Origin: Porticoccus sp.
GTDB lineage: Bacteria; Pseudomonadota; Gammaproteobacteria; Pseudomonadales; Porticoccaceae
NCBI GenBank assembly: GCA_018066715.1
Contig: JAGPWA010000083.1
Span: forward strand, 1 to 36,746
Direction: 5' to 3'
DNA: 36,746 nucleotides
Position 1 is the first letter of the stretch. Each line of letters starts with the position of its first letter. Below are positions 1-36,746 of the stretch, piece after piece. A model generated the notes under the pieces. It did not search any database and was not told where the DNA came from. It worked only from the letters and a program-made list of their open reading frames with translations. Both the position numbers and the translations under genes were made by a program.

Positions 1-763
1 ATGCCAGCAATGCAGCTGTCACCGCCACGTTAAGCGATTCAACCCCATTGCTCATGGGTATACGGACTTGTGCTGTGCAGAGGTTGTTGACCTTTTTAGA
101 GACCCCTTCTGTTTCATTGCCCAATACATAGATAATCGGTGTTGTGACCTGAAATTCACTGAGCGATTGTTTGCTGTGTGAGGACAGGGTGCAGCATGTG
201 GCTCCCTGCTTTGTTAGTTCTGGTAATGCTTGTTCCAAGCTATCACAGTGGATCAGTGTACTTTTGAACAAAGTGCCGGCGCTGGCTTTGATGACGAGAG
301 CCGAGATGGCGGCAGTCCCTTGTCTGGGTAGCAGGATTCCATGGCAGGGGCTTGCGGTGACAGAGCGAATAATCATCCCCAGGTTCTGTGGGTTAGTGAT
401 TCCATCCAGAGCAATCAGGCTATAGTTTTCTTCAGGAGGGTTCGCTAGAAAATCGTCCAATAGTTGGTGGTTGGGGCATTCAAGATCGGCTGCGACCCCT
501 TGATCCTGTTTTCCATTACGAGATATCCGGGAGAGTTCCTGGCGGCTGTGATAAACAACCTCTACCCCGCGGTTTTCAGCTAGATCGATAATCTGTTTGA
601 TAATGCCCCCCGGTTTATTCGAGTCCGCAAGGTGTATGCGGTAGCAGGGGATATCCATGTTCTCTAATGCTTCGATAACCGGTTTACGCCCATAGATGGT
701 GAGAAGCCGATCAAAAAAGCGTTTGCGCTGTAGGTGGTCACTCTTGTCGGTGGCTTGGGGCAT
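1..763 (-). CDS. SpoU/TrmH-family RNA 2'-O-ribose methyltransferase (3' end cut by window)
   Basis: Reading the minus strand from the ATG at 763 gives 254 codons without a stop up to base 1, so the C-terminus lies outside the window. The three SpoU motifs are clear: ALDGITNPQNLGMIIRS (motif 1), IYVLGNETEGVS (motif 2) and IPMSNGVESLNVAVTAAL (motif 3), which form the knotted SAM-binding fold. The N-terminal part (IYGRKPVIEAL) resembles the RNA-binding substrate domain of RlmB/TsnR-type enzymes. The protein should methylate a ribose 2'-OH in rRNA or tRNA using SAM in the cytoplasm. The exact target cannot be told, so no symbol is given. It is divergent from the DksA-like gene, with only 39 bp between the two start codons, so the promoters must overlap. 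Confidence 0.9.
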   Translation of the reverse strand, partial: MPQATDKSDHLQRKRFFDRLLTIYGRKPVIEALENMDIPCYRIHLADSNKPGGIIKQIIDLAENRGVEVVYHSRQELSRISRNGKQDQGVAADLECPNHQLLDDFLANPPEENYSLIALDGITNPQNLGMIIRSVTASPCHGILLPRQGTAAISALVIKASAGTLFKSTLIHCDSLEQALPELTKQGATCCTLSSHSKQSLSEFQVTTPIIYVLGNETEGVSKKVNNLCTAQVRIPMSNGVESLNVAVTAALLA

Positions 764-802
764 GGTCTTAAATCCGGAGAAAGAACGGGCTATTATACGC
801 CC

Positions 803-1159
803 ATGGAAGAATTAACCGATAAACAGTTAAGTGGTTTTCGTCAGTCATTGATACAGGTGCGAGAAGAGCTTCACCTGGCGTTAGATATTTCTGAAGAATC
901 GGGTGAAACAGTTACTTTAGATCAATCCAAGGTGGGGCGGCTATCAAGGATGGACGCTTTGCAACAGCAGGAGATGTCCAATGCCTGCCGGACGGGATAC
1001 CGCAAGCGATTACTTGCTGTTGAGCAGGCTTTGCTTGCACTGGACCAAGGTGATTATGGTTGGTGTGAAAGCTGTGGTGAGTTGATTGATATCAGGCGCC
1101 TGGAAGTACGACCTGAATCCAGTTTATGTGTAGCTTGTCAGGAGGCAAGTGAAATATGA
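803..1159 (+). CDS. TraR/DksA-type zinc-finger protein
   Basis: The protein is 118 residues from the ATG at 803. An in-frame GTG at 734 would add 23 residues, but these lie inside the divergent methyltransferase gene and do not look like family sequence, so 803 is preferred. The C-terminus carries a four-cysteine zinc finger (C88, C91, C109, C112; CESCGELIDIRRLE), preceded by a helical region. This is the layout of short DksA/TraR/YbiI-like proteins, which reach into the RNA polymerase secondary channel or act as small zinc proteins. At 118 residues it is shorter than classical DksA (about 150). I do not see the paired acidic tip of DksA with certainty, so a full DksA role is unproven. Confidence 0.85.
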   Translation: MEELTDKQLSGFRQSLIQVREELHLALDISEESGETVTLDQSKVGRLSRMDALQQQEMSNACRTGYRKRLLAVEQALLALDQGDYGWCESCGELIDIRRLEVRPESSLCVACQEASEI

Positions 1160-1207
1160 ATAGAGGATTGTTGGGGTAAATATCAGCTTGTAGTTCGTTG
1201 GTTGTCG

Positions 1208-1966
1208 CTACGTTGTTCGCAACACACGCTTGTATGCTTGAACGGCATTCCCCAGCCCCATGGCAATGGCATCTACGGTGAGCGCATGGCCAATAGATAC
1301 CTCGGCTAAACCGGGTATTGTGGAAAATTTTGCTAGATTAATCAGGTTCAGGTCATGGCCAGCATTAACGCCCAGGCCAATATTTAGGGCTAGCTCGGCC
1401 GCATCGTAGTGCTGTTGAAAGATAGTGTTGAGTTCTTCAGGGTTTCCCCAGGCAGCAGCATAGGGGCCGGTGTAGAGCTCAATGCGGTCGGCCCCCACTT
1501 GCTTGGCCAGTTCTATTTGAGCTGGGTCAGGGTCCATAAATAAGCTGACTCTAATATCCAGTGACTTCAGTCGTTCGATAATGGGTAGTAATTGGTCACC
1601 TGCTCTGGTGAGGTTAAAGCCGTGGTCGGAGGTTAGCTGGTTATCGCTATCTGGTACCAGTGTGCATTGATCAGGTCGGGTTTCTTCTACCAGTTGAATT
1701 AACCCGGGATAACTGCCCTTAGGTTCAGCGAAAGGGTTTCCCTCAACATTGAATTCAATGCCCTCAAGCGGAGAAACTAGTTGACTGAGCTGACGTACGT
1801 CATTGGGTCGTATGTGTCTCTGATCAGGCCGAGGGTGCACAGTTATGCCTTCAGCACCATTGGCGATACATACTTTCGCATGTTCTACCACGTCAGGGTA
1901 GTTGCCCTCACGAGAGTTTCGAATCAGTGCAATTTTATTGAGGTTTACACTGAGTGAAATGTTCAT
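1208..1966 (-). CDS. pdxJ: Pyridoxine 5'-phosphate synthase PdxJ
   Basis: This 252-residue protein condenses 1-deoxy-D-xylulose 5-phosphate with 3-amino-2-oxopropyl phosphate to give pyridoxine 5'-phosphate, the last ring-closing step of DXP-dependent vitamin B6 synthesis. Family sequence begins at MNISLSVNLNKIALIRNSR, fixing the start at 1966; a longer frame upstream would run into the preceding cyclophilin gene. Conserved stretches include ITVHPRPDQRHI near residue 45, the acidic VEGNPF and the glycine-rich phosphate-binding GLGVNAGHDLNLINL. The length fits the family (about 240-250). It starts 4 bp after the cyclophilin stop, so the two genes are probably co-transcribed and translationally coupled. 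In enterobacteria pdxJ follows recO; here its partner is a cyclophilin. Confidence 0.95.
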   Translation of the reverse strand: MNISLSVNLNKIALIRNSREGNYPDVVEHAKVCIANGAEGITVHPRPDQRHIRPNDVRQLSQLVSPLEGIEFNVEGNPFAEPKGSYPGLIQLVEETRPDQCTLVPDSDNQLTSDHGFNLTRAGDQLLPIIERLKSLDIRVSLFMDPDPAQIELAKQVGADRIELYTGPYAAAWGNPEELNTIFQQHYDAAELALNIGLGVNAGHDLNLINLAKFSTIPGLAEVSIGHALTVDAIAMGLGNAVQAYKRVLRTT

Positions 1967-1970
1967 GGAG

Positions 1971-2543
1971 CTACTTACTGTCAACAACTTCAGCTTTAAT
2001 GATTCGGACAGGGGTCTCCGGTAGGTTGGCAAAGGGGCCTACAGCCTTGGTGGAGATACGAGAAATTTTGTCGGCCACATTTGTACCCTGAATGATCTTA
2101 CCAAATACGGTATAACCCGGTTGACCATTTCGGGCATTGAGGCTCCAGTTGGGAACTACATTGAGAAAGAACTGGGCTTTTGCACTGTTCGGGTCAGTTT
2201 GTCTTGCCATAGCAATGGTACCTTTCTCATTTTTCAAACCATTGGTGGATTCGTTGACGATAGAGGATCCACTGGGTTCGCGCGCAGAAAGTTCTGGGGT
2301 ATAGCCTCCAGCCTGAATCATAAAGCCTTGTATGACCCGATGGAAAATAAGGCCATCGTAGTACTGGTTCTGAACATAATTGACAAAGTTTGCTACTGTC
2401 ACTGGCGCTTTGTCTGGATAAAGCTCTAGCCGAATGTCACCTAGATCTGTGGTGAGTAATACCTGAATGGGTGTTGGTGATTCAGCTTGTGCTGTGGCCA
2501 GAAAGGTAGTCAGAAATGCTATGGAAAAAATTCTTTTAAACAT
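1971..2543 (-). CDS. Secreted cyclophilin-type peptidyl-prolyl cis-trans isomerase
   Basis: The 190-residue protein starts MFKRIFSIAFLTTFLATAQA, a typical Sec signal peptide with an AQA-type cleavage site, so it should work in the periplasm (PpiA-like). The cyclophilin core is clear: FHRVIQGFMIQAGGY carries the catalytic Arg, followed by GTIAMAR and AQFFLNV. It catalyses cis-trans isomerisation of Xaa-Pro bonds to help fold exported proteins. The ATG overlaps the stop codon of the upstream SH3 gene (TAATG), and its own stop lies 4 bp before pdxJ, so three genes form one tight unit. A longer frame to 2642 would overlap the SH3 gene heavily and is rejected. PpiA would be a reasonable label, but orthology was not tested. 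Confidence 0.92.
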   Translation of the reverse strand: MFKRIFSIAFLTTFLATAQAESPTPIQVLLTTDLGDIRLELYPDKAPVTVANFVNYVQNQYYDGLIFHRVIQGFMIQAGGYTPELSAREPSGSSIVNESTNGLKNEKGTIAMARQTDPNSAKAQFFLNVVPNWSLNARNGQPGYTVFGKIIQGTNVADKISRISTKAVGPFANLPETPVRIIKAEVVDSK

Positions 2544-3244
2544 TAGCCCCACTCCGAAAAATTTTTGCGACGTTTGAGCCGCGGAATTATTATTGTCAAT
2601 AACGAACCAGCTATAACGGCGAACACTCCGTAGAGGAACCAAGTGTTTCGCTCTCTACTGCTGAGCTGTTCGTTGGCCGCTTTTAGTACGTCGATTTCAC
2701 TTTTTAGCATACCATTTCGTTCGAGTAGTTCTTGATTTTGTTGATTAATAGAAATGGCATTTGATGAGATTTTTTTAATGGTATTAAGTTCACTGCTTAC
2801 TTCACTGCTCGTAGATTGTGCTGATTGAAGTTTTGTCGATAGCTCAGTGTTTGCTTGCCTGAGAATGTTTAGGTCCTCAGAGAGCACGCTAGCCTTATTT
2901 TCAGCTAGCCCCAGCTTTGCTTCCATGCTTCCAATACGCTCGCGGGCAGTTGGTGTGTTTTGTATATAGTGGGATGGCATCCAGCCATCAAGCCCACTTG
3001 GAGTAGTGACATGACTCCAGCCTTCTTCGTTAGTGTCAACGAGTTTAAGGGCGGTACCACTCTTTATGCCCCGGTGAATAATGGAGCATCGGGGGCAGGG
3101 AGTTTTTCGTAATGGCACGCGGTATTCATCAGAAATATAGACAGTTTTTGCCACGCCGGTGGTGCTAACCAAAGTGAATACGGTCACTAACAACATTTTT
3201 AATAACATTCTCATTTTACGGATGGTTCTCTCGTTAATTCGCAT
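2543..3244 (-). CDS. TIGR04211-type SH3-domain, coiled-coil inner-membrane protein
   Basis: This 233-residue protein has, in order: a signal peptide or N-terminal membrane segment (MLLKMLLVTVFTLVSTTGVA), a bacterial SH3-like domain at about 33-92 (VPLRKTPCPRC, LVDTNEEGWSHVTTPSGLDG), a long coiled coil at about 98-196, and one transmembrane helix at about 203-221 (WFLYGVFAVIAGSLLTIII) followed by a basic RLKRRKN tail. This is the architecture of the YgiM/TIGR04211 family, taken to be periplasmic with a C-terminal anchor. The role is unknown; SH3b domains often bind cell wall. The start at 3244 has an AGAGAA-type ribosome site. An internal ATG at 3214, just before the hydrophobic stretch, is also possible. 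Confidence 0.85.
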   Translation of the reverse strand: MRINERTIRKMRMLLKMLLVTVFTLVSTTGVAKTVYISDEYRVPLRKTPCPRCSIIHRGIKSGTALKLVDTNEEGWSHVTTPSGLDGWMPSHYIQNTPTARERIGSMEAKLGLAENKASVLSEDLNILRQANTELSTKLQSAQSTSSEVSSELNTIKKISSNAISINQQNQELLERNGMLKSEIDVLKAANEQLSSRERNTWFLYGVFAVIAGSLLTIIIPRLKRRKNFSEWG

Positions 3245-3292
3245 TGTTCTCTTTTTGTCTGATGTTCGTCAGAAAAGGTGCTGTATAGCACA

Positions 3293-3592
3293 CTATGGAA
3301 GCACCTTTTTAAAGGGTTTAACAGTCACTTTTTCATAGACCCCGGCTTCAATGTAAGGGTCTTCATCTGCCCACGCTTGGGCATCGTCTAGCGAATTAAA
3401 TTCCGCAATCACCAGGCTTCCGGTAAATCCGGCATCCCCTGGGTTTTCTGTGTCGATGGCTGGATGTGGCCCTGCGAGTAGTAGCCGCCCTTGGTCTTTT
3501 AGTGCTTCTAGCCGTGCCAAGTGTGCAGGACGCGCAGCTAATCGTTTCTCCAGGCTGTTTTCTACATCCTGGCTGCTTACGGAATACCACAT
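3293..3592 (-). CDS. YciI-like protein
   Basis: The protein is 99 residues, the standard size for the YciI-like family (dimeric alpha-beta barrel, ferredoxin-like fold). The N-terminal [18 protein letters not shown], the conserved histidine in ARPAHLARL (about residue 24) and the acidic [15 protein letters not shown] near the end are the residues usually proposed as an active-site His/Asp pair. Biological function is not established for most members. The gene starts 4 bp after the VC0807-like gene stop, so the two are probably co-transcribed. In other gammaproteobacteria YciI commonly sits near cell-envelope/septation genes, which fits a membrane-protein neighbour. The 48 bp before the next gene hold only a weak 5-bp hairpin. 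Confidence 0.88.
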
Positions 3593-3596
3593 CAGC

Positions 3597-4334
3597 TTAG
3601 TCCTCGTGTTTATCGTGATGGTGAATAACCTCTTCCAGCTTCAGGCCGGTTAGCTTGGTTACGCCCCTGAATAAATAAAACAGTGCCCCCATAAGTACCA
3701 ACATTGCGGGTATGGCAATAATAGGAAAGCTTAGCGCCGTCATTTTGCCTAATTGCTCATTGAATTCAACCGTTCCTGGCTGACTGGTGATCAACACTGT
3801 AGCGAGAATGTAATTGAGCAAGGATGACAGGAAAAAAGACCCAGCGATCAGCCATGAGGCATTAGCTAGGCAGACTTCAAATTTTTTGTTGTTACCATTT
3901 TCGTCCAGAGCCTGACTAATACGGTCCGTTTGTAGGATTTTATCGTTATATAAAAAAGTTTTTACCAGTGGGTAAGGTGTTTTAAGCGAAACAATGGTGG
4001 CCAGCCCAAATATTGCCGGAATCATCGCTTCCTTTATGGCGATGTAGGCGGGGTCCAGTTCCATAAGACTGATGCCGCCAGTGAGTAGAATACTGATGAC
4101 GCCTAGGGCTGAGAAAAAATTAAATCGCCTCAGGGTCACAAAATCTTTAAGCCCGTATATCAGTGGGAATGACAGGGCGACGACAATAGCAACGCGAGTA
4201 CCTAGGTATTCATCACCACTTAGCTTGGTCAGAATAAGGGTAGGAATAATAATATTGAATGCAAGGTTTAACAGTAAGTTTTCACTTTGGTTGTTTTTTG
4301 CACAATTCTTCTTTGAGGGTATTGGTGAGTCCAT
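3597..4334 (-). CDS. VC0807-like multi-pass membrane protein of unknown function
   Basis: The protein is 245 residues with about six hydrophobic helices (for example [86 protein letters not shown]) and a short His-rich cytoplasmic tail ([10 protein letters not shown]). It resembles the VC0807 family, long hypothetical proteins distantly like the septation protein YciB (Ispa/InsP). Placing it immediately before a YciI-like gene repeats a common gammaproteobacterial pairing. No catalytic motif is visible. It is divergent from the TPP-enzyme operon across a 229-bp gap. I am confident that it is an integral inner-membrane protein and only moderately confident of the family name. Confidence 0.8.
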
Positions 4335-4446
4335 CAGGCGGAAAACCGGTCTCTGTAAGGGTATAGGGCGGTTATTGTAAGGGAATTAGCGTCAGTAATC
4401 GAGGGGGGTAGTGTTGCTATACTCTATTTTTTTAATTTCGTACTAC

Positions 4447-4485
4447 TTCACAGTTAGAAAACCAAAAAGTTGAAATTACTGTGAA
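4447..4485. promoter_or_regulatory. Inverted repeat, candidate operator of the 4564-15593 operon
   Basis: Two perfect 8-bp arms, TTCACAGT at 4447-4454 and ACTGTGAA at 4478-4485, are separated by 23 bp. The arm centres are 31 bp apart, about three helical turns, so both face the same side of the DNA. The left arm lies just upstream of the -35 element and the right arm sits in the promoter spacer, as expected for a looping or bipartite regulator. The regulator is unknown; none is encoded in the operon except the kinase. Binding is inferred from symmetry and position only. Confidence 0.45.
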
Positions 4486-4499
4486 AATAAGGCCATAAT
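4470..4499 (+). promoter_or_regulatory. Sigma-70-type promoter for the accessory operon
   Basis: TTGAAA at 4470-4475 and CATAAT at 4494-4499 each match five of six consensus bases, with an 18-bp spacer. Transcription would start near 4506, leaving a leader of about 55 nt before the ATG at 4564, which has an AAGGAA ribosome site about 9 nt upstream. The rest of the 229-bp gap between 4334 and 4564 holds the upstream inverted repeat and a T-rich stretch, and no gene. This is a by-eye match to consensus. Confidence 0.55.
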
Positions 4500-4563
4500 G
4501 AAGAAACCCGTACAACAGATTTAACAAAGTGCCATAACTTGCTGAAAAACAAGGAAAATAATT

Positions 4564-6357
4564 ATGAGTGCTGTGAGAGCTGGCAAGGAACTGGGGCAGG
4601 AAGCCGAGGAAGGAGCTGAACTAGGGGACTTGTTAGTTTCTTATTTAGAGCAGCTTGGTGTGGAATATGTGTTTGGTATTCCCGGCGGAGCCATTGAGCC
4701 ACTCTACAATGCGTTGGCTCGTAGTGAGCGAAGAGGTGGCCCGCGAGCGGTGATTGCCCGGCATGAGACTGGTGCTGCGTTTATGGCGGAAGGTTATGCC
4801 ATAAAAACAGGTAAGCTTGGTGTTTGTTGTGCCACTACAGGCCCGGGTGCCACCAATTTGATCACGGGTGTGGCGTCAGCCTATGAGAATAATATTTCCA
4901 TGCTGGTTATTACTGCTCAGACAGCACTTAGTGATTTTGGTCGAGGCGCAGTGCAGGAATCATCTTGTACCGGTATTAACACGGTTGGTTTGTTTGAGTA
5001 TTGCACTCGATATAATACGCTAGTTTCCCACCCGAAACAGTTACAACATAAGTTGTCATCCGCTGTAATGACCGCGATGCATTCTCCTACAGGGCCTGTT
5101 CATTTAAGCATCCCTATGGATGTGATGAAAAGCCCTGTTTCGTCGTCAGAGCCAGATTTCAATCTTGATCGACTTCTTGATAAACCTTCACTGCTTGATG
5201 ATGTGGCAGTCGGGCAGTTCTATAATGAGTTGCTCCATGCAAAAAACCCTATCTTTGTTATAGGTGATGAGGCCAGTGAAGCCATTGGCAGTATATTGAG
5301 TGTCGTTGTAAAAATGCAGGCGAAGATTATTGTGACGCCTCATGGTAAGGGCCTTGTCAGTCCATATCATCCTCTATTTAGAGGTGTCATAGGTTTTGCC
5401 GGGCATGAAAGTGCGCGTGCAGCATTATCTGACCCGAGAGTAGACCTAGTGGTTGCAGTAGGAACAAGCTTTGGTGAAGCCGCAAGTGATGGTTGGAATT
5501 CTGAATACTTCCTGACAAAAAAGCTAATTCATGTCGAAGCAACAGAAGAGCATTTACTGCGTACGCCAATGGCAAAACTACATGTCAGGGGGAGGCTCTC
5601 AACCATTTTTGAGCAGTTGAATGAAGACTTAGGGGAAATGCAGGGTAAGGAAGGGAAGGTTGTTTCCATGCCAGTTGCAGTTGGTAGTTCAAACCTCAAA
5701 TCACGTCGATATTTTAGCTTGGATGACCCCGTTGCCTATCATTCTGATCAAGCGCCAATTAAACCACAGCGGTTGATGTGTCTGCTCCCACAACTGTTCC
5801 CTCCGAACACCTGTTATTTGGCAGATTCTGGGTCTAGTTTTGCTTGGGCTGCGCATTATTTGCATCCTTATGACAGGAGGATTGAGGGAAAGCGTGATGC
5901 CCATGGCGGTGTGTATCGCTCTGCTCTTGAGTTCGGTTCTATGGGTTGGGCTATTGGTAGTTCCATCGGTGTTGCTCTGGCTGACCGAAAAAGCCCCGTT
6001 GTTTGTATTACTGGTGACGGAAGCATGTTAATGGTGGGCCAAGAAATTACTGTGGCCATACAAGAAAAGCTTCCCGTCGTATTTGTGGTTTTGAATGATA
6101 GTTGTTATGGCATGGTGCATCATGGGCAGTCTCTTACTGGTGCAGAACCTATTGGGTGTGAATTGCCAGAAGTTGATTTCGCAGCATTTGCCCGTTCTAT
6201 GGGGGTGGATAGCCACATAATAAATTCACCAAAAGACTTGCTGGCTATTGATGTTGATTATATTTGTAAACGAGAAGGACCCACGCTCCTTGATATCAGG
6301 ATAGACCGAAATGAAGTTCCTCCTATGGGGGTTCGGATAAAATCCCTGACAAAATAA
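4564..6357 (+). CDS. Acetolactate-synthase-like thiamine pyrophosphate enzyme
   Basis: This 597-residue protein has the three-domain layout of the POX/acetolactate synthase family. The N-terminal domain has the catalytic glutamate in RHETGAAFMAEGYA (E68) and the GPGATNLITGVASAY stretch. A Rossmann-like middle domain spans about 210-350, and the C-terminal TPP domain has the GDG...N cofactor motif (GDGS 484-487, N511). Such enzymes decarboxylate a 2-oxo acid or cleave a 2-hydroxyacyl compound and transfer the carbanion. The N-terminus has about 20 extra acidic residues. There is no ilvN/ilvH-type regulatory subunit nearby, and the neighbours are citrate-synthase-like rather than branched-chain genes, so ordinary valine/isoleucine synthesis is unlikely. 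It is the first gene of the operon, with an AAGGAA ribosome site. The substrate is unknown. Confidence 0.85.
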   Translation: MSAVRAGKELGQEAEEGAELGDLLVSYLEQLGVEYVFGIPGGAIEPLYNALARSERRGGPRAVIARHETGAAFMAEGYAIKTGKLGVCCATTGPGATNLITGVASAYENNISMLVITAQTALSDFGRGAVQESSCTGINTVGLFEYCTRYNTLVSHPKQLQHKLSSAVMTAMHSPTGPVHLSIPMDVMKSPVSSSEPDFNLDRLLDKPSLLDDVAVGQFYNELLHAKNPIFVIGDEASEAIGSILSVVVKMQAKIIVTPHGKGLVSPYHPLFRGVIGFAGHESARAALSDPRVDLVVAVGTSFGEAASDGWNSEYFLTKKLIHVEATEEHLLRTPMAKLHVRGRLSTIFEQLNEDLGEMQGKEGKVVSMPVAVGSSNLKSRRYFSLDDPVAYHSDQAPIKPQRLMCLLPQLFPPNTCYLADSGSSFAWAAHYLHPYDRRIEGKRDAHGGVYRSALEFGSMGWAIGSSIGVALADRKSPVVCITGDGSMLMVGQEITVAIQEKLPVVFVVLNDSCYGMVHHGQSLTGAEPIGCELPEVDFAAFARSMGVDSHIINSPKDLLAIDVDYICKREGPTLLDIRIDRNEVPPMGVRIKSLTK

Positions 6358-6358
6358 A

Positions 6359-7177
6359 ATGACTAATAAAAATAAACAAGAAACGATAACTACTAAAATC
6401 TGGAATGAAATTCCAGAGGATGACAACCCTTTCGCTGCTAAAGTTTGCTATTGCTCAGGCTTTGATGTTTATGGAGACCTTTTGGGTAAAGCTAGCTATA
6501 TCGAATATCTATATTTACTCTTCAAGCTAGAACCTCCATCACCAAATCATGCCTTACTTTTGGAAGGGCTTGCTATAGCGCTGGCTAACCCAGGTATTCG
6601 TGATCACAGTGTCCGTGGCGCCATGAATGCTGGTGTAGGTGGTTCTACACACGCTTCGGCATTAATGGCTGCTCTTGCTGTGGGCGCAGGCAATCTTGGT
6701 GGAGGTCGTGAAGTTTATAACATGATCAAATACTGGGAGCAGTGTGGTACCGACATAAATGCCTGGGAACAAATGATAAAGGAACCGCCTGTTGAAGAAA
6801 GAGCGGATGTTTGGCCGTCAATGGAGCATGCCCCTGGTTTTGATCCAAATGGTGCTAGCTGTACTTTGCCGGTTAAGCAGGTTTTGGCGCATATGGTGAA
6901 GATCGGTGACAGCGAAAAGCTGGAATGGTTACAAGCTAATAGAGAGCGCTTGGAGCAGTTTGCAGAATGTCCTCTTGCTATGTCGGGTGTCGCAGCAACT
7001 GCTCTGCATGAATTACAACTAAGTCCAGATCAAGCTGAAATGTTATATCTATTGTTGAGGCTGCCTGGTGCCGCTGTTCATAGTTTAGAGCAAGAGAAGC
7101 TTGGGTGGAGGCGGTATCCATTTTTTGGGGATGGGTTGAAGTTACAAAAATATAATCCAAAAGAGAACATGGGATAA
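6359..7177 (+). CDS. Citrate synthase/citryl-CoA lyase-like protein, copy 1 (catalytic residues apparently missing)
   Basis: The protein is 272 residues, short like citryl-CoA lyases of the citrate synthase superfamily rather than full citrate synthase (about 430). Family traits by eye are the helical GVGGSTHASALMAALAVGAG followed by GNLGGGREV (111-119, where HGGA is usual), GFDPNGAS (160-167, where GxGHP is usual), and a C-terminal PLAMSGVAATALHEL (205-219) followed by LRLPGAAVHSLEQ, resembling the NxDG...PGLxAHxxEE end of the family. The two catalytic histidines and the aspartate are thus not seen at their usual places. It begins 1 bp after the TPP-enzyme stop and is followed 3 bp later by its paralogue, suggesting a heteromeric complex. 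This remains a remote-homology call. Confidence 0.7.
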   Translation: MTNKNKQETITTKIWNEIPEDDNPFAAKVCYCSGFDVYGDLLGKASYIEYLYLLFKLEPPSPNHALLLEGLAIALANPGIRDHSVRGAMNAGVGGSTHASALMAALAVGAGNLGGGREVYNMIKYWEQCGTDINAWEQMIKEPPVEERADVWPSMEHAPGFDPNGASCTLPVKQVLAHMVKIGDSEKLEWLQANRERLEQFAECPLAMSGVAATALHELQLSPDQAEMLYLLLRLPGAAVHSLEQEKLGWRRYPFFGDGLKLQKYNPKENMG

Positions 7178-7180
7178 CAG

Positions 7181-7987
7181 GTGAAAAAAGAAAAGATGTT
7201 TTCGGAGTATGAAGATAATTGGGAAACATCTATGGGTGCTATTTTTCCTGGAGAAAAGGTTGTTCTCAGAGGGAAAGATGTTTTAAAAGAATTAAAGGAT
7301 TATCGGTGGGTTGAATACTTGTTGTTTGGTATTACAGGAAGGGAATCACCTCGTCTTGCCCGTTTAATTGAAGGGATGTGGCTGATTTGTACAAGTTTTC
7401 CTGACCCTAGATTATGGAATAACCGTGTTGCTGCTTTAAGTGCAACAGCCAGATCAACTGGTGTTTTGGGTTCTGCGGGAGCTCTGGCTGTTTCTGAGGC
7501 CACAATATATGGTCTTAAGCCTATACAGGGTGTGTCTGATTTTTTGTATCGAACATCTGAAAAAATTGCAAAGGGGCAATGTTTGGAAGATGTGGTGAAG
7601 TCTGAAGTAAAAAAATACCGAGGAATCTATGGTTATGGGAGGCCAGTTGCTGATAAAGATGAGCGAATTGGCCCGCTTTTGGAGTTTGCAAAATCTATGG
7701 GTGCAGGTGAGGGTCCATATACTAAGTTGGCTTTTGATGTCGATAATTATTTAGGTTCTTCACGTTTGAGGTACAGAATTAATGCATCTGGGGTAGTGGC
7801 AGGTCTTCTTGCAGATGAAGGTTTAACACCTAAAGAGTTATACCATATAGCAACGCTTACGTTTACGGCGGGGGTTATTCCTTGTTACATCGATGCACTA
7901 GAAAAGCCTGAGGGTACTTTTTTCCCTCTTCGAATATCCCGAGTAAATTATGAGGGAACAGCAGTGTCTAGAGTCTGGGGGCAATAA
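7181..7987 (+). CDS. Citrate synthase/citryl-CoA lyase-like protein, copy 2 (catalytic residues apparently missing)
   Basis: The protein is 268 residues from a GTG start; an ATG at 7196 is an alternative and neither has a strong ribosome site. It keeps superfamily features: RWVEYLLFGITGRESPRLARLIEG near the start (the YLLF signature also seen in copy 1), FPDPRLWNNRVAALSATARSTG, then YGYGRPVADKDERI (150-163) in place of GxGHP...DPR, and RINASGVVAGLLADEGL (199-215) in place of the NxDG block. The normal catalytic His and Asp appear replaced by Arg and Asn/Ala. With copy 1 it probably forms a hetero-oligomer, although activity on a CoA ester is doubtful. Codon use is AT-rich relative to the housekeeping genes nearby. 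The next gene starts 2 bp later. Confidence 0.7.
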   Translation: MKKEKMFSEYEDNWETSMGAIFPGEKVVLRGKDVLKELKDYRWVEYLLFGITGRESPRLARLIEGMWLICTSFPDPRLWNNRVAALSATARSTGVLGSAGALAVSEATIYGLKPIQGVSDFLYRTSEKIAKGQCLEDVVKSEVKKYRGIYGYGRPVADKDERIGPLLEFAKSMGAGEGPYTKLAFDVDNYLGSSRLRYRINASGVVAGLLADEGLTPKELYHIATLTFTAGVIPCYIDALEKPEGTFFPLRISRVNYEGTAVSRVWGQ

Positions 7988-7989
7988 AA

Positions 7990-10119
7990 ATGGCTAATAA
8001 AAAATATCTAAAAGCCTTACCAATAGTGTTCATTTTTTTGTGTTCATTTTCTCATGGAGAAGATGAAGAAGATTTGATGGCACTTTATGGTGGTGAAGAG
8101 TTCATAAGCATTGCAACGGGTGTTGAGCAGCCTCTTCATAAAGCCCCTGCAGTTGTTTCTGTTTTGACGAAAAAAGATATTGAACGAATAGGCGCTACTG
8201 ATATTGATGAGATTTTAGAAACGGTTCCTGGTCTTCATGTTGCCAGAGATGCGAAGGGTTATAACCCAATCTATGTATTTCGGGGCATCAATGCTACAGA
8301 AAACCCTCAGGTCTTAATGTTGATTAATGGCATACCCATAACAAATTTATTCCAAGGAGATAGGAACCTGGTTTGGGGCGGGATGCCGGTTCAGGCAATC
8401 TCAAGAGTCGAGGTGATCCGTGGGCCCGGTTCTGCATTATATGGTGCAGATGCATTTGCTGGGGTGATTAATGTTGTCACTCATGAGGCCGATGGAGTGT
8501 CTCAATTTAAAACTGGGGTGAGATATGGGACACATAATACAAAGGATTATTGGTTGAGTGGTGGTGGGTCAGTAGGCGAGCTCAAGTATTATGGTGTTGT
8601 AGAAAGTCATGAAACAGATGGTTTTGATGAAAAAGTAAAATCGGACCAGCAGTCAAACTTCGATTCTCTTCTTGGAACTAGCGCATCATTGGCTCCCGGT
8701 TCGGTGAATATGGAGAGAGATAATATAGATGCACGTATGGAACTGGCCTATAAAAAATTTAGATTAAGGGCTGGAGCGCAGATTAGAGACGGTGCGGGAG
8801 ATTATGCCGGAGCAGCACAGGCACTATCAGCTGATAATAAATTCTCAAGTGATAGATTGAATGTAGATTTGACCTATGAAAATGAAGAATTTATAGATGA
8901 CTTGGCAATAAAAGTTCAGACAAGCTATTTGCATACTACACAAGAAGTTGAAGGTGATTTAGTACTTTATCCTGAGGGAACAGTTGTGCCGCCCATCGGT
9001 GGTTTTGGCGTCTACACTGACGGCGTCATCGGTACTCCTGAGCTTAAGGAGAGGCATACAAGGTTTAATTTTTCTAGCCTCTATTCAGGCATAAATAGGC
9101 ATAAAATCGCTTTTGGAACGGGCTATTACCATGGCGAGCTTTATGAAGTAGAAGAGTCCAAAAACTTTGGTTTGGATCCTTCTACGGGTTTACCCATTCC
9201 CCCTGGCGACCCGGCGGTTGATGTAACTGATCTTGATGATTATGTTTTTATATCTGAAGGTGGTCGCGAGAATACTTATGTTTTTATCCAAGATGTCTGG
9301 CAGCTGTTTAATGATTGGGAGCTGACAGCCGGTGTTCGTTATGATCATTATTCGGACTTTGGCGACACGGTAAACCCAAGATTGGCTCTAGTTTGGTCAA
9401 CCAGCAGGAATCTGACAACGAAGTTTATTTATGGTGAAGCATTTAGGGCTCCGTCCTTTGCGCAAACTCGAGTTATTAATAATCCTCTAGTTGAAGGGAA
9501 CCCAGAATTAGATCCGGAAGAAATGAAGAGTTATGAAATAGCATTTGATTATAGGCCTCGGCATGATCTCACGTTTAATTTGAATGCTTTTTATTATAAG
9601 TGGGAAGATATTATTCAATTTGTCCCTGTTGGGGGTGGTGCTTCTGAAGCTCAAAATAATGGAGAGCAAACAGGTCATGGGGTGGAGTTTGAGACAACAT
9701 GGCAAGCTTTTCGAGATTTGGAGCTTTCTAGCAATTTTTCCTGGCAAAAGTCTGAAGATAGAAACTTGGATGCAGATGCTGCCCATTCTCCAGAGAAGCA
9801 GCTGTACATGGCAGCAAACTGGCAGCCTACAGAGTTGTGGAATATCCATGTTCAGGCTAACTGGGTTATGGATCGTAATAGGGCGGCAGGTGCAGATGAT
9901 TTTCGTTCAGATATAGATAATTATGCATTGGTTGATTTAACCATAAGGCGTAAATCATTATGGGATCATGTGGATATTGCCCTACTAGTCAAAAACCTCT
10001 TTGATGAAGGTGCGCGGGAACCAAGTCTTGCCGGAGGCGTTGGTTTTCCTGTTCCCATTGAGGATGATCTGCCGCTGGCGGGACAAACTATATCCGGCGA
10101 AATTCGCTATAACTTTTAA
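7990..10119 (+). CDS. TonB-dependent outer-membrane receptor
   Basis: This 709-residue protein starts with a signal peptide (basic NKKYLK, hydrophobic ALPIVFIFLCSF, cleavage near SHG/E). A short conserved segment follows, EDLMALYGGEEFISIATG (26-43), then the plug domain at about 50-165 (VPGLHVARDAKGYNPIYVFRG, VEVIRGPGSALYGADAFAGV), and a beta-barrel of about 520 residues ending in GEIRYNF with the terminal Phe expected for BAM insertion. It imports, or senses, a ligand using TonB energy. No TonB/ExbBD gene is present, so it would use a system elsewhere. No long N-terminal signalling domain of the FecA type is present and there is no sigma/anti-sigma pair. The ligand is unknown. The gene follows copy 2 by 2 bp, with GGGGG upstream acting as ribosome site. 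Confidence 0.93.
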   Translation: MANKKYLKALPIVFIFLCSFSHGEDEEDLMALYGGEEFISIATGVEQPLHKAPAVVSVLTKKDIERIGATDIDEILETVPGLHVARDAKGYNPIYVFRGINATENPQVLMLINGIPITNLFQGDRNLVWGGMPVQAISRVEVIRGPGSALYGADAFAGVINVVTHEADGVSQFKTGVRYGTHNTKDYWLSGGGSVGELKYYGVVESHETDGFDEKVKSDQQSNFDSLLGTSASLAPGSVNMERDNIDARMELAYKKFRLRAGAQIRDGAGDYAGAAQALSADNKFSSDRLNVDLTYENEEFIDDLAIKVQTSYLHTTQEVEGDLVLYPEGTVVPPIGGFGVYTDGVIGTPELKERHTRFNFSSLYSGINRHKIAFGTGYYHGELYEVEESKNFGLDPSTGLPIPPGDPAVDVTDLDDYVFISEGGRENTYVFIQDVWQLFNDWELTAGVRYDHYSDFGDTVNPRLALVWSTSRNLTTKFIYGEAFRAPSFAQTRVINNPLVEGNPELDPEEMKSYEIAFDYRPRHDLTFNLNAFYYKWEDIIQFVPVGGGASEAQNNGEQTGHGVEFETTWQAFRDLELSSNFSWQKSEDRNLDADAAHSPEKQLYMAANWQPTELWNIHVQANWVMDRNRAAGADDFRSDIDNYALVDLTIRRKSLWDHVDIALLVKNLFDEGAREPSLAGGVGFPVPIEDDLPLAGQTISGEIRYNF

Positions 10120-10161
10120 GAACAAAGTATCGCTGATAAAAAGCAGTTAGGGAAAACACGG

Positions 10162-11106
10162 ATGAAGCTGAATTTTTCTTTTAGAGTTAGACGGCGAAAC
10201 GGCAGTGTTTTTTTACCTGCTTTATTATTCGTTGTTCTATCGCTGTGTGGCATTAGTGCCGCAGGTCAAAGTGCTGAGTTGCTGGTAGTGTATCCAGAGG
10301 TTAGGGCTCCATTTTCAAAGATTTTTAATGATATATCCACTGGCGCTGAAGAGGGTTTTGTCGGTGATACGAGCTCGGTAGCTATTAGGGAAGGTGAAGA
10401 AGTAGGCTCACTTCTAACCCGTAAGAAGCCTGATGTAGTTCTAGCGCTTGGGAAACGGAGTCTTTCCAGTCTTAAGGCCTCAGATAGTAATGTTCTTGTC
10501 ATACTGGGCGCGGTGAATGAAGAGCAGTACGACTATCCAGGGATATCGATGGTACCCGACCCCGAAGTAATACTGGATAAGTTGATATTGTTGTCTCCTT
10601 CCGTCAAGCAGGTTCATGTGGTCAAAAAGTCCCGTGGTATTGATGTGCAACTGGAAGGTGCTAGTGAATACTTAGTGGAACACGGCAAAAAACTTATTGT
10701 TCATGAGAGTGGAGATATACGTGAGGCGGCAAATATCTATGCGGAATTAATAGAAAAAGCGAATGCTGGTGATTCGATTTGGATATTACAAGATGGTTCC
10801 TATGTTAATAGTGCCATTTTTTCACTGTTACTAGATGCCGCATGGAGTAAGAGCCTAGTTGTTTTTTCATCAAACCCTCTACATGTAAAGCGTGGCGCGT
10901 TATTTGCTGTGTACCCTAATAATAGAGACATGGGGGAAAGCCTTGGTAAGTTAGCCAATCAAGTTCTGAGTGATGGAATGAAGCCGGGTCTGCAACCGTT
11001 ACGAGATGTTTTGGTTGCCGTTAATGAGAGAACGGGTAATCACCTTGGACTTGCATTGACAACGGAAGTAAAAAACAACGTCGATTTGCTGTTACCTGCG
11101 AGGTGA
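10162..11106 (+). CDS. Periplasmic ABC-type substrate-binding protein (PF04392-like), no transporter nearby
   Basis: The 314-residue protein has an Arg-rich N-terminus followed by a hydrophobic core (LPALLFVVLSLCGISAAG) and a likely signal-peptidase site near residue 36, so it should be periplasmic. The body alternates beta-alpha units with features of the ABC_sub_bind/TrpX type: KPDVVLALGKRSLSSL, VLVILGAVNEEQYDYPGISM, VKQVHVVKKSRG and a C-terminal GALFAVYPNNRDMGESLGKLANQ. No permease or ATPase gene is adjacent. Its stop overlaps the GTG of the hybrid kinase by 4 nt, so a sensory rather than transport role is more likely: it could present a ligand to the kinase periplasmic domain. A TAGGGA ribosome site lies about 10 nt upstream of the ATG. 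The family call is by eye. Confidence 0.8.
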   Translation: MKLNFSFRVRRRNGSVFLPALLFVVLSLCGISAAGQSAELLVVYPEVRAPFSKIFNDISTGAEEGFVGDTSSVAIREGEEVGSLLTRKKPDVVLALGKRSLSSLKASDSNVLVILGAVNEEQYDYPGISMVPDPEVILDKLILLSPSVKQVHVVKKSRGIDVQLEGASEYLVEHGKKLIVHESGDIREAANIYAELIEKANAGDSIWILQDGSYVNSAIFSLLLDAAWSKSLVVFSSNPLHVKRGALFAVYPNNRDMGESLGKLANQVLSDGMKPGLQPLRDVLVAVNERTGNHLGLALTTEVKNNVDLLLPAR

Positions 11107-14100
11107 AACAGGTGGAGGCTAAACCAAACAAGAAAGCAACGGGGATGAAGTTCAGAAATCAACTGAGTTTGATTTTTGTCGTCGGTATTCTTGTTATGGC
11201 GGTAACAACCTCTATTGCGGTAAGTAATATTTCTAGCCAGATTGTGCGTGATCGGGAGATTCAGCAAGGCTTGCAGGTGACTGATTCACTGGCGAAGCAG
11301 AGTGAGCTAGCCTTGCTTTATCATAGTAAGGAAAGCGCCAAAGATATCGTAGATACAGCATTGAATTTTCCTGGTGTTAAGGCGGTATCTATTGTCACTG
11401 AAACGGGTACCGTATTGCACACCGGGGGCGGGGTTGTCACACAAGTTCCTTTCTACAAGCCCTCTGTCGCAAAGATGGTTCACGAAGATAATGATTATTG
11501 GTCGTTTTCATCGCCGGTTCTGGCAGGAGCTTCACAAGACAGTGTCTGGGGAGAACTTTATGGTGAAGATAAAGAGAAAGAAGTCTCTCTAGGTTATATA
11601 ACGGTATTAATGGGGAAGGATACCGTTATCTTGATGGAACGGAGTATTTTACGGGGCAATCTTCTGATTTCCTTGTTGGTTGCGGTTGTCTTGCTACTGC
11701 TCTTACTCGGTATTTCACGCCGACTCACCAAACCGCTTGAAAAACTTGCAGCTACCATGAAGCAGGCAGAAGAAGGTGACTCCATCATTCGGGCTGATGT
11801 AGGCGGTCCCGTTGATATCACCGATATGCAACATGCCTTTAATTCCATGATGGAAGCACTGGAAAACCGGCAGAAGGAGTTGATGCGTGCCATGTCGGCT
11901 GCTTTAGAGTCTGCTCGCGTGAAAGGTGAGTTTGCAGCGAATGTTACTCATGAACTGCGCACGCCAATGAATGCTGTGTTGGGGATGCTTGATTTACTCA
12001 TGACCATGGGTCTCAGTGCTAAACAGCTTGAATATGTTGAAACGGCAAAAACATCCGGTGAAAGCCTGTTACAACTCATTGATGAAATTCTTAATTTTTC
12101 TCAGATAGATTCTAATAATCTTTCTATTGTTAAAGACGATTGTTACATCCAGGAATTGTTAGATGATGTTATTAACTTGCTTGCTAATCAGGCACTTAAG
12201 AAGAATTTAGATTTTGGGTACGTCATTTCTGATGACGTGCCTAGGATGATTCATTCAGATTCTTCACGTCTCAGACAGGTGTTGATCAACCTGGTTGGTA
12301 ATGCCATTAAGTTTGCTGACATTGGTGAAGTATCTATCCACATGGATATTCTCGATGTAGAAACCCCCACTCCTGAGAATGAATTGCTGGTTCGATTTGA
12401 GGTTCGTGATTCTGGCATTGGAATTACCGCGGAAGATCAACAGCGTATCTTTGAGGCATTTACTCAGGCAGATTCATCCAGTACTAAGGAATATGAGGGA
12501 ACAGGTCTTGGGTTGGCTATTAGTAAGCAGATAGTCGAGTTGATGGGTGGGGATATATCAGTCTCGAGTCAGCCTGGAAAGGGGAGCTCATTCTGGTTTA
12601 CTGTACCTACTCCGAGGTTAGATGCCAGTAAGCCTGAAGAGGCCGTTGTACCGGCTTTTTCCGGTTTAAATGCACTGTTGGTGGATGATAGTGAGATAGT
12701 CCGAGAATTCGGTGCCCAACAGCTCAATCAAAAAGGTATTGACTGTACCACTTTGGACACAGGTATTAAGGCGCTTGACGTGATTCGTGAGCTGTCAGCA
12801 AGTAGCAGTAGCTTGGACATTCTAATTGTCGATGAAGATATGCCAGGCTTAAAGGGAATGGATTTCCTCAAGCTGACCCGGGAGGAGCCCTCCCTGAAAA
12901 ACACCACTATTCTTATGCTGAGTAACCCTTGGACGATGGGGGATATACATAACGATTACAGTATGACCCGGCTAAATAAGCCGTTACGTCCCAAAGAGAT
13001 AAATGCCGTTCTTGAGAAGCAATTATTGGGGCAGGGTGAGACTGAAAAATCTGCGTCACAACCAAAGACAATAGAGCGGCTCTACAGTAGGCCCAAGAAA
13101 ATTTTGGTGGTCGATGACAACCGTCCTAACCAGCAGGTAGCTATTGCTATGCTGGAGCGAATGGGGTGTCGATGTGAACTGGCGTCTACGGGGAAGGAGG
13201 CTGTTGAAGCAATTATTCGCAACCAATTTGATGCTGTCCTGATGGACTGTTATATGCCGGTGATGAACGGCTACGATGCTACTCGCCAAATCAGAATGTA
13301 TGAGGGCGGGGAAAATGCAGATAACCGTATACCTATCATTGCCATGACAGCAAATAATACGCAGGTTGAGGTGGACCGCTGTATGGATGCAGGGATGGAT
13401 GATTTCCTCTCCAAACCCTTGCGTATTAATGAGCTAACAAACACCTTAGTCAAATGGGTGCCCAGAGATTTACCTGAAACTTCTACCGATACGGATAGCC
13501 AGTTGGGTGAGCTTAGCTCTAATGAGTCTACCGTCGTGCACAGCAGTGCCAGTTACGACCCTTTGGTCATTCAGGAACTAAAAGATGGCATCGGAGAAGT
13601 CATTGTTTCGATGATCGAGGCCTTTCTTGAGGATACGCCCGTCTACTTACGGTCGTTAAAAGAGGCAATTGCTCAAACGGATACCAAACAGGTTAGGGAG
13701 TTGGCGCATACCGTTAAAGGGAGCGCGGCAAATTATGGTGCGTACCAGGTCGTTGAGCTTTCTAGGTCGTTGGAAGAAAAAGGTGCTACGGCAGATTTGT
13801 CGGGTTCAGAAAAAATATATGAGCACTTAGTGAAGGCATATACCAGGTTAGGGAGAGATTTGGAAGAGTACATTCTGGCAGCTGATGACAGTGCCCAAGG
13901 GCGTGATAAGGGGCATCATTTACTGATTGTAGATGACGACCGTTCCATGCGGCTTGCATTGAAGAATGTGTTTAAGTCAGAGGATTACATTATCGAAGAA
14001 GCCAGCAACGGAATGCATGCTATTTCTATATGCCAGCGCAGAATGCCCGATTTGGTGTTGATGGATGCAATGATGCCGGAAGTTGATGGCTTTACGGCCT

Positions 14101-15593
14101 GTGAGCGTATTCGAGAGCTACCCAATGGGTCCGATACCCCGGTGCTAATGATTACGGCTCTAGATAACGAAGAGTCCATTGTAAAAGCCTTTGCTGCTGG
14201 AGCGACTGACTTTATTCCCAAGCCCATTCACTTTGCCGTGCTGAAACAGCGTGTATCTCGTCTCATTCAGGCAAACAAGGTAGAGAAGCACGTTAAACAG
14301 CTCGCTTACCATGATCAGTTGACGGGGCTTCCTAACCGCACGAACCTGATGCAACAGCTTAGAGTGATGGTGAATCGGGCCCAGTTGGAAGAGAAAAAAA
14401 TAGCGATACTATTTCTGGATCTAGATCGATTTAAATTAATCAATGATACCCTCGGTCATGATGCGGGTGACTTGCTGCTTAAAGCCGTATCCGACCGGAT
14501 TCGCCGCTGTGTCCGGAATCAAGATTTTATTGCACGCTTAGGTGGGGATGAGTTTACCGTAGTACTTGAAGGTATTACTGATCAAGAAGTTGTATCTAAA
14601 ATTGCCGCTAAAATTTGCGATACCCTAAGTACGCCCTTTGTGTTTCTTCAACAAGAAATGTTTGTTACCACGAGTATCGGGATATCTATGTTCCCTGATG
14701 ACGGGGCGGATATAGGCACTCTGATGAAACATGCAGATTCAGCCATGTTTCGCGCCAAAGAGCAGAGAAATGACTATTGTTTCTATGTGCAGGGGATGGA
14801 AGATGAAATTGCTCGGCGTATGGAGCTGGATAGAGAGTTACGTTCGGCCATTGGTGCTAATGAGCTAGTGCTGTATTACCAACCTCAAATTGACTTGGTT
14901 ACGGGTGAAGTGGTGGGTGCCGAAGCGTTGATCCGTTGGAATCATCCGAGACACGGATTGGTGATGCCCGATACATTCATTCCCTTGGCTGAAGAGTCAG
15001 GGCTTATTAATCAAGTCAGTGACTGGGTGCTGGAAGAGGCCTGTCGGCAATTACAGGCTTGGAGTAACAGCGGTAACGAGTTGTTCAAACTTGCAGTGAA
15101 TATGTCCAGTAAGGATATTCAAGCAGAGAGCTTTAATGGCAAGCTGAGAAAAATGCTAGAGAAGTATGATGTTAAGCCCAATAGGTTAGAGCTGGAAATT
15201 ACAGAAAGTACTTTGATGGAGAATCCGGAAGAGCTAGAAGGTGAATTGAACGCTATGAGGGAAATGGGGCTGACCTTGGCAATTGATGATTTTGGTAGCG
15301 GTTTTTCTTCGCTTAATTACTTGAAACGGCTACCTGTTGATGTGTTGAAAATTGACAGAATGTTTATCTGCGATCTAGAAGAAGATGAAAGTGATAGAGC
15401 CATTGTCACCGGTATTATTGCATTGGCTACAAGTATGGGGCTCAGCACTGTGGCTGAGGGGGTTGAGACTGAATACCAATATAACCTCCTCCAAAAGCTA
15501 GGTTGCGATACTTGCCAGGGCTACTATTTTAGTAAACCAATACCGGTTGCAGATTTTGAAGAGAAGTTCTTTAAACAAGAAGTGATTGTCTAA
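11103..15593 (+). CDS. Hybrid sensor kinase with three receivers, HPt, GGDEF and EAL domains
   Basis: The protein is 1496 residues. It has TM1 at 21-40, a periplasmic sensor at about 42-183 resembling CHASE8, TM2 at about 187-204, HAMP at 205-257, HisKA with phospho-His H283 (VTHELRTPMN), and HATPase (N400, DSGIGI, GTGLGLAIS 466-474). Then come receiver 1 (D528/D529, D577, K626), receiver 2 (D671/D672, D715, K771), HPt (H869 in AHTVKGS), receiver 3 (D944-D946, D988, K1040), GGDEF (GGDEF 1147-1151 with an intact RxxD inhibitory site R1138-D1141) and EAL (EAL 1274-1276, DDFGSG 1395-1400, EGVE 1452). All phosphorelay and catalytic residues look present, so one chain could sense, relay phosphate and both make and break c-di-GMP. 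The GTG start overlaps the previous stop by 4 nt; an ATG at 11145 is the alternative. Confidence 0.93.
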   Translation: MKQVEAKPNKKATGMKFRNQLSLIFVVGILVMAVTTSIAVSNISSQIVRDREIQQGLQVTDSLAKQSELALLYHSKESAKDIVDTALNFPGVKAVSIVTETGTVLHTGGGVVTQVPFYKPSVAKMVHEDNDYWSFSSPVLAGASQDSVWGELYGEDKEKEVSLGYITVLMGKDTVILMERSILRGNLLISLLVAVVLLLLLLGISRRLTKPLEKLAATMKQAEEGDSIIRADVGGPVDITDMQHAFNSMMEALENRQKELMRAMSAALESARVKGEFAANVTHELRTPMNAVLGMLDLLMTMGLSAKQLEYVETAKTSGESLLQLIDEILNFSQIDSNNLSIVKDDCYIQELLDDVINLLANQALKKNLDFGYVISDDVPRMIHSDSSRLRQVLINLVGNAIKFADIGEVSIHMDILDVETPTPENELLVRFEVRDSGIGITAEDQQRIFEAFTQADSSSTKEYEGTGLGLAISKQIVELMGGDISVSSQPGKGSSFWFTVPTPRLDASKPEEAVVPAFSGLNALLVDDSEIVREFGAQQLNQKGIDCTTLDTGIKALDVIRELSASSSSLDILIVDEDMPGLKGMDFLKLTREEPSLKNTTILMLSNPWTMGDIHNDYSMTRLNKPLRPKEINAVLEKQLLGQGETEKSASQPKTIERLYSRPKKILVVDDNRPNQQVAIAMLERMGCRCELASTGKEAVEAIIRNQFDAVLMDCYMPVMNGYDATRQIRMYEGGENADNRIPIIAMTANNTQVEVDRCMDAGMDDFLSKPLRINELTNTLVKWVPRDLPETSTDTDSQLGELSSNESTVVHSSASYDPLVIQELKDGIGEVIVSMIEAFLEDTPVYLRSLKEAIAQTDTKQVRELAHTVKGSAANYGAYQVVELSRSLEEKGATADLSGSEKIYEHLVKAYTRLGRDLEEYILAADDSAQGRDKGHHLLIVDDDRSMRLALKNVFKSEDYIIEEASNGMHAISICQRRMPDLVLMDAMMPEVDGFTACERIRELPNGSDTPVLMITALDNEESIVKAFAAGATDFIPKPIHFAVLKQRVSRLIQANKVEKHVKQLAYHDQLTGLPNRTNLMQQLRVMVNRAQLEEKKIAILFLDLDRFKLINDTLGHDAGDLLLKAVSDRIRRCVRNQDFIARLGGDEFTVVLEGITDQEVVSKIAAKICDTLSTPFVFLQQEMFVTTSIGISMFPDDGADIGTLMKHADSAMFRAKEQRNDYCFYVQGMEDEIARRMELDRELRSAIGANELVLYYQPQIDLVTGEVVGAEALIRWNHPRHGLVMPDTFIPLAEESGLINQVSDWVLEEACRQLQAWSNSGNELFKLAVNMSSKDIQAESFNGKLRKMLEKYDVKPNRLELEITESTLMENPEELEGELNAMREMGLTLAIDDFGSGFSSLNYLKRLPVDVLKIDRMFICDLEEDESDRAIVTGIIALATSMGLSTVAEGVETEYQYNLLQKLGCDTCQGYYFSKPIPVADFEEKFFKQEVIV

Positions 15594-15703
15594 GCCTATC
15601 TTTGCTTTTGTGATGGGTTCTTTGTCCTAAAGCCTTGAGTTTTTCTCCTACCTTCATTGCCTTGTGTGAGACAATCGATTTTTATCCTCAGTGTAGTTGC
15701 ATC

Positions 15704-16327
15704 ATGAGTCAATTTTTCTCTATACACCCTGAAAACCCACAGGCAAGACTTGTGCATCAGGCGGTTGAAATTATTCGCAAAGGTGGAATCATCGTTTATC
15801 CGACAGATTCAGCCTATGCTCTTGGGTGTCATATCGGTGATAAAAAGGCGCTGGATAAAATTCGTCAAATTAGGCAGTTGGATAAGAACCACAATTTTAC
15901 GCTAATGTGTCGTGACCTATCTGAACTGTCTGTTTATGCCAAGGTGGACAATCAAACATACCGTTCACTGAAGGCACATACGCCGGGACCCTATACCTTT
16001 ATTTTAGAGGCAACCTCTGAGGTCCCTCGCAGGCTTATGCATGCCAAGCGAAAAACCATTGGTTTGCGGGTGCCAGAGAATGCGATCGCACTGGCCTTGC
16101 TGGAGAACCTGGGTGAACCCATTATGAGCGTCACCTTGATTATGCCGGGTGATGAATACCCTCTGACAGATCCATACGATATTCGTGATCTGTTAGAGCA
16201 CCACGTAGACCTGGTCGTTGAAGGCGGCTATTGCGGCCTTGAGCCTACCACTGTGGTAGACCTCACGGGTGAGGCGCCTGATGTGACTCGCCAAGGTATG
16301 GGACAGTTTGATGATTTTCAGGGTTAA
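15704..16327 (+). CDS. yciO: YciO-type YrdC/Sua5-domain protein
   Basis: The 207-residue protein starts MSQFFSIHPENPQARL at 15704, the usual YciO start and length (E. coli about 206). An in-frame ATG at 15635 would add 23 unrelated residues. The YrdC fold is seen in GGIIVYPTDSAYALGC, KIRQIRQLDKNHNFTLMCRD, TPGPYTFILEA and KTIGLRVPEN. The family is related to TsaC/Sua5, which makes threonylcarbamoyl-AMP for tRNA t6A; YciO itself is a paralogue whose physiological role is debated. It precedes scpA-scpB-rluB, a linkage also found in Pseudomonas-type genomes. The ribosome site is weak. The 110 bp after the kinase gene hold no clear terminator. Confidence 0.9.
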   Translation: MSQFFSIHPENPQARLVHQAVEIIRKGGIIVYPTDSAYALGCHIGDKKALDKIRQIRQLDKNHNFTLMCRDLSELSVYAKVDNQTYRSLKAHTPGPYTFILEATSEVPRRLMHAKRKTIGLRVPENAIALALLENLGEPIMSVTLIMPGDEYPLTDPYDIRDLLEHHVDLVVEGGYCGLEPTTVVDLTGEAPDVTRQGMGQFDDFQG

Positions 16328-16413
16328 TCCCTGATTAAGTCTGTAATAAACATCATCTCAGCCCATCAATTTTAACTCATCAAGGCTTAAGTCCGGTCTT
16401 ACCCCCATAATAA

Positions 16414-16474
16414 GTCTTAATGAATAGATTCTTACTGTTTGTCTAGGAGGCACAGGCTGGTTGTCTTAATGAAT
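16414..16474. repeat. 12-bp direct repeat upstream of scpA
   Basis: GTCTTAATGAAT occurs at 16414-16425 and again at 16463-16474, with 49 bp between starts. The second copy ends 5 bp before a perfect TATAAT at 16480-16485, so the pair could be tandem binding sites for a regulator or a small duplication. The 190-bp gap between yciO and scpA contains nothing else that I recognise. Confidence 0.5.
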
Positions 16475-16485
16475 CACAGTATAAT
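16457..16485 (+). promoter_or_regulatory. Possible promoter for scpA-scpB-rluB
   Basis: TATAAT at 16480-16485 is a perfect -10 element, 33 bp before the scpA ATG. The best -35 at 17-bp spacing is CTGGTT at 16457-16462, a poor match; TTGTCT at 16461-16466 matches better but is only 13 bp away. An activator bound at the direct repeat could compensate. Confidence 0.35.
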
Positions 16486-16517
16486 GGTGCTCTTTATTAA
16501 GTGCTGATGCATCACCC

Positions 16518-17372
16518 ATGTCTACGGAAGCTATCCCCAGCGGGTCTGAAGAGACTAGCTCAATAACTACGACAGGCATTGCTTCTCTTCCTCTGCAGGA
16601 GGAGATGCCATTTGCTGTGGTCTTGGGGAAAGAAATTACAGCGCTACCCAAAGACCTGTACATCCCACCTGAAGCACTAGAGGTCTTCTTAGAGGCTTTT
16701 GAAGGGCCCTTAGACTTACTGCTCTATATGATTAAGCGCCAGAATCTGGACATTCTGGAAATCAACGTTGCTGAAATCACCCGTCAGTACATGAGCTATA
16801 TCGGTATGATGAAAGCCATGCAGTTTGAATTGGCTGCAGAGTATCTGTTGATGGCAGCAATGTTGGCTGAAATTAAATCTCGGATGTTACTTCCCCGGCA
16901 AGCAGTGGAAGAGGATGAGGAAGATCCTCGAGCTGAACTGATTCGTCGTCTGCAGGAGTATGAGCGCTTTAAGACAGCGGCTGAAGATATTGATAGCTTG
17001 CCACGCCTGGGTCGAGATGTGTTTGTGGCCATCGCAAAAGAGCCAGATCGTAACAAAGAGCGTCCTCATCCAGATGTTGGAATGCAAGAAGTCCTTCTAG
17101 CCTTGTCAGAAGTGCTTCTGAGGGCAGAAATGTTTGAGAACCACCAGGTACAGTTAGAGCGCCTTTCTACAAGAGAGCGAATGTCGCAGGTGCTGGACAC
17201 GTTGTCAGGTAAACAGTTCGTACCTTTTGTCAGCTTGTTTAGGCTGAGCGAAGGAAAAATAGGTGTGGTGGTGACCTTTTTGGCTATTATGGAATTAATC
17301 AAAGAGTCACTTGTAGAAATTGTTCAGAATGAAGCTTATGGGGCAATCCATGTTAAAGCGCGTTCGTCGTAA
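16518..17372 (+). CDS. scpA: Segregation and condensation protein A
   Basis: This 284-residue kleisin bridges the heads of SMC and recruits ScpB in the chromosome condensin complex. The hallmark N-terminal region is LEVFLEAFEGPLDLLLYMIK followed by ILEINVAEITRQY, AAEYLLMAAMLAEIKSRMLLP and an acidic linker; the C-terminal winged helix includes FVPFVSLFRLSEGKIGVVVTFLAIMELIKE. About 45 residues precede the core, a common extension in gammaproteobacteria. scpB follows 31 bp later. ScpAB implies an SMC-type rather than MukBEF condensin, which argues against an enterobacterial or Vibrio-like host. Confidence 0.95.
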   Translation: MSTEAIPSGSEETSSITTTGIASLPLQEEMPFAVVLGKEITALPKDLYIPPEALEVFLEAFEGPLDLLLYMIKRQNLDILEINVAEITRQYMSYIGMMKAMQFELAAEYLLMAAMLAEIKSRMLLPRQAVEEDEEDPRAELIRRLQEYERFKTAAEDIDSLPRLGRDVFVAIAKEPDRNKERPHPDVGMQEVLLALSEVLLRAEMFENHQVQLERLSTRERMSQVLDTLSGKQFVPFVSLFRLSEGKIGVVVTFLAIMELIKESLVEIVQNEAYGAIHVKARSS

Positions 17373-17403
17373 TGTGAACACAGAGACTAGATAGCAAAGA
17401 AAA

Positions 17404-18138
17404 ATGGAAAGTGATCAACTGAGAAAAATTATAGAAGGTGCTCTGCTGGCAGCGGGGCGTTCTCTGGATATTGGGCATCTAGAAAAGCTATTTGATGAGT
17501 TTCAGATTCCACCTCGAGATCAGATTTTAGCCGCACTTGAAGAGATCGAGGGAGATTGCTCTGGCCGTGGATTTGAGCTCAAGCGGACGGGTAGTGGCTA
17601 CCGCTTTCAAGTGCGCCAAGAGCTGTCAGAGTGGGTTAATCGTTTATGGGATGAAAAGCCAAAAAAATATTCCCGTGCGCTCTTGGAAACATTGGCGTTA
17701 ATTGCTTACCGTCAGCCAATTACCCGTGGCGATATTGAAGAAATTCGGGGTGTGTCAGTCAGCTCTGAAATTATCAAAACTCTTCTTGAGAGAGAGTGGG
17801 TGCGCGTAGTTGGGCACCGGGATGTCCCGGGTCGACCAGCACTTTATGCCACGACCCGACAGTTTCTTGACTATTTCAGCCTTAAAAACCTTGAAGAGCT
17901 ACCAACACTCAATGACATCAGGGATATTGAAGAAATTAACCCTGAACTTGCCTTGGAGCTCGCACAGAAAATGGCAGGGGAAGAAGCGCCCAAAACAGCC
18001 GATACCCAAGGGGAACTGTCAGAAACAGATGAACAAGAAGAGTTGGTTTCCGTTGATGAATGTATCGATTCTGATATGGCTGGCTCTGACTTAGATGGCA
18101 ACCTCCAAGCTGCTGAAAACCATGAAGAGAACCTATAA
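17404..18138 (+). CDS. scpB: Segregation and condensation protein B
   Basis: The 244-residue protein has two winged-helix domains, with family stretches IIEGALLAAGRSLDIGHL, YRFQVRQELSEWV, YSRALLETLALIAYRQPITRG, IEEIRGVSVSSEIIKTLLER and GRPALYATTRQFLDYF. It dimerises and binds ScpA in the SMC-ScpAB complex that organises newly replicated chromosomes. The C-terminal 50 or so residues are acidic and low in complexity (EEAPKTADTQGELSETDEQ), outside the conserved core. It lies between scpA and rluB (5 bp to the latter), the usual order. Confidence 0.95.
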   Translation: MESDQLRKIIEGALLAAGRSLDIGHLEKLFDEFQIPPRDQILAALEEIEGDCSGRGFELKRTGSGYRFQVRQELSEWVNRLWDEKPKKYSRALLETLALIAYRQPITRGDIEEIRGVSVSSEIIKTLLEREWVRVVGHRDVPGRPALYATTRQFLDYFSLKNLEELPTLNDIRDIEEINPELALELAQKMAGEEAPKTADTQGELSETDEQEELVSVDECIDSDMAGSDLDGNLQAAENHEENL

Positions 18139-18143
18139 CTCCA

Positions 18144-18971
18144 ATGTCTGAAAAACTACAAAAAATCCTGGCTTCGGCTGGTTACGGTTCACGTCGTGAG
18201 CTTGAAAAGTGGATTGCTGATGGTCGTGTTACTGTAAATGGTAAGGTGGCAAAACTCGGTGATCGAGCATCACTGGATGATGCGGTTACCGTAGATGGTA
18301 AGCGCGCTAAGCTCCCCGCCAAAGATCAGAGAATACGTGTGTTGCTGTACAACAAGCCCGAAGGCGAAGTTTGTACTCGTTCTGATCCTGAAGGACGAAA
18401 AACGGTATTTGAACACTTGCCTCGCTTGAAAGACGAGCGGTGGATTTCCGTGGGCCGTTTGGATATCAATACCACGGGGTTGCTTCTTTTTACCAATAAT
18501 GGAGAGCTTGCAAATAAGCTAATGCATCCATCTTCTAGGATAGATCGTGAGTATCTGGTTCGGGTACACGGTGCCGTTGATGATGATATGTTAAAGCGGC
18601 TTCGTGAAGGTGTTCTGCTCGAAGATGGTATGGCTAAGTTTAGTGATGTTGTGCCTGGTGAGAGGGTCGGTACTAACGGTTGGTATACCGTGGTACTGAT
18701 GGAGGGTCGAAACCGCGAAATCAGGCGATTGTGGGAATCCCAGAATGTCGAAGTCAACCGCCTTAAGCGAGTAAGGTTCGGACCTATTTTTATGCCCTCT
18801 TATACCCGTCGTGGACAGTGGGTTGATCTTGATGAAAAAGCACTCAATGATCTATTGGTGACGGTAGATATGCGGGTGGCCAAAAAACAAAAACGGCTCT
18901 TACCCGATGATAAAGTACGTAGGGATAGGCAGTTAAAACGGCTCCGTTCCAAAGGGCCCAAGTCCAAGTAA
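18144..18971 (+). CDS. rluB: 23S rRNA pseudouridine(2605) synthase RluB
   Basis: The 275-residue protein has an N-terminal S4 RNA-binding domain (KLQKILASAGYGSRRELEKW) and an RsuA/RluB catalytic domain with the active-site aspartate in GRLDINTTGLLLFTNNG, preceded by VLLYNKPEGEVCTRSDP. A later motif is EGRNREIRRLWE. It converts a uridine of helix 93 of 23S rRNA to pseudouridine. The C-terminal tail is Lys/Arg-rich, as usual for RluB. It follows scpB by 5 bp, the conserved scpA-scpB-rluB arrangement. Its last codons contain a short sequence that is repeated just after the stop. Confidence 0.93.
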   Translation: MSEKLQKILASAGYGSRRELEKWIADGRVTVNGKVAKLGDRASLDDAVTVDGKRAKLPAKDQRIRVLLYNKPEGEVCTRSDPEGRKTVFEHLPRLKDERWISVGRLDINTTGLLLFTNNGELANKLMHPSSRIDREYLVRVHGAVDDDMLKRLREGVLLEDGMAKFSDVVPGERVGTNGWYTVVLMEGRNREIRRLWESQNVEVNRLKRVRFGPIFMPSYTRRGQWVDLDEKALNDLLVTVDMRVAKKQKRLLPDDKVRRDRQLKRLRSKGPKSK

Positions 18972-18999
18972 AAATAAGTCCAAATGAAAAGGGCCCAAG
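18951..18999. repeat. Short tandem duplication at the rluB 3' end
   Basis: AAAGGGCCCAAG occurs at 18951-18962 (last rluB codons) and at 18988-18999 (after the stop). AAGTCCAA is likewise doubled at 18960-18967 and 18976-18983. The rest of the 74-bp convergent gap to yciK includes a weak potential hairpin (GCCCAA 18993-18998 with TTGGGC 19035-19040) before TTGTTTTATT, which might end rluB transcripts, though the loop is long. Confidence 0.55.
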
Positions 19000-19045
19000 A
19001 AAAATAAAGCGTCGTTTTTTCTATACAGTTTGCTTTGGGCTTGTT

Positions 19046-19792
19046 TTATTGTGCATCCATGGATTGTCCAGTCATGCCTTCACTGTCTTTCCCCATAAGA
19101 TATAAATAGAGCGGCATGATGTCCTCAGGCATTTTGACGGTAGATGGGTCTTCGGCAGGGAAGGCCGTCGCTCGCATGCGAGTTCGTGTGGCACCCGGGT
19201 TGATACAGTTAACCCGGATATTGCTAATATCTTCTAGTTCATTGGCAAGTACTTGTGACATCCCCTCAGTGGCAAACTTTGAAATGGCATAGGCGCCCCA
19301 GAATGGTTTGCCGACCCTGCCAACACCTGATGTAGTAAAGATGATGGAAGCGCTGTCAGATTTTTCCAATAATGGCAGTAGCGCTTTGGTCATCATGAAC
19401 TCTGCCGTTACGTTAATCTGCATCACCTTTTGCCAAGTGCTCAATTTATAGTTGGCTATTGGCGTACGCTGACCGAGTTCGCCGGCATTATGTAATAGGC
19501 CATCGAGCTTACCAAAGGCTTCTTCAAGGCGATCGTGCATGTCTTCGTAATCTTTTTCTGACGCACCTTCAAGGCATATTGGATAGATTGCGGGTTGTGG
19601 CCATCCAGCAGACTCGATGTGGTCGTATACTTTCTCTAGCTTGGGCACAGTGCGGCCCATCAAAATGACCGTAGCACCAAAAGATGCAAAGGTTTTGGCG
19701 GCGACGGCGCCAATACCGTCACCAGCTCCGGTTACAGCAATAACTTTTCCAGTGAGCAGGTTTTGTGGGGCGCTATAATTCTGTGAATCCAT
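19046..19792 (-). CDS. yciK: YciK-type short-chain dehydrogenase/reductase
   Basis: The 248-residue Rossmann protein has the NAD(P) motif VIAVTGAGDGIG, the NAG motif (HNAGELGQRTP), the catalytic Ser region SIIFTTSGVGRVGKP and the YxxxK pair YAISKFATEG. The PG motif INPGATRTRMRA closes the core. Substrate is unknown; YciK is a broadly conserved gammaproteobacterial SDR. It is last in the minus-strand series deaminase, ubiG, mupP, yciK, the order known from Pseudomonas, and starts 15 bp after the mupP stop. It converges on rluB. Confidence 0.9.
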   Translation of the reverse strand: MDSQNYSAPQNLLTGKVIAVTGAGDGIGAVAAKTFASFGATVILMGRTVPKLEKVYDHIESAGWPQPAIYPICLEGASEKDYEDMHDRLEEAFGKLDGLLHNAGELGQRTPIANYKLSTWQKVMQINVTAEFMMTKALLPLLEKSDSASIIFTTSGVGRVGKPFWGAYAISKFATEGMSQVLANELEDISNIRVNCINPGATRTRMRATAFPAEDPSTVKMPEDIMPLYLYLMGKDSEGMTGQSMDAQ

Positions 19793-19807
19793 GGTTGTTG
19801 GCTATCC

Positions 19808-20512
19808 TCAAAGTATTAGTTCTAGCAGTTGGGTGGCACAGTTGACGGTATAGTGAGCCCCCCATAGAGCCGGATCTTCGTTCTTGTCAATGTAGCCATA
19901 GGCCGCAGCAATGGTGGTTGTTCCAGCTCGTAGCCCCGCTTCAATATCACGCTGGTGATCGCCGATATATACAGTTTTATCAGGGCTTACCCCCAGTTGA
20001 TCGCAGGCTAGAATAACTGATTCAGGGTCAGGCTTAGTATTGGTGACATGGTCTGGGCAGATAATGGTGGCAGGTGCTGGAGAAAGCGGTAACTGCTGTA
20101 GGATTGCTAAGGTGAAACTCTCGGGTTTGTTGGTCACAATTCCCCAGGGGATTTGTTGCTGTCCAAGCGCCGAGAGTAGTTCGGTGATCCCCTTAAAAGG
20201 ATGTGTTTGGTCAGCCAGGTTATCCATGTATAGAGCCAGTAGCTCCTGACGAATAGGCTCAAAACTTGGGTGCTGTTCATCCAGTTCAAAGACCTTTTTA
20301 ACTATACCAACTGAGCCATGGGTGACCAGCTGGCGGATACTTTCTGCTGGCAGTAGTGGCATCCCTTTTTGTGCAAGTAGCCGGTTGGTGGCTGTCAAAA
20401 AGTCAGGAGCGGTATCGAGCAGGGTGCCATCAAGGTCAAATAAGACAGCTTGAAATCGTGTAGGCGTTAGTCTTGTGGGATGTTTCATAGGGTGCGTTGT
20501 TAGTGTTGACAT
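19808..20512 (-). CDS. mupP: HAD phosphatase, probable N-acetylmuramic acid 6-phosphate phosphatase MupP
   Basis: The 234-residue HAD hydrolase has motif I VLFDLDGTLLDTAPDF (nucleophile D26, D28), a cap domain, motif II in WGIVTNKP, and motif III/IV in KPDPESVILAC and VYIGDHQRDIEAG. Sequence alone fits Gph (phosphoglycolate phosphatase) and MupP equally well. I prefer MupP because in Pseudomonas the gene between ubiG and yciK encodes MupP of the peptidoglycan recycling pathway, converting MurNAc-6-P to MurNAc. The ATG overlaps the ubiG stop by one base (TAATG), giving translational coupling. ATG codons 8 residues further in offer an alternative start. Confidence 0.82.
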   Translation of the reverse strand: MSTLTTHPMKHPTRLTPTRFQAVLFDLDGTLLDTAPDFLTATNRLLAQKGMPLLPAESIRQLVTHGSVGIVKKVFELDEQHPSFEPIRQELLALYMDNLADQTHPFKGITELLSALGQQQIPWGIVTNKPESFTLAILQQLPLSPAPATIICPDHVTNTKPDPESVILACDQLGVSPDKTVYIGDHQRDIEAGLRAGTTTIAAAYGYIDKNEDPALWGAHYTVNCATQLLELIL

Positions 20513-21234
20513 TAATCTGGTTTGCGAGCGTAGACCAAGTAGTTTACATCTACATTTTGGTCATCAAGACGGTAATGTTTGGTCAGAGGGTTGTAGGTCA
20601 TACCTGTCATTGTTTGTAGCTCAAGGCCACATTCCCTAACCCAATTACAGAGTTCAGATGGGCGAATAAATTTACCGTAATCATGGGTGCCTTTGGGTAG
20701 CATTTTCAGGAGGTATTCGGCCCCAATAACAGCAAAGAGATAGGCCTTTGGGTTGCGATTGATTGTAGAGAAATACAGGTGCCCACCAGGCTTAACCAGT
20801 TTAGCGCAGGCATCTATGACAGAGCGAGGGTCTGGTACATGTTCCAGCATTTCCAGGCAGGTCACAATATCAAACTCACCGGGGTGTTGTTCTGCCATCT
20901 CCTCTGCAGTGCATTGCTGGTAGTTGACGGATACCCCTGATTCCAAGCTGTGAAGCTGGGCGACGGCCAGAGGTGCTTTGCCCATATCAATGCCAGTGAC
21001 ATTTGCTCCCCGTTGAGCCATGGATTCTGCCAAGATCCCGCCACCACAGCCAACATCGATCAGTTTGCATTCGGCAACGGGCGAGTGCTTATCTATCCAG
21101 TTTGCCCTAAGCGGATTTATGTCGTGTAGCGGTTTGAATTCACTTTCCTTATCCCACCAGCGGCTGGCCAAGGCTTCAAACTTGGCGATTTCGGCGCGGT
21201 CAATATTTTGTGGTGAGTGGGTGAGTTCTGACAT
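20512..21234 (-). CDS. ubiG: Ubiquinone biosynthesis O-methyltransferase UbiG
   Basis: The 240-residue class I SAM methyltransferase has the motif [19 protein letters not shown], post-I acidic residue in [11 protein letters not shown], and family sequences [20 protein letters not shown] and [10 protein letters not shown] at the N-terminus. It performs both O-methylations of the ubiquinone ring at the membrane-associated Ubi complex. An in-frame TTG at 21237 directly precedes the ATG; the ATG at 21234 gives the standard MSELTHS-type start. The 101 bp between this gene and the upstream deaminase gene contain a 7-bp hairpin (TCAGAAA/TTTCTGA, around 21290-21315) without a T-run. Confidence 0.95.
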
Positions 21235-21335
21235 CAATGGATTCCGGTGTTGGTTGTTTGGATACTTGGTTTTTCAGCTAAACTCTGTTGTTCAGAAAGA
21301 GCATTTTTCTGATGCCTCTATCAGTCACGTTATGG

Positions 21336-22661
21336 CTAGCGATTATGGGCAATTTTTCGTTGCCACTGCTTTGCCTTGGTGAGTACTTCCTGTTCGTTTA
21401 AGGTTTGTAATTGCCGCTCTATCATGAGCGCGGCACCATTGACCCAAAGGTGGCTAACTCGGCTGCCTGCATTGGTATAAAGTAGCTGAGACGCAGGATT
21501 ATACAATGGTTCTGATTCAATTGTGCCAAGTGTTATGGCTGCTAAGTCAGCACTTTTACCAGCCTCAATACTACCAATTTGATCCTCCCAGCCCATCGCT
21601 TTGGCGCCATTGATGGTGGCCATTTGCAGGGCAGTATGGGCATCGACAGCACCGGCATTCCCTGATACAGCCTTAGCCACAAGCGCTGCGGTGGACATCT
21701 CACCAAACATATCTAAATTGTTGTTACTGGCGGCGCCGTCCGTACCCAAGGCTACATTGATGCCGCTATCCAGTAATGTTGTCACTGGGCAGAACCCGCT
21801 GGCTAATTTTAGGTTGGACTCGGGGCAGTGAACCACATGGGCGTTATGTTCCACCAGTGTAGAAATGTCTTGCTCGTCAAGTTGTGTCATATGGACACAT
21901 TGCGTCCGTGGAGATAGGAGGCCTAGTTCTACCAGCCGTTGTATTGGCCTCACTCCGTGCTCTTTAATGCTGTTCGCGACTTCTATAGCAGTTTCATGGA
22001 GGTGGATTTGTACGTGACTATCGAGCTCTTCCGCGTAGGTGGCTATTGTTTCCAGAGGCCCATTTGAAAGAGTGTAAGGAGCGTGAGGGCCAAAAGCGAT
22101 ACGTGTAAGGTCTCGATCCTTGTAGTCATCACGAAGCTGTAGGCCTTTATGAATATAGTCTTCAGGGCCGCGGCCCCAGGCTGAAGGGAAGTCAAAAACA
22201 GGGAAAGCGATTTGGCTGCGAATCCCGCTATGGCTGGCGGCTTCCGCAGCGTAATCCGGGAAGAAATACATGTCAGAGAAACAGCTGGTGCCGCTTCGAA
22301 TCATCTCCGCAATGGCGAGCTCAGTGCCATCACGGACAAAATCTTCACCTACCCATTGTTGTTCGGCAGGCCATATATGTTTCTCCAGCCAGTTTTGCAG
22401 TGGCTGATCATCAGCATAGCCGCGTAGAAGCGTCATGGCCGCATGGCCGTGGGCATTGATCAGCCCGGGAATCAGCACATGATTGGGTAGCTCAGTATGC
22501 TCCAGGGCTATATATTTTCTGGTCGCCTCGGTGGTGGGAAGAATAGCCACAATGTTGCCCTGATCGATGACGACAGAGCAGTCCTCAAACACCGCACCCT
22601 TTGGGATTACGGGGATAGTCCATTGAGCGGAAATGATTAGGTCGACAGATATGGCTGCCAT
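21336..22661 (-). CDS. mtaD: Amidohydrolase, probable 5'-methylthioadenosine/S-adenosylhomocysteine deaminase
   Basis: The 441-residue TRZ/ATZ-type amidohydrolase has the metal-binding HxH in LIPGLINAHGHAAMTLLRG, further ligands in HLHETAIEV and VVHCPESNLKLASG, and the catalytic Asp in NVALGTDGAASNNNLDM. Pseudomonas has an MTA deaminase in this position, turning methylthioadenosine into methylthioinosine, and SAH deamination is a common side activity. Here the function is inferred from the family and synteny. In Pseudomonas mtnA lies between this gene and gyrA; it is absent here. The gene is divergent from gyrA across about 165 bp that must hold promoters for both. Confidence 0.87.
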   Translation of the reverse strand: MAAISVDLIISAQWTIPVIPKGAVFEDCSVVIDQGNIVAILPTTEATRKYIALEHTELPNHVLIPGLINAHGHAAMTLLRGYADDQPLQNWLEKHIWPAEQQWVGEDFVRDGTELAIAEMIRSGTSCFSDMYFFPDYAAEAASHSGIRSQIAFPVFDFPSAWGRGPEDYIHKGLQLRDDYKDRDLTRIAFGPHAPYTLSNGPLETIATYAEELDSHVQIHLHETAIEVANSIKEHGVRPIQRLVELGLLSPRTQCVHMTQLDEQDISTLVEHNAHVVHCPESNLKLASGFCPVTTLLDSGINVALGTDGAASNNNLDMFGEMSTAALVAKAVSGNAGAVDAHTALQMATINGAKAMGWEDQIGSIEAGKSADLAAITLGTIESEPLYNPASQLLYTNAGSRVSHLWVNGAALMIERQLQTLNEQEVLTKAKQWQRKIAHNR

Positions 22662-22826
22662 TACAGGGTTCTTCCTTGGGCGACTAATAAGACGGGCAGT
22701 ATACCCTCACAAAAAAGATCATTAAACAAAGACATACGGGGACGAAGATGGGACATTTTGTGGTATCATCCGGCGCTTGATTTAGCGGCTTGACCGTTGA
22801 TGGGCATAAGAAGGATAAGCAGTAGT

Positions 22827-25457
22827 ATGGGTGAGTTAGCCAAAGAAATCCTACCCGTTAATATCGAAGACGAATTACGTCAGTCCTACCTCGACTACGC
22901 CATGAGCGTCATTGTCGGGCGGGCACTGCCAGATGTCAGAGATGGGCTCAAGCCGGTACATCGTCGCGTGTTGTTCGCGATGAGTGTGCTTAATAACGAT
23001 TGGAATAAAACCTACAAAAAATCTGCACGTGTGGTTGGTGATGTGATTGGTAAATATCATCCCCATGGCGATTCCGCTGTGTATGACACCATTGTTCGAA
23101 TGGCTCAACCATTCTCTCTCCGCTACATGTTGGTGGATGGGCAGGGTAACTTTGGTTCTGTGGATGGTGATTCTGCAGCAGCTATGCGTTATACCGAAAT
23201 TCGTATGGCTAAGATTGCCCACTCGCTGTTAGCGGACCTAGATAAGGAAACCGTTGACTATGTGGAAAACTACGATGGCAATGAGCTGATTCCTGAGGTA
23301 TTGCCTACTAGGGTGCCAAACCTTCTGGTTAATGGTTCTTCTGGTATTGCTGTGGGTATGGCGACCAATATTCCTCCTCATAACCTGAAAGAGGTGGTCA
23401 ATGGTTGTCTAGCTCTGATTGAAAATGCCGACATCTCCATTGATGAGCTAATGGAACACATTCCTGGTCCAGATTTTCCTACTGCCGCCATTATTAATGG
23501 CAGAGCGGGAATTATTCAGGCCTATCGTACTGGGCGTGGACGCATTTATATGCGAGCCAGAGCGACTGTGGAAGTGAACGAAAAGACCAGTCGTGAAACT
23601 ATTATCATTACTGAGCTTCCCTACCAGTTGAATAAGGCGCGTCTGATTGAGCGTATCGCTGAACTGGTTAAAGAAAAGAAAATCGAAGGAATTTCTGAGC
23701 TGCGAGATGAGTCGGATAAAGACGGCTTGCGCGTAGTTGTTGAATTGAAAAGAGGTGAGGTGGGTGAGGTTATCCTTAACAACCTCTATGCCCAAACCCA
23801 ATTACAAAATGTATTTGGTATCAATGTTGTTGCGTTGGTGGATGGTCAGCCGCGAACCCTTAATCTGAAAGAAATGCTGGAGGCCTTTGTTCGCCACCGC
23901 CGTGAGGTGGTGACACGTCGTACGGTATACCTATTGCGTAAGGCCCGTGAGCGCGGGCATATTCTGGAAGGTCTGGCGGTTGCCATTGCCAACATTGATA
24001 AGATGATTGAGTTAATTAAATCGTCTCCTTCCCCTGCTGAAGCAAAAGAGGGCTTGATCGCAAGAGGTTGGGATGCCAGTACGGCAGCTCAACTGTTGGA
24101 GCGCGCGGGTAGTGATGCCAGCCGTCCAGAAGATCTCGAGCCAGGCTATGGCATGCGCGACGGCCAATACTACCTTTCGCCGGTACAGGCACAGGCCATT
24201 CTCGAATTACGTTTACACCGTCTTACCGGTATGGAGCACGATAAGCTGCTTGCTGAATACCAGGAAAAGCTAGAGGAAATCATTGAATACCTGAGGATTC
24301 TTGGTGATGCCACTGTGCTGATGCAGTTGATCCGTGAAGAGTTACAGGCGGTGAGTGATGAATTTGGCGATGATCGTCGCAGTGAGATTATTGAATCACT
24401 GCATGACCTCACCGTTGAAGACCTGATTACCGAGGAAGATCGCGTGGTGACAATTTCCCACGGTGGGTATGCCAAAACTCAGCCCTTGAGTGATTATCAA
24501 GCCCAGCGTCGTGGCGGTACGGGAAAATCTGCCACTGCGGTGAAAGATGAAGATTTTGTTGAACATCTGCTTATTGCCAGTACGCACAGTACTATTCTCT
24601 GCTTTACCAATTTGGGCAAAGTGTATTGGTTGAAGGTGTATCAAATCCCTGTTGCAGGCCGAAGTGCTCGTGGGAGGCCGATGGTCAATCTGTTGCCGCT
24701 TGGCGAAGATGAGCACATTAGCAGTATTTTGACGGTAGATGAGTACAGTGAAGACAAATTTGTGATCATGGCTACCGCTAATGGTACGGTGAAGAAAACC
24801 TCTCTGGAGCAGTACTCTCGTCCTCGTAGCGTTGGACTGCGAGCCGTTGATTTGGTGGATGGCGACTATCTTGTGGGCAGTGCGATTACCGACGGTAATA
24901 GTGATGTCATGCTGTTTAGTAGCGAAGGTAAGGCTGTACGGTTTGCCGAGTCAGATGTTCGTGCTATGGGCCGTGTATCAAAGGGTGTTCGTGGTATGCG
25001 CTTGCCTGAGGGGCAAAAAGTGCTCTCAATGGTAATCCCTGAAGAGGATGGCTGTGTGCTGACGGTATCCAATAATGGTTATGGTAAGCGAACGGCACTG
25101 ACTGAATTCCCTACGAAAGGGCGTGGTGGTAAGGGCATGATTGCGATTCAGTCCAGTGAACGAAATGGGCCACTTGTTGGCGCCGTACAATTGTTTCAGG
25201 GTGACGAAATCATGTTGATTTCAGATCAGGGGACAATGGTTCGTACCCGCAGTGATGAAATATCCCAGCTGGGTCGTAATACTCAGGGCGTTCGCGTGAT
25301 TCGTCTGAAAGAGGGCGAGACCATGGTTGGATTGGCTCGTATTGAAGAACCTGAGCCAGTTGACACTGATTTAATTGATGGTGATTCACTTAATGGCGAC
25401 TCAGGGGATAGCGGTTCGGCTGATGGCGATGTGGTAGACGTTACGTCGGAAGACTGA
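22827..25457 (+). CDS. gyrA: DNA gyrase subunit A
   Basis: The 876-residue protein starts [20 protein letters not shown], and with this start residue numbers equal those of E. coli. The catalytic tyrosine is Y122 (AMRYTEIRM). The quinolone region [17 protein letters not shown] has wild-type S83 and D87. The breakage-reunion domain is followed by the C-terminal beta-pinwheel; the GyrA box reads QRRGGTGK instead of the usual QRRGG(K/R)G. An acidic Asp/Ser/Gly tail ends the protein. GyrA pairs with GyrB to introduce negative supercoils. In-frame TTG/ATG codons at 22797/22800 would add residues not seen in the family. Confidence 0.98.
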
Positions 25458-25469
25458 CAGGCAGAAATC

Positions 25470-26570
25470 ATGGAAAATAATAAAAAACTGGGTCAGAAAA
25501 CGTTGGGCCAGCTAAGAGATCAGATCGACGACATTGATCATCAGATCCTGACATTGATTAGTGAGCGTGCCAAGTGTGCCCAGCAAGTGGCTGAGGTGAA
25601 GCAAGCTGATGGTGATGCCGTCTATTTCCGGCCTGAACGGGAAGCTCAGGTACTTCGTAATATTATGGAGAAGAATCAGGGTCCGCTAGATAATGAAGAG
25701 ATGGCACGGCTGTTTCGTGAAATTATGTCAGCCTGCCTGGCATTGGAGCAGCCTATTAAAGTGGCGTTTCTCGGGCCTGAAGGCACTTTTACGCAGGAAG
25801 CGGCCTTAAAGCACTTTGGCCATTCAGCCGTTACCGTCTCAATGAATGCCATTGATGAAGTGTTTCGAGAAGTGGATGCTGGTGCGGTAAATTACGGTGT
25901 CGTACCTGTCGAAAACTCAACGGAAGGCGTGATCAATCACACGTTGGATACTTTCCTGGACTCCACGCTAAATATTTGTGGTGAAGTGGAGCTTCGTATC
26001 CACCATCATTTATTGGCGGGGCCAAGTACTGATAAATCTCAGATTACTCGTGTGTATTCCCATGCTCAGTCTCTTGCCCAGTGCAGGAAGTGGCTGGATG
26101 CTCATTACCCCAAGGCTGAGCGAGTCGCTGTAAGCAGTAATGCCGAAGCTGCCAGGCGTATAAAGAGTGAGTGGAATGCAGCAGCCATTGCAGGAGATAT
26201 GGCTGCTGAGCTGTATGGCCTCGAAAAACTGTCAGAAAAAATAGAAGATCGGCCCGATAACTCTACCCGATTCTTAATCATTGGGCGGGAGAAAGTGGCC
26301 TCTAGTGGTGATGATAAAACCTCGATTATTGTTGCGGCTCGAAATGAACCCGGTGCATTGCACAATCTTCTGGAGCCTTTTCATCGAGAAGGTGTAGATT
26401 TGACTCGAGTCGAAACCCGGCCTTCACGTACCCGTAAGTGGACCTATGTCTTCTTTGTCGATTTTGAGGGGCACAGGGATGACACTAGAGTGGCGGCAGT
26501 ACTGGCCGAGGTCGGACAAGTTGTTGCTGAATTGAGAGTGCTCGGATCCTATCCGAAAGCTGTATTGTAA
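25470..26570 (+). CDS. pheA: Bifunctional chorismate mutase/prephenate dehydratase (P-protein)
   Basis: The 366-residue protein has an AroQ-type chorismate mutase at about 12-95 (LRDQIDDIDHQILTLISERA), a prephenate dehydratase domain at about 97-275 (VAFLGPEGTFTQEAALKHFG, VPVENSTEGVINHTLD, DNSTRFLIIG) and a C-terminal ACT domain at about 285-366 (GALHNLLEPFHREGVDL, VETRPSRTRKWTYVFFVDF) that binds phenylalanine for feedback inhibition. It turns chorismate into phenylpyruvate. It follows gyrA by 12 bp; in Pseudomonas serC sits between them, and it is missing here. hisC follows 23 bp later. A weak AGGCAG ribosome site is present. Confidence 0.96.
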   Translation: MENNKKLGQKTLGQLRDQIDDIDHQILTLISERAKCAQQVAEVKQADGDAVYFRPEREAQVLRNIMEKNQGPLDNEEMARLFREIMSACLALEQPIKVAFLGPEGTFTQEAALKHFGHSAVTVSMNAIDEVFREVDAGAVNYGVVPVENSTEGVINHTLDTFLDSTLNICGEVELRIHHHLLAGPSTDKSQITRVYSHAQSLAQCRKWLDAHYPKAERVAVSSNAEAARRIKSEWNAAAIAGDMAAELYGLEKLSEKIEDRPDNSTRFLIIGREKVASSGDDKTSIIVAARNEPGALHNLLEPFHREGVDLTRVETRPSRTRKWTYVFFVDFEGHRDDTRVAAVLAEVGQVVAELRVLGSYPKAVL

Positions 26571-26593
26571 CCCCCTATGTTTGGCTACCATTT

Positions 26594-27709
26594 ATGACCG
26601 TGGATTTAAAAAGCCTGGCTCTACCCGGTGTACAACGCCTGCAGCCCTACCAAGGCGGCAAGCCAGTTGAAGAGCTTGAGCGAGAGCTAGGTATTCACGG
26701 TGCCATTAAGTTGGCAAGTAACGAGAATCCATTAGGTCTCAGCCTTATGGCTAGAGCTGCGATTGAAGCATCGCTAGTCGATGGTGCCAGGTATCCCGAT
26801 GGCAATGGTTTTTATCTGAAACAGAAGCTGGCGGAGAAACTCTCGGTCAGTACTGACCAGCTAACGTTGGGCAATGGTTCAAATGATGTCCTCGAGTTGA
26901 TGGCTAGGGGGTTCCTTGGTTCAGAGCACAATGCTATTTTTTCCGAGCATGCCTTTGTTATTTACCAGTTAGCCATCACTGCTCAGAATGCAGAAGCGGT
27001 TGTAGTGCCAGCCCTAAATTGGGGGCACGATTTGAATGCTATGGCGGCGGCGGTTGATGATAAGACACGGCTAATGTTTATTGCCAACCCAAACAACCCC
27101 ACCGGCACCTGGGTTGCGCTTGATGTGATTGAATCGCTGATGAAGCGGGTACCCGAGACGGTGTTGGTGGTCGTCGATGAGGCGTACTTTGAATATGTTG
27201 ATATGCCTGAATATGGTTCAGCATTGAGCCTGTTGACTCAGTATCCAAATTTGGTGATTACTCGAACATTTTCCAAAGCTTATGGTTTGGCTTCGTTGCG
27301 GGTGGGGTATGCGATTTCCCACCCCGATGTGGCAGATGTTATTAACCGAGTACGTCAGCCATTTAATATTAATAGTATGGCATTGGCTGCTGCCGTTGCT
27401 GTTTTGGATGACCAGGATTACTTGAGCCGAAGTGTAGACCTTAACCGTCAGGGTTATGAGCAGCTTACCTCTGGATTTAACCAGATGAAGCTTGATTTCA
27501 TACCCTCTGTGGGCAACTTTATTTCGGTACACATACCTGGTGATATCCAGGCTTTGTATCAGGCATTGTTGCAATCTGGTGTGATCGTTCGGCCCATTGG
27601 TGTGTACGGGATGCCTAATCATTTGCGCGTTTCTATTGGTTTACCTGATGAGAATCAGCGGTTTTTGGATGTACTTGAACAGTTGCTATTGAAACAAGAG
27701 GCTACCTGA
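26594..27709 (+). CDS. hisC: Histidinol-phosphate/aromatic aminotransferase HisC
   Basis: The 371-residue class I/II PLP aminotransferase has the PLP lysine in TRTFSKAYGLASLRVGYAI, the family sequences KLASNENPLGLS and MFIANPNNPTGTWV, and VVVDEAYFEYVDMPEYG. HisC enzymes make L-histidinol phosphate from imidazole-acetol phosphate; this second, pheA-linked copy (hisC2 in Pseudomonas) is usually thought to act in aromatic amino-acid synthesis on prephenate or phenylpyruvate as well. The stop overlaps the next ATG by one base (TGATG), coupling it to the TyrA-AroA fusion. Confidence 0.95.
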   Translation: MTVDLKSLALPGVQRLQPYQGGKPVEELERELGIHGAIKLASNENPLGLSLMARAAIEASLVDGARYPDGNGFYLKQKLAEKLSVSTDQLTLGNGSNDVLELMARGFLGSEHNAIFSEHAFVIYQLAITAQNAEAVVVPALNWGHDLNAMAAAVDDKTRLMFIANPNNPTGTWVALDVIESLMKRVPETVLVVVDEAYFEYVDMPEYGSALSLLTQYPNLVITRTFSKAYGLASLRVGYAISHPDVADVINRVRQPFNINSMALAAAVAVLDDQDYLSRSVDLNRQGYEQLTSGFNQMKLDFIPSVGNFISVHIPGDIQALYQALLQSGVIVRPIGVYGMPNHLRVSIGLPDENQRFLDVLEQLLLKQEAT

Positions 27710-29928
27710 TGTCTGAAGGAATCAATCGTTTAGTCGTCATCGGTCTTGGCTTGATCGGTAGTAGCTTGGCCAAGGCTGCTCGGGATCGAGGCCTTTGTCA
27801 GGAGGTGATAGGTTGCTCCCGTAGCCCCGAGACGCTGGTTAAGGCCATGAAAGCGGGTGTCGTGGATCGGGTTGTAGGTTCTATTGAAGCTGTGGCTGGC
27901 GAATTGGGCGACGGAGATCTTGTGGTTATCGGTGTACCTACACTCACCGTTCCAGTGATTATTCGTCAATTACAACCACTTCTATCTCAGTCTGTGACTA
28001 TTACGGATGTTGCCAGTGTTAAGGGCAGCGTAGTGACTGCACTTAAAGAAGTCTATGGCGAAATCCCCTCCCAATTTGTTCCCGGGCACCCCATTGCTGG
28101 GTCTGAAAAAAGTGGTGTGGATGCGGTTAACCCCAAGCTATTTGATGATCATCGAGTGATTTTGACACCACTTCCAGAAACGGGTGGTGATCACTTACAA
28201 CGAGTAAAGGATCTTTGGTCTGGTGCTGGTGCTGTGGTGAGTGAAATGTCAGTGTCAGAGCATGATGAAGTGCTGGCTGCGACCAGTCATTTACCCCACA
28301 TGCTGGCATATTCCCTGGTCGATACACTCTCCAATATGAGAGAAAATAGAGAGATTTTCCGTTACGCCGCGGGTGGCTTCAGAGACTTCACTCGTATCGC
28401 GGCCAGTGATCCGGTGATGTGGCACGATATTGTGATGGCTAATGATCAGGCAGTCCTGTCTGTCTTAGAGGATCTTACCGAGCACCTTGGTCTTATAAAG
28501 CAGGCCATAACAAGTGGCGATAGCGATTATTTGTTAGGTGTCTTCACAAGAGCAAGAGAAGCTCGAAACCATTTTTCTAAAATGCTTGAAAATAAGGCTT
28601 ATCTAGAGCCCATGATAAAAACTATTGATTATAGAGTAGCGCCAGGAGGCAGTGTTTCCGGGCAAATTCGCATTCCAGGTGATAAATCCATTTCCCACCG
28701 TTCTATTATGCTGGGTTCAATTGCTCAGGGTGTCACAGAGGTAACGGGGTTTCTGGAGGGTGAAGACAGCCTTGCCACTCTACAGGCATTTCGGGATATG
28801 GGTGTGGTGATTGAGGGGCCGACTGATGGTCGTGTGGTAGTACACGGAGTGGGCCTCAAAGGTTTAAAAGCGCCTTCTGGCCCGCTCTACTTGGGTAATT
28901 CGGGAACCTCTATGAGGTTGCTGTCGGGGTTGCTGGCGGCTCAGTCCTTTGACGTGGAGTTAACGGGTGACGAGTCCTTGTCAAAACGCCCAATGGCGCG
29001 TGTGGCAGACCCATTGCGTCAAATGGGGGCAGTGATTGAGACGGAAGAGGGTGGTCGTCCACCGTTGCGTATTAAGGGTGGGCAGTCTCTTAATGGCATT
29101 GATTATGAATTGCCCATGGCCAGTGCGCAGGTGAAATCTTGTGTGTTGTTAGCCGGACTGTATGCTGATGGAACAACTCGGACTACCGAACCAGCACCAA
29201 CTCGTGACCATACCGAAAGGATGCTCACCGGGTTTGGTTACCAGATCAATCGTAAGGGTGCCTTGGCCGAACTCAACGGCGGTGGAGAGCTTACAGCTAT
29301 GGCTATTGATGTCCCTGCTGATATATCCTCCGCAACCTTCTATATGGTGGCAGCAGCCATTGCTCCAGGATCAGATGTTCTTTTACCTCACGTTGGCATA
29401 AACCCAACAAGAATTGGGGCGATCAATATTCTGCAAATGATGGGGGCTGATATTCAGCTATCCAATCAGGCTGAGGTGGGTGGAGAGCCTGTGGCGGATA
29501 TTCGAGTGCGCTATGCACCTCTTCACGGTATTCAAATACCTGAAGATCAGGTGCCATTAGCTATTGATGAGTTTCCTGCGTTATTTGTAGCAGCTGCCTG
29601 TGCCGAGGGTCAGACTATTCTCACTGGCGCGGAAGAGTTGAGAGTGAAGGAAAGTGATCGTATTCAGGCCATGGCGGATGGGTTGAAAATACTCGGTGTG
29701 GATGCAACGCCAACGGTAGATGGAATTATTATTAATGGTGGTGCTATCAGTGGGGGGGAGGTGGACAGTGTTGATGATCATCGCATTGCTATGTCCTTTG
29801 CTGTGGCAGCACTTAGAGCTAAGGACGATATCCTGATTAAGAATTGTAATAATGTGGTGACATCATTCCCCGGTTTTGTGGCTTTGGCTAATAAAGCCGG
29901 GTTGAAGATAGTTGAGGAAGTACGATGA
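27709..29928 (+). CDS. tyrA-aroA: Fused prephenate dehydrogenase/EPSP synthase (TyrA-AroA)
   Basis: The 739-residue fusion has TyrA at about 1-295, with NAD motif [20 protein letters not shown] and [16 protein letters not shown] short linker leads to AroA at about 302-739, with [76 protein letters not shown] and DDHRIAMS. TyrA oxidatively decarboxylates prephenate to 4-hydroxyphenylpyruvate; AroA makes EPSP from shikimate 3-phosphate and PEP, upstream of chorismate. The fusion joins non-consecutive shikimate and tyrosine steps and is characteristic of Pseudomonas-related lineages. The cmk start overlaps its stop by 4 nt (ATGA). Confidence 0.97.
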
Positions 29929-30620
29929 CTGATAAGCAAATCCCCATCATTACTATTGATGGTCCCAGTGGTTCAGGTAAGGGCACGGTTTGTCAGTTAT
30001 TGGCGACTAAGCTGGGGTTTCATTATCTTGATAGTGGTGCACTGTATCGCTTGCTGGCCCTTGCGGCCAAGCGACATGGGGTGGCACTGGATAATGTGGA
30101 GTCGCTGGCAGTTCTGGCGGCTCATATGGATATTTCATTTAACATGAATGAAGATGGTACCCCTTCAAAGGTATTGCTGGAGGGAGAGGATGTTTCGTCC
30201 CTAATTCGTAACGAGGCTGTGGGTTCTGATGCCTCTCAAGTTGCTGCGTGCCCCGAGGTTAGAGCCGCTTTATTACAGCGCCAAAGGGCCTTTGCTGTAG
30301 CGCCTGGTTTGGTGGCCGATGGTCGAGATATGGGAACCGTCGTCTTTCCTGATGCAGATGCCAAAATCTTTCTCACTGCTAGCCCGGAGGAGCGTGCCGG
30401 AAGGCGCTATAAGCAGTTGATAGATAAAGGGGAAAGTGTTAGCCTTGCCGCCCTCGTTGAACAGGTCCAAAAACGGGATGAGCGCGATATGAATCGCACA
30501 GTCTCTCCTTTGGTTCCAGCGGATAACGCTGTGGTATTGGATAGCTCCCAAATGACCATTGACGAGGTATTGCACTCAGGGTTAGAAATCGCCATCAAAA
30601 ATGGTATTCAGCCAGAGTAA
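29925..30620 (+). CDS. cmk: Cytidylate kinase
   Basis: The 231-residue kinase has a P-loop [17 protein letters not shown] followed by [17 protein letters not shown], the NMP-binding [14 protein letters not shown] and a lid-like region [19 protein letters not shown]. It phosphorylates CMP and dCMP with ATP. It overlaps the fusion gene by 4 nt and stands before rpsA, an order conserved across gammaproteobacteria. The 176 bp to rpsA form the S1 leader region. In E. coli rpsA promoters lie in and after cmk; the same is likely here. Confidence 0.97.
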
Positions 30621-30631
30621 TAAACTGGGTT

Positions 30632-30774
30632 ATGCGGTGTTTGGCCAGAAACGCACCGCATTAGCCTGAAATTAATAGCCCGCATAGCTGGTAATGCGGT
30701 TTAAGAGTCAATAGCTTAAGAAACTATATCAAGAAGTAATGGCTTATAAGCTAGTGCTTAAGAGATATTGACTC
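30632..30774 (+). promoter_or_regulatory. Structured rpsA leader with competing hairpins (candidate S1 autoregulatory region)
   Basis: Hairpin A: ATGCGGTG (30632-30639) with CACCGCAT (30654-30661), 8 bp. Alternative B: ACCGCATTA (30655-30663) with TAATGCGGT (30692-30700), 9 bp. Alternative C: CCGCAT (30680-30685) with ATGCGG (30694-30699). A uses the left arm of B, and C uses part of its right arm, so B excludes both. Downstream a long stem, GAGTCAATA (30705-30713) with TATTGACTC (30766-30774), continues inside with CTTAAG 30715-30720/30757-30762. The rpsA ATG at 30797 has only a weak AGG. In E. coli ribosomal protein S1 represses its own mRNA through a hairpin-rich leader without a strong Shine-Dalgarno site. 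The pairings are visible; the regulation is inferred. Confidence 0.6.
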
Positions 30775-30796
30775 ACACGCCTACAGGTACATCTCC

Positions 30797-32479
30797 ATGA
30801 GCGAAAGCTTTGCAGAACTATTCGAAGAAAGTCTAAAAACCGTCGAAATGATCAATGGCGCTATCATAACTGGTGTTGTGATGGACATTGATAAAGACTG
30901 GGTAACTGTACACGCGGGTTTAAAATCCGAAGGTGTCATTGCTAAGAGTGAATTTTTCGATGATAACGGTGAATTAAGCCTCGAGATTGGTGACGAAGTA
31001 CAAGTTGCCCTAGAAGCGGTAGAAGATGGCTTTGGTGCCACTCGCCTTTCCCGTGAAAAAGCTCGCCGTGCTGAATCTTGGATTGAGCTTGAAGCGGCCC
31101 ATACTGCTGAAGAAGTGGTAATCGGTATTATCAGCGGCAAAGTCAAAGGTGGCTTTACTGTTGATGTGAATGGCCTGCGCGCCTTCCTTCCAGGATCCTT
31201 GGTAGATGTACGCCCGATTCGCGACACTGCCCACTTGGAAAACAAACCGCTTGAATTCAAAGTAATCAAGCTGGACCAAAAACGTAATAACGTGGTGGTA
31301 TCCCGCCGTGCAGTGATGGAGCAAGTTAACACAGAAGAGCGTGATGAGCTGCTGGCCAAGCTGGAAGAGGGTATTACTCTTAAAGGTATCGTTAAAAATC
31401 TTACTGACTACGGTGCATTTGTTGATTTGGGCGGTATTGATGGCTTGTTGCACATCACTGACATGTCCTGGAAACGTATTAAGCACCCAAGTGAAATCGT
31501 GAATGTTGGCGATGAGATTGATGTCAAAGTATTGAAGTTCGATCGCGAGCGTAGCCGTGTATCACTTGGCATGAAACAAATGGGTGAAGACCCATGGGCA
31601 GATATTTCAGGTCGTTATCCTGAAGGTGCTCGCGTCAAGGCTAATGTAACCAACCTGACAGATTATGGTTGCTTTGCAGAGCTAGAAGACGGTGTTGAAG
31701 GCTTGGTTCACGTTTCTGAAATGGATTGGACCAACAAGAACATCCACCCTTCAAAAGTTGTTCAGTTAGGCGACGAAGTAGAAGTGATGATTTTGGATAT
31801 TGACGAAGAGCGTCGTCGTATCTCCTTGGGCATCAAGCAGTGCTTCATGAACCCATGGGATGAGTTTGGTACCAAGCATGCCAAGGGTGAGAAAATCACT
31901 GGCAACATTAAATCTATTACCGATTTCGGTATCTTTATTGGCCTTAACGGCGGTATCGATGGATTGGTTCACCTCTCCGATATTTCTTGGAATGAGACTG
32001 GCGAAGAAGCCGTTCATAACTTCAAGAAAGGTGATGAGGTTGAGACTGTCATCCTGTCTATCGACCCAGAAAGAGAGCGTATCTCCTTGGGTATGAAGCA
32101 ACTGTCTGACGATCCTTTCACAAACTACACGACTGAAAATGACAAAGGTACGATTGTCACTGGTGTTGTTAAAGAAGTAGATGCCAAAGCGGCTGTTATT
32201 ACTTTGAGCGGTGAAGTGGAAGGGCTGTTAAAAGCGTCTGAGATTTCACGCGAAAAAGTAGAAGATGCCAGTAACGAAATGAAAGTTGGCGATGAAGTTG
32301 AGGCTAAAATTATCAATGTGGATCGCAAGAACCGCACGATCAGCCTTTCCATCAAAGCTAAGGACGTTGCCGAAGAGAAAGCTGCGATTAAAGAGCACCG
32401 TAAGTCAGAGGTAGATAGTGTTGCCCCGACAACAATTGGTGATTTGATCAAAGCTCAGATGGACACGAAAGAGAAGTAG
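30797..32479 (+). CDS. rpsA: 30S ribosomal protein S1
   Basis: The 560-residue protein (E. coli 557) has six S1 OB-fold repeats at roughly 20-88, 105-172, 190-260, 277-347, 364-434 and 451-520, seen as repeated TGxVxxxxDxGxFV, GLVHxSDxSW and RxxLGMKQ blocks (DPWADI, NPWDEF, DPFTNY link the repeats). Repeats 1-2 anchor the protein to the ribosome; the others bind mRNA upstream of the start codon. It is followed by an intrinsic terminator and ihfB. Codon use is regular and high-expression-like. Confidence 0.98.
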
Positions 32480-32489
32480 TGTTTAGATT

Positions 32490-32521
32490 AGGGGTGATGG
32501 AGACATCACCCCTTTCTACTT
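32490..32521 (+). terminator. Intrinsic terminator after rpsA
   Basis: A perfect 10-bp stem, AGGGGTGATG (32490-32499) with CATCACCCCT (32504-32513) and a GAGA tetraloop, is followed by TTCTACTT. The T-run is short, so termination may be partial, allowing some read-through into ihfB 16 bp downstream. Confidence 0.8.
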
Positions 32522-32536
32522 AATAGTCAAATACTT

Positions 32537-32830
32537 ATGACAAAATCAGAATTAATAGACCATATTGTTACCCAACAGGATCAACTTCCTCCAAAGGATG
32601 TAGAGCTTTCTGTGAAAATGATTCTGGAGCGGATGACCCAGTCTCTGGTTAACAATGACCGCATCGAGATTAGAGGTTTTGGTAGTTTTTGCCTTCACTA
32701 TCGTGCGCCGCGTGTGGGGCGTAACCCTAAAACAGGTGACTCAGTTGAGTTGTCGGGTAAATCTGTTCCCTATTTCAAGCCGGGAAAGGAGCTCCGGGAA
32801 AGGGTAAATAGCAGCCTTATTAATGGCTGA
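32537..32830 (+). CDS. ihfB: Integration host factor subunit beta
   Basis: The 97-residue HU/IHF protein has the DNA-binding arm [26 protein letters not shown] preceded by IEIRGFGSF, with the N-terminal [15 protein letters not shown]. With IhfA it bends DNA sharply at specific sites and aids recombination, replication and transcription. The rpsA-ihfB order is conserved in gammaproteobacteria. There is no strong Shine-Dalgarno site in the 57 bp after rpsA. Confidence 0.96.
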
Positions 32831-32894
32831 GACACTCAGGCGGTGTTGATGGCCTCGATAAATCGCGGCTAATGGTTATGAGTTTGGTTACAAT

Positions 32895-32927
32895 AAACGG
32901 CAAGGCATTTGGCTTGCCGTTTTTTTG
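32895..32927 (+). terminator. Intrinsic terminator after ihfB
   Basis: AAACGGCAAG (32895-32904) pairs perfectly with CTTGCCGTTT (32913-32922), with an 8-nt loop, followed by a T-run to 32926. This should end the rpsA-ihfB transcript. lapA starts 15 bp later, so its own promoter, or read-through, must lie within the 111-bp gap or upstream. Confidence 0.88.
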
Positions 32928-32941
32928 TGTGAGGACTTTTT

Positions 32942-33241
32942 ATGATGTTGTTAAAAAAGCTTTGGTGGCTACTGGTTGCAATTGCTGCTGTCTGGTTGGG
33001 TATCTGGGTTGTATTTGATAACCCTGAGCCTGTGGCTTTCCATCTATTTGGTTTCGATTTGGGGTTTCTCCCGGGCGGCCTTTTATTACTGGCTACGTTT
33101 TCGATCGGTTGTATTGCAGGGCTGGTCTTCAGTTTTCCAGCACTTGCCAAGTTAAGGCACCGTGTCAATGTGTTGAATAAGCAGCTGACAAAATCGAAAG
33201 TATCCGACGTGAATAGCGGTGGTTCTGCAAAGCTGGATTAG
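32942..33241 (+). CDS. lapA: LapA-like inner-membrane protein (LPS assembly regulator)
   Basis: The 99-residue protein has two membrane helices (LWWLLVAIAAVWLGIWVVF at about 7-26 and LPGGLLLLATFSIGCIAGLVF at about 43-64) and a short charged cytoplasmic tail (LRHRVNVLNKQLTKSK). This is the DUF1049/LapA (YciS) layout; the preserved NPEPVAFHLFGF loop is typical. LapA works with LapB at the inner membrane. lapB follows 12 bp later. The pair controls lipopolysaccharide amounts through FtsH-dependent turnover of LpxC. Confidence 0.88.
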   Translation: MMLLKKLWWLLVAIAAVWLGIWVVFDNPEPVAFHLFGFDLGFLPGGLLLLATFSIGCIAGLVFSFPALAKLRHRVNVLNKQLTKSKVSDVNSGGSAKLD

Positions 33242-33253
33242 CAATGTTAAATC

Positions 33254-34441
33254 ATGCCTGAGTTTCTTTACATTATTCTTGTCCTGCTACTCATTCTTGC
33301 ATGGGTTGCGGGGCGGGCTAATGGTTTGCGGCAGCCAAGAAAAGAATCAACAGGTGAGCTGGCCAAACATTATTTTCAGGGGGTTAACTTCCTGCTCAAT
33401 GAGCAACCTGATCAGGCCATAGATACATTCATACGCTCTGTAGACGTCACGCCCCATACATTGGAAACACATCTAGCATTGGGTAATCTGATGCGCCAGC
33501 GTGGAGAAGTGGATAGAGCGATTCGGGTTCATCAGAACCTGCTTTCCCGCTCCACTCTGAATCAGCAGCAACTTAGCCAAGCTCACCTTGAGCTGGGTCG
33601 TGATTTCCTCAAGGCGGGGTTGCTGGACAGAGCTGAGCGATTATTTCTTGATCTGGTGGAGGACGCCTCCGGTAATTTCAGGCAAGAGTCTTTATGCCAT
33701 CTAGTGCAGATTTATCGGGATGAACAAGAGTGGAGAAAAGCCATTCGTGCTGCAGGGATGATGCAGAAGACCTTGTTTGGTCGAGCCAATAATAATTTAA
33801 ATATTGAGCAGGCTCACTTTTGTTGTGAGCTTGCAAAACAGAGTATGGATAAGGGCGATCCTCTCGACGCAAGACGTCACCTTAAAGCAGCCTTGAGATT
33901 TAATAAAAATTCAGCCAGAGCGAATATTCTGTGGGGAGACCTGGAAGTGAGTGCGCTTAATTTTCAGGCGGCACTTAAGCATTACCGTGTGGTTCCCCAG
34001 CAGCAGTCAGATTGTCTTCCCGAAATACTGGTGAGAGTCAGAGGGTGTTATGACAACCTGAATGATCAGGGTGGGCTGCTTAAACAGTTGAGAGGCTGGT
34101 TGAAAGACTACCCTGGAGCCAGCGTTTTACAGTCACTGGCGGAAGTCATCCGAAAAAAGGATGGTGAGAATGAGGCCGCCCTGTTTTTGGGTGAGTCTCT
34201 GACAACAACCCCTTCTATCAAGGGGTTGAACACTTTGCTTGATATCCGTATTCGTAACTGCCAGGGTGTGGTGCAAGATAATCTGTCATTGTTACAGAAT
34301 GTATTGGAGGAGTTGGTTCGCCAGCAGCCCAGTTACCGATGCCTGCAATGTGGATTCAAGGGTGCTCATTTACACTGGTTATGTCCACAATGCCAGCGCT
34401 GGGAAACCGTTAAACCTATTCGAGGGCTAGCAGGTGAGTAA
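33254..34441 (+). CDS. lapB: LPS assembly protein LapB (YciM), TPR and rubredoxin-type metal site
   Basis: The 395-residue protein has one N-terminal membrane helix (FLYIILVLLLILAWVAG), TPR repeats through the middle (for example FLLNEQPDQAIDTFIRSVDV, THLALGNLMRQRGEVDRAI) and a C-terminal rubredoxin-like site with C363, C366, C377 and C380 (CLQCG ... CPQCQRW). It faces the cytoplasm and acts as an adaptor that lets FtsH degrade LpxC. The length matches E. coli LapB (389). The lapA-lapB-pyrF order is conserved. Confidence 0.96.
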   Translation: MPEFLYIILVLLLILAWVAGRANGLRQPRKESTGELAKHYFQGVNFLLNEQPDQAIDTFIRSVDVTPHTLETHLALGNLMRQRGEVDRAIRVHQNLLSRSTLNQQQLSQAHLELGRDFLKAGLLDRAERLFLDLVEDASGNFRQESLCHLVQIYRDEQEWRKAIRAAGMMQKTLFGRANNNLNIEQAHFCCELAKQSMDKGDPLDARRHLKAALRFNKNSARANILWGDLEVSALNFQAALKHYRVVPQQQSDCLPEILVRVRGCYDNLNDQGGLLKQLRGWLKDYPGASVLQSLAEVIRKKDGENEAALFLGESLTTTPSIKGLNTLLDIRIRNCQGVVQDNLSLLQNVLEELVRQQPSYRCLQCGFKGAHLHWLCPQCQRWETVKPIRGLAGE

Positions 34442-34490
34442 CGATGACTCACATCACAGGCCTTTAGGAAACTAATAAAGAGAGCATTCG

Positions 34491-35195
34491 ATGAGCGATA
34501 GAAATTCCAACATTATTGTAGCGTTGGACTATAACAATGTATCAGAGGCGAACCACTTCGTAGATTCAGTGTCACCTGACCTCTGTAAGTTAAAGGTAGG
34601 TAAAGAGCTGTTTACCCGAGCGGGACCTCAATTTGTTACGGGGTTGGTGGGTAAGGGATTTGATGTATTTCTTGATTTGAAATTCCACGATATTCCTAAT
34701 ACGGTCTCAAAGGCGGTGAAAGCCGCGGCGGACTTGGGTGTCTGGATGACAGATGTACACGCATCCGGTGGTCGCCGAATGATGGAAGATGCTCGTAATG
34801 TTCTAGAGCAGAATAGCAGTGATATGTTGTTAATTGCTGTAACGGTTCTCACCAGTTTTGCCAAAGAAGATCTTGCTGAAATTGGCATTGATTGTACCCC
34901 TGAAGAGCAGGTTCATAGATTGGCAGCCTTGGCTCAATCTTCTGGAATGGATGGTGTTGTGTCCTCGGCTATGGAGGCCTCAGGACTTCGTCAGGCTCTA
35001 GGCGATGACTTTGCTTTGGTCACACCAGGTATACGTCCCGCTTCAGCAGTAGGGGATGATCAGCGTCGTGTGGTGACACCTGCACAGGCTATGGCCAATG
35101 GCAGTAGCTACTTGGTGATTGGCCGTCCCATTACTCAGTCTGAGACTCCGGTCGAAACACTACTTGCTATCAACCGGGAAATTTCGCAAGATTAG
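34491..35195 (+). CDS. pyrF: Orotidine 5'-phosphate decarboxylase
   Basis: The 234-residue TIM-barrel enzyme has the catalytic DxKxHDI motif in [14 protein letters not shown], the N-terminal IIVALDYNN, the [10 protein letters not shown] stretch and the phosphate-binding [11 protein letters not shown] and YLVIGRPIT. It decarboxylates OMP to UMP in pyrimidine synthesis. The length is normal. It lies 49 bp after lapB with an AGAGAG ribosome site, the same neighbour as in E. coli. Confidence 0.97.
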
Positions 35196-35201
35196 TCACA
35201 G

Positions 35202-35249
35202 CGGCACAGGGTGTGCCGTGTATTAAAGAAATGGAGTGCCTTTAGGCAC
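35202..35249 (+). promoter_or_regulatory. Two small hairpins before the comEA-like gene
   Basis: CGGCACA (35202-35208) pairs with TGTGCCG (35212-35218), and GTGCC (35236-35240) pairs with GGCAC (35245-35249). Because all arms share GGCAC/GTGCC, a third pairing of TGTGCC (35212-35217) with GGCACA (35245-35250) is possible. That pairing reaches the first base of the AAGGAG ribosome site at 35250-35255. The first hairpin has no T-run, so it is not a standard terminator. Confidence 0.45.
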
Positions 35250-35261
35250 AAGGAGTTCGAT

Positions 35262-35579
35262 ATGCAACAGGTAAAATTCTTTACCAAAGTCCTTTTACTT
35301 TCTCTTGTTTCTATACTGCCAGTCTGGCAGGCAACTGCTTTTGCAGAAGCTGCTGATACATCAGCTGCAGTTCAGCAAATGGCTACCGTTAACATTAATA
35401 CCGCCAGTGCAGAGGCCCTTTCCAATACTTTGAATGGTGTTGGTATGACACGCGCTGACGCTGTTGTGGCCTATAGGGAGGCTAACGGTGCATTTACATC
35501 TACAGATCAGTTGTTGAATGTGAAGGGGATAGGTGAAAAAACATTAGAGAAGAACCGGGATCGAATTGTGTTGGAGTAA
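35262..35579 (+). CDS. ComEA-like secreted helix-hairpin-helix DNA-binding protein
   Basis: The 105-residue protein from the ATG at 35262 has a strong AAGGAG ribosome site 6 nt upstream; a GTG at 35211 in frame would add 17 unlikely residues. It has a signal peptide (FTKVLLLSLVSILPVWQATAFA) and then the ComEA core VNINTASAEALSNTLNGVG ... YREANGAFTSTDQLLNVKGIGEKTLEKN, the two helix-hairpin-helix units that bind DNA without sequence preference. It likely sits in the periplasm and helps pull incoming DNA during natural transformation or related uptake. It stands alone between pyrF and a terminator. No other competence gene is in the window. Confidence 0.9.
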   Translation: MQQVKFFTKVLLLSLVSILPVWQATAFAEAADTSAAVQQMATVNINTASAEALSNTLNGVGMTRADAVVAYREANGAFTSTDQLLNVKGIGEKTLEKNRDRIVLE

Positions 35580-35600
35580 TTTACTTTCTGATCCATTGAA

Positions 35601-35629
35601 AAGGTCAGCCATTTGGCTGGCCTTTTTTA
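35601..35629 (+). terminator. Intrinsic terminator after the comEA-like gene
   Basis: AAGGTCAGCC (35601-35610) pairs with GGCTGGCCTT (35615-35624) with one G-U pair and an ATTT loop, followed by TTTTT. It ends the transcript before the 240-bp gap to the lipocalin gene, a gap in which I see no gene. Confidence 0.9.
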
Positions 35630-35869
35630 TAACCAATTAAAAATCGGATGCATTGCTGAGACTCTTTTTAGAGTTAGCCCTACCTGCTGGGTTCGAACTA
35701 GCGAGCCAAGGAGTAACCGTCTCTATCTGTGTGCTCGGTATATAGTTGTAAACTCACTGAAACATTGAAAAATACTATGACACTTGCTGATTATGTCGTG
35801 GTCTAGGGTTATAGGGCAGAGTTGCTTGCGGTGTCTGCTTGGGCGCTGGAATGGGTTGGTCAGGTGAGT

Positions 35870-36385
35870 ATGAAGAAGATATTGGTCATTATAATATTGG
35901 TGTTTCTTAATGGTTGTTTGGGCATGCCAGAAGCCGTCAAGCCGGTAAATGAATTTGAATTAAATAAGTATTTAGGTAAATGGTATGAAATAGCGCGGTT
36001 AGACCATTCGTTTGAGCGAGGCTTGGTTAATGTTACAGCTGAGTACAGTTTGAACAAGGATGGTGGTGTTACCATAAAGAATAGAGGTTTTTCTCAAGCC
36101 GATAACGAATGGAAGGAAGCGGAAGGTAAGGCCTATTTTGTTAATTCAGATGATGAAGGTTATTTAAAAGTATCATTTTTTGGTCCATTTTTTGGCTCAT
36201 ATGTTGTTTTCGGTTTAGATAAAGAAAACTACCAACATGCCTTCGTTTCAGGGCCTAATTTGTCATATTTATGGTTGTTATCTAGAACGCCAACCGTAGA
36301 GTCAGACCTTTTGGAAAGTTTTATAGCCATGTCTAAAAAGTTGGGATTTGACACAGAAAAACTGATTCTGGTTGAACAGAAATGA
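35870..36385 (+). CDS. blc: Blc-type outer-membrane lipocalin lipoprotein
   Basis: The 171-residue protein from the ATG at 35870 has a lipoprotein signal (MKKILVIIILVFLNGC) with Cys16 as the lipidation site; the residues after it (LG) lack Asp, so outer-membrane sorting is likely. The lipocalin signature follows: LNKYLGKWYEIARLDHSFERG and, near the end, SYLWLLSRTPTV. An in-frame start at 35822 would hide the signal peptide. Blc binds lysophospholipids and fatty acids and is stress-induced in E. coli. An AGGTGA ribosome site sits just upstream of the ATG. Confidence 0.93.
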   Translation: MKKILVIIILVFLNGCLGMPEAVKPVNEFELNKYLGKWYEIARLDHSFERGLVNVTAEYSLNKDGGVTIKNRGFSQADNEWKEAEGKAYFVNSDDEGYLKVSFFGPFFGSYVVFGLDKENYQHAFVSGPNLSYLWLLSRTPTVESDLLESFIAMSKKLGFDTEKLILVEQK

Positions 36386-36491
36386 GACCAAAGGAGCGGT
36401 TCAAGTTGATTGTCAATCGGTTAACTGGGCGTTTGTTTCTATATCCACGTAGTAACAACACTTACTTGTAATATTTTTTGGGAAATTATTA

Positions 36492-36746
36492 ATGGAAAAT
36501 CATTCTACCGAAAATATAAAAATTGGTATTAGTAGTTGCCTGTTAGGAGAAAAGGTGCGTTTTGATGCCGGACACAAGAAAAATCAGTTTGTTACTGATG
36601 TGTTGACAAATTATTTTGAATTCGTGTCATTTTGTCCTGAGGTTGAAATTGGCCTTGGTATACCTAGAGAGCCCATTCGTTTAGTCACAATAGATAATGA
36701 GATTCGTTGCAAGGGAACAAGAAACAATGATTTGGATGTGACCGAT
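36492..36746 (+). CDS. DUF523-domain protein, N-terminal part (cut by window end)
   Basis: The first 85 codons are open to the window edge. The sequence KIGISSCLLGEKVRFDAGHK ... FVSFCPEVEIGLGIPREPIR is the hallmark start of DUF523 (YbbK-like), with two conserved cysteines (C16, C48). In many gammaproteobacteria this domain is fused to DUF1722 (YbgA type), but the second half is outside the window. The function is unknown. It follows the lipocalin gene by 106 bp, in which I see no confident promoter; a GATTG-T-CAATC palindrome lies near 36410. Confidence 0.88.
   Translation, partial: MENHSTENIKIGISSCLLGEKVRFDAGHKKNQFVTDVLTNYFEFVSFCPEVEIGLGIPREPIRLVTIDNEIRCKGTRNNDLDVTD

Follow-up and report, generated by a model that had tools for sequence, protein, structure and literature searches.

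A conserved six-gene unit in Porticoccus and its possible role in making, importing and sensing a small molecule

What purpose might be served by keeping a ThDP-dependent enzyme and two citrate-synthase-like proteins beside a TonB-dependent receptor, a periplasmic binding protein and a membrane hybrid kinase? The question is raised by six genes in a stretch of Porticoccus sp. DNA of 36,746 nucleotides (contig JAGPWA010000083.1), here termed the window. Genes kept together in this way in many distantly related bacteria may represent an undescribed bacterial signalling circuit, and we give an even chance to the answer that they form a conserved 'make, import, sense' unit for a small molecule produced by the cell itself. 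Neither a description of the six-gene system nor a characterised pathway with the same gene set was found in the literature searched; the molecule, the enzyme pair CS1–CS2 and the circuit are all undescribed there, yet an even sample of 369 genomes of the class includes 43 with CS2.

Layout and conservation of the unit

All six genes lie on the + strand. The unit begins with a predicted ThDP-dependent carboligase resembling HKA synthases (TPP; 4564–6357, 597 aa), followed by CS1 (6359–7177, 272 aa) and CS2 (7181–7987, 268 aa, GTG start), a TonB-dependent outer-membrane receptor (7990–10119, 709 aa), a PF04392-type periplasmic binding protein (SBP; 10162–11106, 314 aa) and a membrane hybrid kinase (11103–15593, 1496 aa, GTG start). 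The spacings of 1, 3, 2, 42 and -4 bp given in an earlier, sequence-only reading are exact according to the ORF coordinates, and spacing and conservation together predict a single operon. The 'one good promoter' of that reading has no such standing: the region holds 13 promoter matches, the best at 4470–4499 (10/12), fewer than the 21.0 +/- 5.1 of shuffled sequence. Terminator sites number seven, compared with 10.2 in shuffles, and since both counts fall below those of shuffles the scans are uninformative either way. An exporter gene and a 2-oxo-acid supply gene are both absent from the six genes of the unit, a point against the make–import–sense reading.

Relatives of the unit were collected as 161 non-redundant loci, in which the same species appears twice only where CS2 differs, and which include the best 80 of 368 loci from the contig search. 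The loci were gathered via searches with CS1, CS2 and the SBP, so the presence of CS genes is largely by construction. In 88 loci both flanks are 7.5 kb or longer; the other 73 were dropped for short flanks. All six genes occur together in 58 of the 88, in varying gene orders and flanks, where anything scoring 90 bits or more against the kinase profile counts as the kinase, separate response regulators included. Entry into the tally was decided by automatic thresholds, and five loci with weak matches (L182, L183, L184, L186 and L187) are not carriers by eye. Family f246, of the same phylum, has the same gene set in a different order. Because the set recurs in other families, one of them with a different order, the grouping is, on sequence grounds, more than chance. 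Taxon labels of metagenome bins are possibly wrong, for example those of L141 (Planctomycetota) and L126 (Flavobacteriales).

Within the unit, CS1 immediately precedes CS2 in 140 of 141 loci, and the SBP is next to the kinase in 99 of the 100 loci that have both. The SBP is present in 65 of the 88 well-flanked loci only, and for this reason sensing by a PF04392 protein is, as far as gene content tells, not obligatory. In the class sample, 38 of the 43 genomes that carry CS2 also have the SBP, against 8 of the 326 that lack CS2. The two genes are at most 10 kb apart in 28 of those 38 genomes; among the remaining ten they are truly separate, judged from contig ends, only in G489, G510, G737 and G738, and the other six may reflect contig breaks or partial matches. 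The association of the three-protein core with receptor, SBP and kinase proposed in the sequence-only reading is thus strongly backed by a search across genomes: the neighbours stay attached, and the core is not confined to unrelated company.

CS2 matches were obtained in 73 genomes, with E < 1e-60 in 45 and 3.8e-25 in G091; the 27 weak matches (3e-13 or worse) appear to be ordinary relatives of citrate synthase or lyase. An apparent SBP–kinase fusion in L240 was also rejected, as a profile check shows no SBP within the 1,839-residue frame, which is an over-extended kinase ORF with the SBP in a separate frame.

The putative biosynthetic core

TPP contains three TPP_enzyme domains (Pfam), and its top match among PDB sequences is the HKA synthase BbmA, the E-values being 8.6e-82 for BbmA and 1.2e-71 for CsmA against 2.5e-58 for AHAS. 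The same ranking is given by structure: the AlphaFold model (pLDDT 85.5) best matches 8x3x, a 'ThDP-dependent HKA synthase', with Z scores of 43.8 and 42.6 for BbmA and CsmA against 39.9 for AHAS. All 30 aligned relatives keep His67-Glu68, with the catalytic Glu, and Gly484-Asp485-Gly486, of the ThDP motif. Sequence and model together predict an HKA-synthase-like carboligase.

CS1 and CS2 have no Pfam match, and in NCBIfam they give only weak citryl-CoA-lyase matches, far under the cut-offs. Their alignment profiles find citryl-CoA lyase 6hxp among PDB sequences (6.1e-26 for CS1, 4.8e-17 for CS2), and the CS2 model (pLDDT 90.8) superimposes on 6hxp over 229 residues with Z 22.9 and rmsd 2.5. 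The catalytic His of the GYGHR motif is replaced by Arg in 140 of 140 CS2 sequences and is kept in only 3 of 141 CS1 sequences; the catalytic Asp of NVDG is found in 0 of 140 CS2 and 2 of 141 CS1, and the window CS1 lacks both residues. The pair are thus predicted to be citryl-CoA-lyase relatives that have lost the catalytic His and Asp in nearly all copies, and ordinary citrate-synthase chemistry is not supported.

In one Porticoccaceae genome (L233) a KASIII stands at the same locus where CS1–CS2 would be, while two genus mates have CS1 and lack that KASIII. A genome of another family (L235) also has a KASIII at this place, together with a 131-aa ORF that has no Pfam match; in both genomes TPP and KASIII adjoin. 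No KASIII is detected by Pfam among the six window genes. There are two such cases, and a KASIII could instead have come in with a different function once the CS pair was lost. The swap gives direct access to the chemistry, through the products of two members of one genus that are unlike at this step.

Of 42 ORFs inserted inside the unit in some lineages, 13 (a raw count) encode tailoring-type enzymes. SDRs and methyltransferases are common genes, which weighs against an argument from tailoring.

The sequence-only reading had not decided between formation and cleavage of a bond by the core. Formation is now favoured, because HKA synthases are the nearest relatives of solved structure, KASIII replaces the CS pair and tailoring enzymes are inserted.

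Receptor, binding protein, kinase and a proposed circuit

The receptor has a Plug and a barrel, and no STN signalling domain among its Pfam matches. The SBP has a signal-peptide-like N terminus and matches PF04392 (E 2.4e-8); its PDB matches are all weak (3lft at 0.0042). The kinase has the Pfam order sCache_4-HAMP-HisKA-HATPase-receivers-Hpt-receiver-GGDEF-EAL, with receivers in three stretches, and the letters GGDEF and EAL are present in its translation. Most kinases of the unit carry c-di-GMP domains, so the c-di-GMP output suggested earlier holds as a common feature; it is not universal, as the kinases of L060 and L227 are without GGDEF/EAL. Two further loci (L210, L211) have no SBP, and near the core they encode a YfiR-like protein and one of CHASE8-PAS-GGDEF-EAL type.

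We infer that the cell makes an acyloin-type molecule with this unit, takes it up again through TonB and senses it in the periplasm, in most cases with c-di-GMP as the output. CS1 and CS2 would act as a hetero-oligomer that processes the TPP product with an acyl-CoA partner, through acylation or formation of a Claisen-type C–C bond, perhaps decarboxylative, using residues other than those of citrate synthase. This step would correspond to the KASIII-like step of carbazole pathways, which in two genomes here is seemingly run by KASIII. In some lineages the product might be further reduced, methylated, sulfated, carbamoylated or amidated. It would then leave the cell and re-enter via the TonB receptor, and the ligand bound by the PF04392 protein would be the unit's own product, reported to the membrane kinase, from which a phosphorelay would change c-di-GMP.

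A bolder version, which we hold tentatively and think somewhat doubtful, is a new class of chemical communication, common among Gammaproteobacteria, in which the ThDP carboligase and the CS-fold hetero-oligomer build an acyloin-type signal, inserted tailoring enzymes give it 'dialects' that differ by lineage, and the signal is re-imported by its own TonB receptor and read out by the SBP, mostly into c-di-GMP via a phosphorelay; the CS-fold hetero-oligomer would have new catalysis and be interchangeable with KASIII, and some genomes would be receiver-only. Should the make–import–sense reading be right, the citrate-synthase fold has been turned to natural-product chemistry, and a signalling system, mostly with c-di-GMP output, can be recognised from genomes in largely uncultured bacteria.

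Other explanations and known systems

The main rival is a self-made metallophore, whose logic is metal acquisition instead of cell–cell signalling: the core would make a chelator, TonB would re-import the metal complex, and the SBP and kinase would report supply to c-di-GMP. Models of receptors for haem, B12 and siderophores are indeed among the NCBIfam matches of the receptor, but none of the 25 matches listed reaches a subfamily cut-off. In L154, L168 and L179 the retrieved DNA has synthase and TonB genes but neither SBP nor kinase, as metal uptake might allow. The 42 inserted ORFs, however, include no ABC permease, ferric reductase, NRPS or siderophore-synthase, and coupling to c-di-GMP in most kinases also speaks against a metallophore, which we regard as unlikely. 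Less likely still is catabolic scavenging, in which an environmental compound enters via TonB, is sensed by SBP and kinase and is degraded by TPP–CS1–CS2. ThDP and citryl-CoA-lyase folds do include lyases (2-hydroxyacyl-CoA lyases and citryl-CoA lyases, for example), and acyl-CoA dehydrogenases adjoin the unit in L160 and L161; yet the unit is not repeatedly accompanied, from family to family, by a transporter, CoA ligase or ring-opening enzyme (an AMP-ligase occurs once, in L226), the lyase His and Asp are lost, and tailoring enzymes add groups. That the core is unrelated to TonB–SBP–kinase, the two joined by chance or in a genomic island, is improbable: SBP–kinase pairs without CS2 (L238, L239, L241) and the three SBP-less synthase–TonB loci fit it, but the SBP is scarce in class genomes lacking CS2, four genomes keep both unlinked, and the identical set persists in other gene orders.

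The reading of a self-made, re-imported and sensed molecule can be set beside known systems. HKA synthases BbmA and CsmA (8x3x, 8x3z) are the nearest solved structures to TPP, sharing a Gly where an AHAS-like paralogue has Trp. BbmA is only 32% identical to TPP, and in a midpoint-rooted tree its long branch lies apart from the main clade and joins the TPPs of family f246 (98/94). We know of no CS-like pairs, TonB receptors or kinases in the BbmA and CsmA clusters. Xenocyloin pathways use ThDP and KASIII-like enzymes. The combination of a ThDP HKA enzyme with a KASIII-like enzyme is the logic of carbazole biosynthesis (PMC7466098; see also PMC13307353). The TPP–KASIII pairing of the carquinostatin (cqs) and neocarazostatin (nzs) clusters is matched by L233 and L235, whereas the window has CS1–CS2; these Streptomyces clusters yield antioxidants and are without the sensing half. 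CS1 and CS2 share their fold with citrate synthase and citryl-CoA lyase but differ from them in always being two different subunits, besides the lost residues.

On the sensing side, the unit differs from an ABC importer in having no permease and ATPase adjoining the SBP, either in the window unit or among the 42 inserted ORFs, which speaks for the make–import–sense reading, and from FecA-type TonB transducers in its receptor without an N-terminal STN. In YfiBNR a c-di-GMP enzyme is under periplasmic control, and there too a periplasmic protein adjoins a membrane c-di-GMP enzyme, but the window adds an SBP with a phosphorelay kinase and a linked synthase. Autoinducer circuits of the LuxPQ and CqsAS types offer a further parallel; in cqsA–cqsS a dedicated synthase gene lies near the kinase. 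The trait of such circuits that is present here is a synthase genetically linked to a periplasmic binding protein and a membrane hybrid kinase, while the PF04392 SBP, the TonB receptor, the direct c-di-GMP domains and the different synthase chemistry set the Porticoccus unit apart.

A six-gene unit and its conservation

The unit comprises six forward-strand genes, encoding a ThDP-dependent carboligase (TPP, 4564–6357), two citryl-CoA-lyase-fold proteins (CS1, 6359–7177; CS2, 7181–7987), a TonB receptor (7990–10119), a PF04392-type periplasmic binding protein (SBP, 10162–11106) and a membrane hybrid kinase (HK, 11103–15593), and is real and widespread. ORF calling returned exactly the positions claimed in the sequence-only reading, with gaps of 1, 3, 2, 42 and −4 bp; the single good promoter proposed there gained no support, promoter matches in the region being no more frequent than in shuffles. 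The window lies on contig C103 of a 2.33 Mb genome in 153 contigs, and among the matches listed the nearest named records are metagenome bins of Cellvibrionales and Porticoccus/Porticoccaceae. No description of the unit was found in the literature, as far as the searches reach. Pfam and NCBIfam recognize the ThDP enzyme, the receptor, the PF04392 protein and the kinase, whose domains include receivers, Hpt, GGDEF and EAL.

Of 97 related genomes, with that of the window counted, 42 have CS1, as do 17 of 50 genera; the order TPP-CS1-CS2-TonB-SBP-HK is seen again in many of the 40 neighbourhoods fetched from CS1 genomes. A CS2 match at E 1e-20 or better turns up in 43 of the 369 genomes from the class, spread over 30 of 272 genera, and in 10 of 398 phylum genomes, eight of these ten lying outside the class. 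Going by record title, CS carriers include Cycloclasticus, Methylococcaceae, Thiogranum, Sedimenticola, Hahella and Collimonas; one record with a Planctomycetota title, possibly a wrong bin title, has TPP-CS1-CS2 alone. The neighbours stay attached to the three-gene core, a check that the sequence-only reading had proposed: among the 88 of 161 non-redundant loci with at least 7.5 kb either side of the CS gene, TPP is found in 82, CS1 in 81, CS2 in 86, TonB in 79, SBP in 65 and a kinase or regulator in 76, and 58 hold the complete set. In 140 of the 141 loci that have the pair, CS1 lies immediately upstream of CS2; SBP and HK are neighbours in 99 of 100, and a same-strand TPP gene lies within 400 bp of CS1 in 96 of 128; four genomes of another family (f246) have the order TonB-CS1-CS2-TPP-SBP-HK. 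The unit behaves as discrete, since its flanks vary: in part of Porticoccaceae it sits between an opposite-strand membrane-protein gene and Sua5-ScpA-ScpB-RluB, and in other genera of the family different genes flank it. The window's divergent upstream gene (3597–4334, reverse strand), kept there in part of Porticoccaceae, encodes a 245-aa membrane protein with no Pfam match.

Some loci are partial or enlarged. In L056 (G049, 4170–6891), and likewise L150, the CS1 frame after TPP runs into the kinase end, with no CS2, TonB or SBP and little of the kinase left; this is either the scar of a deletion or a fault of assembly. L232 (G467, 6078–11575), with fragmented TonB and TPP genes, short CS1 and CS2 frames and apparently intact SBP and kinase, has the appearance of a decaying synthase with its receiver retained. 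Two TonB receptors each in L212 (G674), L200 (G577) and L224 (G519), and two TPP genes in L212, look as if the unit had been doubled in part.

The CS pair and its replacement by KASIII

A Pfam scan of CS1 and CS2 gave no match; profile searches make both remote citryl-CoA lyases (structure 6hxp at 6.1e-26 for CS1, 4.8e-17 for CS2), and their profiles match each other at 99.2%. The predicted CS2 fold (pLDDT 90.8) superposes on 6hxp with Z 22.9 and rmsd 2.5 over 229 residues. The 'citrate-synthase-like' label is thus right for the fold but not for the ordinary catalytic residues: in all 140 CS2 sequences Arg occupies the His position of GYGHR and a second Arg (DER motif) and Asn are kept, with the NVDG Asp in none, while CS1 has the catalytic His in 3 of 141 and the Asp in 2 of 141. 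CS1 and CS2 may form an obligate hetero-oligomer, given their fixed gene order and the distinct set of residues that each conserves; CS2 would be the likelier catalytic partner.

The one-contig genome G036, of the window's family, has SBP and no detected CS1. Its locus (L233), at the same syntenic place, carries TPP, a 316-aa KASIII (13218–14168; Pfam match, NCBIfam below cut-off) in the place of CS1-CS2, TonB, SBP and HK in order, followed by genes of 207, 293, 269 and 272 aa that read like Sua5, ScpA, ScpB and RluB. The other two genomes of its genus carry CS1 without this KASIII. In the TPP tree the G036 enzyme falls among those of its genus mates (100/98), so the swap took place in situ. 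In another family, G466 (L235; 86% complete, 6% contaminated) has TPP, a 131-aa ORF, KASIII, TonB, SBP and HK. The Cys, His and Asn of the usual catalytic triad are visible by eye in both KASIIIs. On the simplest reading, CS1-CS2 would perform an acyl condensation comparable to that of KASIII; possibly, KASIII instead brought a different function.

Sensing and tailoring genes

Synthase and sensing genes co-occur. Of the 97 relatives, 42 carry CS1, 41 a strong SBP match (E below 1e-60) and 39 both; of the 369 class genomes, 43 carry CS2, 46 carry SBP (E up to 1e-35) and 38 carry both (CS2 alone in 5, SBP alone in 8). Fisher p values of 4e-21 and 2e-38, respectively, ignore shared ancestry and linkage. 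CS2 and SBP co-occur at separate places in G489, G510, G737 and G738. Four genomes 98 to 100% complete (G636, G638, G645, G664) have SBP and kinase without CS2 and are possibly receivers only.

The c-di-GMP output of the sequence-only reading applies to most of the kinases but not to all. Beside SBP, GGDEF-EAL belongs to a single protein with receivers and Hpt (window, L149) or to a REC-REC-PAS-GGDEF-EAL protein separate from a short kinase (L105, L172); in L060 and L227 the SBP-kinase half has a receiver yet no GGDEF-EAL. Two loci in which SBP was not found (L210, 11536–14493; L211, 11329–14352) have, beside the core, a gene for a CHASE8-PAS-GGDEF-EAL protein and one that is YfiR-like. The inserted ORFs include no ABC permease or ATPase; the PF04392 protein is therefore probably a reporter and not part of a transporter. 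In L168 (9827–11467) a methyl-accepting chemotaxis protein gene is convergent to CS2, with SBP and kinase absent nearby, and in L225 (3370–8682) and L228 (10036–15216) a giant Ser/Thr-kinase-AAA-GAF-histidine-kinase protein adjoins TPP-CS1-CS2 in lieu of TonB-SBP-HK.

ORFs of 180 aa or more within the core span number 42; all were scanned, and 13 are tailoring types: SDR (L136, L145, L149, L154, L211, L212), O-methyltransferase (L120, L124, L219), sulfotransferase (L061, L159), carbamoyltransferase (L136) and asparagine-synthase-type amidotransferase (L217). Six are acyl-CoA dehydrogenases (L160, L161), one is an aldolase-SDR protein (L211), and 22 are regulators, periplasmic proteins, transposases, TonB or TPP gene pieces, unrelated genes or ORFs without a match. 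Outside the span lie an O-methyltransferase (L146) and a glycosyltransferase 3′ of TonB (L130); L237, where no CS gene was seen, has a methyltransferase between TPP and TonB.

The product and the ThDP enzyme

The favoured reading, about as likely as not, is that the cell uses the unit to make an acyloin-type molecule, take it back up and sense it. The rival reading that the self-made product is a metallophore is unlikely, and catabolic scavenging is somewhat less likely still. The tailoring additions, as plain gene counts, fit better with a decorated, secreted small molecule than with nutrient breakdown.

The TPP enzyme, in which the ThDP residues are retained among aligned relatives, matches best three solved structures that bear the title 'ThDP-dependent HKA synthase' (Z 43.8, 43.8 and 42.6), with AHAS next (Z 39.9). 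In a ten-row comparison its family has HGQ, against QWQ in an AHAS-like paralogue of the same genome (L254); the Gly, also present in the HKA synthase BbmA, may widen the pocket. One f246 enzyme, that of L227, shares 43% identity with BbmA and 37% with the window enzyme. In the TPP tree BbmA and the f246 enzymes group together (98/94) and lie apart from the main clade, a placement to be read with caution because the BbmA branch is long.
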